Shown here piece after piece: positions 1 through 54,933 of a stretch of 54,933 bases of DNA (the first letter of the stretch is position 1; every line of letters begins with the position of its first letter). The DNA comes from Sinomicrobium pectinilyticum (GTDB taxonomy: Bacteria; Bacteroidota; Bacteroidia; Flavobacteriales; Flavobacteriaceae), in assembly GCF_003725735.1 (NCBI RefSeq), contig NZ_RJTM01000012.1:1-54933 (forward strand), given 5' to 3'. The position numbers were made by a program, and so were the translations under genes. A model generated the notes under the pieces. It was not told the origin of the DNA and searched no databases. It saw nothing but the letters and a program-made list of their open reading frames with translations.

Positions 1-213
1 ATGTAAATAGTTGTTTTGAGGCCGTTGTTTTTCTGAACGTGAATAATGTTTAAGTGTAGTGAATTAACAGTCCAGGCCCCGGTGGAATACAAAAGTCAAA
101 GGTATACCCGGGGGTTGGGCCCCGCCAAACTCTCCGTTCCGCTTGCGGAATACCCCTCTTCTGAAGAGAGAATGCCTTTTGTCTTATACATTATTCACGT
201 TAAATACGATATT

Positions 214-2481
214 TTATTGCTTGCTTATAGGGGCTGTCATACAATGTTCCGGAATACCGAAACCATCAACAAGGGATACCACGTGTGGCCTTAGTTCCGT
301 GCATAGCCGTTCTACGCGTTGTCTTATCGCTTTGGACTTATTGCCGCTTATATAACCGTGTTCCAGGTACCATGCGGCATTTTCCCGGATGTGATGCAGG
401 GCGTAGAGCGTTCCCAGCTTCCGGAAGATAAACTGCATCTTTTCATCCGCTATCTGTTTTACGAAGTCGGCAAAGATTTCATAAGAAAGCATAACACCAT
501 AAGCTTTTCCCAGGGCTATGAGGTGTGTCTGAATGTTGAGCGATACCTGTTGCGGCGGAATACCCTTTTTAACGTAACGCCGTATTCTCGAAGCAGCGGT
601 AAAGGTAAGCCGGCGTACACGGTAATGGAAAGCTTCGAGATGAAAGTCCGGGTTGAAAAGATGTTCTTTATCCGTATTGTTTGTAAAGAGGGGGTTAAAA
701 GTGGCCAGGCGGTCACTTAGTTGTGTTCCTACCAGTTTGAGTATATCGCCGTAACTGTCACTGTTAAATTCTGATTTGAAATCGGTAAGTACGCCTTTGG
801 CGGCAAGCTGGAGCAGTACGGTATTGTCACCTTCAAAGGTTGTGAAGATATCTACATCGTTTTTGAGGTCCCCGATCCTGTTTTCCAGGAGGTATCCCTT
901 TCCCCCGCACGCCTCACGACATTCCTGTATTGTTTTATTGGAAAAGTCGGTGATGAGGGCTTTTAAAGCTGCTACCTGTGTCTCTATCTTCCTTCTCGAC
1001 GCCTCTGTTGAAGATGAGTAAGAGCGTATCATATGCTCGAGCGTAATATGGTAAACATGCGTTTGTGCTATGGGAGTGACAAGGCGTAACTGGTGCGAAG
1101 GGTAGTCCATGATAAGGTCTTCCTGAACCTTTTCCCCGCTGTTGAACTGTCTGCGGGACAATGCATATTTCACTGCAGTGGCCAGTGCCAGTTTGGTTCC
1201 GCCGACAGCCCCTTTGGCCACACATATCCGTCCGCCTACCAGGGTGCCGAGCATGGTAAAAAACCGTTTGTTAGGGTTGCTAATGTCCGAGGAGTAATTC
1301 CCTTCCTCGTCTATATTACCAAAACGGTTGAGGAGATTTTCCCTGGGCACACTTACATTTTTGAACCATATTTTACCGTTGTCCACACCGTTTAATCCCA
1401 GCTTATACCCATTGTCTTCAATATGTACGCCGGGGGTAAGGTTTCCTTTTTCATCACGTATCCGGACAACTATGGCATGTACGCCTTCATTGGTACCGTT
1501 TACGATAAGTTGCGCAAATACGGTTGCCATCGTAGCGTGCAGTGCGTTGCCGATATATTCCTTATTATCATTTTTGCCGGGGGTGTCAATAACTATACTG
1601 TCCGTTTCCTTAACATAAGTGGCGGTGGTTTTAATACCCCGTACATTGGAGCCGTGCCTGGTTTCGGTCATGGCAAAACATCCCAGTATGCCGGCTTCTC
1701 CGGTGGCCTTCAGCCATTGGTCATGGTGTTTTCGGGTGCCCAGGTTCTGGATACTACCTCCGAACAAGCCGAACTGCACGCCGAATTTTATGGTAAGACT
1801 GCCGTCTATGAACATGAGGTTCTCGAATATGCCTGCATATGCGGGCATATTACCTATTCCGCCGTACGCTTTCTCATAGGCCATGGCCCCGTACCCTGCG
1901 GAAGCAAGAAGCTTCACCTGTTCCAACACACGCAGGCGGAAGGTGTCCTTGTCTCTCGAAATTTCCCATTGGAAAAGAGGATCGGACAGGAATTTCCGGA
2001 AGGTGTCGATATGGGGAGCATGTTCACCTTTCAGAATCCCGTCAATTTTTTCCGGGTCATAAAAATCCGCCTTCGGGGATTGCCGGGTTTGTATATCGAA
2101 CAGGTGCCGGTAATGGTTGGGTTGTATGCCCAGGTTGATCTCTATGAACTTGAGGTTTTCGTTCGATATCTCCTCTTCATTGTTCCCTCGGAAGGACAAT
2201 TTCATGCTGAATGAGGTAAGCGGGTAGTTATCACTCTCCACAAGCTTTATGCCCGATTGGTCTATAAGGTGCTTCCAGGAAGTGATTTCTTTGTCAAGAG
2301 GAGGGGTTTCGGTTTTCAGCCAGGAACTTATCAGTTTTCTTTCTTCCTTACTTAAGGAATCTTCCCTGACCGCCTTTTTAAATACGGCTATTTCCGAAGC
2401 CGATAACAGGTCATCGGCCCATACGACATAGAGAAAAGGGATATATTTTACAATATTTGCGGAATATTTTTCGGTTTCCAT
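214..2481 (-). CDS. acyl-CoA dehydrogenase/oxidase family protein (ACOX-like)
   Basis: FAD enzyme of fatty-acid beta-oxidation that would introduce the 2,3 double bond into acyl-CoA. The 755-residue length is far above ordinary acyl-CoA dehydrogenases (about 380) and fits the acyl-CoA oxidase superfamily with an added C-terminal domain. The FAD/substrate motif CFAMTETRHGSNVRG lies near residues 268-282. ECREACGGKGYL and FEGDNTVLL (holding the catalytic Glu expected for ACOX-type enzymes) lie near residues 525-555. The C-terminal 200 residues are helical and match the second oxidase domain. The start MEtEKYSANI is the first ATG, divergent from ruvB. Whether oxygen or an ETF accepts the electrons cannot be told from sequence. 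The family call is firm. Confidence 0.9.
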   Translation of the reverse strand: METEKYSANIVKYIPFLYVVWADDLLSASEIAVFKKAVREDSLSKEERKLISSWLKTETPPLDKEITSWKHLIDQSGIKLVESDNYPLTSFSMKLSFRGNNEEEISNENLKFIEINLGIQPNHYRHLFDIQTRQSPKADFYDPEKIDGILKGEHAPHIDTFRKFLSDPLFQWEISRDKDTFRLRVLEQVKLLASAGYGAMAYEKAYGGIGNMPAYAGIFENLMFIDGSLTIKFGVQFGLFGGSIQNLGTRKHHDQWLKATGEAGILGCFAMTETRHGSNVRGIKTTATYVKETDSIVIDTPGKNDNKEYIGNALHATMATVFAQLIVNGTNEGVHAIVVRIRDEKGNLTPGVHIEDNGYKLGLNGVDNGKIWFKNVSVPRENLLNRFGNIDEEGNYSSDISNPNKRFFTMLGTLVGGRICVAKGAVGGTKLALATAVKYALSRRQFNSGEKVQEDLIMDYPSHQLRLVTPIAQTHVYHITLEHMIRSYSSSTEASRRKIETQVAALKALITDFSNKTIQECREACGGKGYLLENRIGDLKNDVDIFTTFEGDNTVLLQLAAKGVLTDFKSEFNSDSYGDILKLVGTQLSDRLATFNPLFTNNTDKEHLFNPDFHLEAFHYRVRRLTFTAASRIRRYVKKGIPPQQVSLNIQTHLIALGKAYGVMLSYEIFADFVKQIADEKMQFIFRKLGTLYALHHIRENAAWYLEHGYISGNKSKAIRQRVERLCTELRPHVVSLVDGFGIPEHCMTAPISKQ

Positions 2482-2604
2482 GAGATTGCGATCATCTTTA
2501 TATTAAATAACGGGAAGTTACGATTTTTATCACAAAAGAAGGAATGTAAATGGGCTGTGCAGAATTTAGGAGGCAAGATAAATTCTTTTGTTGTCCATTT
2601 CTGC

Positions 2605-2612
2605 TATCTTTG
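2605..2612 (+). promoter_or_regulatory. -7 box TATCTTTG directly before ruvB
   Basis: Matches the Bacteroidota -7 consensus TAnnTTTG and ends only 5 bases before the preferred ruvB ATG at 2618. Transcription would start at or near the A of the ATG, so the mRNA may be leaderless. No convincing TTG was found at the right distance for the -33 element. Confidence 0.4.
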
Positions 2613-2617
2613 TCCGT

Positions 2618-3640
2618 ATGAATGAGTATTTGGATCCTACAGGCGACCATTTCTCTCCGGAAGAGATCGATATAGAAAAAACGCTGCGGCCGCTTTCTTT
2701 CGATGATTTTGCCGGGCAGGACCAGGTATTGGAAAACCTTAAGGTCTTTGTGAAAGCTGCCAACCTTCGCGGGGATGCCCTGGACCATACCCTGTTTCAC
2801 GGTCCGCCGGGACTTGGAAAAACCACGCTGGCCCATATCCTGGCCAACGAACTGGGCGTAGGGATAAAGGTGACTTCCGGCCCCGTGCTGGACAAACCCG
2901 GTGACCTCGCCGGATTATTGACCAACCTGGATGAAAGGGATGTACTTTTTATAGATGAAATCCATCGCCTGAGCCCTGTGGTAGAGGAATACCTGTACTC
3001 GGCCATGGAAGATTACAAGATTGATATTATGATAGAGAGCGGGCCCAATGCACGTACCGTACAGATCAATCTTAACCCGTTTACCCTGATAGGGGCGACC
3101 ACGCGTTCCGGCCTGCTGACATCTCCTATGCGCGCCCGTTTCGGTATTTCCAGCAGGCTGCAATATTATACGACCGAACTTTTGTCTACAATAGTAGAAC
3201 GCAGTGCCCATATACTTAAGACCCCCATCACAATGGAAGCTGCAATAGAAATTGCAGGCCGGAGCAGGGGGACACCCCGTATAGCCAATGCCTTATTGCG
3301 CAGGATACGCGATTTTGCACAGATCAAAGGCAACGGAAATATTGATATCGAAATTGCAAGATTCGGGTTAAAAGCACTCAATGTGGATGCTTACGGACTG
3401 GATGAAATGGATAACAAAATACTTTCTACCATTATAGATAAGTTTAAAGGAGGCCCCGTGGGAATCACCACCCTGGCAACTGCTGTTTCCGAGAGTGCGG
3501 ATACCATCGAAGAGGTATATGAACCCTTCCTTATCCAGCAAGGATTTATTATGAGGACCCCCCGTGGACGTGAGGTTACCGAGGCAGCCTACAAGCATCT
3601 TGGCAGGACCAAGGGCGGCTTTCAGGGGGAGTTGTTCTGA
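2618..3640 (+). CDS. ruvB: Holliday junction branch migration DNA helicase RuvB
   Basis: AAA+ motor of the RuvABC complex that drives branch migration of Holliday junctions in recombinational repair. The protein is 340 residues from ATG 2618. Walker [10 protein letters not shown] sits at residues 62-70, Walker B FIDEIH at 111-116, and sensor/arginine-finger elements GATTRSGLL and RARFG follow. The C-terminal winged helix ends with [17 protein letters not shown] prefer ATG 2618 over the upstream TTG at 2588 because family members in this phylum begin MNE(N/Y)LDPT. ruvA and ruvC are not adjacent, which is normal in this phylum. It stands alone between the oxidase gene and a TonB receptor. Confidence 0.97.
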
Positions 3641-3741
3641 AAATTACCTCCCGGTGTTATTGGTCTCTTCCTTTTTAATATGATAGCGTATTGTTTACAT
3701 TAATTTAATTCCTACAATACAATCGCATAATGCCCCCCTTC

Positions 3742-3749
3742 TATTTTTG
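3742..3749 (+). promoter_or_regulatory. -7 box TATTTTTG upstream of the TonB receptor
   Basis: TAnnTTTG match 28 bases before the ATG at 3778, a normal distance for a short 5' UTR. No clear -33 TTG. Confidence 0.45.
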
Positions 3750-3777
3750 CTCCTCATAAACCTGAATCCTATCTTAT

Positions 3778-6700
3778 ATGAAATCTATTCCTCTACTATT
3801 GCTGTTGTGGCTGGTATATCCGGTGTTCACGATAACAGCACAAACAACCCATGCCATTATCGAAGGGACTGTCGTTGACCATACTTCCGAACCCCTGATG
3901 GGAGTTTCCGTAATGGTGAAGAACGAATCCACGGGGTTTTCAACGGCTACCATAACCGATATGAACGGTAAATACAGTATTAAACAGCTTCCGCTCGGAA
4001 AACCTTATACGATCACTGTTTCTTATCTCGGTTTCGGCACCCAGACCAGGACGGGATATGAACTGAACCAGGGCGATGCCCTGCGGGTGGATTTTAAAAT
4101 GGAAGAATCTGCGGAGGCACTCGATGAAGTGGTGGTGTCTGCCTCCGAATTGAAGAATACGATAAAGAATTTCGGGGCGGCCACATCGGTGACAGCCCGC
4201 GATCTCCAGAAATTACCCGTAAACGGGCGTAATTTTACTTCTTTGATAGACCTGTCCCCGCTGAGCACGGGCAACAGCCTCTCCGGACAATTGCCTTCGT
4301 CTACAAATTTTACGGTAGACGGTATGACGGCACGAAACCCTACATCCGGGGGTACTGCAAATCGTCGCGGTGGCTCGTATGCCATTTCCATGGAGGCCAT
4401 TCGTGAGTTCAAAGTCTCGACGAACCAGTACGATGTCACCTACGGAAGAAGCGGAGGGGGCTCCATAAATACAGTCACCAAATCCGGTACCAATACCCTG
4501 ACAGGAAGCATTTTTACCTTTGCCCGTACCGACTGGTTATCCAGTCCGAATGATATTCGCGGTAATAAACGCGATGAAGACTTTTCATCTTACCAATACG
4601 GTTTTTCTCTCGGGGGACCGATCATTAAAGATAAAATGCACTTTTTTGTGGCATGGGACCACCAGGAAGATACCAATCCGTTGCAGATTGCCGATATACG
4701 TACCCCGGAAGACGAACGCAGGTATAACGTATCGCAGCAATCCCTCGACCGTTTTCTTGATATTGCGCGCAGTAAATACGGTGTGGCCGATTCTCCGCAG
4801 TTTGGTTCTTTCAACAGGAAACGGGGAACAGATGCCGTCTTTGCCCGTATCGACTGGCAGTTGAATGAAAAGAACCTCCTGACGCTCCGTAACAATTATG
4901 TTTTTGACCTTAACCGAAGGGGGATTTCGGACAACAGTAGTATCAACTTGTATGAAGTGTACGGTAATGTACGTACGACGGACAATAGTTTTCTGGCTTC
5001 CCTGCGCTCCGAACTGAACCCGAAAATGACGAATGAACTGAAGTTTCAGTACCTGAGGACATCGGAAAGTGCTTTTCCCGGAGACCAGATACCTTCGGCG
5101 AATATTCCCCGTGCCATTGTAGAGCGGGTGCAATCCCAGGTAAACGGTAATGATGTATTTACCACCATTCAGCTCGGGGGACAGCGCTATATTCCGGAAT
5201 CATTCTACAACAATGTGTTCCAGCTCGTGGATAACCTGTATTACAGCACGGATAAAATAGATTACACTTTCGGGATTGACCTGATGTATACACATATGAA
5301 GTCCGTGTACGGAAGTGAGATGAACGGAAGGTTCTATTTTACCGGACTGGATGATTTCGAAAACCTGGACCCTTATCGCTATGTGCGGGAAGTAAACCTG
5401 ATGAACGATCCGGCGGTAACACAGAATATCATCGCAACCGGTGCCTATGCCCAGATGCAGACCAACCTTTTTCCCGGATTTGAGTTTATGGCCGGTATCC
5501 GGGCAGACTATACCAATTACATGGATAAGCCGAATTTTAATGAAATTGTCTATGAGGATCTGGGGCTTCGTACCGACAAAAGCCTTACCACATTTCAACT
5601 TCAGCCCAGAATACAGGCTACATGGGATATCGGGGAAAGGCAAAAAGATATCTTGCGGTTCGGTGCCGGAATTTTCGGAGCGGATATCAATAATTATGTG
5701 ATGATAAACAATATGGTATTTGACGGTACCCGCGTAGCATCCGTGGATATTAACCGCAATAATGTGGATATTCCTACTCCCGACTTTCCGGGATACCGGG
5801 CGGATCCTTCCACGGCCCCTGGAGCAGAAATACTCGAAGAGCTCGGTATTACTCCTATCAATACCATAAATATGAACGGAGACGATGTAAAAATACCAAC
5901 ACTTTATAAAGCCAACCTTTCCTATAACCGCTTTTTTACCGATCGTTTTAAAATGGGACTGAGCCTTTATGCATCCTTTGCGAGGAATAATTACATGTAC
6001 ACCGATGCCAATATGGTGGATGATCCTTATTTTCGTTTGGCTAACGAAGGGAACCGCGGCGTATATGTGCCGGCCAGTACCATTGACCCTTCCAACGGAG
6101 CTGCAAACTGGGCCGAAGGAAGGAAAACGGACAGGGTAGGACGTGTATTGAAACTGAACAGTGACGGAAAGGTAAACAACTACGCTGTTGTACTGGACGG
6201 AACATATCAATATTTCGAGGACGGCATATTGTCGTTCAGTTATACCTGGAACGATACCAAAGACAACACCAGCTTTAACGGGGATGTGGCCAATACGGCA
6301 ACCCTAGTGACCATGACCCCCGGTGACCCGAGAGATCTGGGGCAGATGAATTATTCCAACAATCATTTTCGTCATAAACTGGTCTTGTATGGCTCCCTGC
6401 CCACCTTTCACGGTTTCAGTCTTTCTTTCCGCTATTCCGGATTTGGGGGAACGCGTTATTCGCTCATTGTTAATGGTAACGTAAACGGGGATTTCGTAAG
6501 CTCCAATGACCTGGCCTATATCTTTGATCCCGGTAATCCCGAAACGCCCGAAGCATACAGGGACGGTATAGAACAAATATTGAACAACCCGGAAGCCAGT
6601 GAACACCTGAAAGATTATATCCGGGACAGTTACGGAAAGATTGCCGGAAGGAACGGAGGGGTTAATGATTTCTTCGGGACCTGGGACGTAAGCCTCAGGA

Positions 6701-6942
6701 AAAGGTTCAATACCTTTAAATCCCAGTATGTCGAACTGTCTGCCGATGTATTTAACCTGGCCAATATGCTCAATAAAAAGTGGGGAGCGCGTAAAACCCT
6801 TGGCAACCAGAATATCTATTCGATAGGAGGTTTTGATACGGATTCCAACACTTATAATTACAATGTCAATCCCAATACCGGGGTGGCATCACCATCCGGA
6901 AACCCTTACCAGATACAGCTGGGTATCCGGTATGGGTTCTGA
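3778..6942 (+). CDS. TonB-dependent outer-membrane receptor, Oar-like
   Basis: Large (1054 aa) outer-membrane beta-barrel of the type energised by TonB-ExbBD. A signal peptide covers about residues 1-21 (cleavage after TITA). A carboxypeptidase-regulatory-like beta-sandwich occupies about 27-110, then DEVVVSAS opens the plug domain (about 118-235, with VDGMTARNPTSGG and YDVTYGRSGGGSINTVTKSG). The long barrel ends with an aromatic terminal strand, IQLGIRYGF. The length, the NGRNFTSLIDLSP segment and the plug wording resemble the Oar/OmpA-related subgroup, not the SusC subgroup, and no SusD partner follows. The substrate cannot be inferred. Confidence 0.9.
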   Translation: MKSIPLLLLLWLVYPVFTITAQTTHAIIEGTVVDHTSEPLMGVSVMVKNESTGFSTATITDMNGKYSIKQLPLGKPYTITVSYLGFGTQTRTGYELNQGDALRVDFKMEESAEALDEVVVSASELKNTIKNFGAATSVTARDLQKLPVNGRNFTSLIDLSPLSTGNSLSGQLPSSTNFTVDGMTARNPTSGGTANRRGGSYAISMEAIREFKVSTNQYDVTYGRSGGGSINTVTKSGTNTLTGSIFTFARTDWLSSPNDIRGNKRDEDFSSYQYGFSLGGPIIKDKMHFFVAWDHQEDTNPLQIADIRTPEDERRYNVSQQSLDRFLDIARSKYGVADSPQFGSFNRKRGTDAVFARIDWQLNEKNLLTLRNNYVFDLNRRGISDNSSINLYEVYGNVRTTDNSFLASLRSELNPKMTNELKFQYLRTSESAFPGDQIPSANIPRAIVERVQSQVNGNDVFTTIQLGGQRYIPESFYNNVFQLVDNLYYSTDKIDYTFGIDLMYTHMKSVYGSEMNGRFYFTGLDDFENLDPYRYVREVNLMNDPAVTQNIIATGAYAQMQTNLFPGFEFMAGIRADYTNYMDKPNFNEIVYEDLGLRTDKSLTTFQLQPRIQATWDIGERQKDILRFGAGIFGADINNYVMINNMVFDGTRVASVDINRNNVDIPTPDFPGYRADPSTAPGAEILEELGITPINTINMNGDDVKIPTLYKANLSYNRFFTDRFKMGLSLYASFARNNYMYTDANMVDDPYFRLANEGNRGVYVPASTIDPSNGAANWAEGRKTDRVGRVLKLNSDGKVNNYAVVLDGTYQYFEDGILSFSYTWNDTKDNTSFNGDVANTATLVTMTPGDPRDLGQMNYSNNHFRHKLVLYGSLPTFHGFSLSFRYSGFGGTRYSLIVNGNVNGDFVSSNDLAYIFDPGNPETPEAYRDGIEQILNNPEASEHLKDYIRDSYGKIAGRNGGVNDFFGTWDVSLRKRFNTFKSQYVELSADVFNLANMLNKKWGARKTLGNQNIYSIGGFDTDSNTYNYNVNPNTGVASPSGNPYQIQLGIRYGF

Positions 6943-6993
6943 TGAAGATACGGTGTTTTCTGGCTGTATTTCGGATAATTGTGGCGAAGTAAG

Positions 6994-7001
6994 TATCTTT
7001 G
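6994..7001 (+). promoter_or_regulatory. -7 box TATCTTTG upstream of queG
   Basis: TAnnTTTG match 24 bases before the chosen queG ATG (7026). It implies a short 5' UTR and argues against the TTG at 6999 being the start, since that codon would lie inside the promoter box. Confidence 0.45.
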
Positions 7002-7025
7002 TCCCGTCCGCAGAGAACACAACAC

Positions 7026-7964
7026 ATGATTGATGTAAAACACAGGTATACAGAGCGTATTAAAGCCGAAGCAAAACGCCTCGGCTTTATGTCCTGTGGT
7101 ATATCCAAAGCGGAATTCCTGGAAGAAGAAGCCCCCCGCCTGGAACAATGGCTGAAGCAGAATATGCACGGCGAAATGGGATATATGGAAAACCACTTCG
7201 ACAAACGGCTGGACCCCCGGCTGCTGGTGGAGGGGGCAAAAAGTGTTATATCCCTTACCCTTAATTATTTCCCGGAAGAAGTACAGTCGCAGGATACGGA
7301 TAGTCCTAAGATCTCCAAATATGCCTACGGAAGGGATTATCATTTCGTTATCAAGGATAAATTAAAGCAGCTTTTGGAGTTTATAGGGGAAGAGATAGGA
7401 GAAGTCGGCGGCCGGGCCTTTGTAGATTCCGCACCGGTACTGGACAGGGCATGGGCTACCCGGAGCGGATTGGGCTGGATAGGGAAGAACAGCAACCTCA
7501 TAACCAAAAAAGTAGGGTCTTTCTTTTTCATAGCCGAACTTATCGTAGATCTGGAGCTCGAATATGATAATCCCGTGACTACCGACCATTGCGGCAGCTG
7601 TACGGCCTGTATAGATGCCTGTCCCACACAGGCCATTGTAGAACCGATGGTCGTGGACGGAAGCAAATGTATCTCTTATTTTACTATAGAGCTTAAAGGG
7701 AACATCCCCGCTGAATTTGACGGAAAACTGGACGATTGGATGTTTGGGTGCGATGTGTGCCAGGACGTGTGCCCGTGGAACCGCTTTTCCAAACCTCACA
7801 ATGAACCCTTGTTCGATCCGCACCCCGATTTGCTGAAAATGAGCAAAAAGGACTGGGAGGAGATTACGGAAGAAGTATTCCGCGAAGTTTTTCGGAAATC
7901 GGCAGTAAAACGTACGAAGTACGAGGGATTAAAGCGGAATATAGAATTTTTGAAAAAATCCTGA
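7026..7964 (+). CDS. queG: epoxyqueuosine reductase QueG
   Basis: Cobalamin and iron-sulfur enzyme that reduces epoxyqueuosine to queuosine at tRNA position 34, the last step of the queuosine pathway. The protein is 312 residues from ATG 7026. The expected catalytic Asp is D134 in [12 protein letters not shown]. Two [4Fe-4S] ligand sets are visible: [12 protein letters not shown] (C189, C192, C195, C199) and [10 protein letters not shown] (C242, C245, C249), plus C215. ATG 7026 gives the conserved family start MIDVKHRYT. It runs toward a LacI-type gene with only 10 bases between the stops. Confidence 0.95.
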
Positions 7965-7974
7965 TGTTTCTATC

Positions 7975-9012
7975 TTATTTACTGGTTACAATCGCTTTGG
8001 TTGTTTCCCGTAATACCAGGTGTGTCTGTAGCTTGATCTCATAGAATTCAACCGGCAGCTTTTTGTTTTTACGGTGTATTTCATCTATGAGCAGAGATGC
8101 GGATTCCTTACCTATTTGAACGCTGGGTTGATCTACCGTAGATAAATGCGGTTTTATGTAGGGAGTAATGAGCCAGTTACTGAAGCCCATAACCGAAATC
8201 TGGTCCGGAATGGAAATATTGGCATCGTTCAGGTATGAAATGGCGCCGAGTGCTATATGGTCAGTAATGCAAAAAATGGCATCGGTATCCGGATGTGCCT
8301 GAAGTAATTCTTTGGCATTTTCCCTTCCTTCGGCAATACTCAGGTCCTCACAGATATACACCAGCGATTCGTCGGGGGTAATTCCGTGTTTCTCCAGGGC
8401 CTTTGTATATCCTTTCAGCCTGGAGTTGTAGTTGCTGGGGAACTTGGGGCCGCCAAAGAGGGCAATCTTCCGGCAACCTGTTTTTATAAGATGTTCAACA
8501 GCTTTAGAAGCTGCTTTTTCATCGTCTATGATGACTTTAGAGCAGTTTACCTGGCGCGTGATCTTGTCAAACAGTACCAGGGGCACCTGATTTTTGACAA
8601 CTTTGTGCAAATGATCATAACGGTTGGTTTCATTGGCCAGTGACATCAAAATGCCATCTACCCTCTTTTCAAGAAGCAGGTCTACCTGCTTTTCTTCCAT
8701 GGCCATGGATTCGTCAGAGAACAAAACAATTACCTGGTAACCATGTATATTGGCCTCGGAAATAATACCTGTAATGGTCTCCGCGAAAAACTGATGGTCT
8801 ACCTTGGGCAATATAACCCCTATGGTTTTGGATTGATTGCTGCGCAATGTCACTGCATGTATATTGGGCTTGTAATTCAGCTTTTCCGCCAGAAGTTTTA
8901 CCGCATGCTTGGTGTCATCACTTATATCCGGGTAATCTTTCAGGGCTTTGGACACTGTGGTGACCGAAACCCCGAGTATGGAAGCTATATCTTTTAAGGT
9001 AACTTGACTCAT
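7975..9012 (-). CDS. LacI-family transcriptional regulator
   Basis: DNA-binding repressor/activator, 345 residues from ATG 9012. The N-terminal helix-turn-helix is VTLKDIASILGVSVTTVSKAL, followed by the hinge helix region (YKPNIHAVTLRSNQSKTIGVI). A periplasmic-binding-protein-like sensor domain covers residues about 60-335. I chose the ATG giving MSQVTLKDIA, placing the HTH at the very N-terminus as usual for the family; an upstream in-frame start at 9045 would add 11 untypical residues. It lies downstream of, and on the same strand as, the trehalose synthase fusion with a gap of about 280 bases, so a carbohydrate-responsive role is plausible. The effector is unknown. Confidence 0.93.
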   Translation of the reverse strand: MSQVTLKDIASILGVSVTTVSKALKDYPDISDDTKHAVKLLAEKLNYKPNIHAVTLRSNQSKTIGVILPKVDHQFFAETITGIISEANIHGYQVIVLFSDESMAMEEKQVDLLLEKRVDGILMSLANETNRYDHLHKVVKNQVPLVLFDKITRQVNCSKVIIDDEKAASKAVEHLIKTGCRKIALFGGPKFPSNYNSRLKGYTKALEKHGITPDESLVYICEDLSIAEGRENAKELLQAHPDTDAIFCITDHIALGAISYLNDANISIPDQISVMGFSNWLITPYIKPHLSTVDQPSVQIGKESASLLIDEIHRKNKKLPVEFYEIKLQTHLVLRETTKAIVTSK

Positions 9013-9296
9013 AAAAATCTCATTAACGAGAGGCTTTCTACACAAAATCTCTTACGGCATGTATAAGGAGCAATAATACAAAAGAAATACATTTTTTGGT
9101 ATCTAAAAAATAGATATTCAATAAAATATACCTTCTTATATTCCAAATGTGTTATATTTTTTATTTTGAGGATGTTCCGTTTACAGGCAAAAAGGACTAT
9201 CCCATTACCTCCAGAACAGGAAAGCTGGTATAGGAATGTCTTTTCGGGTATGTTTTTTACATCTATGGGACTGTAAAAGGCAAATAATGGCCCTGC

Positions 9297-11513
9297 TCAG
9301 ACTTTACCCTTTAAAAAACCCTTTAGCAATTCCCTGACACTATCGGTGTCTTTAATGTAATATCTCGCACTGGTTTCCTTGAGCCCTACTTTTACGGTAT
9401 AAGCCTCTTCGGGAAGCTCCCGGAACATATACTCATCGGTCCAGTCGTCACCAATGGCAAAAATAAAATCGTAATCTTTCTCTGCAAGCAGGCGCGACGA
9501 AGCCCTTCCCTTATTTACATTACTGCTTTTGATCTCTATGACTTTATTGCCTTCCAGCACACTGAGTTCGTGGTTGGAAATAAGGCTGGTAAGCACGGTT
9601 TTCAATTCCGTGGCACGCTGTTGGGCCAGTTCCGGGTCGGCTTTACGGAAATGCCATGCCAGTGAAAAGTTCTTTTCTTCTATAAAAGTTCCCGGGGTAC
9701 GGTCTACAAAAGTTTCTATAATGGGCCTCAGGTTATTCATCCACTCTTTTTTCAGCTTTTCGAGGGCCTGCCATTCCTTGTAGCCGGATTTTAACCATAC
9801 ACCGTGCTCTACGATAAGCGTATACCTGCGATCGCCGAACCATTTCGTAAAGGTTTCCTTATCCCTGCCGCTTATGAGAACAAGATCCGTGTTTTCCTGA
9901 TTGCTCAGGTCGTCCAGCAGATCGTAAAGCGCATCGTCCGGTTTGGCATCTTTGGGGATGTTGGTAAAATTCACCAGGGTGCCGTCATAATCCAGGAGAA
10001 TGAGTTTTCTTTTGGCTTTATAATAGGAGCCAAATAATTGTTTTTTGATTTCGGGGGTGATCTTTTTGGAAACGATGACATGGTGTTGCTGTTTGGTGGC
10101 GTGCAGGGCTTTCATAAATTCCTTGGCCCATTTTTCCACACTGTACCGCTCCAGGCGTCGTTGCATAAAGGCATTTCTTTCCGCCTGTTCTTCCTCGGTC
10201 ATTTCAAGGGCCCTCTTTAGGGTGTCGGCTATTTGCTCAAAATTATTCGGATTGATCAGCAGGGCCTCATTCATTTCTTTTGCTGCCCCTGCCATTTCGC
10301 TTAAGACCAGAACACCGTCCTTGTCCACCCGTGTAGCAATATATTCTTTGGCAACCAGGTTCATACCGTCACGTATGGGTGTTATCAGGGCTACTCCGCA
10401 TGAAGTATACAGGTCAATGAGGTTCTCGAAAGGCATGGAACGGTAGAAATACCATATAGGTGTCCAGTTGACGGTAGAAAATTTTCCGTTGATACGCCCT
10501 ACGAGTTCGTCCGTTTCTTTTTTCAGTAGCTGGTATTGCGGTACATTGGAACGCGATGGGACGGCCAGGAGTATAAAACGTACTTTTTCGCGGAATTGCG
10601 GATACTTGTCAAGAAAATATTCGAATGCTTTTAGCCGGTTGGGAATACCTTTGGTGTAATCCAGCCGGTCTATGGAAAGTATCATCTTGGCGTCCGGGGC
10701 TGATTGTAAGTGAGCATCCAGTCGTTTTTTCAGGTCGGATTTATATTCCGGGCCCTGTTCGTGGTGTGCAATGGCGGCATTCCGGAATTTGTTGTAGTCG
10801 ATTCCCATGGGAAAAGAATCTACCCGGAGGGTACGTCCCTGGTAAGAGATTTCGTTAAAATGGGTATCCAGCCGCAATATACGGCGTACGGAACTCAAAA
10901 AATGTCTTTCGTAATCGTAGGTATGGAAACCAAGAAGATCTGCTCCCAGCATACCGTTAAGCAATTCTTCCCGCCAGGGGAGTGCCCGGAATACCTCATA
11001 GGAAGGAAAAGGAATATGCAGGAAGAAACCGACCGAAACATTGGGACGTTCCCGTTTTATGAGTTCCGGAAGCAGTAATAACTGGTAGTCGTGTACCCAG
11101 ATGGTATCTCCGTCATTGGTGTGCTCTAATACGGTTTCGGCGAATTTCCGGTTGACTTCCTTATAGGATTCCCAGTGTTTCCCCTCAAAAGTGGTATATT
11201 CCATGAAATAATGGAACATGGGCCATAAGGTGTTGTTGCTGAATCCGTAATAGAAGTTGTTGAGGTCCTTTCCGGTAAGGGACACTGCCGCACAGTTTTC
11301 TTTGGCTATGGCTGCATTTACCTTTTCCGTAAGTTTTGGATCGAGGTCTTCTTCTTTGAGGCCGGACCACCCTATCCACAGGCTTTTACCACCCTCATGT
11401 ACGGATTTCATTCCGGTGGCCAGTCCGCCGACACTGGGGGTGAGCACGAGATTATTATTATGTAGGGATATTTGTAAAGGGAGTCTGTTAGAAACAATAA
11501 TGGTTTTGTTCAT
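9297..11513 (-). CDS. otsAB: bifunctional trehalose-6-phosphate synthase/phosphatase (OtsA-OtsB fusion)
   Basis: Makes trehalose in two steps from UDP-glucose and glucose-6-phosphate. Residues 1 to about 470 form a GT20 glycosyltransferase: NRLP near the start, WVHDYQLLLLP near 130-140, then SIDRLDYTKGIPNR and RDGMNLVAKEY. Residues about 490-735 form a HAD-type phosphatase with LLDYDGTL (near 505) and IGDDWTDEYMF. The 738-residue length equals the sum of both enzymes. The gene is divergent from a GH15 hydrolase across a 298-base region, an arrangement that suggests a shared trehalose/osmoprotection function. Fusion and domain order are seen directly. Confidence 0.95.
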   Translation of the reverse strand: MNKTIIVSNRLPLQISLHNNNLVLTPSVGGLATGMKSVHEGGKSLWIGWSGLKEEDLDPKLTEKVNAAIAKENCAAVSLTGKDLNNFYYGFSNNTLWPMFHYFMEYTTFEGKHWESYKEVNRKFAETVLEHTNDGDTIWVHDYQLLLLPELIKRERPNVSVGFFLHIPFPSYEVFRALPWREELLNGMLGADLLGFHTYDYERHFLSSVRRILRLDTHFNEISYQGRTLRVDSFPMGIDYNKFRNAAIAHHEQGPEYKSDLKKRLDAHLQSAPDAKMILSIDRLDYTKGIPNRLKAFEYFLDKYPQFREKVRFILLAVPSRSNVPQYQLLKKETDELVGRINGKFSTVNWTPIWYFYRSMPFENLIDLYTSCGVALITPIRDGMNLVAKEYIATRVDKDGVLVLSEMAGAAKEMNEALLINPNNFEQIADTLKRALEMTEEEQAERNAFMQRRLERYSVEKWAKEFMKALHATKQQHHVIVSKKITPEIKKQLFGSYYKAKRKLILLDYDGTLVNFTNIPKDAKPDDALYDLLDDLSNQENTDLVLISGRDKETFTKWFGDRRYTLIVEHGVWLKSGYKEWQALEKLKKEWMNNLRPIIETFVDRTPGTFIEEKNFSLAWHFRKADPELAQQRATELKTVLTSLISNHELSVLEGNKVIEIKSSNVNKGRASSRLLAEKDYDFIFAIGDDWTDEYMFRELPEEAYTVKVGLKETSARYYIKDTDSVRELLKGFLKGKV

Positions 11514-11811
11514 TAGATTTGTAATTTAATAGCTGTTTGTGTTGTTTTCTTTTTCATATTCCGGATGCATATTTTTTTCATTTCATGATTCGCCTCCTTT
11601 TATTTTATTTATTTCGCAAAAGTTGAATTAAGCGATCTTTTTTTCGTTAATTTAAGGATTTTATTCGAATTTTAAGGTCTTAAAAAGTATTATTAAAGGC
11701 GTGAATATCCGTTCCGGGAAAGTAGTTCCCGGGTTCTCACATCAAATCGGCACGATTGCCGGAAACGGGTATTTGCCATATATATAAACCACTTTAACCA
11801 TACTTGAATTC

Positions 11812-13614
11812 ATGGATAATCTCGATTACGGAATCATAGGAAATTGTAAAAGTGCGGCATTAATCTCCAAAACAGGCTCCCTGGACTGGTGTTGTCTTCC
11901 CGAGTTTGACTCGTCCTCGGTTTTTGCCAAGCTGCTGGATGACGAGATCGGCGGCAGTTTTGAAATTCTCGTATCCGATAATTATACTATAGAACAAAAT
12001 TATATGCCTAACACCAACATATTGGTGACCAGATTTTCGGAAGGGAAAAATGTTTTTGAGATATATGATTTTATGCCGCGGTATAAACTCGAAGGCCCCG
12101 GGCATTATGCCCCGCCCGATATTATCCGTTACATACAATATGTCTCCGGAAAACCGGTGTTCAGGGTAAAATACGATCCTAAACTGGAATATGCCCTGGC
12201 CGACACTTCCACAAAAATAAAATCGGATTATATTGTGAGTGTTACACAGGAAGGCAAATACGATTCCTTATACCTGTACAGCAGCCTGGACAAGAAAAAG
12301 ATTGTGGACGGTGAAGAGATAAAGCTCAAGCAGGACGAGTTCTTTCTGCTCAGCTATAACGAAAAAATATTCCGGCAGAACACCCAGCAGGCCTATCTGG
12401 ATATGCAACGCACCAAGGTATACTGGCTGAACTGGACAGACCGTACACCTTCCTATAAGAAGTATAACCAGGAAATCATACGAAGTGCCCTGACCCTCAA
12501 GTTACTGAGCCATAACAGGACCGGGGCCGTGCTGGCTGCTGCTACCACTTCACTCCCGGAGACCATCGGGGAAGTGAGAAACTGGGATTATCGTTTTTGC
12601 TGGATACGGGATGCCTCTATGGTGATAAAAGTCGTTTCTGCCCTGGGGCATGTGGATCTGGCCAGGAATTATTTACAGTTTATCATAGATATCATACCGG
12701 ACAAAGATGAAAAGCTGCAGATCATGTATGGTATCAACAAAGAAAAGATACTGGAGGAAAAAACGCTGGATCATCTCAAGGGTTACGGGAACTCCAAACC
12801 GGTACGGATCGGTAATGCCGCTTACGAGCAGCGTCAGAATGATATTTATGGCATCCTCATGGATGTAATCCACCAGCAGATCGTGAAATTCGAAACCTCA
12901 CTGGATAATTGCGAGGAACTGTGGACCATAACCAAGGGAATAGTCTGGGTCGTACGTGAGCACTGGGAAGAACCTGATAAGGGGATTTGGGAATTCCGTA
13001 CGGAGGAACGGCATTTTACTTTTTCCAAAGTTCTTTGTTGGGTGGCCATAGACCGTGCCATAAAGGTAGCCCATATCCTCGGAAAAGCGCAGCATGTCAC
13101 CAAATGGATAGACCTGGAACTGCAGATCCGCGAAGATATACTGAACAAGGCATGGAACGAGAAGGTCCAGGCTTTTACCCAGGCCTACAGCGTGGAGGAC
13201 CTTGATGCTTCCGTGCTGTTGATGGAGCCTTATGGTTTTATCCAGGCCAATGACCCTAAGTACATCAAAACCGTCAAGGCTATCGAAAAAGAACTGTGCT
13301 ACGAAGGACTGCTGTACCGCTACAAAAACAAAGATGATTTCGGCCTCCCGACATCTTCTTTCACCGTCTGTACCTTTTGGTTTATTAACAGCCTGTATAA
13401 AATAGGGGAGCACAAAAAGGCGATAAAGATGTTCGGAAAACTCCTTTCTTACAGTAATCACCTAGGGCTTTTCAGTGAAGATATCGATTTTCAGTCAAAG
13501 AGGTTATTGGGGAATTTCCCGCAGGCCTATTCCCATCTCGCCCTTATAGAAACGGCTATTAACCTCTCTAATGTTATTACCGAAGAAGAAGAGATAAAAG
13601 TAGTGGTACACTGA
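11812..13614 (+). CDS. glycoside hydrolase family 15 protein (trehalase- or glucoamylase-like)
   Basis: Inverting alpha-glucosidase-type enzyme of 600 residues. The N-terminal part begins YGIIGNCKSAALISKTGSLDW, typical of bacterial GH15 proteins. An (alpha/alpha)6 barrel carries RNWDYRFCWIRDAS near residues 257-271, and GLFSEDIDF near 552-560 contains the likely catalytic base E556. No signal peptide is seen, so it is probably cytoplasmic. Some GH15 members with this N-terminus are trehalases; placement back to back with the otsAB fusion supports trehalose as substrate, but that is inference. A terminator hairpin follows at 13648-13672. Confidence 0.88.
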   Translation: MDNLDYGIIGNCKSAALISKTGSLDWCCLPEFDSSSVFAKLLDDEIGGSFEILVSDNYTIEQNYMPNTNILVTRFSEGKNVFEIYDFMPRYKLEGPGHYAPPDIIRYIQYVSGKPVFRVKYDPKLEYALADTSTKIKSDYIVSVTQEGKYDSLYLYSSLDKKKIVDGEEIKLKQDEFFLLSYNEKIFRQNTQQAYLDMQRTKVYWLNWTDRTPSYKKYNQEIIRSALTLKLLSHNRTGAVLAAATTSLPETIGEVRNWDYRFCWIRDASMVIKVVSALGHVDLARNYLQFIIDIIPDKDEKLQIMYGINKEKILEEKTLDHLKGYGNSKPVRIGNAAYEQRQNDIYGILMDVIHQQIVKFETSLDNCEELWTITKGIVWVVREHWEEPDKGIWEFRTEERHFTFSKVLCWVAIDRAIKVAHILGKAQHVTKWIDLELQIREDILNKAWNEKVQAFTQAYSVEDLDASVLLMEPYGFIQANDPKYIKTVKAIEKELCYEGLLYRYKNKDDFGLPTSSFTVCTFWFINSLYKIGEHKKAIKMFGKLLSYSNHLGLFSEDIDFQSKRLLGNFPQAYSHLALIETAINLSNVITEEEEIKVVVH

Positions 13615-13647
13615 CGGGTGCAGGGGAGCAAAACAGAATACGGACAG

Positions 13648-13672
13648 ACGCCGGATTTCTTGGGTCCGGCGT
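13648..13672 (+). terminator. intrinsic terminator after the GH15 gene
   Basis: Perfect 8-bp stem ACGCCGGA / TCCGGCGT with a 9-base loop, followed by TTCAATTTT. Confidence 0.7.
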
Positions 13673-13715
13673 TTCAATTTTAACGATTTCTTATGCCACC
13701 GGTTAATTTTCCTTT

Positions 13716-13723
13716 TACCTTTG
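13716..13723 (+). promoter_or_regulatory. -7 box TACCTTTG upstream of maeB
   Basis: TAnnTTTG match 22 bases before the malic enzyme ATG, just after the preceding terminator, so maeB is likely its own transcription unit. Confidence 0.5.
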
Positions 13724-13745
13724 TATCTCCTATAAAATACTGGAC

Positions 13746-16058
13746 ATGACTAAAAAGAATAACAAGCTCAGAAGAGAGGCTTTGGTTTACCATGCAAAGC
13801 CCCAGCCGGGAAAAATAAAAGTGGTTCCTACCAAACGCTACGCTACGCAGAGAGACCTCGCGCTTGCGTATTCTCCCGGGGTGGCAGAGCCCTGCCTGGA
13901 AATCGAGAAGAATGTTAGCAATGCATATAAATATACTTCCAAAGGTAACCTGGTTGCCGTAATATCTAACGGAACAGCGGTGCTGGGATTAGGAGATATA
14001 GGCCCCAGTGCGGCAAAACCCGTTATGGAAGGTAAAGGATTACTCTTTAAAATATTTGCGGATATCGATGTGTTTGACATAGAAGTGGATACCAAAGATG
14101 TGGACAAATTTATTGAAACGGTAAAGAATATAGCGCCCACATTCGGAGGGATAAACCTCGAAGATATAAAGGCTCCCGAAGCATTTGAAATAGAGAGAAG
14201 ACTAAAAGAAGAACTGGATATACCGGTAATGCACGATGACCAGCACGGCACGGCCATTATATCGGCAGCTGCGCTGCTCAATGCCGTGGAGATCTCCGGT
14301 AAAAAAATAGAGGAAATAAGGATAGTGGTAAGCGGGGCAGGCGCGGCAGCGGTATCCTGTACCAAGTTGTACAAATCATTCGGCGCCAGGGCAGAAAATA
14401 TTGTCATGCTGGACAGTAAAGGAGTGATCCGGAAAGACCGGGAGAACCTCTCTATGGAAAAAATGGAGTTTGCTTCCGACCGAAAAATAGATACCCTCGA
14501 AGAAGCTATGGTGGATGCCGATGTATTTATAGGTCTTTCCATTGCCGATATCGTAACCCCGGAAATGCTGTTGTCCATGGCCGAAAACCCTATAGTTTTT
14601 GCCATGGCCAATCCCAACCCGGAGATTTCTTATGATTTGGCGGTCGCGACACGAAAAGATATTATCATGGCCACTGGGCGTTCCGACCACCCTAACCAGG
14701 TGAACAATGTGCTCGGTTTTCCCTTCATTTTCAGGGGAGCACTGGATGTACGGGCAACTAAGATCAATGAAGAAATGAAAAAGGCTGCCGTGGTAGCACT
14801 TGCGGAACTGGCCAAGGAAAGTGTGCCGGAGCAGGTGAATATTGCCTACGGAGAAACCAAACTCAACTTCGGGAGGGAATACATTATTCCCAAGCCCTTT
14901 GATCCGAGACTTATTGCCAGGGTCCCTCCGGCAGTAGCCAGGGCTGCAATGGAAAGCGGAGTTGCCACAGAACCCATTGATGATTGGGAAAAGTATGAAG
15001 AGGAGCTCATGCAAAGGCTGGGCAATGATAACAAAATAGTACGATTGCTCCATAACAGGGCCAAGACCGATCCGAAACGTATTGTCTTTGCAGAAGCAGA
15101 TCAGCTCGATGTGCTAAAAGCCGCCCAGATTGTTTATGAAGAAGGTATAGGGCATCCTATTCTTCTGGGGAGGGAAGACATTATCCGGGAGCTTAAGAAG
15201 GAAATAGAATTTGATGCGGATATTGAGATCATCGATCCCAAAACCGACGAACACAACGATAAGAAGAACCAGTACGCAAAACGTTACTGGGAGAGCAGAC
15301 AGCGCAGCGGTATTACCCTTTACGAAGCGGAGAAAAAAATGCGGGAACGCAACTACTTTGCTGCCATGATGGTCAATGAAGGAGACGCAGATGGTCTCAT
15401 AACAGGATATTCCAGGAGTTATCCGTCCGTCGTAAAACCTATGCTCGAACTGATCGGGAAAGCGAAAGGAACGGCAAAAGTTGCTGCCATGAACCTGATG
15501 ATCACGGAAAGAGGGCCCATGTTCCTCTCGGATACTTCCATAAATATTAATCCGACGGGAAAAGAACTCGCCAAAATAGCCCAAATGACAGCGCATACGG
15601 TGAAGATGTTCGGTTTTGAACCGGTTATTGCCATGCTTTCTTATGGCAATTTCGGTTCTTCCTCCTTTCCGGAAGCCTCGAAAGTGCGGGAAGCAGTTAC
15701 CTATCTTCACAAGTATTACCCGGACATTATCGTGGATGGGGAATTGCAATCGGATTTTGCATTGAACAGGGATATGCTCCAGGATAAGTTCCCGTTCTCC
15801 AAACTGGCAGGTAAAAAAGTAAATACGCTTATCTTCCCCAACCTGGATGCCGCTAACATTACCTATAAGTTGATGAAAGAACTCAACAAAGCAGATTCCA
15901 TTGGTCCCATATTAATGGGAATGCGCAAACCGGTACATATACTGCAACTGGGCGCAAGTGTGGAAGAAATGGTGAATATAGCTGCTGTTACTGTTGTGGA
16001 TGCCCAGGAAAAGGAGAAAAAGGAAAAGCAGATAGCTGCCGCTGCTGCGGACATTTAA
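13746..16058 (+). CDS. maeB: NADP-dependent malic enzyme with C-terminal phosphotransacetylase domain
   Basis: Converts malate to pyruvate and CO2 with NADP reduction, feeding gluconeogenesis and NADPH supply. The 770 residues divide into a malic N-terminal domain (about 15-160, with YSPGVAEPC and SNGTAVLGLGDIG), an NAD(P)-binding domain (about 165-390, with HDDQHGTAI and VVSGAGAAAVSC) and a phosphotransacetylase-like domain (about 425-760, with GDADGLITGYSRSYP). This is the standard MaeB architecture, in which the last domain is usually regulatory and binds acetyl-CoA. It is monocistronic by its own promoter box and terminator. Confidence 0.95.
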   Translation: MTKKNNKLRREALVYHAKPQPGKIKVVPTKRYATQRDLALAYSPGVAEPCLEIEKNVSNAYKYTSKGNLVAVISNGTAVLGLGDIGPSAAKPVMEGKGLLFKIFADIDVFDIEVDTKDVDKFIETVKNIAPTFGGINLEDIKAPEAFEIERRLKEELDIPVMHDDQHGTAIISAAALLNAVEISGKKIEEIRIVVSGAGAAAVSCTKLYKSFGARAENIVMLDSKGVIRKDRENLSMEKMEFASDRKIDTLEEAMVDADVFIGLSIADIVTPEMLLSMAENPIVFAMANPNPEISYDLAVATRKDIIMATGRSDHPNQVNNVLGFPFIFRGALDVRATKINEEMKKAAVVALAELAKESVPEQVNIAYGETKLNFGREYIIPKPFDPRLIARVPPAVARAAMESGVATEPIDDWEKYEEELMQRLGNDNKIVRLLHNRAKTDPKRIVFAEADQLDVLKAAQIVYEEGIGHPILLGREDIIRELKKEIEFDADIEIIDPKTDEHNDKKNQYAKRYWESRQRSGITLYEAEKKMRERNYFAAMMVNEGDADGLITGYSRSYPSVVKPMLELIGKAKGTAKVAAMNLMITERGPMFLSDTSININPTGKELAKIAQMTAHTVKMFGFEPVIAMLSYGNFGSSSFPEASKVREAVTYLHKYYPDIIVDGELQSDFALNRDMLQDKFPFSKLAGKKVNTLIFPNLDAANITYKLMKELNKADSIGPILMGMRKPVHILQLGASVEEMVNIAAVTVVDAQEKEKKEKQIAAAAADI

Positions 16059-16113
16059 CCCGTACAGGCCCTGATAAAAAACAGAAGATGTTCAATTTCA
16101 ATTTCTAGTATAT

Positions 16114-16150
16114 ACACAGCCGGGAAATCATATCCGATCCCCGGCTGTGT
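16114..16150 (+). terminator. terminator hairpin after maeB
   Basis: Perfect 11-bp stem ACACAGCCGGG / CCCGGCTGTGT with a 15-base loop, 55 bases after the maeB stop. The following run (TATGTATT) is only partly T-rich. Confidence 0.6.
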
Positions 16151-16250
16151 TATGTATTCCCTCATCAGGGATTTCTGTGAAAGAAATTGAAAAATGGTAT
16201 CGATAACACCATACGGAAAATATTTTTAGCAGTTTTTAAATGTATTTTTA

Positions 16251-16258
16251 TATATTTG
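16251..16258 (+). promoter_or_regulatory. -7 box TATATTTG upstream of the GH20 gene
   Basis: TAnnTTTG match 35 bases before the preferred ATG at 16294. A start at 16240 would lie upstream of the promoter, which supports the later ATG. Confidence 0.5.
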
Positions 16259-16293
16259 ATTTAAAGCATGTTAATTCAAAAACAATAACCTTT

Positions 16294-17970
16294 ATGCGTA
16301 TTATTAGACAAACGACCCGGTTTTGCATACTAATGACATTGGTTCTTCTCTATTCCGCTTGTGGGAAGGAGAAGAAAAATGTCGAAAAAGTAGGTGTAAT
16401 CCCACAGCCGTTGGAGATGGAATTCCAGAATGAAGTTTTTGTTCTGGATGAAGATACAAAAATTTTGTATCCGGAATCTTTTTCACAGGTGGCCACCTTT
16501 TTCTCCGACTATATAAATAACCGTTCGGAAATCCGGATGGAGAAAACCGACAAAGACTCCCGTAATGCTGTAGTATTCCTGAAAGATGCTAGCATTACCA
16601 ATGAAGAAGGGTATAAACTCAGTGTAACCCCAAAGAAGATCGTTATTTCCGCAGCTACCCCCAAAGGGGCTTTTTATGCCATTCAAAGCCTGCGCCAGCT
16701 TATGCCCGTAGCTTTGGAAAGCGGAAATTACAGGGAGGACGGAGAAAAGGAGATCGGTATTCCTACCGTAGAAATATATGATGAGCCCCGTTTTGCTTAC
16801 CGCGGTCAGATGCTGGATGTGGGACGGCATTTTTTCCCGGTGGAGTTTGTCAAGAAATATATAGACCTGATGGCGATGTTCAAATTCAACACGTTTCACT
16901 GGCACCTTACGGAAGATCAGGGATGGCGCATAGAGATAAAAAAATATCCTAAGCTGACAGAAGTCGGGGCTTACCGTGACAGTACCGTTATAGGACACTA
17001 CCAGGATAAACCGAGAAAATGGGATACCATCCGTTACGGAGGGTTTTATACGCAGGAGGAAGTAAAGGAAGTAGTTAAATATGCGCAGGAGCGCTTTATT
17101 ACCGTTATTCCCGAAATAGAAATGCCCGGCCATTCCGAGGCAGCACTGGCTGCTTACCCGGAGCTCGGTTGTACCGGCGGGCCCTATCAGGTACAGGGCC
17201 TTTGGGGAATACATAGCAATATTTATTGTACCAAGGAGGAAACATTTACTTTTCTGGAAGGGGTCCTGGATGAGGTTATGGAACTTTTTCCCGGAAAATA
17301 TATCCATATCGGAGGCGATGAGGCACCTAAAGAAAAATGGGAACAATGCGAGGTTTGCCAGGCGCTTATACGAAGCGAAGGACTTGCCGACGAACACGAA
17401 CTGCAAAGCTATTTTATTCAGCGGATCGAAAAATACCTGAACAGCAAAGGCAGGGAAATCATAGGCTGGGACGAAATACTCGAAGGAGGCCTGGCACCGA
17501 ATGCTACGGTAATGTCGTGGAGAGGTATCGAAGGGGCGGTAGAAGCAGCAAAACAACATCATGACGTGATCATGACCCCTACGGCTTACTGTTACCTGGA
17601 TTATTATCAATATAAAGAAGATAAGGAAAACAGGGACCCGCTGGCTATAGGAGGGTATCTGCCCCTGGAAAAGGTTTACAGCTTTGAGCCCATACCTGAA
17701 GAACTGACTGCCGAGGAAGCAAAATATGTACTTGGAAGCCAGGTGAATTTATGGACGGAATATATAGACTCTCCCGAAAAAGTGGAATATATGGAGTACC
17801 CGCGTGCTATTGCCATGGGCGAAGTGGCGTGGAGCGCAAAAGAAAATAAAGATTACGATAATTTTCTTTATCGCCTCGAACCGGTTATAAAGAGACTGGA
17901 TGCCATGGGAGTGAAGCACGGAGATAAAAACGAGGAGGCGGGAAATGAACTGACCGCCGAAAAGAAATAA
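16294..17970 (+). CDS. beta-N-acetylhexosaminidase, GH20, lipoprotein
   Basis: Removes terminal GlcNAc/GalNAc by substrate-assisted retaining catalysis. The 558 residues from ATG 16294 start with a lipoprotein-type signal (TLVLLYSAC, acylated Cys near residue 21). A GH20b domain (about 35-150) and the GH20 barrel follow, with GQMLDVGRHFFPVEF, NTFHWHLTEDQGWRIEI and the catalytic pair D342-E343 in HIGGDEAPKEKW. The signal implies a membrane-attached periplasmic or surface location, suited to chitin-oligosaccharide, glycan or murein breakdown. No other glycan-degradation genes are adjacent, so it appears isolated. Confidence 0.93.
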   Translation: MRIIRQTTRFCILMTLVLLYSACGKEKKNVEKVGVIPQPLEMEFQNEVFVLDEDTKILYPESFSQVATFFSDYINNRSEIRMEKTDKDSRNAVVFLKDASITNEEGYKLSVTPKKIVISAATPKGAFYAIQSLRQLMPVALESGNYREDGEKEIGIPTVEIYDEPRFAYRGQMLDVGRHFFPVEFVKKYIDLMAMFKFNTFHWHLTEDQGWRIEIKKYPKLTEVGAYRDSTVIGHYQDKPRKWDTIRYGGFYTQEEVKEVVKYAQERFITVIPEIEMPGHSEAALAAYPELGCTGGPYQVQGLWGIHSNIYCTKEETFTFLEGVLDEVMELFPGKYIHIGGDEAPKEKWEQCEVCQALIRSEGLADEHELQSYFIQRIEKYLNSKGREIIGWDEILEGGLAPNATVMSWRGIEGAVEAAKQHHDVIMTPTAYCYLDYYQYKEDKENRDPLAIGGYLPLEKVYSFEPIPEELTAEEAKYVLGSQVNLWTEYIDSPEKVEYMEYPRAIAMGEVAWSAKENKDYDNFLYRLEPVIKRLDAMGVKHGDKNEEAGNELTAEKK

Positions 17971-18094
17971 AGCTGCGGTTCTCTTATAAAAAATTTTATC
18001 AACAGAACGACAGATCAACAGAGGGCACTTTCCTATTGAGGGTGCCCGCGTTCGTTTGATTATAACAGATTATTCGCGAAAAATAAAACAACAC

Positions 18095-18826
18095 ATGGTC
18101 ATAGAAATTTGTGCCAATTCGTTTCTGTCTGCCCGTAATGCCCAACTGGCCGGGGCGGACCGTATTGAACTCTGTACGGAACTCGCAGTCGGAGGAATTA
18201 CCCCGTCTTACGGACTTATAAAGAAAGTAACGGAAGAACTCGACATTCCGGTCTATGTACTTATCCGTCCGAGGAGCGGGGATTTCTGTTATGACGATGC
18301 GGAATTCGATGTTATGAGAAGAGATATAGCGTTTTGCCGGGAAACCGGCTGTGCCGGGATTGTATCCGGGGTCCTGACCCGGGACAATGATCTGGACGCG
18401 GAACGTACCGGGGAACTTGTGGATATTTCCGGTCCTCTTCTCTTTACATTTCACCGTGCATTCGACTGGACTAACGATCCCCTGAAAACAGCAGACCGGC
18501 TATACCGACTGGGAGTCAAAAGAATATTGACTTCCGGGCAAAAAAGCACCGCTTCCGAAGGAATGGACATGCTGGTAAAGTTACAGGAGCACTGTAAGGG
18601 ACGCCCGGCAATCATGCCCGGGGGAGGTATAAATGCGGATAATATCACGGGTTTTTCGGAGAACGGGTTCCGGGAAGTTCATTTTTCCGCAACGGCCTTT
18701 AAACAGGTCTTATCCCGTATCCCGGAATTCTCTATGAATAGCCCTAAATTCCGGGATGAAACCGCGGTAGCCTATTCGGATAAGGATAAAATAGAAGCAA
18801 TTATACGGAAACTGAAAAATAATTAA
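18095..18826 (+). CDS. cutC: copper homeostasis protein CutC family
   Basis: A 243-residue single-domain TIM barrel of the CutC family, with MVIEICANSFLSARNAQLAGADRIELC at the start (only part of the family N-terminus is distinctive), VLIRPRSGDFCY, TFHRAFDW, ILTSGQ and MPGGGINADNI. CutC is historically tied to copper tolerance, but the biochemical role is uncertain and some members may be deglycosidases. I chose ATG 18095 because the family starts at this point; the 13 extra residues from 18056 are atypical. It sits 124 bases after the GH20 gene on the same strand and could be co-transcribed, a pairing that occurs in Bacteroidota. Confidence 0.9.
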   Translation: MVIEICANSFLSARNAQLAGADRIELCTELAVGGITPSYGLIKKVTEELDIPVYVLIRPRSGDFCYDDAEFDVMRRDIAFCRETGCAGIVSGVLTRDNDLDAERTGELVDISGPLLFTFHRAFDWTNDPLKTADRLYRLGVKRILTSGQKSTASEGMDMLVKLQEHCKGRPAIMPGGGINADNITGFSENGFREVHFSATAFKQVLSRIPEFSMNSPKFRDETAVAYSDKDKIEAIIRKLKNN

Positions 18827-18829
18827 TTG

Positions 18830-19888
18830 TTATGCGGATACGGGGATTTTAAGGTAGGCTATGAAACACTGTCTTTTTATCCCCGTTTGCAGTATAAAAT
18901 TATTCTGGTATAACAGAAAAAGTCTTCGTTTTACATTTTGTATGCCTATCCCCCCTTTGGGTTTTATGGAGTCATCCTCAGGGTTTATTGTGTTTTTGAT
19001 CAGAAAATGCAGGCTGTTGTCGCCGGGAAGCGATTTAAAAGTAATATCTATATGCATCTCCTCATCTACGCTGCCCCCGTGCTTAAAACAGTTTTCTATA
19101 AAAGGAAGGAACAATAAGGGCGGTGTTTTTATATCCTCTATGTCGCCGATAATACTAAGAGAGAGTTCAACATTTCCGCGGCGGAGTTCTTCAAGGTTGA
19201 CATAACTGTTGATATACCGGATTTCCCTGGTAAGGTGTATATCCGGTTCCTGCACATCATAAAGGACGTACTGCATGATCTCGGAAAGTTTTACCACTAC
19301 CCTGGGAGCGTTGTCCGATTTTGTCAGGGTAAGTGCATACAAACTGTTCAGCGTATTAAAGAAAAAATGAGGTTGTATCTGTGCCCGGAGGTATTTGATC
19401 TCCGTTTGTAGCTGTAGCTTTTGCAACTCGTCCCGTTGATTTTTTACGGAAATCCAGTCTATTGTCAGTTTAATGGCGGATACAAATGCCACCACGTATA
19501 GTTCTCCAAGGACAACGGTGATAAAATGATTGAAGCCCGGTGCTGTCTGTCCTTCCGGCGCTTCCGGCCATATGGTCTTGTCAATAAAGAGATAGATCAT
19601 TCCTGTCTTCAGAAAGTAAAAGAAAACAGAAGAAAGGACCATCCAGGAAATGTAAGGGATGATCTTTTTCCGGACAATGTATTTCGGGATCAGGAAATAG
19701 ATATGCCAGTAACAAAAAAGAATGCTTACAAAAAAACTGACCAGGTTGGATTTTGCCGAATAGAGGTAGTCGTCGAAATAGCCGCCCCAGCGTATGGTAT
19801 TGAACAAGTAATATACTATCCAGAAGAGAAGATGATACTTTAAGGGGATGGTATAATTATATGCAATAGGGCCCGGTGTATTTTTCAT
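18830..19888 (-). CDS. sensor histidine kinase, LytS/YehU type
   Basis: Membrane histidine kinase of 352 residues with four hydrophobic segments (about 19-36, 48-66, 80-101, 122-144), a short coiled coil (145-170) and a His_kinase domain. The phospho-acceptor is H174 in IQPHFFFNTLNSLYAL, the N box is FIENCFKHG and the G box is GGIGIQNVKRRL. These kinases normally pair with a LytTR response regulator encoded next to them, but none is present here: the next genes are cutC (3 bases from its stop, convergent) and a divergent metallophosphoesterase. The partner must be elsewhere. Confidence 0.92.
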   Translation of the reverse strand: MKNTPGPIAYNYTIPLKYHLLFWIVYYLFNTIRWGGYFDDYLYSAKSNLVSFFVSILFCYWHIYFLIPKYIVRKKIIPYISWMVLSSVFFYFLKTGMIYLFIDKTIWPEAPEGQTAPGFNHFITVVLGELYVVAFVSAIKLTIDWISVKNQRDELQKLQLQTEIKYLRAQIQPHFFFNTLNSLYALTLTKSDNAPRVVVKLSEIMQYVLYDVQEPDIHLTREIRYINSYVNLEELRRGNVELSLSIIGDIEDIKTPPLLFLPFIENCFKHGGSVDEEMHIDITFKSLPGDNSLHFLIKNTINPEDDSIKPKGGIGIQNVKRRLFLLYQNNFILQTGIKRQCFIAYLKIPVSA

Positions 19889-20352
19889 GTCCTGATCAGC
19901 TTTGGATTTATCGTATGGTTCCGGATTAAGAAATACAAATATGTGGTACAGTATTTAATGAATCCTGTCGTTCCGGGGTTTAAGTTAAAAAAAGAAACGC
20001 TAGAATGTTAATGTGGTGAGTTGTTTTTAAAAGCGCTGCTTTTTGGCAGTAGGTTGGGAGGGTGTCTGTCCAGGTCTCCGATGGCACAGGGAGCATGATG
20101 GTATTTAAGGGAATGTCAGCATCTGCCTTGTATGGCAACCGCGGAGACCGGAGTGAATTTTTCGGGGATTTTTCCGGCAAAGATCAATAATAGCGGAGGT
20201 TATTTGGAAGGACGGACATAGATATAGGATAGGGATACGCCAAACTTTTAAAGGGAGATGCAGCCATGCCTCTGCTTTTCTTTAACATAACCATAACAAC
20301 CACAGGAACTTTAATGTATTAATTTTGTACTCTCAAAACTAACAGGTTACAC
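19889..20352. other. 464-base intergenic region between divergent genes
   Basis: Separates the kinase gene and the metallophosphoesterase gene and must hold both promoters. Only the TAATTTTG box at 20320-20327 is recognisable. A short minus-strand open frame at 19980-20180 has no protein-like features and was not called. Confidence 0.6.
20320..20327 (+). promoter_or_regulatory. -7 box TAATTTTG upstream of the metallophosphoesterase
   Basis: TAnnTTTG match 25 bases before the ATG at 20353. No convincing -33 element. Confidence 0.45.
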
Positions 20353-21582
20353 ATGTGGAACTGGATTCTTTTTGTCTTTTTGTACACCCTGCTGGGATTT
20401 TATGCCTTTCAGGCGGTCCGGGTATTTACTAAAAACCCGTATCTCCTGTTTGTGTATGCTGTTCTGGCACTGGTAGTACTGGGGACTTTTATATATTATT
20501 TTGCCCTGACCGGCGGGGACAGGGGGATCAGCGGAGCGCGAAGCTATGCTCTTGCTTACCTGATGATCTTTATGGTGTTTCAACTCGTAGTAGTTATTTT
20601 TCTGTTCGGAGAAGACCTGGCGAGATTGGTTATCGGAGGATTTCGCAAGTGGAGTAGTTCAACATCCGATACCGTTATTCCTTCAAGGAGAAAATTTTTA
20701 AGCGCTGTTGCTCTGGGCGTGGCTTCCATACCTTTTGCCGGTCTTCTGTATGGAATATACAAAGGAAAATATGATTTTAGGGTCTTGACACACATCCTGG
20801 AATTTGAGGACCTGCCCGATGCTTTTGATGGTTACAGGATCACGCAGATATCCGATATTCACAGCGGTAGTTTCGACGATAAGGAAATGGTGGCATATGC
20901 GGTAGACCTGATAAACCGGCAGGAAGGGGACGTGCTTCTCTTTACGGGAGATATTGTTAACAACAAATCCGACGAACTGCTTCCATGGATGGAAACTTTT
21001 TCCCGCTTGAAGGCTAAAGATGGTATGTATGCCGTACTGGGAAACCACGATTACGGGGATTATGCCTATTGGAACAGTGAGGAAGAGAAAACAGCCAATC
21101 TGGAGCAACTGAAAGCATTGCAGAAACAGCTGGGTTTTGACCTTTTACTCAACGAAAGCAGGTACCTGCAGAAAGGAGAAGACAAGATAGCTCTTATAGG
21201 TGTGGAAAACTGGGGGGCAGGAGGCTTCAAGAAGGCGGGAGATCTGGATAAGGCAGTACGACATATAGGCCAGGAAGATTTTAAAATACTCATGAGCCAC
21301 GATCCATCGCACTGGGAGCAGCAGGTAATAGGTCACCCGTATCATTATCACCTTACCCTCAGCGGACATACGCACGGAATGCAGTTTGGTGTGGAAATTC
21401 CCGGATGGATAAAATGGAGTCCTATCAAATGGCGTTATAAGTACTGGGCAGGTATTTACCAGGAAATGGGCCAGTACATTAACGTGAACCGGGGGCTGGG
21501 CTTTTTAGGATATCCCGGAAGATTGGGAATCTGGCCTGAAATTACCGTAATAGAACTAAAAAAAGCCGGAAAAACCGCATAA
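20353..21582 (+). CDS. membrane metallophosphoesterase with internal twin-arginine motif
   Basis: A 409-residue calcineurin-like phosphoesterase of the YkuE/YaeI type. Three hydrophobic segments (about 3-22, 30-50, 66-88) precede PSRRKFLSAVALG at 110-122, a twin-arginine motif (SRRKFL) followed by a fourth hydrophobic stretch ending near 136. The metal-binding catalytic domain follows: ISDIH (D168, H170), FTGDIV (199-200), GNHDYGDY (230-237), a later SHDP and GHTHGMQFG. This places the active site outside the cytoplasmic membrane. YkuE of Bacillus is a known Tat substrate; the added polytopic N-terminus is the unusual part. The natural substrate is unknown, possibly a phospholipid or cell-envelope phosphate ester. 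Confidence 0.88.
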   Translation: MWNWILFVFLYTLLGFYAFQAVRVFTKNPYLLFVYAVLALVVLGTFIYYFALTGGDRGISGARSYALAYLMIFMVFQLVVVIFLFGEDLARLVIGGFRKWSSSTSDTVIPSRRKFLSAVALGVASIPFAGLLYGIYKGKYDFRVLTHILEFEDLPDAFDGYRITQISDIHSGSFDDKEMVAYAVDLINRQEGDVLLFTGDIVNNKSDELLPWMETFSRLKAKDGMYAVLGNHDYGDYAYWNSEEEKTANLEQLKALQKQLGFDLLLNESRYLQKGEDKIALIGVENWGAGGFKKAGDLDKAVRHIGQEDFKILMSHDPSHWEQQVIGHPYHYHLTLSGHTHGMQFGVEIPGWIKWSPIKWRYKYWAGIYQEMGQYINVNRGLGFLGYPGRLGIWPEITVIELKKAGKTA

Positions 21583-21596
21583 TTCATAGAAAATAT

Positions 21597-21604
21597 TACA
21601 TTTG
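21597..21604 (+). promoter_or_regulatory. -7 box TACATTTG upstream of the thioredoxin-fold gene
   Basis: TAnnTTTG match 21 bases before the ATG at 21626. It lies in a 43-base gap, so the small gene may be transcribed on its own as well as by readthrough. Confidence 0.5.
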
Positions 21605-21625
21605 TATTACTAATTCCGTGCTAAA

Positions 21626-21922
21626 ATGTCAAAATTCGGTGAATTAATAGATATCAGTGTCCCGGTCCTGTTGGATTTCTATACTGACTGGAACGAGGCA
21701 TCGACAGCAATGCACCCCGTACTCCGGGATGTGGCCGCAGCTATGGGCGATAAGGCAAAAGTGATTAAAATTGACGTAGATAAAAATCAGGAGCTGGCCA
21801 ATGCTCTCAGGGTTAAGGGATTGCCTACTCTGATGATTTATAAGGGAGGGGAAATGGTCTGGCGCCAAAGCGGAGAACTCGATGCCAATACCCTTATCGG
21901 GCTACTGCAGGAACATACATAA
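21626..21922 (+). CDS. thioredoxin-fold protein lacking the CXXC active site
   Basis: A 98-residue protein with a complete thioredoxin fold outline: PVLLDFYTDW (beta strand before the active site), KVIKIDVDKN, the cis-proline segment KGLPTLMIYKGG (P67) and a C-terminal helix. The usual WCGPC is WNEAS at residues 22-26, so both redox cysteines are absent, and the protein contains no cysteine at all. It cannot act as a dithiol-disulfide reductase; a binding or chaperone role is more likely. It has no signal peptide, so it is cytoplasmic. It ends at a strong bidirectional hairpin shared with the convergent prolyl oligopeptidase gene. Confidence 0.9.
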   Translation: MSKFGELIDISVPVLLDFYTDWNEASTAMHPVLRDVAAAMGDKAKVIKIDVDKNQELANALRVKGLPTLMIYKGGEMVWRQSGELDANTLIGLLQEHT

Positions 21923-21930
21923 AATATGTT

Positions 21931-21963
21931 TCCTCTCCGGTTATGTCCGGCAACCGGAGAGGA
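21931..21963. terminator. bidirectional terminator between convergent genes
   Basis: Perfect 12-bp stem TCCTCTCCGGTT / AACCGGAGAGGA with a 9-base loop, followed on the plus strand by TTTGTTTTT. On the minus strand it lies downstream of the prolyl oligopeptidase stop. Confidence 0.85.
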
Positions 21964-21975
21964 TTTGTTTTTCTG

Positions 21976-24135
21976 TTATTCAGAAACTTCTTCTTTTTCT
22001 GTTTCGGGATTAGGTAATTCTTTATATCCCATTTCGTATAATGTAAATCCGAAGATATCCGCGGTTTGTTCTATCGTCTTACTGATGGGCGTTCCCGCTC
22101 CGTGACCCGCATCGGTCTCTATGCGTATGAGAACAGGGTTATCTCCCGCCTGTTTTTCCTGCAAAGTAGCGGCAAACTTAAAACTGTGTGCCGGTACGAC
22201 ACGATCGTCATGGTCTGCCGTGGTAATCAGTGTAGCCGGATAATGCACGGTGTCTTTAATATTGTGCAGGGGGGAATAACCGAGCAGGTACCTGAACATT
22301 TCTTCACTGTCTTCGGAAGTACCGTAATCGTAGGCCCAACCTGCTCCTGCAGTAAATGTATGATAGCGGAGCATATCCAGGACACCAACGGCGGGAAGCG
22401 CTACTTTCATAAGGTCCGGACGCTGTGTCATTATGGCTCCGACCAGTAATCCGCCATTGGAACCTCCCCTTACGGCAAGATAGTCCGGCGAAGTGTACTG
22501 GTTTTTTATCAGGTATTCCGCAGCGGCTATAAAGTCGTCAAATACGTTTTGTTTATGCATTTTGGTGCCGGCATCATGCCATTTTTTCCCGTATTCCCCG
22601 CCTCCGCGGATATTGGGAACAGCATAAATACCACCCTGCTCCAGCCAAATGGCATTGGGAGTGCTGAAAGATGGCTGCAGACTGACGTTAAACCCGCCAT
22701 AGCCATATAGTATAGTAGGGTTTTTTCCGTTGAATTCTATCCCTTTCTTGTACGTAATGATCATGGGGATACGTGTACCGTCTTTGGAATTGTAGAATAC
22801 CTGTTCGGAAATATAATCTTCCGGGTTGAAATCGATGTCGGGCATCCAGTACGGTGAAGATATCCCGCTGTTTACATCATACGCATAAATGCTGCCCGGT
22901 ACATTGTAATTGGTAAACGAATAATACAGTTCTTCCTGGTCTTCCTTACCTCCGAACCCGTTAACGGTACCAATTCCGGGAAGTTCTATTTCCCTTATTT
23001 TATTTCCTTCGTAATCGTATTGATATACTTTGGAGATGGCATCGACCATATATTTGGTAAAGAAGAATCCTCCTCCTTTGGAGATCTGAAGGACATTTTC
23101 CGTTTCCGGAATAAGGTCTTTCCAGTTCTCCGGGGATGGATCGGAAGCATCGACGGTTATCACTTTCTGGTTCGGGGCCTCGAAATTGGTAACAATATAA
23201 AGCAGAGAGCCCTTGTTGTCAAGGACCGAAGAGTCATTGTCCTCGTTGTCGGTAATGATTTTGAGTTCCGATTTTGGAGATTGAAGGTCCATGATGTACA
23301 GCTTGTTGCCCGAAGTGGAATTTGCCGCGGATATGACCAGGTAACGCTGGTCCTCCGTTACATACCCTCCTACATACCGGTTTTTCTGCTCCGGGGTATT
23401 GCCGAAAATAACAGTGTCTTCGCGTTGCGGGGTTCCCAGCTTGTGGTAATACAGCTTGTGTTGATCGGTTTTGGCAGAAAGCTCGCTGCCCTCGGGCTTG
23501 TCATAACTGGAATAGTAGAAGCCTTCGTTATCTTTCCATGAGATTCCGCTGAATTTTATGTTGGTAAGGGTATCACCCATGATTTCTTTCGAAACCGCAT
23601 CCATGACTATGACTTTTCTCCAGTCACTTCCTCCCTCGGAGATAGAATAGGCAAAAAGGCTGCCGTCTTTGGAAAAATCCATTTCGCCCAGAGATATCGT
23701 GCCGTCTTTGGAAAAGGTGTTCGGGTCCAGGAATACTTCTTCCTCACCCTCTTCATTTTTCCGGTATAACACCGACTGGTCCTGTAAACCGTCATTTTTA
23801 TAATAGTAAGTATAGCTCCCTTCCTGCATCGGGGCGGATATTTTTTCGTAATCCCAAAGCTTTTCCAGGCGCTCTTTGATCTGTTCGCGGAAGGGTATCT
23901 GTTTCAGAAAATCCCGGGTGACCTTGTTCTCGGCTTTCACCCATTCGGCAGTTTCTGCAGACCTGTCATCTTCAAGCCAGCGATAAGGATCTTTTATTTC
24001 AGTATTGAAATATACATCGGAGATATCTGTTTTTTTGGTTTCGGGATAAGTCAGGCTCATTTCGTTTGTTTCTTTTTCTTCACAGGAACACCACAGAAGC
24101 GGTGCTGCGATAGCAAGTATTACTATTTTTCTCAT
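21976..24135 (-). CDS. prolyl oligopeptidase family serine peptidase (S9A), lipoprotein
   Basis: Cleaves short peptides after proline in the periplasm or at the membrane. The 719 residues begin with a lipoprotein signal ([18 protein letters not shown], acylated Cys at 16 or 18). The N-terminal [20 protein letters not shown] and WLEDDRS segments open the beta-propeller domain. The alpha/beta hydrolase catalytic domain carries RGGSNGGLL (nucleophile Ser near 558), [14 protein letters not shown] (Asp) and DAGHGAG (His). All triad residues are present. The gene is divergent from the TPR/AraC regulator, with a -7 box at 24168-24175. Confidence 0.94.
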
Positions 24136-24167
24136 TTTGTTGTGGTTAGTGTATGTTTTTGTGTACC

Positions 24168-24175
24168 CAAAAATA
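24168..24175 (-). promoter_or_regulatory. -7 box TATTTTTG for the prolyl oligopeptidase gene
   Basis: Read on the minus strand, a TAnnTTTG match 33 bases upstream of the ATG at 24135. Confidence 0.45.
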
Positions 24176-24260
24176 ATGCAAAATACAGGTAGAAAGAAGA
24201 TTTCGTCTCTTTCTTTTAGGGGGTGGAGTGTTAAAACCGTGTAAAAGAACCGGAAATAAT

Positions 24261-24268
24261 TAGTTTTG
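24261..24268 (+). promoter_or_regulatory. -7 box TAGTTTTG for the TPR/AraC regulator
   Basis: TAnnTTTG match 14 bases before the GTG start at 24283, which supports that unusual start codon because few other starts lie downstream of the box and before the signal peptide. Confidence 0.45.
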
Positions 24269-24282
24269 TATAAAATTCAGCA

Positions 24283-26010
24283 GTGAACTTCCTACCTTAT
24301 ACTCTTTTTATCATCCTGTTATGCGGCTTTTCTTTAGGGACGGCTCAGGAAAGTCAACAGTCCGGAGACACTTTATCCGGTAAAAGTTATGATGAACTCA
24401 ATACGCTGTTTTACAAACTGCTGCCTAAAGATACATTAAAAGCAAAGGTAATTGCGGATGCTTATATAGCAAAAGGGAGAGCGGAAAAAGATTCTGTGCA
24501 GATGGCGAAGGGGTATTATTATTATGCTGCTGATTTCGCTGATACAATCGGATCATTATATGCGGATACAATTATAACTTTGACTAGAAATTCCCATGAT
24601 AAATCTTATCCTGCTGTTGGATATCTGTTAAAAGGGGCATGGGCCTATAGAAAGGATGATTATAAAAATGCATTATCTCATTATATTACCGCTTCCGAAT
24701 ATGCGAGAGAACGAGATAACCTTATACAGAGAAATCACGTACGGTTAATGATTGCTGCATTAAAAAGCAGAGGAGGGGATCATAGAGGGGCTTTAGCTAT
24801 GTCAAAAGAATACTTAAATGCTTTTGAATATAATCCAAAATATAAAGAGGCATATTTGAACGACCCAAAATATGGGGATGTATATTTAGAAAATATAAGG
24901 ATTGTAATATATAATATAGCTATAAACCATCTACAATTAATGGAACTTGACTCTTCAAGAAAATATTTCGGGAGAGGAATAAGAGAAAGTTTGAAATACG
25001 CTGATACGGTACAATATTACAGGTTGTTATCCAGTAGTGGCTCTATGGAATATTATTCGAAGAATTATATGGCTGCATTAGACAGTTTGGATAAGGCCCT
25101 TCCTCATCTTACTGATTTACACAGGATAGCCATGGCTCATTACTACAAAGGGCAATCTTTTCGGGCACTGGGGAGCGACAAGGAAGCCCGGTCCATGTTG
25201 TTAAAATCCGATTCTATTGCGGGAAGTATAAATTATAAATTTCCCGAATTAAGACTGGCTTATGAGTACCTTGCCGAACAATATAAAAAGGAACAAAAAC
25301 TTGACAGCCAGCTTGTCTTTATTGATAAAATGCTGGATCTGGATAAGGAATTACTGGAAGTCCGGTCCCTGGACGGGGAGATTTCCCGCAGGTATGATAC
25401 CCCGAACCTTCTGAGGCAGAAAGAAGCATTGATCCGCGATATGGAGCAACGTCATCGTCGCAACAGGCTTTATAAGGGGATATTGCTTTCCGGGATGTTC
25501 CTGCTGGGTACCGGGTTGATTTATTACTATTTGCGCCAGCGTAGATATCGTTTACGATACAACGAATTGTTATCAGGTAATGTATTGAATGAAACACCTT
25601 TGACAGTCAAAGGGGAGAGTGCAGATCCGGGGGTACCGGAAGCTATTTTTGCAGAAATAATAAAAGGACTCTCCGCTTTTGAACAGAAGAAGCGTTTTAC
25701 CAGTCCGGAAATCACCCTGTATGATCTGGCCCAAGACCTGGGGACAAATACCACTTATCTTTCCCGCGTCATCAATACCAGCAGGGGAGTAAATTTCAGT
25801 CAATATCTTCACGGCTTACGGATAGATCACATCGTACATCGCTTAAGAACGGAGGAACGCCTGCGGGCTTATAGCATACAGGCCCTGGCCGAAGAGGCCG
25901 GGTACAATACTTCACAATCTTTTACCCGGGCTTTTTATCGTCAGACGGGAATCTATCCTTCCTATTTCATAAAAAAGTTAACGGCCGATCTGAAAAACAG
26001 TGCCTTTTAA
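24283..26010 (+). CDS. membrane-anchored TPR protein with cytoplasmic AraC-type HTH
   Basis: A 575-residue one-component regulator of a type common in Bacteroidota. The GTG start gives an N-terminal signal sequence (NFLPYTLFIILLCGFSLGTAQ). Tetratricopeptide-like helices fill about 30-375 (for example YYKGQSFRALGSDKEARSML). A transmembrane segment lies near 398-420 (LLSGMFLLGTGLIYYYL), then a basic linker and an AraC-type HTH domain near 470-570 (LYDLAQDLGTNTTYLSRVIN and IQALAEEAGYNTSQSFTRAFYR). The sensor faces the periplasm and the HTH the cytoplasm. The middle of the gene is clearly more AT-rich than its ends and neighbours. The target genes are unknown; the divergent peptidase is one candidate. 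Confidence 0.88.
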   Translation: MNFLPYTLFIILLCGFSLGTAQESQQSGDTLSGKSYDELNTLFYKLLPKDTLKAKVIADAYIAKGRAEKDSVQMAKGYYYYAADFADTIGSLYADTIITLTRNSHDKSYPAVGYLLKGAWAYRKDDYKNALSHYITASEYARERDNLIQRNHVRLMIAALKSRGGDHRGALAMSKEYLNAFEYNPKYKEAYLNDPKYGDVYLENIRIVIYNIAINHLQLMELDSSRKYFGRGIRESLKYADTVQYYRLLSSSGSMEYYSKNYMAALDSLDKALPHLTDLHRIAMAHYYKGQSFRALGSDKEARSMLLKSDSIAGSINYKFPELRLAYEYLAEQYKKEQKLDSQLVFIDKMLDLDKELLEVRSLDGEISRRYDTPNLLRQKEALIRDMEQRHRRNRLYKGILLSGMFLLGTGLIYYYLRQRRYRLRYNELLSGNVLNETPLTVKGESADPGVPEAIFAEIIKGLSAFEQKKRFTSPEITLYDLAQDLGTNTTYLSRVINTSRGVNFSQYLHGLRIDHIVHRLRTEERLRAYSIQALAEEAGYNTSQSFTRAFYRQTGIYPSYFIKKLTADLKNSAF

Positions 26011-26492
26011 CTGGTGTTTTATTCTGTAAAAGCAGCTTTTTTACCTGATAAGAAGTCTTCGGCGCCGACCCCTGTATTTTAACATTCCGTTCGTTTTTAT
26101 TGTATTGATAATCAGTTTTTTAATTAGTTTGTGATGTAGTGTTTTTCGTCTAAAACGAACCCTTGATTTATAAATGCAGACTACAAGTTGTTGTACGGGC
26201 ACCACAGGAAGTTTACTTTTACTCCGTTGTTCGAAAATGATAGGGTGAGGATAAGATGGGAGATGGTATTTTCGATAAATCAAAAGAACATGCTATTATT
26301 AATTTTTTGGATAATTGTAAATGTAATAGAAGGATTATTGGGTTTTAGGGGGCCTTAAAGGAGTGGCGTTCCGGCTTTATAGTTTGCGTCGGCGCCCCCT
26401 TTTTGGGTTTTGTTTTAGGTTGATCTTGTTAAGTAAAAGAGGCGATGTACATACACCGCCTCTTTTGCTTTTTTACCCTTTTTTCAGGAATT
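26011..26492. other. 482-base intergenic region with hairpins
   Basis: No gene is convincing here. A GC stem AGGGGGC (26347) pairs with GCCCCCT (26394-26400) across a 40-base loop and is followed by TTTT, a weak terminator candidate for the upstream regulator gene. A stronger hairpin at 26435-26466 is listed separately. A minus-strand open frame of 80 codons (26041-26283) is Arg/Lys-rich without recognisable features and was left out. Confidence 0.5.
26435..26466. terminator. bidirectional terminator at the end of the metal-uptake cluster
   Basis: Perfect 10-bp stem AAAAGAGGCG / CGCCTCTTTT, flanked by T-rich DNA on the plus side (GCTTTTTT). It lies 27 bases beyond the stop of the His-rich lipoprotein gene (minus strand). 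Confidence 0.75.
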
Positions 26493-27116
26493 TTATTCCT
26501 CTATATGTACATGGAAGCTGATATCCATATCCGTTTCTCCTCCCGCATCATCAAGTCCGGTATTAGGTTTTTTGGGCTGATGGCGAAGTACGACTCTCAG
26601 GTCGCCATGTCCTGCGGCACCTGTGGTTAAGTTAAATTGAAGTCCCACCGGGTTACTCGAATCGGTAGAGAGATAATCGGACTCTTTGTCCAGATAGTCG
26701 GTATCGATCTCCAGTCCGCCTATAGCCTGGTAGAAGAACTGGTGCTCGTCAGCTTCTTCTTTTATCTCATCGGTTATATTTTCGGCAGGGGAAACAGATT
26801 CGTTCCACAGGGCTATAGACCCTGTATAGGAGGTATTTGGTTTCAGAGGTCCGGAAACAACACCTTCAAGTCCGTCATGGTCGTGGTCGTCTTCCGCTCC
26901 TTCGCCTTCATGGTCATGGTCGTGATCATGGCCTAATCCGCTTTCGTCCGAATATTCCATCGTCACGGTTTCCGCATTTTCGGCTTGCAGGGTTATGGTG
27001 ACTTTGGTAATCAGTTCTTCCTCGTTAACAGGATCCGGATTATCATCGTCGCTGGAACAGGAGGTGAAAAACAAGGCTCCTGTACATAAAAAGGCAAGCA
27101 ATTTGATTGTTTTCAT
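26493..27116 (-). CDS. His/Asp-rich periplasmic lipoprotein of a TonB-receptor locus
   Basis: A 207-residue lipoprotein: signal with lipobox LFFTSC (acylated Cys at about 20), an acidic SSDDDNPDP linker, then a beta-rich domain. Residues about 60-85 form a dense HDHDHDHEGEGAEDD-type cluster suited to divalent metal binding. Further His residues occur near the C-terminus (GAAGHGDLRVVLRHQ and FHVHIEE). It starts 20 bases after the TonB receptor stop on the same strand, so the two are almost surely co-transcribed. Similar His-rich lipoproteins accompany zinc- or copper-type receptors in flavobacteria. The metal itself is not known. Confidence 0.8.
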   Translation of the reverse strand: MKTIKLLAFLCTGALFFTSCSSDDDNPDPVNEEELITKVTITLQAENAETVTMEYSDESGLGHDHDHDHEGEGAEDDHDHDGLEGVVSGPLKPNTSYTGSIALWNESVSPAENITDEIKEEADEHQFFYQAIGGLEIDTDYLDKESDYLSTDSSNPVGLQFNLTTGAAGHGDLRVVLRHQPKKPNTGLDDAGGETDMDISFHVHIEE

Positions 27117-27136
27117 AGTACAAATGGTTTATTGAA

Positions 27137-29551
27137 TTAATAATTAATCTTTATCTGCAACTGGAAATTTCTGCCCAGGTCGTCCGAGAAAAACCGGAGC
27201 CTGTTCAGGTAATCCCTGTAATTGGTGTTAAATATATTGTTGACCGACAACCCTACCGTCAGTTCCGATTTTTTAAGGAACGGGAAACCGGCAGATGCGT
27301 CCAGCCCCAAAAGATGATAGGCACCGGGAGGGGTACTGATATCTACTTCCCGGTTAACATATTCCCCGTTTTCCACGACCCGGAGATCAAAGTTGTTGTC
27401 CGGGAATTCGTTCTGTTTGAAGAAATAATCGCTTCTCAGTGTTAATTGCAGGTTTCTCCATTCCGGTTTCGTAAATGTTATCCGGTTGGAGGTATTCGCC
27501 GGCGGAATATCGATAAGAGGCCTGTCCCTGGTGACATCCCTGGCATGTACGTATGCGAATTTATGGGTAAAAACCCAGTTGTCGGCAATGTGATAGGTGG
27601 CATCGAAATCCACACCTAAAAACCGGGCGTTAACCTGTTTGTATTGCCATACGGGAAATGCCCCGCGGATAGTCAGTTCGCCTCCTGTAGGTTCGAGGAG
27701 TATGAAGTCGTTTATAAAATTGGCATAAGGCACCAGGGTTAAATGTAATTTTTGCGTATCCCTGGAAAATGAAAGAGAGAACTTGTGCGATGTTTCCTGA
27801 TCTATTCTCAAATCTCCCAGTTCGATGGCCGCAGCGGAATGGTGAAGCCCGTCACTGAACAGTTCTGCCGGGTTCGGGGCGCGGTTGGCCATGGCATAAT
27901 TAAAATGTATCTCATTAAAACCTGACTCGTATTTGAGGCCTGCCGTAGCCGAAACGCTGTGAAAATCAAAAACGGGATTGGTCAGCCACTGATCCCCGTA
28001 GTCCTCAATAATAATATCCCGGAAATCTCCATCATATCCTTGTTGCTCCCAGCGACTTTTCTGGTAGAATTTCTTGGCATCGAGATGAGAGAAATCGTAG
28101 CGCAGGCCGGCATCAAGGACCAGGGCATCGGTAAGGTATTGTGAAACGGAGGCAAAAGCCCCGATATCATAACGGTCGTAATCCGGAATTAACCTGCGTA
28201 CACCCGTTTCCGGATCGGGCAGGTTGGTCTGGTAACGAAGCATAATGCCCGTATTTATTTTACGGTCGCTGTGGGCATCGAACTGGAAATCGGAGGTCAC
28301 CGTATGAGTGGTGAGCTCCATGTCCATAGCGGGAACTCCCTTAAGGTTTCCTCTCCTGATATCGTATTCCTGCCGGTTGTTCTGCTGAAAATCGTACTGT
28401 ACGTTCCATTTTCCGAGTTTTTCAAATCGCCGGAAGAAACGGAGTTTGGCCAGGTGATGGGTAACTTCCTGTTTGGGAGCATTGATATCGTAAGAAAAAG
28501 GTTCCGTAACATTCGGCTGCCGGCTGTTGATGGCATTGAGCAGATCCTCCTGGCTACCGATATGGGAAGACCTTAATATTCCTATTTCATTGCGGTAAAA
28601 GCTATAGTAAAAATCAAATCCGTAAGTGAACTTGTTTAATCCGAATGAAGTAGTAAAGGCTTGTTGTGAGTACCCCGTATTGGTCAGGGAATAGTCCGGC
28701 GCTTTAAAATCCCCAAAGCGTTTTAATGTACCCTGGGCAGACCAGTACCATCCGCTTTTGTAACTTTTGGTGAGGGATGACATCAGCGCTCCCCCACGTC
28801 CGTTTGTAGCACCTGACAGGAGGGTTTTCCCGTATAAGGTATCTTTTACCGGAATTTTCTGCGGATCGGCAATGATTACTCCTCCTATGGCATCACCGCC
28901 ATATTGCAGGGCGGCGGCACCTTTAACGACAGTCAGACTGCCGGCAGCGTTCAGGTCGAGGTTCGGAGCATGTTCCATTCCCCATTCCTGGTCCTGTAGC
29001 CGTACCCCGTTGTTCATGGTGATGATCCGGCTGCTGTGTAACCCCTGTATTACCGGTTTTACGATGGAACTTCCCGTATTCAGGGACGATACACCGCTTA
29101 TTTCCTTTAATGCATCTCCAAGTGAGGCGCTGCTGAATTTTTCAATCACTTCCTGGTGGAGTACCTGTTCCGTGCCCGAGTTGGTGATCGGGTGATCCCT
29201 GTTGCCTTCTACCACTACCTCTTTGAGTTCTTCAAGGTGATGCTCCAGGGTAATGCGCTGTTTGGTATTTCCGGAAATCCGAATGTTCATGATACGGGTA
29301 GTACAGGATTCGTGCGATATCTCCACTTCATAGCTGCCCGGACATATTCCGGTAATGGTGAATTTACCATCGATATCCGTAGCCGTAGCTTTTTGGGTAT
29401 CGAGGATCTGCACTACTGCATTCACAAGCGGAGTACCATCGTGAAAATCTACGACCTCACCCTGTAGTGTAGCAGTACAGTTTTGAGATAGAACAACTTC
29501 CGGATTTACCAATAGGGAAACGAACAGGAATAAGGAAAACATTAATTTCAT
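27137..29551 (-). CDS. TonB-dependent receptor, probably for a metal ion
   Basis: An 804-residue outer-membrane receptor. Signal peptide about 1-22, a carboxypeptidase-regulatory-like domain about 27-105, the TonB-box-like ELKEVVVEGNRD, then the plug (LGDALKEISGVSSLNTG, VIQGLHSSRIITMNNGVRLQDQEWGMEH, GGDAIGGVI). The barrel ends with GRNFQLQIKINY. The plug wording (EWGMEHAP, AALQYGGDAIGG) is that of the ZnuD/CopA-like group of TonB receptors, not of siderophore receptors. The downstream gene is a His/Asp-rich lipoprotein and the upstream gene a small Cys-pair membrane protein, which favours transition-metal import. Confidence 0.9.
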   Translation of the reverse strand: MKLMFSLFLFVSLLVNPEVVLSQNCTATLQGEVVDFHDGTPLVNAVVQILDTQKATATDIDGKFTITGICPGSYEVEISHESCTTRIMNIRISGNTKQRITLEHHLEELKEVVVEGNRDHPITNSGTEQVLHQEVIEKFSSASLGDALKEISGVSSLNTGSSIVKPVIQGLHSSRIITMNNGVRLQDQEWGMEHAPNLDLNAAGSLTVVKGAAALQYGGDAIGGVIIADPQKIPVKDTLYGKTLLSGATNGRGGALMSSLTKSYKSGWYWSAQGTLKRFGDFKAPDYSLTNTGYSQQAFTTSFGLNKFTYGFDFYYSFYRNEIGILRSSHIGSQEDLLNAINSRQPNVTEPFSYDINAPKQEVTHHLAKLRFFRRFEKLGKWNVQYDFQQNNRQEYDIRRGNLKGVPAMDMELTTHTVTSDFQFDAHSDRKINTGIMLRYQTNLPDPETGVRRLIPDYDRYDIGAFASVSQYLTDALVLDAGLRYDFSHLDAKKFYQKSRWEQQGYDGDFRDIIIEDYGDQWLTNPVFDFHSVSATAGLKYESGFNEIHFNYAMANRAPNPAELFSDGLHHSAAAIELGDLRIDQETSHKFSLSFSRDTQKLHLTLVPYANFINDFILLEPTGGELTIRGAFPVWQYKQVNARFLGVDFDATYHIADNWVFTHKFAYVHARDVTRDRPLIDIPPANTSNRITFTKPEWRNLQLTLRSDYFFKQNEFPDNNFDLRVVENGEYVNREVDISTPPGAYHLLGLDASAGFPFLKKSELTVGLSVNNIFNTNYRDYLNRLRFFSDDLGRNFQLQIKINY

Positions 29552-29766
29552 AAGCCTTCAACTGGTTTTTGATTAGGATCGGACAAGGAAAATTATGGAA
29601 AATCCCTTGTTGCGGAATGTATGCGGTCTTTCCTGTAATGGAAAGAAGCTTTTTTATGCGGAGTTACTGTCCCGTTTCGGAAAAAATATAGGATATGGGA
29701 AGCATCGGGAAAAGATGCCATACCCGTAAAGGTCGGGATCGTAACAATCCGGCCGGAAAAAACCGC

Positions 29767-30087
29767 TTATATACAGGGAGGTGCCCTGAGGGCCGTTATG
29801 CCTCCGCCGGATGCAGATAGGGCAGGAGGAGTATAGTCGTTGATGTAGATGGTAGATTCCACAGGTCCTTTCGGAGTGAAATTTGTAATTTCGGGAGTAT
29901 TAAAGACCGATAATTTGAAATCACAAACAGGACATTTGGATACCGACTGGTTGATTACATTTTGTTTCTCCTTAAGTAAAAGAGGAGTTTCGGAAGCGTG
30001 ATCGATGACATGATAAGCCTGGAACAGTATGGAAAACAATACTGCGGTTATAAGGGAAAAACTGATATGTGCCCTAAATGCTTTCAT
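29767..30087 (-). CDS. small membrane-anchored protein with CPVC motif
   Basis: A 106-residue protein from ATG 30087: one N-terminal hydrophobic segment (ISFSLITAVLFSILFQAYHVIDH), then a soluble tail with a CPVCDF motif in the middle. No enzyme domain is recognisable. The His residues HVIDHAS followed by a CXXC pair would allow metal or redox chemistry in the periplasm. It lies upstream of the TonB receptor on the same strand (215-base gap), an arrangement of small Cys-pair proteins with metal receptors that repeats in this phylum. I preferred ATG 30087 over 30111 because a -7 box lies between them. Confidence 0.7.
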   Translation of the reverse strand: MKAFRAHISFSLITAVLFSILFQAYHVIDHASETPLLLKEKQNVINQSVSKCPVCDFKLSVFNTPEITNFTPKGPVESTIYINDYTPPALSASGGGITALRAPPCI

Positions 30088-30093
30088 TCCAGG

Positions 30094-30101
30094 CAAAAGT
30101 A
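30094..30101 (-). promoter_or_regulatory. -7 box TACTTTTG for the CPVC small-protein gene
   Basis: On the minus strand it ends 6 bases before ATG 30087, so transcription would begin at about the start codon, giving a possibly leaderless mRNA for the metal cluster. Confidence 0.4.
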
Positions 30102-30218
30102 TGAAAAACAAAACGGAACGGGGCAGGTTTTTAACAAAACCTTGGGAGGGTGTTGTATATTCTTTCGCGGCACGGAAGGAAATGTAATATATGCGGTCCT
30201 GTTCTTACCGTTAAAAGC

Positions 30219-30254
30219 AAAAGTGTACTGAATTCCAGGACCCAGTACACTTTT
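30219..30254 (-). terminator. terminator of asd
   Basis: Perfect 12-bp stem AAAAGTGTACTG / CAGTACACTTTT, 12-base loop, followed on the minus strand by GCTTTT. It lies 28 bases past the asd stop. Confidence 0.8.
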
Positions 30255-30281
30255 TGTGGTGACAGGAAAATAAAGGGAATA

Positions 30282-31274
30282 TTACTTCGCCAGGTTATTG
30301 GCAACAAGATATTCCGCAATCTGAACGGTATTGGTGGCTGCCCCTTTGCGGAGGTTGTCTGCCACGATCCACATGTTAAGACTGTTGGGTTGTGAATGAT
30401 CACGTCTTATCCTTCCTACGAAGACATCATCCTTGCCCTGTGCATAGATTGGCATAGGGTAGGTATTGGTGTCGGTATTGTCTTGTACGGTAACCCCGGG
30501 GGTTTCACTCAGGATTCTGCGGATGTCCTCTATTTCAAAATCATTTTCAAACTGCAGGTTTACCGATTCGCTGTGACCGCCTACTACGGGAATCCGGATG
30601 GCGGTAGCCGTAACGGCTATGGTGTTGTCGTTCAGTATTTTTTGGGTTTCCCTGACGAGTTTCATCTCCTCTTTGGTGTAGCCGTTATCTTCAAATACAT
30701 CGCAGTGCGGCAGGGCATTCCGGTGTATGGGATAAGGATAAGCCATTTCACCCCGTATTCCTTCGTATTCGTTTTCCAGTTGACGTACGGCTTTTACACC
30801 GGTACCTGTAATGGACTGGTAAGTAGAGACTACGACCCTTTTAACGGTATATTTATTATGTAACGGGGCCAGGGCCATGACCATTTGTATGGTGGAACAA
30901 TTGGGATTGGCAATAATCCTGTCCTCTTCTGTGATTTCCGAGGCATTAATCTCCGGGACTACCAGTTTTTTTCCGGTATCCATCCGCCATGCCGAGGAAT
31001 TGTCGACAACAATGGTACCTGCCGCGGCAAATTTAGGAGCCCACTCGAGGGAAGTGGCACCTCCTGCCGAAAACAATGCTATCGCCGGTTTGGCAGCTAC
31101 CGCATCGGCGAGACTGATAACCTTGTGGGGTTTGCCCTGGAAAAGGATCTCTTTTCCCACGGACCTTTCCGAAGCTACGGGTAATAATTCTGTTATGGGA
31201 AAACGGCGTTCTTCGAGCACCTGTAACATAACTTCGCCAACCATTCCGGTGGCGCCTACAACTGCAACTTTCAT
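30282..31274 (-). CDS. asd: aspartate-semialdehyde dehydrogenase
   Basis: Reduces aspartyl phosphate to aspartate semialdehyde with NADPH, the branch point to lysine, threonine, methionine and diaminopimelate. The 330 residues show the N-terminal Rossmann motif VAVVGATGMVGEVM, DNSSAWRM (near 91-98), the catalytic C126 in IANPNCSTIQ, and VGGHSESVNLQF with the catalytic His near 237. The length and all active-site residues are standard. Its own promoter (TTG-N19-TACTTTTG) and terminator mark it as a single-gene unit. Confidence 0.97.
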   Translation of the reverse strand: MKVAVVGATGMVGEVMLQVLEERRFPITELLPVASERSVGKEILFQGKPHKVISLADAVAAKPAIALFSAGGATSLEWAPKFAAAGTIVVDNSSAWRMDTGKKLVVPEINASEITEEDRIIANPNCSTIQMVMALAPLHNKYTVKRVVVSTYQSITGTGVKAVRQLENEYEGIRGEMAYPYPIHRNALPHCDVFEDNGYTKEEMKLVRETQKILNDNTIAVTATAIRIPVVGGHSESVNLQFENDFEIEDIRRILSETPGVTVQDNTDTNTYPMPIYAQGKDDVFVGRIRRDHSQPNSLNMWIVADNLRKGAATNTVQIAEYLVANNLAK

Positions 31275-31433
31275 CTGTTAATATTTTTATTTGTTTTTAT
31301 TCACCTGTTTACTGTTTTATGAAAAAGGTGTTCATGAACCACTTCGTCAGGTTTCACTGTTTGGATGGAATGCCATTACGGGGCATTTCATATATTCAGA
31401 CCGGTAATAAATGGTTTAACAATTTTAAGTTAG

Positions 31434-31463
31434 CAAAAGTAGGTATAAAAACCAGATGAACAA
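31434..31463 (-). promoter_or_regulatory. asd promoter, TTG-N19-TACTTTTG
   Basis: On the minus strand TTG (31463-31461), a 19-base spacer and TACTTTTG (31441-31434) match the Bacteroidota sigma-ABfr consensus TTG-N19-TAnnTTTG exactly. This is the best complete promoter in the window. The start of transcription should lie near 31427. Confidence 0.75.
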
Positions 31464-31671
31464 GTTATGTAGAAAAGAAATATATTTTTAAAACAAAATG
31501 TTTTATTCTAAACAATTTGGTGATTTTGAAAGTTTCTGGTTATATCGGGTTGAAGCGTAAGTTGCAAGGCAAAAGAACAAAATCCGGAATTTTATAATCT
31601 TGCCGGCAAAACCTGACTTTTGCTACCGGGATACTTTGAGTTGTCGTATATTATCTCCATTGTTCAGGTAT

Positions 31672-31700
31672 AAAAAAAGACCCTCCTTTTCGGGGAGGGT
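31672..31700 (-). terminator. terminator of mscL
   Basis: Stem ACCCTCC / GGAGGGT with the loop of the TTTTCGG region, followed on the minus strand by a run of seven T (31678-31672). It lies 28 bases after the mscL stop. Confidence 0.85.
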
Positions 31701-31727
31701 TTAGATTAGAATATGCAGTGAAGCGGT

Positions 31728-32141
31728 TTATTTCTTCAATAAGTCTCTTATTTCTGCAAGTAATTCTTCCTGTGTGGGGCCTTTTGGGGCTGCAGGTGCG
31801 GGCTCTTCTTTTTTCTTGCTCTTTTCATAAGCTTTGAGCAATACAAATATACAGAACCCTATGATAACGAAATCAATGATGAACTGAATAAAATTGCCAT
31901 AATTAATAGTGACCGCAGCCTGGGTAATTTCTCCGGAGGCATCTGTTACTGCTTCTTTTAATTCGTATTTCAGCTCGGAAAACTTCATATTCCCAAGCAA
32001 TAATCCAATAGGTGGCATCAATATGTCATTGGTGAAGGAAGAAACGATCTTGCCGAACGCCCCGGCCACAATAACTGCAGTTGCGAGATTAACGATGTCT
32101 CCTTTTAATAAAAACGATTTAAAGTCTTTGAAGAAACCCAT
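31728..32141 (-). CDS. mscL: large-conductance mechanosensitive channel MscL
   Basis: Pentameric inner-membrane channel that opens under hypo-osmotic stress. The 137 residues show the N-terminal amphipathic helix (GFFKDFKSFLLKGD), TM1 (about 15-43, NLATAVIVAGAFGKIVSSF), a periplasmic loop (about 45-75), TM2 (about 80-104, FIQFIIDFVIIGFCIFVL) and a C-terminal helical bundle (PTQEELLAEIRDLLKK). All features are standard. Together with the trehalose genes it gives the window two osmotic-stress functions, though they are not linked in one operon. Confidence 0.97.
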   Translation of the reverse strand: MGFFKDFKSFLLKGDIVNLATAVIVAGAFGKIVSSFTNDILMPPIGLLLGNMKFSELKYELKEAVTDASGEITQAAVTINYGNFIQFIIDFVIIGFCIFVLLKAYEKSKKKEEPAPAAPKGPTQEELLAEIRDLLKK

Positions 32142-32244
32142 AGTTGTTTTTGATATAGATTATGAAATTCTAAAAGGTACTATGATGCTAATATACAAAA
32201 TTGTCTTTTTGGTTTTTAAAAAATGTTAAAATCATGTAAGATTT

Positions 32245-35200
32245 TTATTCCACAGGTTGTTGTTCCGCAGGCGGCTCCATAATTTCCAGGGAGTCACTGG
32301 CCGGCCCGTTATAGGATTGTTCCAGGCGGTCCAGATAGCTGTTAAAAATATCCGTCTGTTTTTTTCCGAAACCTTCTTCATCATTTTCAACTACCACATC
32401 CAGTACGCTTCTGTAACGCTGGATATCATAAATGATATTTTCCTGCGACACATAGGCCGTTCGGGAAGAGAGATAATAGGACAGGTTTTCCTGGTATTTT
32501 CCGGCTATTTTCAGGAATAACTCCCTTGCTTTTTCGGTTTGCCCGGTTTTGTAATAACCATTTACATAAGGTTCCAGAAAGACATAGTACCCGTAATATT
32601 CGAATGGAAACTGTTCCATGGCCAGATCGATAATTTCCCTGGCTTTTTCTTTCTTGCCTTCATCTAAGAGGGTATCCGTGAGCCGGGCCATATTACTACG
32701 GTACGAAATACTGTTCTTACGGGTTTCGGGATCATGATATATATCCGGAGAACCGGAATTTCCCCAGGCCCATTTCTGAACAATGTCGTACATAAGGTCA
32801 CTGTCAATTCTTCCCATCTCAAAGTTCCCCTGTTCTCCCGGGGTTTTAATAGGCACCAGTTTATAAACCATGCCGTCGAGCTGGAGGTAATCTTTCATCC
32901 AGATATATTCTGCGGCTGCAAAACTCCCTCCGGTAAAGTAAATAGGACGTTTCCAGTCATTATTGGCAAGGATGTCCAGCATCATCATCCTGTTCTTGCC
33001 GATAGCGTTTTTCGGGAGGTCTATATCTATGTAATCCACAATAAGGGCACTGTCTTTCTCTTTTACCAGTCCGCTTTTGAGTACATTTTCCTTGTTGACG
33101 GGTATCCTTATTTTATTGGTCGGATAGAAGATGGTACTCTTGGTGTTTTCCGGATACTGCCGTACGTCTCCTCCCTGTCTTTTTATGAGGTTTCCTATGG
33201 TATTTTCGTCATTGGCTACCCAGTCCATAAACCTTTTTATATCCCAGCGTTCGTCTGTAAGTTGCTGGTAGTAAATAGCATCCCTGACCCCATAAGCGTA
33301 TTGTGCATGGGTGAGTTGCGAAGGAATGGGTTCGCTTTCATATGCCTTTCGTTTCATCTGGTCAATATACCAGTCCGTAGCAAAGAGGCTGGAGTTTATG
33401 ACTCTTACATCGGTGCGATGCCCTTCGATCTCCTGGATATACCACAGGCCGAAAGTATCATTGTCCCCGATAGAGAATATAATGGCGCCGGCATCTTTCT
33501 GGATAGAGTTGAGGTAATTCCTGGCAATGGCTTCGGCCGTATACCTGCCGGAGCGGTCGTGGTCGTCCCAGTTCTGGTATGCCATAACCGCCGGAACGGC
33601 AAGAAGGCATACGGCGGTAACAACGGGGGCGAGTATTTTGGGGGCGAGCCATTTTTTAAATTCTTCATACAGGGCAAAGACGCCGATACCTATCCATATC
33701 GCAAAGATGTAGAAGGAACCCACCAGCGAATAATCCCTTTCCCGGGGTTCGAAAGGCCTGACGTTGGTGTAAAACTGAATGGCTATACCCGTAAACATGA
33801 AAAACACGAAGAGTGTCCAGAATTGCTTCGGATTTCGCCGGATCTGAAAAATCAGTCCTATAATGCCAAGGATCATCGGCAGAAAGAAATAGGTATTCCT
33901 CGCTTTATTGTTCAGTTCATCCGAAGGCAGGTTATCCTGCGGGCCGAGATGCCATTCGTCTATGAATTTAATACCGCTGAGCCAGTTACCGTGATTGTCC
34001 ATTTTCCCCTGGATATCATCCTGGCGTCCCACAAAGTTCCACATAAAATAACGCCAGTACATATACCCGAACTGATACCGGAGCATAAAGCCTATATTGT
34101 CGGACAATGCAGGCGGATCCACATCGATATACTGGCCGAACTGCTGAAGAAAGTTCACATAACCGTCTTCGTCTATCCTGCCGTTGGCATAATCGGTCCG
34201 GAACTGGTTAATGGCATTTTTCAGGTCGGAATTGGAAAGATATTCCGATTTTATCCGGAAATCCAGCGGCCTGGTAAGCCTCATGTAATTGGCTGCGTGC
34301 TCGGAACTCCACATCCGGGGCAGCAGGCCCACGTGTTTGCTGTTGGCATTCGGCAGAGAATTTTCATAATGGTTTACAATCACATATTTCCCTGTTTTCT
34401 TGTCCTGTTCGTATTTGGGTTTATCGTCTTTATAGGGGTCTTCCGGGTCCTGTCCGGCAAACATATCGGAATACATAGCCCCGTAAACCGGGCTGTCAAC
34501 ACCGGGGTATTGCTCCCTGTTGTAGTAAGCCAGGAGTGCACGGGCATCGGCCGGATCGTTTTCGTTAATCGGGGTGTGGGCATTTGCCCGGATGGGCAGC
34601 ATCAGCCAGGAAGAAAAACCGATAAACATGAACAGGAAACAAAGGGTAATGGTATTGGCCAGGTATAACCTGTTTTTACGTGTGTAATTAAGGGCAAAAT
34701 AAAATATCAGTATAAATATAAGTCCCATAATGATACTTCCCGAATTGAAGGGCAGCCCTATGGTATTTACAAAGAAAATCTCGCTCCACCCGAAAAACTT
34801 CAGGACGTAAGTAAGTGAAAATTTATATATCAGAAGCAGGATGGCAACGACTATAATATTGGCGAGCAAAAAATTCTTTACCGTAGTGGTTTTATAATTT
34901 TTAAAATAGTATAACAGGCCTATGGTAGGGATAGCCAGAAACCCCATAAACTGTACACCGAAAGTCATTCCGGTTACAAATGCTATAAGGACCAGCCATC
35001 GGTCTCCACGCGGGGAATTCAGTTCGTCCACCCACTTGATACCCAGCCATAACAGGAGGGACATCAGTAAGCTTGCCATGGCATAAACCTCGGCTTCTAC
35101 CGCATTGAACCAGAAACTGTCGGAAAAAGTATAGGCCAGGGCCCCTACGGCACCGCTGCCCAGGATGGCGATGGCTGCCGGGCGGGATATTTCTCCTTCG

Positions 35201-35526
35201 CCGAAAGCCATTTTTCCGGCGAGGTTAGTAATGATCCAGAATAAAAAAAGTATGGTGAAGGCACTGGAAAGTACAGACATACAATTGACCATCAAGGCTG
35301 TATATTCCGTTCCGGGGGCAAACATGGCGAAGAACGCGCCCAGCATCTGAAAGAGCGGTGCCCCGGGAGGGTGCCCGACTTCCAGTCTTGCCGAAGTTGC
35401 TATGTATTCTCCACAATCCCAGAAACTTACCGTGGGTTCAACGGTGAGCGCATAAGTCAGTAAAGCGATGGCAAATATGATCCATCCGGTTATAGTATCC
35501 CATCGTTTAAATATGTCTGTCGTCAT
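32245..35526 (-). CDS. DUF2723 (GT117-type) polytopic membrane protein, copy 1
   Basis: A 1093-residue protein with about a dozen membrane segments in the first 600 residues, a soluble domain and TPR-like helices at the C-terminus (KAREIIDLAMEQFPFEYYGYY). The family signature TVEPTVSFWDCGEYIATS is at 28-45 and VGHPPGAPLFQMLG at 50-63. DUF2723 proteins are related to GT-C protein O-mannosyltransferases (TMEM260 relatives); in this phylum they are likely envelope glycosyltransferases. Copy 1 has Q192 in GVQFMGFLAIP where copy 2 has H192. It lies 77 bases downstream of copy 2 on the same strand, so both form a tandem pair. Confidence 0.9.
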   Translation of the reverse strand: MTTDIFKRWDTITGWIIFAIALLTYALTVEPTVSFWDCGEYIATSARLEVGHPPGAPLFQMLGAFFAMFAPGTEYTALMVNCMSVLSSAFTILFLFWIITNLAGKMAFGEGEISRPAAIAILGSGAVGALAYTFSDSFWFNAVEAEVYAMASLLMSLLLWLGIKWVDELNSPRGDRWLVLIAFVTGMTFGVQFMGFLAIPTIGLLYYFKNYKTTTVKNFLLANIIVVAILLLIYKFSLTYVLKFFGWSEIFFVNTIGLPFNSGSIIMGLIFILIFYFALNYTRKNRLYLANTITLCFLFMFIGFSSWLMLPIRANAHTPINENDPADARALLAYYNREQYPGVDSPVYGAMYSDMFAGQDPEDPYKDDKPKYEQDKKTGKYVIVNHYENSLPNANSKHVGLLPRMWSSEHAANYMRLTRPLDFRIKSEYLSNSDLKNAINQFRTDYANGRIDEDGYVNFLQQFGQYIDVDPPALSDNIGFMLRYQFGYMYWRYFMWNFVGRQDDIQGKMDNHGNWLSGIKFIDEWHLGPQDNLPSDELNNKARNTYFFLPMILGIIGLIFQIRRNPKQFWTLFVFFMFTGIAIQFYTNVRPFEPRERDYSLVGSFYIFAIWIGIGVFALYEEFKKWLAPKILAPVVTAVCLLAVPAVMAYQNWDDHDRSGRYTAEAIARNYLNSIQKDAGAIIFSIGDNDTFGLWYIQEIEGHRTDVRVINSSLFATDWYIDQMKRKAYESEPIPSQLTHAQYAYGVRDAIYYQQLTDERWDIKRFMDWVANDENTIGNLIKRQGGDVRQYPENTKSTIFYPTNKIRIPVNKENVLKSGLVKEKDSALIVDYIDIDLPKNAIGKNRMMMLDILANNDWKRPIYFTGGSFAAAEYIWMKDYLQLDGMVYKLVPIKTPGEQGNFEMGRIDSDLMYDIVQKWAWGNSGSPDIYHDPETRKNSISYRSNMARLTDTLLDEGKKEKAREIIDLAMEQFPFEYYGYYVFLEPYVNGYYKTGQTEKARELFLKIAGKYQENLSYYLSSRTAYVSQENIIYDIQRYRSVLDVVVENDEEGFGKKQTDIFNSYLDRLEQSYNGPASDSLEIMEPPAEQQPVE

Positions 35527-35603
35527 AAACCTGGTTTTCTCTGAAAAGGCGAATTTAATAATTATTCGGTATATAAGGCGGGTTTTTATCTATTTAAAGG
35601 TTC

Positions 35604-38600
35604 TTACAGTTTCCCCGATTGCCTTGACAGATAATCGTTTTCCATACGGTCGAGGTAACGGTTAAATGTTGTGGTCTCTTCTTTTCCGAATGTTTCCCCG
35701 TCATTTTTAACTACAATGTCCACCAGTGCCCTGTAACGCTGTATGTCAAACAATATGTCTTCTGCCGTAATAAGCGGATGGTTACCTGAGGTCAGGTAAT
35801 AATCCAGGTTTTCCCGGTATTTTCCACTGGTCCTGCGAAAGAGGTCCCGGGCCTTTCCGGTTTCTCCTGCCTGATAATATCCTTCGATAAATGGTTCCAG
35901 GAAAGTGTAATACCCGTACTTGTCGGGCGGCATCTTCCGCATTGCCAGATCCATGATCTCAACGGCTTTATCCTTTTTATTTTCCCGTAACAGGGTTTCT
36001 GCCAGGCGTGCCATATGTACGCGATAGGAAATACTTCTCCTGCGTATAATGGAGTCGTGATAAATCCCTTCCTTATCAGAATTGCCCCAATCCCATTTCA
36101 TAACTTTATCATACATAAGTTCACTGTCAATCCTGCCCATTTCAAAAGGATTTTCTTTGGATACGGGAGTTTTGATGGGAACGAGTTTATAGACCAGTCC
36201 GTCGAGCTGCATATATTCCGGGAGCCACAGGTAATCTGCCGGGTCAAAACTTCCCCCGGTGAAATAGATGGGCCGTTTCCAGTCGTTATTGGCAAGGATA
36301 TCGAGCATCATCATCTGGCTTTTGGTTATGCCTCCCTGTGGCAGATCTATGTCTATATAGGCCGTGATAAGGTGCTCATCATTGCTTTTAACCAGCCCGG
36401 TGCGCAGTACGTTTTCTTTATTTACCGGAACCCGGATTTTATGGGTGGGATAAAAAACGGCATTCCGGACGACTTCCGGGTATTGCTCCGGGGAACCGCC
36501 CTGACGGCGTATGAGGTTTTCCATGGTATTCCGGTCATTGGATATCCAGTTCATAAAGCGTTTGATATCCCACCGCTCTTCCGTAAGCGGTTGATGATAC
36601 AGTATATCTCTTGTTCCGTATACATATTGGCTGTGTATGAGTTGAGACGGAACAGGGCTGCTTTTATGTGTTTTTCGTTTCATTTGGTCTATATACCAGT
36701 CCGTAGCAAGATAACCGGGATAGACTACCCTTACATCCGTACGGTGTTTTTCCACTTCCTGGGCATACCACATGCCGAAAATATCATTTTCTCCAAGGGT
36801 AAATACGATGGCATCGGCGTCTTTCTGAATGGAGTCGAGCGTATTTCTGGCCATGGCACGGGCAATATAGCGGTCGGACCTGTCATGGTCATCCCAGTTC
36901 TGGTAGGCCATAACTACCGGTACGGCTAGCAGGCAGGCTATTTTCAGGGCAGGGGCCAGTACTTTCGGCCGGACTGATTTTCGAAGGCCACTGTACAGGG
37001 CAAAAACTCCCATACCTATCCATATGGCAAATACATAGAAAGAACCTACCAGGGAATAGTCGCGTTCTCTGGGCTCAAAGGGACGTACATTGGTATAAAA
37101 TTGTATTGCAATGCCGGTAAAGAGGAAAAACACAAAGAGTGCCCAAAAGCGTTTGGGGTCCTTTCGTATCTGGAAAAGTAATCCCGCCAGTCCCAAAAGG
37201 AGGGGAAGAAAGAAATAGGTATTACGGGCCTTGTTGTTCAAAGCATCCGAAGGCAGGTTATCCTGGGAACCGATCAATTTCTCATCTATGGCCTTTATGC
37301 CGCTTATCCAGTTGCCATTATTGTCCATTTGCCCCTGAACGTCGTTCTGACGTCCGGCAAAATTCCACATAAAATAGCGCCAGTACATATAACCGAACTG
37401 GTATCGGAACATGAATTTCAGATTGTCCCATAAGGCAGGCGGATCCACATCTATATAAGGTGCCAGCTGTTGCAGGAAATTTACATAGCCTTCTTCGTCG
37501 ATCTTGCCCGTAGTATAGTCCGCTTTAAACCGGTTTATGGTATCTTTTAATTCTTTGTGGGAGATATATTCGGGTTTGATGCTGAACTGTAACGGGCGGG
37601 AGAGTTTCATATAATTGGCTGCGTGTTCCCTGCTCCACATCCTGGGCAGGATATTTACATGACGGCTGTTAGGAGCCTGGAGGGCATTTTTATAATTATT
37701 GACAATTGCGTAATTTCCTGTTTTCTCATCCCGTTCGTATTTTGGTTTGTCATCTTTATAAGGCCGGTCCGGGTCTTTATCGGCAAACATGTCAGAATAC
37801 ATGGTGCCGTAGAACGGGGAATTGGCATCTCCGTATTGTTCCCGGTTGTAATAAGAGAGCAGGAGACGCGCGTCCGACGGGTCATTTTCGTTAATGGGTG
37901 TATGTGCATTTGCCCGTACAGGCAGCATAAGCCAGGAAGAGAAACCTATACACATTAGCAACAGGCAAAGTACTACAGTGTTGGCTCCGTATAATTTTTT
38001 CCGCCTGGTATAGCGGAGCGCAAAACAGAATAATGCGATTATTGCAAGTGCCGTAATAACACTGCCGGAATGAAACGGAAGTCCGGTGTGATTCACAAAA
38101 AATATTTCACCCCACCCGAACAGTTTTAAGGTGTACGTGAGGGAAAACTGATAGACGAGAATAAGGATAACAACCGCAAAGAGGTGGGCTGTTATGAAAT
38201 TTTTAAGGGTAATAGCCCGGTATTTTTTAAAAAAGTACAGAAGAACAATAGAGGGAATGGCAAGAAACCCCATGAAGTGAAGTCCGAATGCCATACCGGT
38301 GATAAGTGCTATCAGTAATAGCCATCGGTTTCCCCGGGGAGAGTGCAGGTCGTCGGTCCATTTTAGTCCCAGCCATAGCAACAGGGACATGAGAAGACTG
38401 GCCATAGCGTAAACTTCGGCTTCCACCGCACTGAACCAGAAGGTGTCGGAGAACGTAAAGGCCAGAGAACCTACGATACCACTACCCAAAATGGCAATAG
38501 CGGTTTCTGCGGATATTTCTCCGTTCTTTATGGCGATCTTTTTCACCAGGTTAGTGATGACCCAGAACATAAACAAAATGGTAAAAGCACTGGACAGTAC

Positions 38601-38852
38601 TGAGATATAATTGACAGCCAGGGCAATGTCTTCTGGCCCGGCGGCAAACATGGCAAAAACGGCCCCGAGCATTTGAAAAAGAGGGGCTCCCGGAGGGTGC
38701 CCTACCTCCAGTCCGGAAGAAGTGGCTATATACTCGCCGCAATCCCAGAAACTTACCGTGGGCTCTACCGTAAGCCCGTACGTAACTAAAGCGATAAGGA
38801 ATACAACCCATCCGAGAAGGGTATTCCAACGATTAAAAGTAGTTGTAGGCAT
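35604..38852 (-). CDS. DUF2723 (GT117-type) polytopic membrane protein, copy 2
   Basis: A 1082-residue paralogue of the downstream gene, collinear with it over nearly its full length. The motifs TVEPTVSFWDCGEYIATS and VGHPPGAPLFQMLG occupy identical residue numbers (28-45, 50-63), and GLHFMGFLAIP keeps the family His at 192. Several blocks, such as YTNVRPFEPRERDYSLVGSF and ANNDWKRPIYFTGGSF, are the same in both copies, showing tandem duplication. It is first in the two-gene unit and probably drives transcription of both. The predicted role is glycan transfer from a lipid carrier to envelope proteins; no substrate evidence is visible. Confidence 0.9.
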   Translation of the reverse strand: MPTTTFNRWNTLLGWVVFLIALVTYGLTVEPTVSFWDCGEYIATSSGLEVGHPPGAPLFQMLGAVFAMFAAGPEDIALAVNYISVLSSAFTILFMFWVITNLVKKIAIKNGEISAETAIAILGSGIVGSLAFTFSDTFWFSAVEAEVYAMASLLMSLLLWLGLKWTDDLHSPRGNRWLLLIALITGMAFGLHFMGFLAIPSIVLLYFFKKYRAITLKNFITAHLFAVVILILVYQFSLTYTLKLFGWGEIFFVNHTGLPFHSGSVITALAIIALFCFALRYTRRKKLYGANTVVLCLLLMCIGFSSWLMLPVRANAHTPINENDPSDARLLLSYYNREQYGDANSPFYGTMYSDMFADKDPDRPYKDDKPKYERDEKTGNYAIVNNYKNALQAPNSRHVNILPRMWSREHAANYMKLSRPLQFSIKPEYISHKELKDTINRFKADYTTGKIDEEGYVNFLQQLAPYIDVDPPALWDNLKFMFRYQFGYMYWRYFMWNFAGRQNDVQGQMDNNGNWISGIKAIDEKLIGSQDNLPSDALNNKARNTYFFLPLLLGLAGLLFQIRKDPKRFWALFVFFLFTGIAIQFYTNVRPFEPRERDYSLVGSFYVFAIWIGMGVFALYSGLRKSVRPKVLAPALKIACLLAVPVVMAYQNWDDHDRSDRYIARAMARNTLDSIQKDADAIVFTLGENDIFGMWYAQEVEKHRTDVRVVYPGYLATDWYIDQMKRKTHKSSPVPSQLIHSQYVYGTRDILYHQPLTEERWDIKRFMNWISNDRNTMENLIRRQGGSPEQYPEVVRNAVFYPTHKIRVPVNKENVLRTGLVKSNDEHLITAYIDIDLPQGGITKSQMMMLDILANNDWKRPIYFTGGSFDPADYLWLPEYMQLDGLVYKLVPIKTPVSKENPFEMGRIDSELMYDKVMKWDWGNSDKEGIYHDSIIRRRSISYRVHMARLAETLLRENKKDKAVEIMDLAMRKMPPDKYGYYTFLEPFIEGYYQAGETGKARDLFRRTSGKYRENLDYYLTSGNHPLITAEDILFDIQRYRALVDIVVKNDGETFGKEETTTFNRYLDRMENDYLSRQSGKL

Positions 38853-39027
38853 TGATATTTTGGTGTTTAGAAAGTGAAAATAAGAATAAAACCTTCGTAT
38901 TTTCTTAAATAAAGGTTAAAGCCCTCCGGCTACCTTTACTGACGGGAAATATGATGGCAGATAAAAAAGGTGAAAAATATTTGTGCAAATCAAACTTTGT
39001 TATAAATTTGCATCCGCAATAATGCAC

Positions 39028-39099
39028 TGGCCTATGGTGTAATTGGTAACACAGCTGATTTTGGTTCAGTCGTTCAAGGTTCGAGTCCTTGTAGGCCAA
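39028..39099 (+). tRNA. tRNA-Gln (anticodon TTG)
   Basis: Cloverleaf of 72 bases. Acceptor stem TGGCCTA / TAGGCCA, D-arm GGTGTAATTGGTAACAC, anticodon stem-loop GCTGA-TTTTGGT-TCAGT with anticodon TTG, and T-arm AAGGTTCGAGTCCTT, discriminator A. The first base U, typical of glutamine tRNAs, is present. CCA is not encoded. Confidence 0.95.
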
Positions 39100-39103
39100 C
39101 CGG

Positions 39104-39135
39104 GAGGGGTTTCTTTTTGAGATCCCTCTTTTTTT
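39104..39135 (+). terminator. terminator after tRNA-Gln
   Basis: A 10-bp stem with two G-T wobbles, GAGGGGTTTC / GAGATCCCTC, loop TTTTT, followed by seven T. Confidence 0.8.
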
Positions 39136-39274
39136 ATACCTAAATAAATCCTTTTTTCATTCATTTTCAGGATCATTCCCAAAACTTGTGGACTGGGCAA
39201 AAATGCTGGATAATTTAAAAAGAAAGAACTCTACATTTTTCATCCCTCTAAAGTAGGCTCTATTTAACGCAAAG

Positions 39275-39315
39275 ACAATAGCGATCCGGCCCTTACTAAC
39301 CGGAGTCGCTATTGT
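39275..39315. terminator. hairpin downstream of doxDA
   Basis: Stem ACAATAGCGA / TCGCTATTGT extended inside by CCGG / CCGG, followed on the plus strand by TTTAT. It lies 32 bases past the DoxDA stop (minus strand). It may end that operon, although the T-rich tail sits on the plus strand. Confidence 0.55.
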
Positions 39316-39346
39316 TTTATCTATTCTCAGCTTTTGTTACCTCTTG

Positions 39347-40363
39347 TCATTTTTTTAATTCATACTCCCAGAAAGCACCACTTATATCGGTGATTTTAAT
39401 CGTATAATTTCCGTGTGATAAAGATTTCAGATGAGGGCTATGCAAATTCATTTTTGCTTTTGCTCCCAGTGGTACAATTAAGCTATGTTTTCCCGGTCTT
39501 ACCCTGGCTATATAGTAATTAGAAATATTATTTTTATTTAAGGAAGCCAGGTCATCTTGTGTGTACCGGATAATAATATTGTTTTCTTCATCTGATAATT
39601 CAATACCAATAATCCAGGAACCGTACACATCAACACCTTCTGTTCTAAAGATATCAAATGAAAGTATATCATTATTGATTTCGCCTTCGGTTATTTCGAG
39701 TTTTGGTTTTACGGATTTATTGTGAAGCGGTCCCCACAAACCACCATGAAACACTTGGTTCGTCATCAAAGTCATTCCAAGAATCAACAGGGAACCAACC
39801 AGAACTACTTTAGGAAACATACTTCCCTTAATGGGTAAAATGCCTGAGCCTGCCCATACAAACCATTTCTTCTTTGTGATGGCAAAATTGTTTTTCATTA
39901 AGTGGTTATCAAGCGAATATTGGCCACTACCTGTTAGAAATAATACAAAACCGGCAGCAATACCTAACACACCAATTTGCCATTCGTCTAAACAGGTGGT
40001 CCCTATCCAGCCAGCCCCAAGAAGAATACCCATAGCGAGGCCAAACACTCCAATACTCATAATTCTTGTGAACAGACCGAAAATAACAAACAATCCCACA
40101 ATGCCTTCAATAATGGTGAAAGCCACCATATTTAACCATAGCATATCCGGATTTTCTACCAGGTATTGAATCAGGGGCTTAATGCCTAAAGCATGGGGCA
40201 AAAAATGATTGAACTTTTCACCAATATATCCCACTGCTTCAGGATCGAGTTTATCCGCTAAAATTGTTCTTCTCCAAAAAGCAGAAAAATACGTCCACCC
40301 TACAACGAATCGCAATGCCAGAGCTAATAATCCTGCATCGTTTTTTATACTGATATTTTTCAT
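39347..40363 (-). CDS. DoxD-DoxA fusion, thiosulfate:quinone oxidoreductase-like
   Basis: A 338-residue protein combining a four- to five-helix DoxD membrane domain (about 10-205, with LALRFVVGWTYFSAFWRRT and GLFTRIMSIGVFGLAMGILLGAGWIG) and a C-terminal DoxA-type beta domain (about 215-338, with VDVYGSWIIGIEL and ISGAFWEYELKK). In archaea DoxD and DoxA are the two subunits of an enzyme passing electrons from thiosulfate to quinone; the fused form is found in Bacteroidota. It starts 10 bases after the DsrE-like gene, so both are one operon. Thiosulfate as actual substrate is inference. Confidence 0.85.
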   Translation of the reverse strand: MKNISIKNDAGLLALALRFVVGWTYFSAFWRRTILADKLDPEAVGYIGEKFNHFLPHALGIKPLIQYLVENPDMLWLNMVAFTIIEGIVGLFVIFGLFTRIMSIGVFGLAMGILLGAGWIGTTCLDEWQIGVLGIAAGFVLFLTGSGQYSLDNHLMKNNFAITKKKWFVWAGSGILPIKGSMFPKVVLVGSLLILGMTLMTNQVFHGGLWGPLHNKSVKPKLEITEGEINNDILSFDIFRTEGVDVYGSWIIGIELSDEENNIIIRYTQDDLASLNKNNISNYYIARVRPGKHSLIVPLGAKAKMNLHSPHLKSLSHGNYTIKITDISGAFWEYELKK

Positions 40364-40373
40364 TTCTTACTGA

Positions 40374-40802
40374 TTAAATGGTTAGTGTGATAAACCCTTT
40401 TTTGGTCAACTGAAATCCATATAATATGCCGTTTTCGGTAATTTCCAGAAGTTCAGGTATTTGGTCCGGGTTTATATTAAACTTGTTAAGCGAAATGGCA
40501 CAGACAAAAACCTTTACGTTTTGGGCTTTAGCATCTTCCAGGAGTGCATTAAAATCACTGTTGTCCGGAATGCCGCTTACTGTCTTACCGCAAATGATCA
40601 CATAAAAGGCCCCGTATTCTTCACTATCTTCTTTCGCCAGTTCATTGGCAGTTAGTAAAACAGGTTTAAGTTGTTGTAGATTTTTGGAAAGTATTAAATA
40701 ATTATTCTTTTTTGGATTAAAATCCTGTGCTTGTAATCGGGTTGTTCCTAATAATGAAAAGAACATTGATGTTATAAATATGATTATTATGGAATTTTTC
40801 AT
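40374..40802 (-). CDS. secreted DsrE-like sulfur-relay protein
   Basis: A 142-residue protein with an N-terminal signal peptide (about 1-25, FITSMFFSLLGTTRLQAQ) and a DsrE/DsrF-like fold: NYLILSKNLQQLKPVLLTANELAKE, FYVIICGKTVSG, DAKAQNVKVFVCAISLNKF and ENGILYGFQLTKKGFITLTI. DsrE-type proteins carry sulfur on a cysteine; here cysteines lie in IICGK and FVCAIS. Export to the periplasm and the 10-base gap to DoxDA point to a periplasmic sulfur-handling partner of that oxidoreductase. Confidence 0.82.
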   Translation of the reverse strand: MKNSIIIIFITSMFFSLLGTTRLQAQDFNPKKNNYLILSKNLQQLKPVLLTANELAKEDSEEYGAFYVIICGKTVSGIPDNSDFNALLEDAKAQNVKVFVCAISLNKFNINPDQIPELLEITENGILYGFQLTKKGFITLTI

Positions 40803-41041
40803 TTAAATCTGAATTTTTATAGTTGGATGAATACTAAAAAAGAAGCTTGCCAGGTAGGCTACATCCTTCAAAAGGCGACTATAGCAACTTGCATTTGCTA
40901 CCATAAACCAGGCTGAGCATTATGTGAATTACTACTACAGAAGCGAAGCCTGTTTCAGGTTTTTTCCTGAAATTTCATTTTGAAATTGATACAAGTCCCC
41001 TTATTATAAACTGAAGGACATTGTCTTGGAATAAAAGGCCT

Positions 41042-41422
41042 TTAGAGATAATCCCTAAAGTTCCGATATAAAATATAGAGGGGAATTGTAGAAACAAAGC
41101 AGTTTCTTATCCTGCGGGGCCATATACAATTGGTAGAGAAACCAGATGGACTAAAAGTCAACTTAAAGTTGTCTGCTGCGAATACGGGTAAATGCTGAGA
41201 AGAAGATTTTTCTTTGGTTAAAATGCTTGTGCCATTCTCAAAATTACTGCAATTAGAATTGCCAATTGCAGATTTATTTTTGTTGGCAACTTCAGTTTGC
41301 GGGATATTGAGTTCTGATTGAAGAAAATTTCTAACCTTGCATGGTGAAAGCAGCAATAACAATACTAACCCCATAACAGGCAACAGGACGCTTCTATTTT
41401 TCAGGATCAGTTTTTCTTTCAC
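41042..41422 (-). CDS. small exported protein with SPCKVRNF motif
   Basis: A 126-residue protein of unknown function: an N-terminal hydrophobic segment (VLLPVMGLVLLLLLS) ends in SPCKVRNFLQ, possibly a lipoprotein-like Cys. The rest is Ser/Asn-rich and holds further Cys (NSNCSNF, STNCIWP, NCFVST). I recognise this N-terminal motif from small flavobacterial proteins encoded beside sulfur or metal genes, but no function is known to me. It lies upstream of DsrE-like and doxDA on the same strand (239-base gap). Its 5' end overlaps the end of the broken metallo-hydrolase frame by 29 bases, so its promoter is unclear. Confidence 0.6.
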   Translation of the reverse strand: MKEKLILKNRSVLLPVMGLVLLLLLSPCKVRNFLQSELNIPQTEVANKNKSAIGNSNCSNFENGTSILTKEKSSSQHLPVFAADNFKLTFSPSGFSTNCIWPRRIRNCFVSTIPLYILYRNFRDYL

Positions 41423-41772
41423 GACGTAAATTTAAGATTAAAAAATGAACTGCCGTTTTTAAATCTTTGGGTAAAGTTTCTATGGCTACCTGGTCCCAAT
41501 GATCATTATGGAGATGCGAGACCAATACCGCGTCTACGTCAAATAAACTTTCGGGCTTTACCGACATATTGACCAAGGGGGCTCAATTCGGAATTCATGG
41601 TTCCGGGAAAACCGGGATATATTCCCATCCCGGCGAACATGGGGTCCATTAAAAAAACTTTTTCCCTCATAATTAAAAACCAGGGTTGCATTTCTGATAA
41701 ACCGGATATTTGATTGCACTGCTTTATATTTTTGGTTTCTTTATACAAGATTCCTATCTCCATTGAAGACAA
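41394..41772 (-). pseudogene. frameshifted and truncated MBL-fold metallo-hydrolase
   Basis: Two overlapping minus-strand frames together give one UlaG-like metallo-beta-lactamase-fold protein. The first runs from ATG 41772 through KVFLMDPMFAGMGIYPGFPG and MNSELSPL. The second continues VNMSVKPESLFDVDAVLVSH with the zinc motif SHLHNDHWDQ and LPKDL. The frame changes at a run of five G on the plus strand (41577-41581). After LPKDLK the sequence loses all similarity to the family and stops at 41394, so roughly the last two thirds of the normal protein (about 250 aa) is missing. Truncation makes a mere sequencing error unlikely. Confidence 0.75.
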
Positions 41773-41813
41773 AGACTATCTTTCTCTGCTTAATCACTAT
41801 CCTTTTAATAAGA

Positions 41814-41957
41814 TCATGGAAATTCGGTAGGGGGCCGGCCGGTTTGATTCTTGAAAAAACGCAGGAGATGGTTGGATTCGGTATAACCGGGTTCATAAGC
41901 AACTTCACTAATGGTCTTGTCCGAATAGATTAACACCGCTTTTCCGATGTTCTTTTT
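41814..41957 (-). pseudogene. C-terminal relic of an AraC-family regulator
   Basis: A 47-codon stretch, open from a TAA just upstream to the TGA at 41814, reads KKNIGKAVLIYSDKTISEVA followed by YEPGYTESNHLLRFFKNQTG and RPPTEFP. This is the second helix-turn-helix and tail of an AraC/XylS protein. No start codon or first HTH is present upstream, so only the 3' end of a former gene remains. It lies beside the broken metallo-hydrolase. Confidence 0.7.
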
Positions 41958-41979
41958 TTAATTATCCTGATCTTGATCT

Positions 41980-42525
41980 TCATAACGACTTAATGTCTTT
42001 TGCTACGAGTGACAGGTCATTATTAAATTGATGCCCCCCGCTGCTGATTCTACGAACGATAGCTTGCGGCAGATTTTGCACATAAAATTCGAGATGGGCT
42101 AACGGCACTACCTCGTCATCCTCGCATTGGTAGAGAAAAATCGGAATATCCTTTGGTATGCTATCCGTAAAACTGTTGTGCAGCTTAATGCCCTTTTTCC
42201 ACGCTTCGTCACCATGCCAATACGGTGCAGCTATAAGAAAAAGGCCGTCAATTTTTTTCGGTATCTGGTTTTCCGACAGGTATTTCAAAAGCATCGAGGC
42301 ACCAAAAGAGTGTCCTGCCAGGATGATTTCTTCCTTAACCAATGAAATCTCTTTACCGATTTGCTTAAGCCATCCGAAATCCGGAAGAGTGTCGTTAAAA
42401 TGTATTTCGGGATTAAGTACCTCATAGGCATCTCCCAGTTCTTTTCTGAGGGAATCCGCTAATTTAGTGTCTGCTTCATAACCACCTTCACCTCCACCAT
42501 GTATAAATAATATTTGTTTCTTCAT
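41980..42525 (-). CDS. small alpha/beta hydrolase
   Basis: A 181-residue alpha/beta hydrolase of the RBBP9/YdeN-like size class. From ATG 42525: MKKQILFIHGGGEGGYEAD (oxyanion region), LAGHSFGASMLL (nucleophile Ser in GHSFG near 87), QCEDDEVVPLAHLEFY (Asp) and SSGGHQFNNDL (His). The triad is complete. ATG 42525 puts the first beta strand at the N-terminus as in the family; the six residues before it look untypical. A TATATTTG -7 box is at 42582-42575 on the minus strand. The substrate is unknown. Confidence 0.85.
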   Translation of the reverse strand: MKKQILFIHGGGEGGYEADTKLADSLRKELGDAYEVLNPEIHFNDTLPDFGWLKQIGKEISLVKEEIILAGHSFGASMLLKYLSENQIPKKIDGLFLIAAPYWHGDEAWKKGIKLHNSFTDSIPKDIPIFLYQCEDDEVVPLAHLEFYVQNLPQAIVRRISSGGHQFNNDLSLVAKDIKSL

Positions 42526-42574
42526 TCTTATCCTTGTTTTCAAACAGATGTGTTCTTAGATGACTGTCAATACT

Positions 42575-42582
42575 CAAATATA
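42575..42582 (-). promoter_or_regulatory. -7 box TATATTTG for the small hydrolase gene
   Basis: TAnnTTTG match on the minus strand, 50 bases upstream of ATG 42525. Confidence 0.4.
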
Positions 42583-42930
42583 CATAATCTCTCTTGTTTT
42601 TAGCATGAAGATTGAAGTATAAGGGGCATAAATTCAGTATTTTATATCTTGTGGTGATATTCCTAAGATAGCTTAAAGCAGAAAAAAGCGATTCTCAAAA
42701 AAAGTACTCGGCGAGGGCTGGTTTATAAATAAAGACCGTTCCTCTTAAACAATGGCCGCTTTGGTGCCATCATAACCGCAAAAGGCCGATGATAGCCTGT
42801 GATGAAATATGGGTGCGGTAATTTTTGAAAGTCCGTGAAATAGGGTACTGTATTTTTTTGACTGCACTTACGGATTTCCATAAGGGAAACCGGGAATTTG
42901 TGATTAAATTAGCCTTGCTGCTTAACCGAC

Positions 42931-43021
42931 CCTTACTGCTCACGGTGTGATGTATTGCTTTTACCTGGAGCTGTTGTCCTGACTTTTATATACAACCGGT
43001 CTTAATCATCAGTCATCAATG
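42931..43021 (+). repeat. terpene-locus leader repeat, copy A
   Basis: Contains CCTTACTGCTC (42931-42941), a 25-base gap, GGAGCTGTTGTCC (42967-42979) and an ATG 40 bases later (43019-43021) that opens only a 7-codon frame. Copy B precedes terpene synthase 2 with the same two blocks and an ATG at nearly the same distance. In copy A the real start of terpene synthase 1 is 99 bases further on. Confidence 0.6.
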
Positions 43022-43119
43022 CCCAAGAAATTTTCCGGGTAATATTCCTGCTTTTTTTTTGGCAGACAGTCCCTAAAAACCATGATGAATACCCATCCTT
43101 AATTTAAACCCATTTCACC

Positions 43120-44136
43120 ATGAACAAGCAATTCGAAGTACCCATGCCGGTATATCCCTGGGCAACCCCTCAGAGCCCGCTCAGCGGCATTTTCTATGAA
43201 GAAGAAAGTAACTGGTATGACCAGGATTATCAATTTCTGTCGCCAAAGGCGCGGGAGACCTATAAAAAAATGCGATTGGTCGACGTAGGGTCCTATATGG
43301 CCCCTACGATTCTCGACAAAGAAAAAGTACTTTCCTTATCGCGTTATGTAATTTACATGACGGTGACAGACGATTATGTGGAAATTTTACCGGTAAAGGA
43401 GATCGCGGCTTTCAGGGACCGGATCTTTGAGGTTATGATGGGCGATGATCCCAAGCCGGAAGAAAAAGGGATTCTTCGTCAAATGCAAACCGGCAGAAAA
43501 GAATGGATCAGGTTCGGGATGCCCGACTTCTGGATCGAACGGATGGCCAGAAACTACAGAGATCGCTTTATAACGGATGGGATCATGGAAGAGTCGCCAT
43601 ATAAGATCAGTAAAGAGCTCCCCCCGATCCCTCTCTTTCATTTGATCCGTGCCAATTCTATCGGCATGATCCCGTTTATAGAACAGGTCAGTCTCTTAAC
43701 CGGTTTTGCCTTACCTGATAACATTTATAACCATACTGTTGTTCAGCGCCTGGTATTGCTACAGGCTATTATAACTGCGCTTCAGAACGATTTTGCAACC
43801 ATCGGAAAAGAGCTGTCGATAGAAACCGAGACTTTCAACATCATTATACTATTACAGCATCACAACAACATATCTTTTGAAGAAGCCTGTAAGGAGGGAA
43901 TGAAGATGCATGACGAGTTTGTAGAGGAATTTGTAACCCTAATAGACAATCTGCCGGATTTCGGTCCGTACCAAAAAGAGGTCGAAGCGTATTTTTATTA
44001 CGTAAAACTAATGGTCAGCGGTTTAAATGCCTGGTATTATAAAAGCGGAACCCTGCGATATGAACCCGGCGGATATCCGTCACCGCCAAATGGCAAAGGC
44101 GAAACGATCCCACGGGTAAAAATCAAACATTATTAA
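43120..44136 (+). CDS. class I terpene synthase 1
   Basis: A 338-residue protein with all hallmarks of a bacterial class I terpene cyclase, which ionises a prenyl diphosphate and cyclises the cation. Asp-rich motif DDYVE at 84-88, pyrophosphate-sensor R177 in LIRANSIG, NSE triad NDFATIGKE at 223-231 (N223, T227, E231 with K230) and a C-terminal RY pair at 313-314. R177 is exactly 46 residues before N223, the known spacing. A Trp/Tyr-rich N-terminus (VPMPVYPWA) is also typical. Chain length (C10, C15 or C20) cannot be predicted. It is the first of three tandem paralogues; no prenyltransferase lies near. Confidence 0.88.
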   Translation: MNKQFEVPMPVYPWATPQSPLSGIFYEEESNWYDQDYQFLSPKARETYKKMRLVDVGSYMAPTILDKEKVLSLSRYVIYMTVTDDYVEILPVKEIAAFRDRIFEVMMGDDPKPEEKGILRQMQTGRKEWIRFGMPDFWIERMARNYRDRFITDGIMEESPYKISKELPPIPLFHLIRANSIGMIPFIEQVSLLTGFALPDNIYNHTVVQRLVLLQAIITALQNDFATIGKELSIETETFNIIILLQHHNNISFEEACKEGMKMHDEFVEEFVTLIDNLPDFGPYQKEVEAYFYYVKLMVSGLNAWYYKSGTLRYEPGGYPSPPNGKGETIPRVKIKHY

Positions 44137-44461
44137 CCCGCGTTGTCCCTGAACTTTGCACAGTCCCATGCTTCGGTCTGTGATGTTTCCCTGAAATTAT
44201 GTCCGTTATATGGTGCCGTACTTTTCCGTTCATCCTGCCGGGGATGGTTGGCAAAATTGTAAATAGTTCCGTTAAGGAGGCTGTACCTGCAGTTTATGGA
44301 AATCCGTAAGGTATTTCCGGAATATAGGTTTAATTTTATGTGGAAAGGAACACCGCTTATGGTTTCCAGATCATTGATCCTTACTGCTCGTTATCCGGCA
44401 TTTTTTCGTTTTGCCGGGAGCTGTTGTCCCAGTCTTTTAACCTGTCTCAATACCTCTTATT
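44137..44461. other. 325-base gap between terpene synthases 1 and 2
   Basis: Holds leader copy B near its right end and otherwise no gene. No terminator hairpin is evident after terpene synthase 1. Confidence 0.5.
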
Positions 44462-44464
44462 ATG
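44379..44464 (+). repeat. terpene-locus leader repeat, copy B
   Basis: CCTTACTGCTC (44379-44389) and GGAGCTGTTGTCC (44417-44429) repeat copy A with a 27-base gap. The ATG of terpene synthase 2 (44462) follows 33 bases later. Confidence 0.6.
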
Positions 44465-45460
44465 AACGTCAAGGAAATTCTTCAAACCGGATTCCGTTAT
44501 CCCTTTCCCTGTTTTAAAAACCCATATGCGGACGCCCTGCAATACATTACGGATACAGAATGGATAGACGGCACTTATCTTTATCTTTACGAGGACCGTG
44601 AAACCGTACGAAAAAAATATAAAAAGACCCGTACGGCCCATATTGCCTCGCACTGGTTTCCCACTGCGAGCCACGAACGCTTCCGGCCCGTTTGCCTGCT
44701 CATGCTCTGGACGCTGTATAACGACGATATGTACGAGGAGATCACCCCTGCGGAATTGCCGGATATCCGCGACCGTTCCCTCGCCGTGCTCCGCGGAGAA
44801 ACGGAAGGCGCAACCGCCGCAATTCCCCTCGGACCATTACTGGCGTCTCTCCGGGAAGAACTTTTGCGGTATATTTCCCCGGCTTCTTACGGTCGTTTCG
44901 TCGCCATGATAGAACGCTATTTTAATGGCCTGGAAAAAGAACTGACATACAAGGCAGAGCACAGGTATCCGGGGATTGACGAATGCCTGGCCATACGCGA
45001 AGATTCCCTTTGCCTGTACCCCTTTTTACAGCTTACCGAGATCGATACCGGGATTGCCCTTCCCGATGAAATTCACGAACATCCTTCGCTGAAACGCTTA
45101 CAGGCCCTGGCCAGCCGGATGATGCTCTTGTACAATGATGTGCAGTCCCTGATTAAAGATCAGCTTACCGGGGGTGTCTATTATAACCTGGTAAAGGTCA
45201 TAGAATATCAAAAAGGAGTCTCCTTTGAGGCGGCCTGTGCCGAAGACATCCGTATGCATAACGAAGACCTGAAGGAATTTTTAATGCTGCAGCGCAACCT
45301 GCCCGATTTCGGGGAGTGGCATAGTGCTGTGGTTAACTGGGTACACTATATGAGCATTACCCTGAGCGGGTGGAAGGCCGTGTCTTTCAATATGGCCCGT
45401 TACAATACGGCAACGGGATTTCCCTCGGTGGAAACTATTAAGCAGGGGGCGCCAACCTGA
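44462..45460 (+). CDS. class I terpene synthase 2, variant NSE motif
   Basis: A 332-residue paralogue of its neighbours. The Asp-rich motif is NDDMYE at 87-92, the pyrophosphate-sensor Arg is R179 in LAIREDSL (46 residues before the NSE Asn) and the RY pair is at 313-314. The metal triad reads NDVQSLIKD at 225-233, so the last ligand is Asp instead of the usual Glu. The enzyme lacks the conserved VPMPQYPW-like N-terminus, having FRYPFPCFKNP instead. GC content is higher than in terpene synthase 1. An altered metal site may still work, since Asp keeps the carboxylate, but activity is uncertain. The start ATG directly follows the leader repeat. Confidence 0.82.
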   Translation: MNVKEILQTGFRYPFPCFKNPYADALQYITDTEWIDGTYLYLYEDRETVRKKYKKTRTAHIASHWFPTASHERFRPVCLLMLWTLYNDDMYEEITPAELPDIRDRSLAVLRGETEGATAAIPLGPLLASLREELLRYISPASYGRFVAMIERYFNGLEKELTYKAEHRYPGIDECLAIREDSLCLYPFLQLTEIDTGIALPDEIHEHPSLKRLQALASRMMLLYNDVQSLIKDQLTGGVYYNLVKVIEYQKGVSFEAACAEDIRMHNEDLKEFLMLQRNLPDFGEWHSAVVNWVHYMSITLSGWKAVSFNMARYNTATGFPSVETIKQGAPT

Positions 45461-45663
45461 CCGGTTTATGATCCGTTTGTGGTAAAAAGATTTCAGGAGA
45501 TGAATTAATCACCAACATAAAGTTGTGCGCAATGTTCTCAAGGAAGTAAAAGCTCAATTCAAATCAGAAAGCAGAAGATTTATTTTGGCATGCTATAGAT
45601 CAGTTTATCATATAGGTTGTTGAAAAATTTACGAATCACCGGTGATTATAACATGTAAACAAC

Positions 45664-46644
45664 ATGAAACAACAGGTTAACATTCCAATCCCGCAATACC
45701 CATGGCTTCATGCCGTGGGCCCTTTTGCCGGTTCGTTTAACGAGGAGGAAATTCAATGGATAGATACGGATTACGCCTTTATGTCGGAGGATACCCGTAA
45801 AATGTATAAGAAGCACGCACTGGCCGAGGCCACATCCTATCTGTTCCCTGCTGTCGGAAACATGGAACTGCTGCGTCCGTTTGTACGGTTTATGCTTTGG
45901 CTAACGAAATTCGACGACTATTATGAACTCTGTCCGCGTCATGAGCTCCGGGGAATCCGGGACCATGTCATAGACGTCATGCTGGGGGCGCCTCCCGAAA
46001 AAGACGATATCGGATTAGTGCGGTAGGTGGCCCTGAGCAGGGATGAGTTCAGACCTTATGCCGACGATTACTGGTTTGAACGGTGGGCCAAAGGTTTTTA
46101 CCGTTATATCACCTATGGTGTTATGGAAGAAACGCCTTATAAACATTCCGATCGGTACCCTACGGTTGATAACCTCCTGATGATCCGCGAGTATTCCATC
46201 TCCATGTATACGTTCGGAGAACCCGTGGAGCTCTCCATAGGCTATATCGTACCACGACACATTTCCGAACATCCGGTCATAGAACGGTTAAAAGCTCTGA
46301 TGTGCCGTATTATCGCTATCCAGAACGATCTTGCTTCCCTCCGTAAGGAGCTGGATATCGAATCGGAAAAGCTCAATATTGTAATCGTTCTGCAACATGA
46401 GCACAACATATCATTGGAAGAAGCCTGTAAGGAAACGATGCGGATTCACGACGACTATGTAAACGAACTGGAACGCCTCCATAAGGGTCTTTCTCACTTT
46501 AGTTTTTATGATGAGAACGTAGAGAAATTCATATACCATATGAAACTGATGATTTCCGGGCTGGGAGTGTGGTCTTACAAAGGGCATTCCGTACGGTATG
46601 CCGGTTCGAAAAACTTTCCTGTTCCCGAATATGGAAAAAACTGA
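45664..46644 (+). pseudogene. class I terpene synthase 3, interrupted by one in-frame TAG
   Basis: A 326-codon frame closely related to terpene synthase 1. Asp-rich motif DDYYE at 84-88, sensor R175 in LMIREYSIS, canonical NSE triad NDLASLRKE at 221-229 and a C-terminal VRY pair are all intact. Codon 121 (46024-46026) is TAG where terpene synthase 1 has Gln (RQM against R-stop-V), so a single C-to-T change from CAG explains it. There is no frameshift and no other stop. The stop separates the Asp-rich half from the NSE half; a GTG follows directly and could restart translation. Either a recent nonsense mutation, a sequencing error, or stop readthrough. Confidence 0.85.
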
Positions 46645-46712
46645 GCATCTGCGGAAAGGCTGTGCTGCCGGGGGATACTGATTGCCATGAAACAGATTTA
46701 GACACTTTCGGC

Positions 46713-47579
46713 TTAAAACAAAGACCTTCGAAGCATATTTTTCCATGTTATAAACTGGATGTGATTCTCTTCAAGTTTTAACCTGGTTTTCTCACTGGTG
46801 AAAAAATCAAAATCTAGTTGTCTCCACCCGGAGCCGAAATTCGGATGATTTATGGTGATGCCTTTCATCTCATCATTATCAAATGCCGGGTGGATTAGAA
46901 TAAGGTTCAGGCCACTCGTTAGATTTTCCAAAATGTCACTGTAGTAATCATCCAGTTTATCATTTTCAAAATATCTGGATTCTCCCACATAAGTCTTATC
47001 AATAACAAAATTGGTTTTTTCAATATTCAAATCAGGATCCAACCCAACCATTTCCATCATTTGCCTGTTTATCAAAACCGGAAGGTTATACTTTTTGCCC
47101 AGATCCCTGTAAATTTTTAAGAATTCCGGATTTGCTCCCACACTATACATATGCGAATCCATGTGAGTGGGTTTTAATCCGAATTGAAGTGCTTTCTCTA
47201 TTTGCGCCTGGAGTTCTTTTCGCACATCTTCAACCAAAGCATTCTTTTTAAGTTCCTCCCGGGTTTTATAGAAGTAGCCATTCCGGTCCACTAAACTCGG
47301 AACTTCGGATGCAGGTAGAACAGGTCCGAATTTATAATTTTCCCATTCACAAGTAAGTGTCAGGTGAATTCCATTGTCAATATGAGCATTGTTTCTAGCA
47401 AATAGTGCTATTTCATAAAACCACGGACACGGAACCATAATACCGTATGAATTTACAATTCCTTTTTCTAATGCCCGGATTGTAGCTGTATTCTCAGAAT
47501 GGGAAAGGCCGGCATCATCTGCATGTATTATAAGTAGTTTTGTTCCTTCCGGGAATCCTAATTTATGTAATGCATTCAT
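46713..47579 (-). CDS. ChbG/HpnK (YdjC-like) carbohydrate deacetylase
   Basis: A 288-residue metal-dependent deacetylase of the YdjC family, which removes acetyl groups from N-acetylated sugars such as diacetylchitobiose. Metal and catalytic motifs: [15 protein letters not shown] (H19, D21, D22), [22 protein letters not shown] (two His) and [12 protein letters not shown]. The family fold and length are intact. It converges with the broken terpene synthase 3. No chitinase or PTS genes are adjacent, so the sugar substrate is not known. It may act on its own in cell-wall or scavenged glycan turnover. Confidence 0.9.
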
Positions 47580-47830
47580 TTTACCTGTTATTCTTTGAAT
47601 TTAAGTTATCGCACATCTTTATCCGAAAATGGGTTGTAATACATAAATATACACAATTCCTTTTTTTGTTATCAAAAGGTGTGTGGGGTAAATTTGTAAG
47701 CAATGGATGAGGTGAAGCCATATCTACTCCCGATCCGTAAGCTACGTAGCCGTAGACATTTGCAGGCCGTAGCACTTCGACGGGCGTGAGTGTTTTTCGT
47801 TGTCCCCAAAAATGGAGACTCCTGTGTCAT

Positions 47831-48751
47831 TTATTCTTTATTTCTTTGGCTCCCAGCTATCAACTCCTGAATCAGCCGGCTAAGTTCAACCGGTTTTTCT
47901 TCCGGAATGTAATGACCACAATTATCCAAAGAAACCGATTTTAGATCTGTAGTGATGCTTTCCACCGATTTTCCAACACCATAACCCACCGCATAGCTTC
48001 CGCCAATAGCCAAAACCGGTATGTGTATGATCTTTTTAAGTTCAATATTGTATTCACTACTTTTATTAAAAGCCCTGTAATAATTAAAACCGTTTTTAAG
48101 CCTTTTTTTACCCTTGTATGCTTTATAATACATGTTCAGGTCTTTTTTGGAGATGGCCGGTTTCACAAAGGATTTCCTGTTGAAGAACCAGGACAAATAG
48201 GTTTTCTCCTTTCCTGCTATCAGTTCTTCCGGAAGCATTTCAATCTGGTTAAAATAAAACTGCCAGATTTTATCGGCATTTTCAGGCACAAAAAGAGAAG
48301 GGTTAATTAATCCGGGAATACCGGCCTCAATCAATGTTAAGGTGTTTAATTGCTCTTCATAAAGTAGTGCATATGTAGCCGCGACCCAGGCTCCTACATC
48401 ATGGCCCACCAAATGGAAAGATGTTATGCCAAGTTTAGAGGTAATATTACGGACAATGGCTGCGATACTTTTTGTATCATATTTTGCAGTGGGCTCACTA
48501 CATCCTGTCCCCGGTAAATCGATAGCTATTATCCGATGTGTTTCCGACAGTATGGGAATCACTTTTCTCCAGGCATAAGAAGTTTGGGGCCAGCCGTGCA
48601 AAAGGATTATGACCTCGCCCTGCCCTTGTTCATAGTAGCATACATTGCGGCCTTGGATGGCAACATATTTTTTTGAAGGCATTGAAGATTGCCCTGTTGC
48701 CAATGAGGACGTTATTGCAATTAGAATAAAGAATGTTTCTTTGAGTTTCAT
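47831..48751 (-). CDS. secreted alpha/beta hydrolase, epoxide hydrolase/dehalogenase type
   Basis: A 306-residue protein with a signal peptide (MKLKETFFILIAITSSLATG) and an alpha/beta hydrolase domain. HGWPQTSYAWRKVIP marks the oxyanion site, and VGHDVGAWVA places Asp at the nucleophile position, as in epoxide hydrolases and haloalkane dehalogenases. The C-terminal LDNCGHYIPEEKP provides the His. I chose ATG 48751 because the upstream start would place seven residues before a normal signal. It lies 42 bases downstream of a Crp/Fnr-type gene on the same strand, likely an operon. Substrate unknown. Confidence 0.85.
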   Translation of the reverse strand: MKLKETFFILIAITSSLATGQSSMPSKKYVAIQGRNVCYYEQGQGEVIILLHGWPQTSYAWRKVIPILSETHRIIAIDLPGTGCSEPTAKYDTKSIAAIVRNITSKLGITSFHLVGHDVGAWVAATYALLYEEQLNTLTLIEAGIPGLINPSLFVPENADKIWQFYFNQIEMLPEELIAGKEKTYLSWFFNRKSFVKPAISKKDLNMYYKAYKGKKRLKNGFNYYRAFNKSSEYNIELKKIIHIPVLAIGGSYAVGYGVGKSVESITTDLKSVSLDNCGHYIPEEKPVELSRLIQELIAGSQRNKE

Positions 48752-48792
48752 AATAACTGTTTTAGAACTCAAAGGTCAACAACTATTCTATT

Positions 48793-49368
48793 TTATTTCT
48801 TGATGTATGTTAAGGATTTTATCCTACTCAGTGATTCGGGTTTTATGCCAAGATAGGAGGCAATATGGTACTGAGGGACCAATTGTTCTATTTTAGGATA
48901 GGTGTTAAGTAACAAATCGAACCTGTCTTTTGCGGAATCCGTTAAAAGAGAAGTTTGCCGTTTACACTTCCTTAAAAAGTAATCATCACTGATATATTTT
49001 GCCAGTTTATACCAATCGTCAGATGCTTTTAGGAGTTCTTCATATTTCTCTTTTTTAAGGATAAATAATTCCGTTTGCTCCAGGGCCTGCAAATAGCCTA
49101 TTGCGGGTTTTTGAGTTAAAAAACTTGAATAGGCGCTGGCGAAACTCCCCGGTAAATGAAAGTCAATATTGAACTCCGCTCCGCCTTTATCAATATAATA
49201 TCTTAAGATGCCCGAGTTTACAAAACCTATAAAATCGCAAACCCTTCCGGGGGCAATAAGGCAATCGTTTTTATCAATCCATATCTGTGTCATGAAAGAA
49301 TACAGCTGTTCAAAATGATTGTCAGTTAACCCTGTTTTTTTAATGATAAGCTGCTTTAATTGTTCCAT
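48793..49368 (-). CDS. Crp/Fnr-family transcriptional regulator
   Basis: A 191-residue protein from ATG 49368. The cyclic-nucleotide-binding-like beta-roll fills about 25-115 (CLIAPGRVCDFIGFVNSGILRYY, LPGSFASAYSSFLTQKPA). The C-terminus carries a short HTH (QYHIASYLGIKPESLSRI). The wording is that of the flavobacterial Crp/Fnr group that lacks classical cAMP-binding residues. It is first in a probable two-gene unit with the Asp-nucleophile hydrolase and likely controls it. The effector is unknown. Confidence 0.88.
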   Translation of the reverse strand: MEQLKQLIIKKTGLTDNHFEQLYSFMTQIWIDKNDCLIAPGRVCDFIGFVNSGILRYYIDKGGAEFNIDFHLPGSFASAYSSFLTQKPAIGYLQALEQTELFILKKEKYEELLKASDDWYKLAKYISDDYFLRKCKRQTSLLTDSAKDRFDLLLNTYPKIEQLVPQYHIASYLGIKPESLSRIKSLTYIKK

Positions 49369-49436
49369 ATTTTTGATATTGCAGTAATAAAGATTCAACA
49401 TTGCCTACACAGCTTTTTGTTGTATCCATACAACGC

Positions 49437-50432
49437 TTAGTTGTTAACCACAGTTATTTCTTTCTCCTTGTAATAATCAAGCCAGGATTTTATCCTTCCG
49501 ACAAACATTTTGAGGTAGTTTTCAGTCAGGAATATGTTTGACCAATCAAATCTCCGGGCCTGTACACCAAGATAAAAAATAAAAACAGAAGCTCCGGCTT
49601 TAGGTATTAACCTGAGTTCATTGTCTGATAACGCTCTGACATTCCGGTATCCGTTTAGAAAACTTTGGATTTTTGCTTCATACTGTTTTTTGTCAGATTC
49701 TATGAAAAATAATTGTTTACAGAAATAGGCAATATCTAAAACCTGCCATCCGTTTCCGCAAAAATCAAAGTCAAAAATTGTAATTTCCTTTTCATTTGCT
49801 ATAGCCATATTATCATACCAGATATCCATATGTACAACTCCCCTATGAATATCGTCAAAATCCGAATCCCGGAAAGACTCCCCGAACTCTTTAATGAACT
49901 CCATTTCTGTTAATTTCCCGGGGAAGTATTGTTTTAAATGCTCATAAGGCAATGCTATAAGCGACTGTTTGTTATAAGAAATCCGGTCAATAGCTTTATT
50001 TAGAGTAACGTTATGGATTTTTGCCATTAGCGAACCAATATAGAAACAGGTCTCTTTGTCAATAAATCTGATTTTGCCACCCTGTGCAAATGAAAAAAGC
50101 ACTACATACCTGGTGCCTTCAGGGGCATTTATTTCTTGAATGAACTCCCCGTTTTTATCCTGAATTGGAAAAGAGACCGTTATTTCATTTCCTTTCAGAA
50201 GATTGAGCAGTTTTATCTCTTCGGTAATTTCATCTTCAGACCTCCAATTGTGACTATAAACCCTTATGACATGTTTTGTTTCGCCTGATGAAATGAAATA
50301 AGTGTGATTCATTCCTGTCCTGAATAATTCACAAGTAAAATTTTCGTTCAACTGATACTGGTCTTTTATAAACGCTCCTAATTCTTTTGCGGAAAGTGTA
50401 GACCTGGTAACCGGAAATCTGTAATTTTTCAC
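49437..50432 (-). CDS. aminoglycoside phosphotransferase-fold kinase
   Basis: A 331-residue APH/ChoK-like kinase. GMNHTYFISSGETKHVIRVY forms the nucleotide loop and Lys-equivalent strand, VVHMDIWYDNMAI is the catalytic HxDxxxxN loop, and IFDFDFCGNGWQVLDIAYF holds the metal-binding DFD. Such proteins phosphorylate small alcohols (homoserine, choline, hydroxy-amino acids) as often as antibiotics, so resistance should not be assumed. It stands alone on the minus strand, about 70 bases upstream of the Crp-type gene. Confidence 0.85.
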   Translation of the reverse strand: MKNYRFPVTRSTLSAKELGAFIKDQYQLNENFTCELFRTGMNHTYFISSGETKHVIRVYSHNWRSEDEITEEIKLLNLLKGNEITVSFPIQDKNGEFIQEINAPEGTRYVVLFSFAQGGKIRFIDKETCFYIGSLMAKIHNVTLNKAIDRISYNKQSLIALPYEHLKQYFPGKLTEMEFIKEFGESFRDSDFDDIHRGVVHMDIWYDNMAIANEKEITIFDFDFCGNGWQVLDIAYFCKQLFFIESDKKQYEAKIQSFLNGYRNVRALSDNELRLIPKAGASVFIFYLGVQARRFDWSNIFLTENYLKMFVGRIKSWLDYYKEKEITVVNN

Positions 50433-50897
50433 CTACTGGATTTGAGTGTTTTGTTTATAAAGTTTGTTTTACCTAAACATACGCCCTTCGGGATTGTGGA
50501 ATTTATGATTTCTGTTCATGGGTTAAAGCTACTAAATTTTGTGGTACGGTCGCGGAGCCGGCGAGAGGGGAGAAAAGAACGTAATACAATCGCGTACCGG
50601 CGAGGAAACTCCTTTTAACCGCTAAATTAACCTACTTCAACCTTACCCTCAGCACATACAAATCATTGGTAATATAGGCATATTCAAAAGTAAGCCAATT
50701 TCCTAATAAATAAACGACAGACTCAGGTGGTTTTCGTAGGGATGACTTGAGTTTTTGTTTTTTTAAGCCCTTCAGACTCAGAGAGGAGTGTGACGTATAA
50801 GCCTGTTGCGGATGCGCCGTGGGCTGCGTAACCGGAGGCATTCAGAGCGGGGGACTGAATATCCCGAACTCTGTTTGGGATGTGCCGAAACCCCGGC
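50433..50897. other. 465-base region with a possible C-terminal gene relic
   Basis: Most of the stretch holds no gene. On the minus strand, codons ending at TAG 50632 read PPESVVYLLGNWLTFEYAYI and TNDLYVLRVRLK, which looks like a genuine protein C-terminus without a matching N-terminus, so a decayed gene is possible. I cannot name the family. Confidence 0.3.
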
Positions 50898-51317
50898 TCA
50901 AACCCTACCTCTCTTTTCGCCTGATGCTCCTTTATTAGCCTTATTGATCGGCAATTGCTTTGACATAAAATATGATATCACAATTAAAATTAAGGCAACA
51001 ACCGCAAACCATTGTCCGTTATCGCCAATCATAAGGTGAGCAAAAGCAGCCAGAATACAGTTATAAAAAAAACCTGCGTAGGCCAGGCCATAAAGCAGGT
51101 TGTGCATTCTGCTCCAGATCACAACAAGTCCGAGAATTTTAATTGCTGCCAAAGGGTAAATAATATATGTAGGATAGCCCATTTTAATAAAACCTTCCCG
51201 GATAAAATCGTGGTTAAACAAATAATTCCCTACGGAGAATACTATAATCAAGGTAAACAATAGGGTAGCTATATAATACGACCATTTCAAAAGGCCCGAT
51301 CTGTTCTTTTTTTGCAT
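50898..51317 (-). CDS. DoxX-like membrane protein
   Basis: A 139-residue protein with four hydrophobic segments (about 12-31, 48-65, 75-95, 102-119) of the DoxX-like type; GYPTYIIYPLAAIKILGLVVIW is the central signature. The function of these proteins is poorly known; some support redox or oxidative-stress complexes at the membrane. It is divergent from an HxlR regulator with 155 bases between them, holding a candidate operator, so it is a likely target of that regulator. Confidence 0.8.
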   Translation of the reverse strand: MQKKNRSGLLKWSYYIATLLFTLIIVFSVGNYLFNHDFIREGFIKMGYPTYIIYPLAAIKILGLVVIWSRMHNLLYGLAYAGFFYNCILAAFAHLMIGDNGQWFAVVALILIVISYFMSKQLPINKANKGASGEKRGRV

Positions 51318-51411
51318 TGTTCCTGTTTTTTGGTTTTACTGATCTGATAATTAAAAAAGGATAAATATGTTTTTAGGGTACATAAGTCACTAGTGCTAAT
51401 GCAATATTAAG

Positions 51412-51419
51412 TATATTTG
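51412..51419 (+). promoter_or_regulatory. -7 box TATATTTG upstream of the HxlR gene
   Basis: TAnnTTTG match whose predicted start site (near 51426) falls inside the inverted repeat at 51422-51436. Confidence 0.5.
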
Positions 51420-51421
51420 AT

Positions 51422-51436
51422 TACTAATAATTAGTA
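51422..51436. promoter_or_regulatory. candidate HxlR operator TACT-N7-AGTA
   Basis: TACTAATAATTAGTA is an inverted repeat matching the TACT-N7-AGTA pattern described for the HxlR-family repressor YodB of Bacillus. An overlapping TACT-N8-AGTA copy ends at 51450. Its position at the predicted start site fits autorepression and control of the divergent DoxX gene. Confidence 0.5.
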
Positions 51437-51472
51437 CTATACTTTCAGTAAGCACTATACAAAAGGTAAGTA

Positions 51473-51850
51473 ATGAGCAAAAGAGGGGATAACAACAAAT
51501 GTGATAACAAAGATCTACTGGCTGTCCGGGATGCATTGGAAGTGTTGAACGGAAAATGGAAATTACAGATTTTGATTGCCGTTTTAAATGGAACAAAAAG
51601 ATTTAAGGAAATAGCCAAAGAGGTAGATGGTATCAGTGACAGAATGTTGTCAAAAGAACTTAAAGAGCTCGAAATGAACGAACTCGTAAAACGTAAAGTT
51701 ATTGACGCATTTCCTCCCATTGTGGAGTACAGTGCTACGCCGCATACAAAATCTCTTCATCCGGTAGTCGATGCACTCAAGACATGGGGATATCTTCACC
51801 GCAAAAAGATTATAGGAGGGGTAAAGACTGAGACCGGGAATGCCGGGTAA
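51473..51850 (+). CDS. HxlR-family winged-helix regulator
   Basis: A 125-residue MarR-like protein of the HxlR group: DALEVLNGKWKLQILIAVLN, RFKEIAKEVDGISDRMLSKE (the recognition helix region) and VEYSATPHTKSLHPVVDALK. A single cysteine, C10, sits just before the domain, the position of the redox-sensing Cys in YodB/HypR. It has DoxX-like genes on both sides, one divergent and one 65 bases downstream on the same strand, so it probably regulates both in response to electrophiles or oxidants. The sensing role is inference. Confidence 0.92.
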   Translation: MSKRGDNNKCDNKDLLAVRDALEVLNGKWKLQILIAVLNGTKRFKEIAKEVDGISDRMLSKELKELEMNELVKRKVIDAFPPIVEYSATPHTKSLHPVVDALKTWGYLHRKKIIGGVKTETGNAG

Positions 51851-51915
51851 CCATTGTAAAAGCCTGTAATTATGGTAAAGCAGGTCTTGAAAAATAAATA
51901 AACATCAGTAAAAAA

Positions 51916-52278
51916 ATGAAAGCGGAGAAAATAGTACGGACCATATTAATCTGGCTTCCCTCGATCGTGATATCCGTGTTTTATATCGCTAATGCCACAG
52001 AAAAAATATTTCAACCCGATAAGCTGGATAAAGTCGTGGCAAATGATATGACCGTAACCATTGTGGGTATTGGCCTGCTGATAGCAGTGGCCCTGTTCCT
52101 GGTAAACAAAACGCTGATTTGGGGCACAATGCTTTTGGCTTTCTATATGACGCTGATTGTTTTTGTCCATATGTATAAAGGGGAACCATTTGAAATTGCA
52201 ATACTTATGGTGATGTCTACCGTTTTTGCGGCATATCTTAGAAAACCGGGGGTGTTTCACCAGAAACAAAAGATATAA
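51916..52278 (+). CDS. small DoxX-like membrane protein
   Basis: A 120-residue protein with four hydrophobic segments (about 8-25, 47-64, 68-86, 92-108); YIANATEKIFQPDKLDKVV resembles the first loop of DoxX-like proteins. It follows the HxlR gene by 65 bases on the same strand and is likely co-transcribed. No catalytic residues are recognisable. Confidence 0.65.
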   Translation: MKAEKIVRTILIWLPSIVISVFYIANATEKIFQPDKLDKVVANDMTVTIVGIGLLIAVALFLVNKTLIWGTMLLAFYMTLIVFVHMYKGEPFEIAILMVMSTVFAAYLRKPGVFHQKQKI

Positions 52279-52808
52279 AAGATGAGGATGAAATGTTTAA
52301 TATTTTAAAATCCCCGGCCGTTTCTGTACACCCCCGGCAGGGCAGGGTGAGGACCTAATTCCTGTTTTTGTATGTTAATGATCCGGGTAAGCATTATATA
52401 TTTAAATGCTAGCATAGCTAAATTAAAGCTTGAAGAGTGGCGAAATGGTACTGCTTTATTTCTTTAACTCACTGAAATTTGGAATGTCAAAAAATCAGTG
52501 CTTTTTATATTTTTTACGATCTTTGGAGAGTTCAGAAATATCTTCAATCCTTTGCACGACTTCTTTGTCCTTGACCAGTAGAGAGATCCAAGACGTCACT
52601 TTCTAAAAATTGTAGCTTAAAATCCTTCATAAGAACTGTGTTTATAAAATTAAACAAAAATTTAGGCGGGTTTTAAAACCCGCCTAAATCACTACTTACA
52701 CAGTTTTTTTGGATACTACCTGGTTGAGTGAAAATCTAATCTGAATTATCAATTTCATCATCTAACAGTTTTTACAATATCTACGGAATATCCATCCACT
52801 AAACTGAA
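52279..52808. other. 530-base region with a possible relic and a terminator
   Basis: On the minus strand a 33-codon stretch ending at TGA 52495 reads SWISLLVKDKEVVQRIEDIS and ELSKDRKKYKKH. It has no start and is preceded by TAG, so it may be the tail of a lost gene. The palindrome at 52660-52689 is listed as a terminator. Nothing else is seen. Confidence 0.35.
52660..52689 (-). terminator. 30-base perfect palindrome, terminator of the NTF2-like gene
   Basis: ATTTAGGCGGGTTTT / AAAACCCGCCTAAAT is a perfect palindrome. On the minus strand it is followed by TTTTGTTTAATTTT. It lies 120 bases past the stop of the NTF2-like gene. Confidence 0.7.
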
Positions 52809-53327
52809 TTACTTATTCCTGTCCGGTTCGGGTGAAATATTTTCTTGTTCCATAGAAAATATGACACTTGTAATTTTCCATTCATTATTTATTTTGACAA
52901 GCCCCCAGGATTCCTTTCCCCATAACCCTTTTTTACCCCCGGCCCAGAAGCTAAAATCAAATGTAACCGAAGCGATGCTGCCATCCGTATCGATATTAAC
53001 GTTATAAAATTTTTCTTCTTTTATCGATCCCTTGGTTGTACTTCTAAACCAGGTTTTATAATCAGCTGTTTTGTAGTCCAATGCCTCATTGTCTTTTTCC
53101 AGCCTTTTTTGTTGAGTTTTTTCTTTATAAACGCCAACCCAGGTCACGTTACCTTCATAAAATAAATTGTATAGACTGGTACTGTCTTTTGTTTTTAGAC
53201 TATTCATAAATGTATTCAGTACTTCATTCAATGCTGTTTTGTCTTTTTCCAGTTCGGGCTGGTTTTGAGCGTATAAGGCATTAAAACATCCAAAATAGAT
53301 ACTAAGGATCAATATTATTTTTTTCAT
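52809..53327 (-). CDS. secreted NTF2-like (SnoaL/DUF4440-type) protein
   Basis: A 172-residue protein from ATG 53327: signal peptide (MKKIILILSIYFGCFNALYA) and one NTF2-like domain (LNEVLNTFMNSLKTKDSTSL, then the WRS/DFSFWAGGKKGLWGKESWGLVK strands and WKITSVIFSM). Such domains are small binding or enzymatic pockets with very diverse use. The start at 53351 would add eight residues before a normal signal, so I reject it. It lies 48 bases after the small unknown gene on the same strand and may be co-transcribed. Confidence 0.72.
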   Translation of the reverse strand: MKKIILILSIYFGCFNALYAQNQPELEKDKTALNEVLNTFMNSLKTKDSTSLYNLFYEGNVTWVGVYKEKTQQKRLEKDNEALDYKTADYKTWFRSTTKGSIKEEKFYNVNIDTDGSIASVTFDFSFWAGGKKGLWGKESWGLVKINNEWKITSVIFSMEQENISPEPDRNK

Positions 53328-53375
53328 ATACTGTACATTTATTTTAATCATGCGTTTATTTGTTCCGTTATTTAA

Positions 53376-53747
53376 TTATTCAGTAATTTCCCCTTCATTA
53401 GGCAAAAATATGGAGATGTCTCGTTTGGTATGATTACGTATAGCTTCACGTATTGCAATTTTTAGTACTATCTCATAATCGGTATTGGTAATGTCTGCAG
53501 TATTCAGAATATCTTTCAAGGTTAATTTCCTTGGATCGTGATAACGATTGATTAAAGTATTGTATCCTAACCCAAGCGCACTTCGAATACCTGTAGTATA
53601 TTCTCCGGGAATCTCCTTCATATACTTTATATCATTGGTCGCCAATCTGGATTTTAAGGTTCTTAATGCTTTTTCCAAAGTCTTTGCATTAAGATTCGAA
53701 TCTTCTTTTGCAGTATTATCGTCTGGTTTTTTCTTTTCCGATTTCAT
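53376..53747 (-). CDS. small protein of unknown function
   Basis: A 123-residue charged, soluble protein that I do not recognise. The first 25 residues are Lys/Asp-rich and likely disordered. The rest is predicted helical, with LEKALRTLKSRLATNDIKYM, SALGLGYNTLINRYHDPRKL and DYEIVLKIAIREAIRNHTKR. The segment IRSALGLGYNTLINRYHDPR followed by LTLKDI could be a helix-turn-helix, so DNA binding is possible. No signal peptide. Base composition is AT-rich, as in the surrounding region. Confidence 0.6.
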   Translation of the reverse strand: MKSEKKKPDDNTAKEDSNLNAKTLEKALRTLKSRLATNDIKYMKEIPGEYTTGIRSALGLGYNTLINRYHDPRKLTLKDILNTADITNTDYEIVLKIAIREAIRNHTKRDISIFLPNEGEITE

Positions 53748-54478
53748 GACAGATTTTCATTTGTTTATTAAAGATGGTGTTATCTGTCTGTAAATCAATA
53801 AATAATTACTGCATCAGTTATATGTATAATCGAAATAGCAATATATGATTTTTTTATGTATGGAGAATGATTAATATAGTGAACTCATTTAAAAATATGT
53901 TTTGTATAAATATTATTTTAATTTTTGTATTGCAAATAATTTAGATGCATAATAGAAGGTATTAACAAAAGTCTCGACTGCGAATTCCGACAATTTGCTT
54001 AACGACGGGACGGTAGGTTAGTGCCCGAGGTGATATTTTATGGGCATTCGTACCGCTATGGCTCCAAGGGCTCTATCGTATTCTGTTCCATTGGCCATAG
54101 GAAACCCGCCGAACGGTTGTGCCCGGTTAAGTTCAGGAATCCCATTCAAGATAGTTGTTTCATGTTTTCCGCGATCTGTAATGTCGGAAAATTTGGTCAT
54201 TGATCATATAAAGTCGCTTATGGGTAATGCAAAATGAAGCAAAAATTACCCTTATACCCGTGTATTTGAGGGCAACGCCATTCCGGGGGGGACGGTATCT
54301 ACCAAAGGTATGTCATCTAGAACATAGACCAACGGTGGTAGCTGTTTCACGTTTCGATCACCCGAGCCGGCAGGTACCCTCAATAACCCGGAAAGTTTCG
54401 CACCCCGTTATGAGCATTGTATTTTATCCTCCCTGGAACAGCCCCTACGCATAAGTATTAACCATTTAAAACTGTATT
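53748..54478. other. 731-base region, AT-rich then apparently decayed coding DNA
   Basis: From 53750 to about 53960 the DNA is very AT-rich without genes. From about 54000 the composition changes sharply. On the minus strand two protein-like stretches share one frame: codons 54407-54252 (containing LSGLLRVPAGSGDRNVKQLP) and 54200-54018 (containing ELNRAQPFGGFPMANGTEYD), separated by stops. They may be remnants of one gene, but I recognise no family. Confidence 0.3.
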
Positions 54479-54847
54479 ATGGATATATTAAACACCCGTA
54501 TACTGGTCCTGCAACAGCGCTGGGAGGCAGAAGCAGCCCGGTTTCAGGAATGACAGGAAAGCAACCGCAGACTTATGAAGGAGATTGCAAACGACATGTA
54601 AAAACTCCGTTCGGATGCCAAACAGGAAAAACACAACCTGCGGGACAGCACCCATACCCGGGAAGTCCGGCAGTACGAAGCCAGGGCCGTACAACGTACC
54701 GGTGCTACCAGCCCACGCTGGTGGTTGGTCGCCATAGGGGTCATGGTTCTTATTGTACTTGCCCGGGTCGGGTCATCCGGAAGCATTTCGGGTGGCGGAA
54801 ACTACTGGGGTTTTTATTCCCCGGCAAGCCCGGATAGGGCCATTTAA
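54479..54847 (+). pseudogene. broken gene for a coiled-coil protein with C-terminal membrane anchor
   Basis: A single frame of 122 codons starts at ATG 54479 and ends at TAA 54845-54847, with two internal stops: TGA at 54551 and TAA at 54599. Reading through, the product starts MDILNTRILVLQQRWEAEAA, continues as a charged coiled coil (RRLMKEIAND and KLRSDAKQEKHNLRDSTHTR) and ends with one membrane segment (WWLVAIGVMVLIVLARV) and a Gly/Ser tail. Both stops lie one C-to-T change from Arg (CGA) and Gln (CAA). The continuous domain pattern across the stops supports a real decayed gene. Family unknown. Confidence 0.5.
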
Positions 54848-54900
54848 GGGATTGCATTAACACCGGACCGGTTTGGGTTAGCGGCTAAAGCAACCCGGTT

Positions 54901-54928
54901 AGCGGCGGACTTGATCAAGTTCGCCGCT
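54901..54928 (+). terminator. terminator at the right edge
   Basis: Stem AGCGGCGGACTT / AAGTTCGCCGCT (one G-T pair) with loop GATC, followed by TTTTGT at the window end. It lies 54 bases after the broken coiled-coil gene. Confidence 0.75.
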
Positions 54929-54933
54929 TTTGT

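Follow-up and report, generated by a model that had tools for sequence, protein, structure and literature searches.

A small terpene synthase array in Sinomicrobium pectinilyticum with a predicted diterpene synthase of the chryseojoostene synthase type

Chryseojoostene synthase (CjCS, WP_076356785) from Chryseobacterium joostei converts GGPP into diterpenes, and PMC12535395 names seven active-site residues that were probed in it (I66, M86, L90, I188, C189, L190 and D238). Among the variants tested there, I188L gave the most chryseojoostene E. According to the same paper, no diterpene was detected in cultures of the host, and its authors saw no gene cluster. The wanjudiene, chryseodiene and polytrichastrene synthases of Chryseobacterium are likewise bacterial class I terpene synthases (TPS) acting on GGPP (PMC7383580, PMC8518897). 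The first two are described in PMC7383580 as carrying the same four motifs, and CjCS is reported to share 27% identity with wanjudiene synthase and 26% with polytrichastrene synthase (PMC12535395). Our literature searches, with most subscription papers outside their scope, found no report that TPS genes occur in tandem or as pairs in these bacteria.

We analyzed a window of 54,933 nucleotides, the whole stretch of S. pectinilyticum DNA under study, in which three neighboring frames had been read by an earlier note as class I TPS with collinear motifs. Both statements were borne out. The PF19086 (Terpene_syn_C_2) profile matched copy 1 at 80.1 bits and copy 2 at 116.1 bits, for a cut-off of 23.7, and copy 3 at 117 bits when read through its stop codon; the segment of copy 3 located 3' of the stop scored 99.3 bits alone, and the segment 5' of it had no PF19086 match. 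The DDxxE motif starts at residues 84, 88 and 84 in copies 1, 2 and 3, the sensor Arg (residues 177, 179 and 175) is followed exactly 46 residues later by the Asn of the NSE motif (NDFATIGKE at 223, NDVQSLIKD at 225 and NDLASLRKE at 221), and the RY pair lies near the C-terminus (residues 313, 313 and 311). By sequence, the nearest solved structure is 10-epi-cubebol synthase (PDB 7zrn), which shares the class I TPS domain at weak similarity only (E 1.3e-21 for copy 2 and 3.5e-13 for copy 1) and differs in being, going by its name, a sesquiterpene synthase. Taken together, profile and motifs support the assignment of all three frames to the class I terpene synthases. The span formerly proposed for the group (42931-46644) does contain them, but its start falls some 190 bp 5' of the ATG of copy 1, within the leader. 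Copies 1 and 2 are intact, as had been said, whereas the stop codon of copy 3 had been left unstated; apart from this codon, copy 3 is collinear and keeps every motif.

Table 1. Features of the terpene synthase locus, in coordinates of the window.
Feature	Position	Strand	Size or remark
Operator-like near-palindrome TTAYGGA-AA-TCCRTAA (reverse orientation)	42868..42883	-	236 bp 5' of copy 1
Leader element CTTACTGCTC...GGAGCTGTTGTCC	42927..42980	+	Also before copy 2 and in some leaders of other arrays of the genus
Copy 1, intact class I TPS, partner class c4 (DDYVE, NDFATIGKE, RY)	43120..44136	+	338 aa
Second operator-like near-palindrome	44294..44309	+	152 bp 5' of copy 2
Second copy of the leader element, inner hairpin CCGGCA/TGCCGG	44375..44430	+	Before copy 2
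Copy 2, intact CjCS-type TPS (clade B), predicted GGPP diterpene synthase	44462..45460	+	332 aa; NSE motif ends in Asp
Copy 3, class c3 TPS, broken by an in-frame TAG at 46024-46026	45664..46644	+	326 codons

The observed gene content, motifs, active-site fingerprint, tandem pattern and site distribution point, with a probability of about 70%, to a small terpene-forming array made of the CjCS-type copy 2, its partner copy 1 and the interrupted copy 3 under the control of a response regulator, with predicted substrate, products, promoters and regulator. Copy 1 would be an independent canonical class I synthase, probably using a C15-C20 diphosphate supplied by a prenyl synthase that is encoded at another place in the genome, and copy 3 would be a third synthase that is now interrupted. 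As previously noted, no prenyl diphosphate synthase, P450 or methyltransferase is present in the 10 flanking frames scanned. The accompanying proposal that precursors come from elsewhere agrees with the two PF00348 genes of this genome, both on other contigs; neither of them reaches a curated NCBIfam cut-off.

Copy 2 could be compared with CjCS at the residues named in PMC12535395, and on these, not on an alignment with the CjCS sequence, rests the finding that its fingerprint, IMLLCLD, is identical at six of the seven positions. Copy 2 shares with CjCS the I, M, L, C and L at the named positions as well as the unusual Asp of the NSE motif; it differs by a Leu in place of Ile188, which is the published I188L variant. 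The fingerprint IML[I/L]CLD was observed in all 57 clade-B proteins and in none of 108 other TPS, and is carried by neither copy 1 (VVTIGME) nor copy 3 (AMTISME). Asp likewise closes the NSE motif of every one of the 57 clade-B proteins. We therefore suspected that clade B might be a non-catalytic subunit or a pseudo-enzyme. The idea was dropped, since CjCS also has Asp at this place (D238) and yet is active by itself, and PMC12535395 reports lower productivity for the D238E variant. Judged from its residues, copy 2 is expected to be a GGPP diterpene synthase. It would bind GGPP and the Mg cluster through the DDxxE motif and an NSE motif with Asp as the last ligand, then ionize the diphosphate to yield polycyclic diterpene hydrocarbons. 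Going by the published mutants, its Leu at position 188 may favor chryseojoostene E; the products may nevertheless differ from those of CjCS, because copy 2 is only 56-61% identical to clade members of other genera. With this natural Leu, the predictive value of published active-site mutants for natural enzymes can be tested directly.

Genes of this TPS family are rare, with 3/299 genomes of the bacterial family and 5/395 of the phylum sample carrying them (the present genome counted in both). The view that the arrangement is unusual in the phylum holds to that extent, but arrays are the rule where the copy-2 type occurs. Another TPS was present in the examined locus stretch for 56/57 clade-B members, within 250 bp for 50/57, and the nearest one was downstream of the clade-B gene in 54/56. 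When 118 genomes were drawn separately, 46/48 clade-B copies were found to have a TPS at most 1.2 kb downstream. Counting frames of 150 codons or longer, 24 of 52 related loci contain at least three TPS. Both lone clade-B relatives have an altered active site (IMFVCLD). By comparison, 9 of the 13 non-B TPS genes of the genus have no TPS neighbor in the examined stretch, and in 11 Chryseobacterium-type genomes copy 2 matched a non-B TPS and nothing else at E 1e-5. The new observation is that, across the related bacteria examined, a CjCS-type gene seldom stands without another TPS nearby. This tandem pattern gives the CjCS enzyme type a genomic context and names a second enzyme for co-expression.

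Eleven different TPS classes supply the partner, and its class has changed at least 24 times over the clade-B tree; labels shuffled over the same tree gave 24-29 changes (mean 27.8). Such turnover is what would be seen if the linkage had no biochemical meaning, TPS genes moving together as blocks, and new ones being gained and lost at the homology offered by the conserved clade-B gene. Co-inheritance in blocks (r 0.55-0.92 inside partner classes), the TPS gene relics at C219 and the interrupted copy 3 also agree with this explanation, to which we give somewhat less than even odds. However, it leaves unexplained both the downstream position of the nearest TPS and the frequent solitary state of the other TPS.

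We also examined the distribution of the operator-like site. A scan of the 5.65 Mb genome returned 7 sites at no more than one mismatch: four preceding a TPS gene or the relic of one, two at a two-component operon and one before an NRPS-like gene. The three single TPS genes of this genome had no site at this threshold. In all four genomes that carry the two-component operon, a site with 0-1 mismatch lies 5' of the kinase gene, and in three of them another one, also with 0-1 mismatch, lies 3' of the regulator gene; in G002, only the upstream site was better than 3 mismatches. The same site is thus found at the operon and before the presumed target genes, as in a regulon. Based on this distribution, copies 1 and 2 are predicted to be controlled by the two-component system, the response regulator binding the sites before both copies as well as at its own operon. 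The site and the system may then serve as a handle for switching on a possibly cryptic array. The putative response regulator itself, encoded on contig C15 (L080 9397-10122), matched Response_reg weakly, below the cut-off (E 2.2e-4), had weak NCBIfam matches to UhpA, RcsB and similar regulators, all below cut-off, and had no PDB match at 1e-3; a literature search with the core of the site brought up nothing relevant. Sites occur in 32/299 genomes of the bacterial family and, in G005, before genes without a visible terpene link, and G002 has the two-component operon without any PF19086 gene. No site was found upstream of any of 52 named loci outside the genus (up to 450 bp, 3 mismatches allowed, two loci with less than 150 bp), so this regulation is genus-wide at most.

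A broader scheme would be a constant-variable TPS system of Bacteroidota arrays, in which a fixed CjCS-type member is combined with a second synthase swapped among at least 11 classes because both work as a functional pair (through a common complex, a common intermediate or a product mixture of fixed composition). In this genus, the pair would be governed by its own two-component system, with NRPS-like genes under the same control. We regard this as unlikely, and place at the same low level the idea of an array that is decaying and silent. Decay is suggested by the stop codon of copy 3, by C219, where a clade-B copy is degraded and 32 residues remain of a partner, and by the lack of a PF19086 gene in 3 of the 6 genus genomes examined. 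However, neither copy 1 nor copy 2 is truncated or lacks a motif, and the operator-like site is intact before both.

Slightly less probable again is an obligate pair, in which the CjCS-type enzyme and its variable neighbor would act as a heteromer or by handing over an intermediate, the constant member being the common half of many synthases. The regular TPS neighbor of clade-B genes in both samples, while other TPS are often solitary, the changed active site of both lone relatives and the invariant Asp ending of the NSE motif all speak for it. However, CjCS works alone on GGPP according to PMC12535395, and no partner is therefore needed for catalysis; a literature search on bacterial terpene synthase heterodimers made no such enzyme evident, and partner classes that switch almost as often as shuffled labels are a poor fit to a tight, specific interface.

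Each copy has nearer kin elsewhere. Copy 1 is 74% identical to a paralogue at C18, 73% to a protein of Chitinophaga ginsengisegetis and 72% to one of Chryseobacterium populi, and copy 3 is 65% identical to an intact relative in G001 (L057 9634-10629). A recent in-place triplication of one gene, which three TPS frames side by side on one strand might suggest and which the earlier note had called a tandem triplication, is refuted and given next to no weight, because the copies share only 27-41% identity (27% for 1-2, 41% for 1-3 and 32% for 2-3) against 65-85% with their kin elsewhere. The identities to Chitinophaga (73% vs 59%) also raised a recent transfer of copy 1 next to an older copy 2; this was dropped because other deep pairs give a like ratio (0.75 vs 0.58) and the distances correlate (r 0.92, n=7). 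Copies 1 and 2 are an old co-inherited pair of a CjCS-type gene with its partner.

Finally, copies 1 and 2 are each preceded by a leader element (Table 1). At the gathering score, the only Rfam match over the window was a tRNA, and a consensus fold of 7 leaders gave a weak outer stem only; with no Rfam match and a weak fold, we make no claim of a structured RNA here. The genome contains the 12-mer GAGCTGTTGTCC in exact form only at this locus, in two copies.

As recorded in the table, each of the three frames (about 330 codons) matches the class I terpene synthase (TPS) profile PF19086, and the features listed in the earlier note, a DDxxE motif, an arginine exactly 46 residues before the asparagine of the NSE motif and a C-terminal RY pair, were found in all of them. 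Judged by these signatures, the three TPS genes of the window are real. The in-frame TAG of copy 3 may be a genuine mutation or an error in the sequence; the rest is collinear with an intact relative in genome G001 (58% and 69% identity over its two parts, 65% overall). The tandem triplication proposed in the same note is ruled out as the origin of the array, since the copies are 27–41% identical mutually (1-2, 27%; 1-3, 41%; 2-3, 32%) and each has closer relatives outside the array: copy 1 on C18, another contig of this genome (74%), and in Chitinophaga ginsengisegetis (73%), copy 3 in G001 and in Chitinophaga rupis (60%), and copy 2 within its genus (80–85%) and in other genera (56–61%).

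Features located in the window, in other contigs of its genome (C) and in other genomes (G); L numbers are fetched loci
Feature	Sequence	Position	Strand	Remark
Copy 1	window	43120-44136	+	class I TPS
Copy 2	window	44462-45460	+	class I TPS
Copy 3	window	45664-46644	+	class I TPS; TAG at 46024-46026
Leader elements	window	42927-42980; 44375-44430		
Adjoining frames	window	32245-38852		1093 and 1082 aa
Two-component operon	C15, L080	9397-12031		sites at 9213 and 12427
Copy-2-like relic	C219, L048	2205-3060		degraded
NRPS-like gene	C219, L048	3515-6571		adenylation-carrier-reductase
Partner-TPS remnant	C219, L048	6910-7005		
Polyketide synthase	C18, L050	12307-17064		one module
Lone copy-2 relative	G754:C44, L198	9769-10833		
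Lone copy-2 relative	G704, L199	9632-10639		
16-bp sites	G005, L095	3192; 11339		
16-bp site	G005, L093	7094		
16-bp site	G005, L097	6406		
16-bp site	G005, L098	6995		

Copy 2 belongs to a clade of 57 proteins (FastTree support 96), all with Asp as the last NSE ligand; in 108 other TPS this residue was Glu (102), Lys (4), Asp (1) or Gly (1). The 2025 paper on CjCS, the chryseojoostene synthase from Chryseobacterium joostei, points out an unusual NSE Asp, D238, reports that I66, M86, L90, I188, C189 and L190 were probed, with I188L giving the highest chryseojoostene E among all variants tested, and describes an enzyme that uses GGPP and is active alone (PMC12535395). When these positions were mapped on our TPS alignment by the residues that the paper names, the fingerprint IML[I/L]CLD was present in 57/57 clade members (49 Ile, 8 Leu) versus 0/108 other TPS; copy 2, like the genus's remaining three intact copies, reads IMLLCLD. 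From this match and the activity of CjCS we infer that copy 2 makes diterpenes from GGPP; it is most likely a naturally occurring variant of a diterpene synthase already described.

A genome search with copy 2 as sole query, blind to neighbours, turned up 52 loci, spread over Chryseobacterium, Chitinophaga, Dyadobacter, Pedobacter, Taibaiella, Flavobacterium and Parapedobacter. Every locus had two or more TPS frames of at least 150 codons, fragments and frames separated by several kb included (two in 28, three in 15, four in 5, six in 1 and seven in 3); in one (L150) the copy-2-type gene itself was broken. The 57 clade members comprise 51 proteins from these loci, several of which share a genome, four from the window's genus (window included) and two from further genomes, one duplicating a locus protein. 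Another TPS lies in the same locus for 56 of them. The nearest end of this partner was within 250 bp in 50/57 and 600 bp in 53/57, downstream in 54 and on the same strand in 54; one partner, in Dyadobacter, lies at a distance of 7.6 kb. For copy 2, which is not the first gene of its array, the interrupted copy 3 counts as the nearest TPS (203 bp), with copy 1 at 325 bp on the other side. The sole member without a partner, the C219 gene, has a partner remnant just before it (32 residues, 69%, E 3e-11).

A second sample, of 118 genomes from the Chryseobacterium-type genus and with likely species overlap with the 52 loci, gave 48 genomes matching copy 2. Among the matches listed, 48 copy-2-type places covered at least 300 query residues (one with a stop), and 45 had a same-strand TPS within 1.2 kb downstream; one more showed a downstream TPS in fetched sequence, giving 46/48. 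The two others had no TPS neighbour in their 20-kb stretches and form a divergent type; their fingerprint is changed to IMFVCLD. Broken copies were left out of the 48: G771 has one frameshifted copy-2-type gene only, with no TPS neighbour, and G685 has fragments of such a gene next to a TPS. Also among the matches listed, 13 genomes had only matches of other types, 11 of these genomes a single one.

The partner itself is variable. The nearest partners fall into 11 TPS classes, defined by a tree-depth cut-off of our choosing, with at least 24 changes of class on a tree of 56 labelled proteins (22 with the 42 below 95% identity). In 200 label shuffles the changes numbered 24 to 29 (mean 27.8); the real count sits at the bottom of this range, which shows a little phylogenetic signal but extensive partner exchange. 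Within a class, distances between copy-2-type genes were correlated with those between the class members of the same loci (r = 0.62, n = 33; 0.55, n = 14; 0.58, n = 13; 0.92, n = 7 for the copy-1 class), values reached by 0, 0, 3 and 1 of 1000 permutations, respectively. Together with the frequent class changes, these correlations point to TPS pairs that are inherited together for some time and swap partners over longer times.

Upstream of copies 1 and 2, 236 and 152 bp before the start codons, we observed a common 16-bp near-palindrome, TTAYGGAAATCCRTAA. When up to one mismatch to TTACGGAAATCCGTAA is allowed, seven sites are found in the genome: two in the window, two at a two-component operon on C15 and one each ahead of the C18 TPS pair, the C219 relic and an NRPS-like adenylation-reductase gene on C198; the single TPS genes (C112, C123, C32) have none. 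At two mismatches or fewer, 21 rows were obtained versus 8 for the reversed pattern. The products of the operon are a TPR-HATPase protein and one that matches response regulators weakly; the second is present in 4/6 genomes of the genus, this one included (the other three 72–82% identical). Scored against a consensus with either centre, a site precedes the kinase gene in all four of these species (0, 0, 0 and 1 mismatch) and follows the regulator gene in three (0, 0 and 1); in G002 the downstream site has 3 mismatches, a level that other matches in these stretches also reach. G002 has an upstream site with a different centre and no PF19086 gene; the exact site is absent from it and from both genus genomes without the regulator. 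The degenerate site occurs in 32/299 family genomes and near G005 genes with no visible terpene link (one apparently a molybdopterin oxidoreductase by eye), and its presence alone is therefore weak proof. From the sites at the array and the operon, two-component control of the TPS array is predicted. In the literature searched, we found no description of such control or of the constant-variable tandem arrangement. A leader element, CTTACTGCTC...GGAG[C/T]TGTTG, is common to seven TPS leaders from two species, although the inner hairpins differ, and is possibly a regulatory RNA.

The genome has nine PF19086 genes over the cut-off: three in the window, the C18 pair (copy-2-like, then copy-1-like), an intact copy-2-like gene on C219 and the three singles. 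Such genes occur in 3/6 genomes of the genus (9, 7 and 1), 3/299 of the family and 5/395 of a phylum sample with up to seven candidates scored per genome, own genome counted in the last two; the two further multi-match genomes of the sample hold tandem arrays (a pair in G501, a triple in G567). As the earlier note had stated, no prenyl diphosphate synthase, P450 or methyltransferase was present among ten flanking frames. Both PF00348 genes of the genome lie away from the array; the top-scoring NCBIfam models are those for short-chain and GGPP synthases in the first gene and for short-chain synthases, followed by heptaprenyl and octaprenyl ones, in the second, all below curated cut-offs. On C219, the relic (64% over 126 residues) and the partner remnant flank the NRPS-like gene, and on C18 the polyketide synthase (KS-AT-DH-carrier-thioesterase by Pfam) directly follows the TPS pair. 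Elsewhere in the window, the two adjoining frames, membrane proteins by eye, are 69% identical and look like a tandem duplication.
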